A DNA stretch of 7,443 nucleotides from Neisseriales bacterium (lineage in GTDB: Bacteria > Pseudomonadota > Gammaproteobacteria > Burkholderiales > UBA11063): contig SSGY01000090.1 of NCBI GenBank assembly GCA_008017145.1, positions 1-7,443 of the forward strand, in the 5' to 3' direction. The translations under genes and the position numbers were made by a program. Under the pieces are notes generated by a model. It was not told the origin of the DNA. It made no database searches and was given only the letters and a program-made list of their open reading frames with translations. Below, in pieces: positions 1 to 7,443 of the stretch; the stretch's first letter is position 1, and the number at the start of each line of letters is the position of its first letter.

Positions 1-255
1 ACGCACCTATTTTTATAAGATTATAGACAAGTACAACATATCCATAAAAAAGGACGGCACAGGAAAATCTTATATAGACCCAAGCGAACTAGTCCGAGCT
101 ATGCCTACCGATATCATCAACAATGATTTATTATCTGCATTTATCGGGATAGATACACCAGATAACAACACAACCATACAAAACCCAACAATACAAGACA
201 CAACAAAAGACGAAGTAATAGAGCTACTAAAACAACAAGTAAAACACCTAAATGA
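1..255. repeat. Terminal redundancy, copy 1 (circular molecule)
   Basis: Bases 1-255 match 7189-7443 without any difference I can find. The repeat starts and stops in the middle of a coding sequence, and the reading frame runs smoothly from one copy into the rest of the gene. This is what a circular sequence looks like when it is read slightly past its start. The inferred unit length is 7188 bp. A true direct repeat in a linear molecule is possible but less likely. Confidence 0.93.
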
Positions 256-439
256 GCAGTTGGAAATAAGCCAAAAACAAGTATTTAGCTTATTGGATAC
301 TATAAATAAACAAACTCTACTACTCGAACACCGCCCAACACCACAAGACAACACAACCATACAAAAAACTACACCAGAATACAAGACATTTTTTGATGAA
401 TTACGCAAGAAATCTAAGAAAAAAAAGAAAGATAAATAA
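2..439 (+). CDS. HTH/coiled-coil plasmid DNA-binding protein, 3' part
   Basis: This is the C-terminal 145 codons plus stop of a gene whose ATG lies at 7139 on the circle; the complete protein is 162 residues. The N-terminal 50 residues form a small helix-turn-helix module (see the entry at 7139). A Thr/Asn/Gln/Pro-rich linker follows. A predicted coiled coil then includes ELLKQQVKHLNEQLEISQKQ and runs to a LLEHRP motif. The tail is very basic, with a run of lysines before the stop. This architecture resembles proteins annotated as plasmid replication DNA-binding protein in Moraxellaceae and related plasmids, where they often sit beside rep genes. No rep gene is present here, so its role (copy control, partition or regulation of the membrane-protein gene upstream) is inferred. 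A 19-bp direct repeat lies inside the gene (165-183 and 348-366). The family resemblance is from memory, not from a search. Confidence 0.85.
   Translation, partial: RTYFYKIIDKYNISIKKDGTGKSYIDPSELVRAMPTDIINNDLLSAFIGIDTPDNNTTIQNPTIQDTTKDEVIELLKQQVKHLNEQLEISQKQVFSLLDTINKQTLLLEHRPTPQDNTTIQKTTPEYKTFFDELRKKSKKKKKDK
165..366. repeat. 19-bp direct repeat pair inside the HTH gene
   Basis: The sequence acaacacaaccatacaaaa occurs at 165-183 and again at 348-366, exactly 183 bp (61 codons) apart and in the same frame. It encodes NTTIQ both times, once on each side of the coiled coil. The surrounding DNA is rich in A and C on the + strand. This may be an internal duplication or low-complexity drift; there are too few copies to call iterons. 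Confidence 0.6.
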
Positions 440-444
440 TAGTT

Positions 445-453
445 TGATATAAT
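445..453 (+). promoter_or_regulatory. Possible extended -10 promoter for an antisense RNA
   Basis: The sequence TGATATAAT is a perfect TGn plus TATAAT extended -10 element, just after the HTH gene stop. No good -35 is visible. A transcript from about 460 would run antisense through the whole small-peptide gene (495-596) and its leader, and could stop at the hairpin with a T-run at 701-737. The same nine bases form the likely promoter of the peptide gene on the opposite strand (678-686). Confidence 0.35.
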
Positions 454-462
454 ACTGACAAG

Positions 463-486
463 AAAAAACCGCACCCAAAAGTGCGG
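463..486 (-). terminator. Intrinsic terminator of the small-peptide gene
   Basis: Read on the - strand, CCGCAC, a six-base TTTTGG loop and GTGCGG form a perfect 6-bp stem, followed by six Ts (463-468). It begins 8 bases after the stop codon of the 33-residue peptide gene. The + strand side has no T-run, so it acts on the - strand only. Confidence 0.8.
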
Positions 487-494
487 CGAAAAAA

Positions 495-596
495 CTACTT
501 AATCAATTTAATTAATTGAATAAGCTGATTTACTAGATTTGTTACTGCAACAATGGCGAAAATTGCAACAGTTAATAAGTCAGTTAGCTTTTTCAT
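495..596 (-). CDS. 33-residue amphipathic membrane peptide, candidate type I toxin
   Basis: The ATG at 596 is preceded by a strong Shine-Dalgarno (AAGGGGGTGATACC) and the frame ends in TAG at 495. The peptide begins MKKLTDLLTVAIFAIVAVTN and continues LVNQLIQLIKLIK. It is a single predicted helix with a hydrophobic core and lysines at both ends, much like TisB- or Ldr/Fst-class toxins in size and character; I see no direct sequence identity to them. It is transcribed alone: an extended -10 promoter at 678-686, a roughly 75-nt leader with a long stem-loop, and its own terminator at 463-486. Type I toxins act at the inner membrane and are held down by an antisense RNA that blocks translation. 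A + strand promoter at 445-453 and a terminator at 701-737 could produce such an RNA. Toxin function is inferred from architecture only; another small membrane peptide role is possible. Confidence 0.6.
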   Translation of the reverse strand: MKKLTDLLTVAIFAIVAVTNLVNQLIQLIKLIK

Positions 597-612
597 GGTA
601 TCACCCCCTTAC

Positions 613-670
613 TCGCCTCAGAGTGAGTACCAACTGCTAGAGTGCAATCAAGACAGTTGGCACTCAGGCA
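613..670 (-). promoter_or_regulatory. Structured 5' leader of the small-peptide gene
   Basis: In the - strand transcript, GAGTGCCAACTG can pair with CAGTTGGTACTC across a 17-nt loop: a 12-bp stem with one mismatch. A second, overlapping palindrome, CTCACTCTGAG, lies just before the ribosome binding site and could compete with the first. Leaders that fold and hide or expose the start site are typical of type I toxin mRNAs. Confidence 0.5.
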
Positions 671-677
671 GAGCAAG

Positions 678-686
678 ATTATATCA
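678..686 (-). promoter_or_regulatory. Extended -10 promoter of the small-peptide gene
   Basis: On the - strand TGATATAAT gives a consensus -10 with the TGn extension, about 80 bases before the peptide ATG. The expected start is near 671. No clear -35 is present, which fits an extended -10 promoter. Confidence 0.55.
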
Positions 687-700
687 TGACCGCAAAAAAT

Positions 701-737
701 GAACGGACCAGGTATAAACCTGATCCGTTCTTTTTTT
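701..737. terminator. Bidirectional terminator downstream of the coupling-protein gene
   Basis: GAACGGACCAGGT and ACCTGATCCGTTC form a 13-bp stem with one mismatch and a four-base ATAA loop (701-730). Seven Ts follow on the + strand (731-737). On the - strand the tail is ATTTTTTG. It can therefore stop both coupling-protein transcripts (- strand) and any antisense RNA crossing the small-peptide gene (+ strand). Confidence 0.85.
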
Positions 738-763
738 GGGTCGGACAACCGAAGGGCGTCAGC

Positions 764-2635
764 CTATGAAAATCTATTTTTAAGCGCTTTTAATGGCGTC
801 TGAGGCAATTGATTCAACCCTGCGTGCACTTCTTCACCTCCACAATCAGAACGCTCTATAACGTTATTATTTACATGCACCTGAGTTAATGCTCTTGCTT
901 TATCAACCATTTGCAAAAACTCCTCTGAATCCTTGTTAAATTCGCCAGATAACAGCGGTAAATAACCGTTATAACACAACTCTAGCAACTCACCAGCAAC
1001 ATATAAAAAGTGCTCCCCAGTTCTTAATTTTGTAAGCAATTCTTTTGGATATCGAGCGTGTAACACTTTCTTTAATTTTTTTGTGCCCGTTGATTTATCT
1101 GTCAGTAATATTGATGTCTCTGTATCTTTTGTTTCTTCATGTATTATCTTAGTACCAGCATAATGCTCTTCAAATACTTCTAAAATTAAAGGGTCTCTAG
1201 TGCCATAAATGTACTCGTATGAATTATTAGACATGATAACAGATAACATTTGCTCAGAACTAAGCCCAATTTGTTTAATCTCAAGCAATGCACTTGTTTG
1301 ATACGCCGTTATTAGCTTAAAACCTTTTCCCGCCCCCTCTGTAAAGATATCTATAAAATCCTGTGAGGCATATTTCATAAACTCATCACCAATAACAGTA
1401 ACAATTTTACTAATTCGCTCTTGCGATCTTATAAATCGCAATGAGCTAATTAGTACAGATAATATCGCATTTTCGTCTTTAGTCTTAGCTTGAATGTACA
1501 AACAACCACCGCCACGAATTAAATCATCATACTTAAACCCATTTTTAGCATTAATACAAGGTTTATAACTTAATTTAGTTAATGCCGTTTGTAAGCTAGT
1601 TTGCTCTTTCTTCTTAGGGTCAAAAAATAAATCCATGTGATTAGTAACAATATCATAAATTGTTACCTCTTCAGGCGCGTTAGCTACAAACATAGCTATC
1701 TTTTGAGCTATAGCATCGTCTTGTTGAATATAGTAACTCGTAGCCATATCGTCAGTTTCTTCCAACCTAGCTAACTGCATTAAAATCTTCTTTAAAAAAT
1801 CGGCATCTTTTAATTGTAAGATATTAAACTGCGGTGGGGCAGTTAATGACAACTCTACATAATTATATGATTTACCATATTCATTAGCATACTTCCAAAG
1901 AATCGGAGCCATAACGTCATCGCCACCATCTTTAGAATCACACATAACAACAAATTCATCATAAGCTAATAATTGAACTGCTATATTTTGTATAGCTACG
2001 TTTTTACCTGTTTGGCTGCGTCCAGTACTGTTTCCGTGAGATTTTTTAATAAATGAATCATAATCGCAATATATCGGATTTCCGCTCACATCTAAAGACA
2101 TAAAAATTTTTCTATTTTTAAAATCGTAATAATCTGCGGGATTGTATTTTTTTAATTTAAGATTGTCATGATTTTTATATATTTCTTCTGTACTCGTTAA
2201 TGTCGTTAGTGGTCTATGTGTTTTACTATCTATCCATTTTGTAATTTTTCCGCTTATGTCTCTAGCTCCATGAAGAAAAAACCACGCTGTAAATCCACCA
2301 GAAAAAACCCACCATAAAAACCAATAACGCAAGTCAAAATTAAACTCTTGCCAATGTAAAAAACCAAGTACATCACAACCAAGCCAATACACAGCAATTA
2401 GTGCAGGGATGGCGCATATAAAAGCCATTAATGCACCAAATAAACCACGACCAGAAAACAACACGGCTAATACTATTGATGTAGATACGGTAACACCTAA
2501 AAAAATCCGTGTAATTCTCCACGAGTAAGGTATTACAGAACTAATAAATAAATGGTTTAGTATAGATAAAATTTTATTTTCGAATATCAACCAACCCAAA
2601 CTCAGTAGTATAAAAAAGTAAATAAACTTTTTCAT
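764..2635 (-). CDS. mobB: MobB-type type IV coupling protein (VirD4/TraD ATPase)
   Basis: This 623-residue protein is the right size for a conjugative coupling protein, which brings the relaxase-DNA complex to a type IV secretion channel. About four membrane segments occupy residues 3-18, 41-60, 66-90 and 104-122. A RecA-like ATPase follows. Its Walker A is STGRSQTGKN (G205 to N212); the usual Ser/Thr after the lysine is Asn here. A VVMCDSKDGG segment (229-238) matches the 'v-x-DxK-G' strand of TraD/VirD4. Walker B is VTVIGDEF (412-419, D417 E418), followed by GKGFKLITAYQTSAL (436-450), the family's sensor region. The C-terminal LRTGEHFLYVAG (537-548) is also typical. The C-terminal 60 residues are unrecognised. 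The start codon has only a weak GGGA site. The symbol is by analogy with CloDF13, whose MobB is a coupling protein paired with relaxase MobC. The gene lies apart from the relaxase operon, beyond a 620-bp repeat region. Confidence 0.85.
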   Translation of the reverse strand: MKKFIYFFILLSLGWLIFENKILSILNHLFISSVIPYSWRITRIFLGVTVSTSIVLAVLFSGRGLFGALMAFICAIPALIAVYWLGCDVLGFLHWQEFNFDLRYWFLWWVFSGGFTAWFFLHGARDISGKITKWIDSKTHRPLTTLTSTEEIYKNHDNLKLKKYNPADYYDFKNRKIFMSLDVSGNPIYCDYDSFIKKSHGNSTGRSQTGKNVAIQNIAVQLLAYDEFVVMCDSKDGGDDVMAPILWKYANEYGKSYNYVELSLTAPPQFNILQLKDADFLKKILMQLARLEETDDMATSYYIQQDDAIAQKIAMFVANAPEEVTIYDIVTNHMDLFFDPKKKEQTSLQTALTKLSYKPCINAKNGFKYDDLIRGGGCLYIQAKTKDENAILSVLISSLRFIRSQERISKIVTVIGDEFMKYASQDFIDIFTEGAGKGFKLITAYQTSALLEIKQIGLSSEQMLSVIMSNNSYEYIYGTRDPLILEVFEEHYAGTKIIHEETKDTETSILLTDKSTGTKKLKKVLHARYPKELLTKLRTGEHFLYVAGELLELCYNGYLPLLSGEFNKDSEEFLQMVDKARALTQVHVNNNVIERSDCGGEEVHAGLNQLPQTPLKALKNRFS

Positions 2636-2691
2636 AAATTAAATCCCATTAAAAATACAAGTTTATAATACCAACCGAGACAGTCGGGGGC

Positions 2692-2711
2692 GGGGCTTAT
2701 TTTAAAGCCCC
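2692..2711. repeat. Inverted repeat, GGGGCTT/AAGCCCC
   Basis: GGGGCTT (2692-2698) and AAGCCCC (2705-2711) form a 7-bp stem with a six-base AT-only loop. The hairpin lies between the coupling-protein gene and the CCAA hairpin array, about 60 bp upstream of the coupling-protein start. Without a T-run it is not a standard terminator. Confidence 0.6.
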
Positions 2712-2717
2712 CGAGCT

Positions 2718-2832
2718 GTTGCATACCCAAGTATGCAACCCAAAAACAAAACGCCCAAGCGTTGCAGCTTTTTGGGTCGGGTGAATAAACATAAATTTAT
2801 CGCCCAAGCGATAAAAAGACGCCCAAGCGTCT
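2718..2832. repeat. Array of four hairpins with identical CCAA loops
   Basis: Four perfect hairpins share the loop CCAA (TTGG on the - strand) but have different stems: GTTGCATAC/GTATGCAAC (2718-2739), ACGC/GCGT (2751-2762), TTTATCGC/GCGATAAA (2796-2815) and AGACGC/GCGTCT (2817-2832). The last three share the eight central bases GCCCAAGC. Different stems that keep their base pairing while the loop stays constant point to selection on the hairpin itself, as DNA or RNA. Function unknown; candidates are protein-binding DNA hairpins near an origin of transfer, or RNA-binding loops. Confidence 0.75.
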
Positions 2833-2936
2833 GCTTTATGTTTAGAGGGGTATCCCCTGCCCGCCCGCCTCTCGCCTTAATCCCCAGATTAAGCGAACGA
2901 GGCTACCCCACTCACAAGGTAATAACAAGACGATAG
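2733..2936 (+). CDS. Doubtful 67-residue frame with RGVSPA-type motif
   Basis: A + strand frame runs through the CCAA hairpins and into the left arm of the large inverted repeat. It encodes a basic protein with the segments FMFRGVSPARPPLALIP and LSERGYPTHKVITRR. The RGVSPA...RGYPT pattern recalls small Icd/Ash-like frames near the immunity region of P4-type satellite prophages, where the conserved thing may be structured RNA. There is no clear Shine-Dalgarno, and the hairpins fall in different codon phases, so nucleotide structure probably explains the open frame. The P4 resemblance is from memory. Confidence 0.25.
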   Translation: MQPKNKTPKRCSFLGRVNKHKFIAQAIKRRPSVCFMFRGVSPARPPLALIPRLSERGYPTHKVITRR

Positions 2937-3053
2937 CCCCTCAGGGCGTCATTGTCGCAGTGATTACCGTGCTCCCATTACATAATAAATAGCATAATTT
3001 ATATGGCTGGGAGTGGGGTAGCCTCGTTCGCTTGGCGAATTGGCGGGCGGGCA
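2858..3053. repeat. Large interrupted inverted repeat (cruciform-forming), candidate oriT or satellite-type RNA element
   Basis: A perfect 23-bp inverted repeat (2891-2913 and 3011-3033, reading AAGCGAACGAGGCTACCCCA on the left) is framed by a second 12-bp inverted repeat, TGCCCGCCCGCC (2858-2869) and its complement (3042-3053). The arms are offset by 21 and 8 bases. The 97-bp loop holds nested stems: GGTAAT/ATTACC (2918-2923, 2963-2968), around ACAA/TTGT and GACG...CGTC, with GCCC-CTCA-GGGC (2936-2947) at the tip. Beside it, CTCCCA/TGGGAG (2972-2977, 3008-3013) encloses ATAAAT/ATTTAT. Small hairpins also lie in the arms (2876-2893 with a CCCA loop; 3027-3039). It lies beyond the mob operon terminator, so action at the DNA level, such as an origin of transfer, is plausible but unproven. 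Confidence 0.7.
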
Positions 3054-3066
3054 ATTAAATCAACGC

Positions 3067-3119
3067 AAACCGCCCCAGTGGTTTAATATTTGTAGGGCGT
3101 TCAGCCCGTAGGCAAATAT
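3067..3119. repeat. Two further hairpins in the gene-free block
   Basis: AAACC/GGTTT (3067-3071, 3080-3084) forms a short hairpin. ATATTTG/CAAATAT (3086-3092, 3113-3119) encloses GGGC-GTTCA-GCCC (3095-3107). They continue the dense run of inverted repeats between 2692 and 3184. Confidence 0.5.
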
Positions 3120-3126
3120 GGCGTTG

Positions 3127-3184
3127 TATGTGGTGTTTATAGTGGCGCAAATTAATTGCGCTACTATACTAAATACACCACATA
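3127..3184. repeat. 58-bp near-perfect inverted repeat
   Basis: The outer arms TATGTGGTGT (3127-3136) and ACACCACATA (3175-3184) match perfectly. The inner arms TATAGTGGCGCAA (3138-3150) and TTGCGCTACTATA (3156-3168) match with a single G-T pair around a five-base ATTAA loop. It lies just beyond the terminator of the mob operon and is probably not part of that transcript. This suggests a DNA site such as a relaxase, accessory-protein or resolution site. Confidence 0.7.
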
Positions 3185-3219
3185 TTATAACACTATCAAC
3201 ACAACTATAACAAGATAAT

Positions 3220-3246
3220 AAAAAATCCCCCATGTTACAACGGGGG
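3220..3246 (-). terminator. Intrinsic terminator of the mob operon
   Basis: On the - strand, CCCCC and GGGGG (3242-3246 and 3227-3231) form a stem around a 10-base loop, followed by A and six Ts. It lies 10 bases after the stop of the last operon gene. Confidence 0.85.
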
Positions 3247-3256
3247 CTATATATTT

Positions 3257-3487
3257 TTATAATAATTCTGCGGGTTTACTCTCAATTTCAAGCTCTGCTT
3301 TTTTATTAATTTGCTTTAATTCAGCAATTAATTTTTTAGCAAAATTATCAAAATCTAAACTAATATTTTGATGATGATTTGCATTAAATGTTTTCAATTC
3401 GTGCTCAAATTCATCAGCTAATTTTTTACTAACTGTAATTGATAATTTTGTTTTTTCTTGTGCTTTAATTGTTTTAATAAGTCCCAT
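3257..3487 (-). CDS. Small ribbon-helix-helix-like protein, last gene of mob operon
   Basis: This 76-residue, lysine-rich protein starts at an ATG with a modest AGTGAG ribosome site, 25 bp after the lipoprotein gene. KTKLSITVSKKLADEFEHEL (13-32) could be the beta strand and first helix of a ribbon-helix-helix fold. FDNFAKKLIAELKQINKK (46-63) could be the second helix. Proteins of this fold are common accessory factors that bind origins of transfer or repress mob operons, which suits its place next to the inverted-repeat block. The assignment rests on pattern alone; the spacing between the helices is longer than in classic members, so it may be something else. An intrinsic terminator follows directly. 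Confidence 0.7.
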   Translation of the reverse strand: MGLIKTIKAQEKTKLSITVSKKLADEFEHELKTFNANHHQNISLDFDNFAKKLIAELKQINKKAELEIESKPAELL

Positions 3488-3512
3488 TTTTTAGCTCACT
3501 TTCTAAATTTAT

Positions 3513-4514
3513 TTATTTTGCTTTTATTGATGTATCTGCACCATTACTATTACTATTTGATGTGCTATTATTTAAGTCAATTTTTACAGATTTAGCTTGT
3601 TCTAATCCATTACTATACTCTATTTTTGAAGTATATGTTTGTCCAGATAAATTCCCAGAACCAAACCAAGTGTCATTATTTTTATACCAAACTGTTCCAG
3701 AATTATTACAAGTAATAGAGCTATCATCAACTTGAAATTGACGACCACTAACACCTGTTAAATTAGCTATATAATGTGCAGAATTAACAATTTTACTATG
3801 GCTCTCAATTAATCCAAGTATCTTTTCTGCACTAATACTAAAAAATGCTTGTTGAATAAATTTAATTGCAGAATCTTCATCTTTAAACGTTTTATTAATC
3901 ATCTGTTCTGCAATAATAGTTTCAATATCATTAGCTAATAACACCACTTGATAATTTGCTGCCATTTCTGCACCCCTATCACCACCATACCAACCTATAC
4001 AAATAGAATTAGCCTCTTTAATAGCCTTTATTGTAGAATAGAAAATGACAAATTTAGCCATATTGTTAAAATCTTTTTTCTGCATATCATTTAGATAATT
4101 AGCATACATATTTGATAAGATTACTGCATCATTTTTATTTAAAGATTCCATTTGATGATAATAATTACTTTCTCCACTTTCATTATGAATAAATGCATTA
4201 TAATCGCCCATTACTGCACCTCTTATTTGCTCACTTTCAAATATTTTATTTAGAAAAAAATCGCCAGTTTTCGAAGCAATATCTGCCTGACTCGTAAATT
4301 TATCTACATTCATTTTTTGAAATGCTGTTGCAATAATAGTAGCTGTTTTTACTTCTTTAATTGTAACATCTTTTCTACCAATAAAAAGACTTTTAACTTT
4401 TGATATAGTTGTATTATCTGTATATAAATCTTCATTATTATTTGAAGTACTAGCACCACTACAACCAGATAAAACAACACAACAACCAAGTAACATACAC
4501 AAAATTTTATTCAT
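3513..4514 (-). CDS. 333-residue outer-membrane-type lipoprotein of unknown function
   Basis: The ATG at 4514 is chosen over the TTG one codon upstream because GGAGG sits 7 bases before the ATG and only 4 before the TTG. The start, MNKILCMLLGCCVVLSGCSG, is a textbook lipoprotein signal: lipobox LSGC with Cys18 as the lipidated residue, and Ser at +2, which predicts sorting to the outer membrane. The mature protein is mostly helical up to about residue 245 (a Tyr/Asn-rich middle with IGWYGGDRGAEMAANYQ). A Gly/Ser/Asn-rich region likely forms beta structure (from about 250, with GTVWYKNNDTWFGSGNLSG), and the tail is Ser/Asn-rich. I do not recognise the family. Lying between the relaxase and a small DNA-binding protein, it could be an entry-exclusion or mating-contact factor. 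That role is inferred from position only. Confidence 0.85.
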   Translation of the reverse strand: MNKILCMLLGCCVVLSGCSGASTSNNNEDLYTDNTTISKVKSLFIGRKDVTIKEVKTATIIATAFQKMNVDKFTSQADIASKTGDFFLNKIFESEQIRGAVMGDYNAFIHNESGESNYYHQMESLNKNDAVILSNMYANYLNDMQKKDFNNMAKFVIFYSTIKAIKEANSICIGWYGGDRGAEMAANYQVVLLANDIETIIAEQMINKTFKDEDSAIKFIQQAFFSISAEKILGLIESHSKIVNSAHYIANLTGVSGRQFQVDDSSITCNNSGTVWYKNNDTWFGSGNLSGQTYTSKIEYSNGLEQAKSVKIDLNNSTSNSNSNGADTSIKAK

Positions 4515-4528
4515 CAAATAACCTCCAT

Positions 4529-4879
4529 TTATTTATTAAATTCATCATAAACACTACTATTAGTATTCTGATTAAGCTCATTATTTAATCGTCTTTTTAT
4601 ATTATCTGTAGCGCTCTCACGCTGATTATTTATTCTACTTTGCTCATCATACAATATATTAAGTTTTACCTGTTCGCTTTCAACTATAGCAGAATTATGC
4701 GCAATCTCTGTAGCTGATTTATCGCCCCATCTGCGATCAAAATCAGCGTCAAATTTAGCAGTTTCAACTCTCATTTCTTGATGCTTTACATCTATATCCT
4801 TATTAACTTTTTCACTTTGATACATGTATAGCAGTGTAGCTATAATCATTAATGGTACTGCAAATAAAAAGGCTTTCAC
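4529..4879 (-). CDS. Membrane-anchored coiled-coil protein (116 residues)
   Basis: The start is GTG at 4879, supported by a GAGGTAG ribosome site about 7 bases upstream; the first in-frame ATG would cut into the membrane segment. Residues 1-20 (MKAFLFAVPLMIIATLLYMY) form one transmembrane helix or uncleaved signal anchor. The rest is charged and helical, with a predicted coiled coil (about 25-105), an RRWGD motif near residue 50, and an Asn/Gln-rich end. It starts 7 bp after the preceding gene and ends 14 bp before the lipoprotein start, so the three are probably translated together. The family is unknown. A small anchored periplasmic protein next to a lipoprotein recalls two-part entry-exclusion systems, but no sequence link was seen. 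Confidence 0.8.
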   Translation of the reverse strand: MKAFLFAVPLMIIATLLYMYQSEKVNKDIDVKHQEMRVETAKFDADFDRRWGDKSATEIAHNSAIVESEQVKLNILYDEQSRINNQRESATDNIKRRLNNELNQNTNSSVYDEFNK

Positions 4880-4886
4880 TAATAAA

Positions 4887-5099
4887 CTACCTCACAAGTA
4901 AATTAAATAACTTAGTCTTTTGATTTTCATATTTTAGGTTTATTGCAATCAATTTTTGTTGCCCAACATAAGAAAATAGCTCTCGTTTAGTATAACGCAA
5001 ATTTAAGACTATTATTCTAAATGAATGAAAATTCATACATAACCATCGAGCTATTAACCAAACTGGAAACTTCAAACAAATTTTTAGATTTTTAAGCAT
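4887..5099 (-). CDS. 70-residue basic protein overlapping the relaxase stop
   Basis: The ATG at 5099 overlaps the relaxase stop codon (ATGCTTAA, 8-bp overlap). It has GAGGAG about 10 bases upstream, inside the end of the relaxase gene: a clear translational-coupling arrangement. A longer frame from 5132 exists but has no comparable ribosome site. The product begins MLKNLKICLKFPVWLIARWL. It is rich in Lys, Arg, Leu and aromatics, with a net charge near +11. A weakly hydrophobic stretch lies near residues 8-24 and the rest alternates hydrophobic and basic residues. It resembles no family I know. Its stop is 7 bp before the next gene. It could be a small DNA-binding or membrane-associated helper; the alternative is a degenerated 3' remnant of the relaxase region. 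Confidence 0.55.
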   Translation of the reverse strand: MLKNLKICLKFPVWLIARWLCMNFHSFRIIVLNLRYTKRELFSYVGQQKLIAINLKYENQKTKLFNLLVR

Positions 5100-5844
5100 T
5101 TTTAACAAACTCCTCAAAACTATCAAAATCAATAAATATAAATTTCTCTCTATCTTCAGGCAACAATATCACATCTTCACCACGTGAATTTTTTACCTTA
5201 TCAACCTTATTAAACATCGTTTTTAACCGCTCTGATGTCAAGTTTTCACAACAAACAAACAAGATAAAATCAAATCGTTCATTGTAGCAATCATCTAAGC
5301 ATTTACTAATTTTCTTAACTAATCCATCATAACTGTAAATGTTGCGCTGTAACTCAATAGAGTATGATTTTTTAAGCGTTAAAATTGCATCAGGAATACT
5401 TTTAAACTCTGATTCTGTCCGCTGTATCTCTATATCAGTACGCCATTTAAGAGTATCACCAAAAAGATTAATAGACAGAATCCTCAACCGTTGCACCAAC
5501 TCATTATGGTACATAGTTTGATGGCTTAATTTACCAGCCTTATACTTCTCAAAAACATCAACAAACGCCAACCCTCTATCCGTGATAGAGTAATAATTAC
5601 GCGGCGTTCCTCCGCTGGAGATCGCCCGCTTACTCAAGAGCTCATCATCTATAAGGGTATCCAAGAAACGGCGAACATACGACAAGTGCTTTACAGATAA
5701 TAAGAGGCGAACATTTTCCGCAGTTGTCCAATACTCACCACTAGCAAGAAAGTTTAAGACAAGATAACGACGTGATTTATTGATATTAAAGCGTTCTAGC
5801 TTTGACATTTTAGCAATACTTTCAGATTTAGAAACGTTGTGCAT
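5092..5844 (-). CDS. mobC: MobC-type relaxase (Replic_Relax / MOB-C family)
   Basis: This 250-residue protein is close in size to CloDF13 MobC, the prototype of relaxases built on a restriction-endonuclease-like fold instead of the usual tyrosine HUH domain. Residues 25-95 form a winged helix: TTAENVRLLLSVKHLSYVRR, then a GGTPRNYYSITDRG wing. The putative catalytic core follows with HNELVQRLRI (113-122), a strand WRTDIEIQRTE (134-144), SIPDAILTL (149-157) and YSIELQRN (161-168). P151-D152 and E164-x-Q166 resemble a PD-(D/E)xK metal-binding motif with Gln replacing Lys. It would nick the origin of transfer and stay with the transferred strand. The ATG at 5844 has GAGGT six bases upstream. It heads a five-gene operon. 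A Replic_Relax replication regulator is the main alternative; the coupling-protein gene on the same circle favours a relaxase. Confidence 0.75.
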   Translation of the reverse strand: MHNVSKSESIAKMSKLERFNINKSRRYLVLNFLASGEYWTTAENVRLLLSVKHLSYVRRFLDTLIDDELLSKRAISSGGTPRNYYSITDRGLAFVDVFEKYKAGKLSHQTMYHNELVQRLRILSINLFGDTLKWRTDIEIQRTESEFKSIPDAILTLKKSYSIELQRNIYSYDGLVKKISKCLDDCYNERFDFILFVCCENLTSERLKTMFNKVDKVKNSRGEDVILLPEDREKFIFIDFDSFEEFVKNA

Positions 5845-5859
5845 TATTGTACCTCAAAA

Positions 5860-5891
5860 CAACTATAGACGCAACTATAAAAGCCACGTAA
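5860..5891 (-). promoter_or_regulatory. mobC promoter with 12-bp-spaced direct repeat
   Basis: On the - strand a plausible -35 (TTACGT, 5891-5886) and -10 (TATAGT, 5867-5862) are 18 bp apart, ending 18 bp before the mobC ATG. The eight bases TATAGTTG occur twice, 12 bp apart (5860-5867 and 5872-5879), and one copy covers the -10. Such a tandem repeat over a promoter could be an operator for an autoregulator of the operon. Confidence 0.45.
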
Positions 5892-5930
5892 GAGAGAATT
5901 ATTAATACAATAGTATATAACACTGTGGGG

Positions 5931-6045
5931 ACGTGTTGGAATCCGTAGCGGGCGCAACCCTGTGAATTTTCGCTAACGCTCACCGCAGAATAAGCCATTC
6001 GGTGATTGTGGACAGCTAACGGCTAAAGCCTACCTGACCACAAAG
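5931..6045 (-). ncRNA. Candidate antisense RNAI (approximate ends)
   Basis: The region upstream of the conserved RNAII blocks can fold into three hairpins, as expected of ColE1 RNAI: TTGTGG/CCACAA with CAG/CTG and GGCT/AGCC (6006-6043), CACC/GGTG with GAAT/ATTC (5981-6004), and TAGCG/CGCTA (5946-5975). In ColE1 the antisense RNA from this region pairs with RNAII and limits copy number. I could not assign its promoter or terminator with confidence. Confidence 0.5.
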
Positions 6046-6134
6046 CACCAAACAGCTTATTTCCGCTAATCCTACAGGTTGCTGGGTTAACACAGAGACA
6101 CGTAATAATAAAGGTTGGACTAAGACATAGGACA

Positions 6135-6220
6135 GCGGGCAAGCCCGCAAACAATAACGCCCACCGATGGGCGTAGTATAGCGGTAAAGCCTACTGGGAT
6201 GCGGGCGGGGCTGCATCCCA
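6135..6220 (+). other. RNAII 3' structural elements
   Basis: Three strong hairpins lie in tandem: GCGGGC-AA-GCCCGC (6135-6148), ACGCCCA-CCGA-TGGGCGT (6157-6174) and TGGGATGC/GCATCCCA around the loop GGGCGGGGCT (6195-6220). In ColE1 a G-rich loop at this position pairs with the C-rich template strand to make the persistent RNA-DNA hybrid; the last hairpin matches that role. Confidence 0.7.
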
Positions 6221-6239
6221 GAGGTAAAGCAGTCCCTTA

Positions 6240-6275
6240 CCCATACTATAATAAAGCATGAGTTCGGTATCCAAT
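6240..6275 (+). other. Origin of vegetative replication (approximate)
   Basis: By alignment from memory with pMB1/ColE1, the RNA-to-DNA switch should fall just around the ACC-ATACTATA and AGCATGAG segment, about 190 bases after CTAATCCT. Leading-strand synthesis would proceed toward higher coordinates. The exact base cannot be placed from the sequence alone. Confidence 0.6.
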
Positions 6276-6282
6276 CCTCCAA

Positions 6283-6550
6283 GAATAACAGCCTTAATTT
6301 GAGTTATCCCGTCGGTACACAACAATTAAATCTAACAGCGTTTTACAGCTCACTGTTACACTGTCCGCCTCTGCTTGTGTCTAACTAGCTATCAGTCTAC
6401 TTTCACGCTGTAAACGCTATAAAATTCACTCTGATAATTCGCAACCGTGTGCATGGGTAGCTTTCGGACTTTCCTCATTGTAGCTACATTTACAGAGCTT
6501 TCCCAATCGGGGATAATATGCAACCCTCAGAACTGCACAAAATCGACGCA
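6283..6550. other. Gene-free stretch downstream of the origin
   Basis: No convincing gene is visible. AGCGTTTTACAGC (6337-6349) and GCTGTAAACGCT (6407-6418) form a 12-of-13 inverted repeat 57 bp apart. GTAGCT/AGCTAC (6457-6462, 6482-6487) forms a second one. In ColE1-type plasmids this location often carries a primosome assembly or single-strand initiation site, which these structures could be; I saw no exact known motif. Confidence 0.4.
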
Positions 6551-6553
6551 TAA

Positions 6554-6594
6554 AAAAAGCCCGTCTGGTTTATCCAACTCTCGACAGGCTTTTT
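6554..6594. terminator. Bidirectional terminator after the replicon
   Basis: AAAAAGCCcGTC (6554-6565) pairs with GACaGGCTTTTT (6583-6594), with one mismatch and a 17-base loop. The A-run on the left and T-run on the right make it usable in both directions. It would stop transcripts that read through the origin. Confidence 0.7.
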
Positions 6595-6658
6595 ACATAT
6601 TCGGTCTAGTTGCTATTTTGTATTTTACAAAAAAGCATACTTTTTTTATATATTTCTT

Positions 6659-6681
6659 CACATACGTTTAGCAAGTATGTG
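6659..6681. repeat. Inverted repeat CACATAC/GTATGTG
   Basis: Perfect 7-bp arms at 6659-6665 and 6675-6681 are separated by 9 bases, and GTTAAAAT follows. The spacing of one helical turn or more suggests a protein-binding site or a degenerate Xer-type site; the match to dif/cer consensus is poor. Confidence 0.35.
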
Positions 6682-6769
6682 TTAAAATAACTCCTGTATC
6701 AGCTAGTTTGAGTAGTTGTTACCAAGGTTATTAGTCTGCAAACTGAATAACCAAAACAGATTATAACAT

Positions 6770-6795
6770 AACCCGCTTTTAATAGGCGGGTTTTG
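6770..6795 (+). terminator. Intrinsic terminator, + strand
   Basis: AACCCGC (6770-6776) and GCGGGTT (6786-6792) form a 7-bp stem around a 9-base loop, ending in four Ts and a G. It isolates the small membrane-protein gene from upstream transcription. Confidence 0.65.
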
Positions 6796-6807
6796 TCATT
6801 ATTTTAG

Positions 6808-6867
6808 TTCACTATTATGGGAGTAATAGTGAATTATCCTATTACTTTTCGCTTTATAGGCTATAAA
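6808..6867 (+). promoter_or_regulatory. Competing hairpins or operators before the small membrane-protein gene
   Basis: TTCACTATTA (6808-6817) and TAATAGTGAA (6824-6833) form a perfect 10-bp stem with a TGGGAG loop. The middle arm can instead pair with CTATTACT (6839-6846) through AGTAATAG (6822-6829), so the two folds exclude each other. A third palindrome, TTTATAG-g-CTATAAA (6853-6867), ends one base before the ATG at 6869. Either an attenuator-like leader or tandem operators for the HTH protein would fit. Confidence 0.5.
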
Positions 6868-6868
6868 A

Positions 6869-7090
6869 ATGTTGTGGTTCTTATATGGTTTTTTAGCTAT
6901 TTGGGTTGTTTTATTTTTATCAAAAAACAATAAAAAAAATAACCACCATAAAAACTTTATGCAAAACCCTGAGACTAATACTCATAGCATAGACACGCCA
7001 ATACCAAACATAAACCCAACAACACTCGCACCAATGTTAGAGAACTCAAACATTGATGTTACTGGTAAAGTTTACGGTCAAATAGATTAA
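6869..7090 (+). CDS. Small membrane protein (73 residues)
   Basis: The ATG at 6869 has a weak AGG site 8 bases upstream, inside a palindrome. Residues 1-18 (MLWFLYGFLAIWVVLFLS) form a single uncharged membrane segment. A basic stretch KNNKKNNHHKN follows, predicting a cytoplasmic C-terminus by the positive-inside rule. The remaining 45 residues are polar and rich in Asn, Thr and Pro, ending VTGKVYGQID. I do not recognise the family. It precedes the HTH gene by 48 bp on the same strand and its leader holds several palindromes, so the pair may be co-regulated. Possible roles are entry exclusion or a membrane tether for the plasmid DNA-binding protein; these are guesses from context. Confidence 0.65.
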   Translation: MLWFLYGFLAIWVVLFLSKNNKKNNHHKNFMQNPETNTHSIDTPIPNINPTTLAPMLENSNIDVTGKVYGQID

Positions 7091-7100
7091 AGATGGTCTA

Positions 7101-7130
7101 ACTAACAGCTTGTTAACAAAAAATGTTAGT
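7101..7130 (+). promoter_or_regulatory. Half-site cluster before the HTH gene
   Basis: ACTAACA (7101-7107) and TGTTAGT (7124-7130) form a 7-bp inverted repeat that surrounds the perfect palindrome TTGTTAACAA (7110-7119). TAACA/TGTTA half-sites recur four times in 30 bp, ending 8 bases before the ATG. This is a likely operator, most simply for the HTH protein itself. Confidence 0.5.
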
Positions 7131-7138
7131 ATCTCGTT

Positions 7139-7443
7139 ATGAAAAATAAACTCTCCATCACCGAAGCAGCTAAAATTTGCGGATACCAACGCACCTATTT
7201 TTATAAGATTATAGACAAGTACAACATATCCATAAAAAAGGACGGCACAGGAAAATCTTATATAGACCCAAGCGAACTAGTCCGAGCTATGCCTACCGAT
7301 ATCATCAACAATGATTTATTATCTGCATTTATCGGGATAGATACACCAGATAACAACACAACCATACAAAACCCAACAATACAAGACACAACAAAAGACG
7401 AAGTAATAGAGCTACTAAAACAACAAGTAAAACACCTAAATGA
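7139..7443 (+). CDS. HTH/coiled-coil plasmid DNA-binding protein, 5' part
   Basis: The ATG at 7139 opens a frame that continues through the end of the window into the copy at base 2, giving a 162-residue protein. The first residues, MKNKLSITEAAKICGYQRT, followed by YFYKIIDKY, look like a MerR/excisionase-type helix-turn-helix. The segment SYIDPSELVRAM completes the usual 'recognition helix, short wing, D-x-SEL' pattern of such domains. There is no strong Shine-Dalgarno before this ATG; the nearest upstream ATG (7123) is out of frame. The 30 bp just upstream hold several TAACA/TGTTA half-sites, consistent with autoregulation. The gene follows a small membrane-protein gene with a 48-bp gap and may be cotranscribed with it. 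Confidence 0.85.
   Translation, partial: MKNKLSITEAAKICGYQRTYFYKIIDKYNISIKKDGTGKSYIDPSELVRAMPTDIINNDLLSAFIGIDTPDNNTTIQNPTIQDTTKDEVIELLKQQVKHLN
7189..7443. repeat. Terminal redundancy, copy 2 (circular molecule)
   Basis: Exact copy of bases 1-255. Joining 7188 to 1 restores one uninterrupted HTH-protein gene, which supports circularity. Confidence 0.93.

Follow-up and report, generated by a model that had tools for sequence, protein, structure and literature searches.

Type I toxins are small hydrophobic peptides, typically shorter than 60 amino acids, and some type I messages fold so that the ribosome site is shut. In addiction of the hok/sok type, a plasmid-borne gene for a small membrane peptide is placed under antisense control. 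The antitoxin of a type I system is an antisense RNA with a promoter of its own (PMC12390103). Many of the toxins are small membrane helices with poorly conserved sequences, and several carry two cationic residues at the C-terminus (PMC8309996). In the AapA/IsoA system of Helicobacter the -10 box of the antitoxin was mutated with the toxin amino acids kept (PMC6733600), from which we interpret the antitoxin promoter as lying inside the open reading frame (ORF). Among the antitoxins predicted in PMC12390103, six overlap the coding sequence and the 3'UTR, three the coding sequence and the 5'UTR, and one the 3'UTR only. With so little length and conservation to go by, homology searches miss such toxins. 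The locus described here is compact and lies on a mobilizable plasmid, and it illustrates how a candidate toxin might be recognized by its signals, i.e. a 12-nt Shine-Dalgarno (SD) sequence, a paired extended -10 and a bidirectional terminator. If the module is true, it would explain the upkeep of a 7-kb plasmid in which no toxin-antitoxin family is matched.

The window, i.e. the whole stretch of DNA analysed (7,443 nucleotides), begins and ends with the same 255 bases. Because these terminal bases are identical we read it as circular, with a length of 7,188 bp, and by its sequence it is a mobilizable plasmid. A MobC-family replication-relaxation protein is encoded at 5844-5092 on the minus strand (NF041423, 94.1 bits, below the curated cut-off of 200); it has ten relatives in a large protein collection, one of them with 89% identity. 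The TraD/MobB-like coupling protein (764..2635, minus strand; SXT_TraD 41.4 bits, cut-off 366) is the same-strand upstream neighbour of the peptide gene. It is matched by 1,154 plasmid records, none over more than 80% of the length, and identity is 22-25% in the best 20 of these. On the plus strand, a gene for an HTH protein resembling rep_pAB02_ORF2 starts at 7139 and wraps around the circle to 439 (positions 1..439 being the gene end); residues 1-101 score 35.9 bits against that family (cut-off 85). The peptide locus sits between the mobilization operon and this convergent HTH gene.

At the nucleotide level, blastn of the whole window against plasmids and phages, and of 380-800 against plasmids, returned nothing at E 1e-5. 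No confirmed relative of the MobC and MobB-like proteins was found in viral contigs, while an alignment search with MobC in genome contigs yielded one weak Vibrio locus. Among the nine plasmid proteins scanned with Pfam and NCBIfam there was no match to toxin-antitoxin families or to a replication initiator, and PADLOC gave no match for seven proteins. A separate ORF of 334 amino acids at 3513-4517 has a lipoprotein-like start, with a lipobox recognized by eye; its best NCBIfam family is TrsH/TraH (E 0.024), and Pfam gives none at 0.1.

Four related plasmids carrying the HTH gene were inspected. BrnT/BrnA lies directly 3' of the gene in one of them and a DUF2442 gene about 800 bp beyond it in another, while neither is found near the HTH gene in the remaining two; DUF2442 can be a toxin-antitoxin component. 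The gene preceding the HTH gene encodes Rop in two of the four, a replication initiation protein in one and a recombinase in one, and a Klebsiella MOBC plasmid carries a ColRNAI replicon. In our plasmid, no convincing gene is seen over roughly 1 kb at 5850-6870. Given the Rop neighbours and the ColRNAI replicon of these other plasmids, this region may hold a ColE1-like, RNA-primed replicon; Rfam returns 15 matches there up to E 5, all under their gathering scores.

The intergenic region upstream of the coupling-protein gene has features of its own. Between 2718 and 2832, four consecutive hairpins (2718-2739, 2750-2763, 2796-2815 and 2817-2832) share the loop CCAA, or TTGG on the minus strand, on differing perfect stems of 9, 5, 8 and 6 bp. 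They are four of the 15 perfect tetraloop hairpins with stems of at least 5 bp in the plasmid; when 2640-3256 is shuffled 5,000 times by mononucleotide, CCAA hairpins number 0.003 on average and one at most. In the minus-strand fold AAACATAAA/TTTATGTTT closes a junction that contains the last two, and the plus-strand fold is without this junction. Rfam has no match at the cluster up to E 1, and six other loci hold one TTGG loop (L019) and no CCAA loop on stems of at least 6 bp. A constant loop on changed stems suggests selected structure, possibly part of a transfer origin or an RNA element. The same intergenic region contains a 26-nt inverted repeat (2891-2916 and 3008-3033, 96% complementary, 91 nt apart), whose sequence makes it a candidate transfer origin.

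The candidate toxin is a 33-residue membrane peptide encoded at 495..596 on the minus strand with the ATG at 596, as recognized from the ORF list, hydropathy and structure prediction. Read along the minus strand, the operon terminator (730-701) is followed by a -10 (686-678), a hairpin (666-624), the SD (611-600) and the ATG, and then by the 33-codon frame with its stop and by a terminator at 487-468. The preliminary description of the locus, made from the sequence without database searches, omitted the strand of the ORF; an absence of plus-strand RNA, which it named as evidence against the module, concerns the antisense and not the peptide message. Its account of an amphipathic membrane peptide agrees with the predictions. 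The sequence MKKLTDLLTVAIFAIVAVTNLVNQLIQLIKLIK has a hydrophobic core, with a Kyte-Doolittle maximum of 2.45 over 15 residues, followed by an amphipathic, lysine-ended C-terminal half with a moment of up to 0.68. A single-sequence model predicts a single helix from residue 2 to 32 (mean pLDDT 91.6), which adds little because lone hydrophobic peptides are often modelled as helices. With its 33 residues, hydrophobic core and predicted helix the peptide has the properties of a small hydrophobic type I toxin.

The strongest single argument that these codons form a gene is, at the sequence level, the ribosome site. The SD TAAGGGGGTGAT (600..611, minus strand; 12 nt, ending 3 nt upstream of the ATG) forms 12 contiguous pairs with the 16S tail, one of them G.U, and eight other plasmid genes have SDs of 3-6 nt at their listed starts. 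In 150 dinucleotide shuffles of the plasmid, ORFs of 15-60 amino acids with an SD of at least 8, 9 and 10 nt occur 0.19, 0.05 and 0 times per shuffle, so that no shuffled short ORF reaches 10. One other short ORF of the real plasmid has an SD of 8, namely an in-frame GTG start with 21 amino acids at the end of the MobB-like gene. The strong ribosome site that had been proposed stands out from the shuffled controls, and the gene for the 33-residue peptide is very probably real.

The gene also has transcription signals of its own, in keeping with the preliminary description. A perfect extended -10, TGATATAAT, lies at 678..686 on the minus strand, recognized by its motif with no -35 listed, and the terminator scan lists an intrinsic terminator at 468..487. 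The structured leader (624..666, minus strand) likewise stands up against shuffling (z -3.28, 0/300 shuffles; z -2.42, 5/300 with the other boundary), and the plus strand of the same segment gives z -3.41 (0/300). When the full message is folded, the SD is mostly open (0.67 unpaired), and the 12 bases past the AUG are 0.10 unpaired. If the leader hairpin loses its first arm, its second arm can fold onto the SD, which is then 0.28 unpaired; in this folding model a leader-arm switch over the SD is possible. The predicted fold also pairs the start region with the 3' end ahead of the terminator, an arrangement known from certain type I messages. Shuffles equal the energy of this long-distance interaction in 29 of 300 cases and recoded ORFs in 53 of 300, and the start region is closed at least equally well in 38 of 300 recoded versions, so the pairing does not go beyond chance.

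Opposite the peptide gene, the plus strand holds a candidate antisense promoter. The motif TGATATAAT occurs exactly twice in the plasmid, at 686-678 on the minus strand and at 445-453 on the plus strand, flanking the locus and facing inward, so the second, identical nine-base copy had been reported correctly. This plus-strand copy is set off by five bases from the stop codon of the HTH gene, and again no -35 is listed; a two-hexamer promoter scan lists neither copy, from which we take it that neither has a good -35. The shorter motif TGNTATAAT is present four times in the plasmid, where 0.99 +/- 1.03 are expected from 300 shuffles, and in local 100-nt shuffles of the relevant strand it arises in 33 of 20,000 for the plus site and 25 of 20,000 for the minus site. 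ORFs exist on the plus strand within 453-803, but none has an SD of at least 8, and so no gene is evident for the plus-strand -10. An antisense RNA from this site would run from 459 to 737 and cover the whole peptide message; its existence is plausible from the nine-base match and its position.

For the end of this RNA, a plus-strand terminator had been placed at 701-737, where the segment, its A/T tracts included, does fold at -25.0 kcal/mol, with seven T behind it. The terminator scan lists 487-468 and 730-701 on the minus strand and leaves 701-730 on the plus strand unlisted, the plus-strand stem being broken by a C-A mismatch. The preliminary description was silent on the minus-strand role of this element, which ends the mobilization operon at 730-701, and we regard it as a bidirectional terminator from the scan and the folding. 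Over its whole length the putative 459-737 RNA gives z -8.14 (0/200 shuffles), a value that includes hairpins common to the minus strand.

The probability that the locus works as an addiction module resembling type I toxin-antitoxins, its candidate toxin being an orphan, is in our estimate roughly 0.55. The layout supports this through the 12-nt SD, the paired -10s, the leader hairpin, the two-sided terminators and the helical, hydrophobic, lysine-ended peptide. The related HTH plasmids add minor support, one or two of the four having candidate toxin-antitoxin genes near that gene. Against the module stand the missing -35 at both promoters, wobble pairs that fit the minus strand, the mostly open SD of the full message and the absence of a peptide homologue in the searches made. 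Of the full layout that had been claimed, the peptide gene with its own signals has strong support and its arrangement agrees with such a module, while the antisense side is plausible from a -10 with no listed -35 and from position. In the proposed mechanism an unstable plus-strand RNA would start near 459 and end near 737, with read-through from the HTH gene as a backup source of antisense, which the preliminary description did not consider. The antisense would pair with the whole message, which would be degraded or kept untranslated. Upon plasmid loss the antisense RNA would decay first and the peptide would be made, insert into the inner membrane and depolarise or deform it; toxicity and plasmid addiction are both things that we infer. 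A more elaborate version is doubtful. It would make the locus a mirror-image, fully nested module with identical, opposed -10s, where each of the two transcripts runs through the promoter of the other. Antisense over the whole message would arise both from its own promoter and by read-through of a replication-associated HTH gene, which would couple toxin silencing to the expression of plasmid genes, and the toxin would represent a peptide family not yet described.

The wobble pairs of the locus bear on a different explanation. There are four, in the leader (661/629), the toxin terminator (480/475 and 487/468) and the operon terminator (723/708), and an extended leader stem adds a fifth (670/614). 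All four, or all five with the wide leader, form G.U pairs in the minus-strand RNA and are left unpaired on the plus strand, whose RNA has no wobble pairs of its own in the three hairpins. As every wobble pair fits the minus strand, the hairpins look shaped as minus-strand RNA, a pattern that supports the peptide message and not a structured plus-strand RNA, although an antisense that is fully complementary can do without structure. The pattern also speaks for a small membrane peptide serving mobilization or the envelope as an accessory and free of antisense control, the plus-strand -10 being a chance match. We consider such an accessory peptide rather unlikely, even though its gene follows the coupling-protein gene directly on the same strand and the plus site has no listed -35. 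A separate -10 past the operon terminator probably places the gene outside the operon, and the plus-strand -10 is an identical copy in the correct position that chance would seldom produce. Folding energies, by which the plus strand falls at least as far under its shuffles as the minus strand, were counted for neither strand because much of them stems from the shared hairpins: 464-672 gives z -5.32 on the plus and -4.90 on the minus strand (0/300 shuffles each), and the body without hairpins -2.06 (13/300) and -0.94 (52/300), respectively.

Antisense control by a toxin-antitoxin module could in principle do without the second promoter. No plus-strand terminator is listed from the HTH stop (439) to 701, and therefore the HTH message, unless ended otherwise, would also be antisense to the peptide gene. 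A toxin-like peptide might then be silenced solely by this read-through, as by a long antisense 3'UTR. That TGATATAAT stands directly behind the HTH stop, where TGNTATAAT arises in 33 of 20,000 local shuffles, argues against such an arrangement and makes it improbable. A regulatory small RNA with an incidental ORF is very improbable, for a strong hairpin, a terminator and a weak Rfam JA04 match at 533-451 (28.5 bits, E 0.58; rejected as an identity, being far under the gathering score of 81) are set against a 12-nt SD at the correct spacing from an ATG.

The orphan status of the candidate toxin is based on several searches. Using tblastn at E 10, the peptide had no match in 72,556 plasmid records or in 50,697 phage records, and phmmer against solved structures at E 10 found none. 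No Pfam or NCBIfam family was matched at E 0.1, and these collections presumably include the models of Hok, Ldr, TisB, Fst and Ibs. Genomes were sampled from the class and the order of the weak MobC-relative Vibrio locus, a choice made by that locus and not by the plasmid host. In 369 genomes of the class there was no match to the peptide at E 0.01, in a search run without a positive control, and none to the pattern TAAGGRGGTGATNNNATGAARAARYTN; 16 of 394 genomes of the order have matches at E 1, the best at E 0.068. The locus layout is absent from all seven of these 16 matches that were inspected by eye: one has an internal stop (L024), one is the start of a 265-residue frame (L025), and five have no ATG start in the frame inspected; an inverted repeat follows the match at L026. 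A match to phrog_5620 (E 0.0032, 18.4 bits) was rejected as probably composition-driven; this family finds matches in 11 of 14 control genomes at E 10, and at E 0.01 in two of the 14 (one an archaeon) and in 8 of the 369. The absence of relatives is weak evidence.

A search of viral contigs for an SD followed by MKKL gave five stretches with frames of 29, 66, 5, 26 and 34 residues, and a stricter form of the pattern retained one of them. In this phage contig (L014, 2683-2950) the same AAGGGGGTGAT ribosome site precedes a 29-residue MKKL peptide, and an inverted repeat lies behind it. It looks free-standing and shares its initial residues with the plasmid peptide. At the sequence level it is a similar-looking small peptide gene, with the likeness limited to the first residues and the signals.

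Among the open-access papers listed by narrow term searches, no type I system on small or mobilizable plasmids, or with a fully overlapping antisense, matches this one, which does not show its absence from print. Colicin release lysis peptides of MOBC plasmids such as NZ_CP036445.1 are likewise small and membrane-active, and their plasmids have the same kind of mobilization gene. Colicin lysis peptides are lipoproteins, whereas the window peptide has no cysteine and therefore no lipobox, and no colicin or immunity family was matched among the nine plasmid proteins scanned. With hok/sok the locus shares the plasmid location and the small membrane peptide, and antisense control is a candidate here; as a difference, neither Pfam nor NCBIfam has a family that the peptide matches at E 0.1.

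By its sequence the peptide fits the description of type I toxins given in the sources cited above. In the type I loci predicted for Microcystis (PMC12390103), msoT1/msoA1 among them, a small toxin is opposed by an overlapping antisense predicted from promoters and terminators, as here. The putative antisense of the plasmid spans the whole message, while none of the ten antitoxins is described, where PMC12390103 lists their overlaps, as spanning both untranslated regions; complete overlap would thus be unusual relative to that set. The plus-strand -10 lies behind the toxin terminator and outside the ORF, in contrast to the AapA/IsoA antitoxin -10, which we take to lie inside the ORF. The sole plus-strand TGNTATAAT is that at 445-453, outside the toxin ORF, though promoters of weaker types may lie within it. 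In AapA/IsoA a 5'-3' interaction shuts the full message, whereas such pairing is not beyond chance in the plasmid. Going by what these sources describe, AapA/IsoA (PMC6733600, PMC8309996) is nevertheless the nearest known system in size and style: it shares with the window peptide a length of about 30 residues, one membrane helix and cationic flanks, and with the locus a structured message, together with a cis-encoded antisense RNA that is established there and a candidate here.
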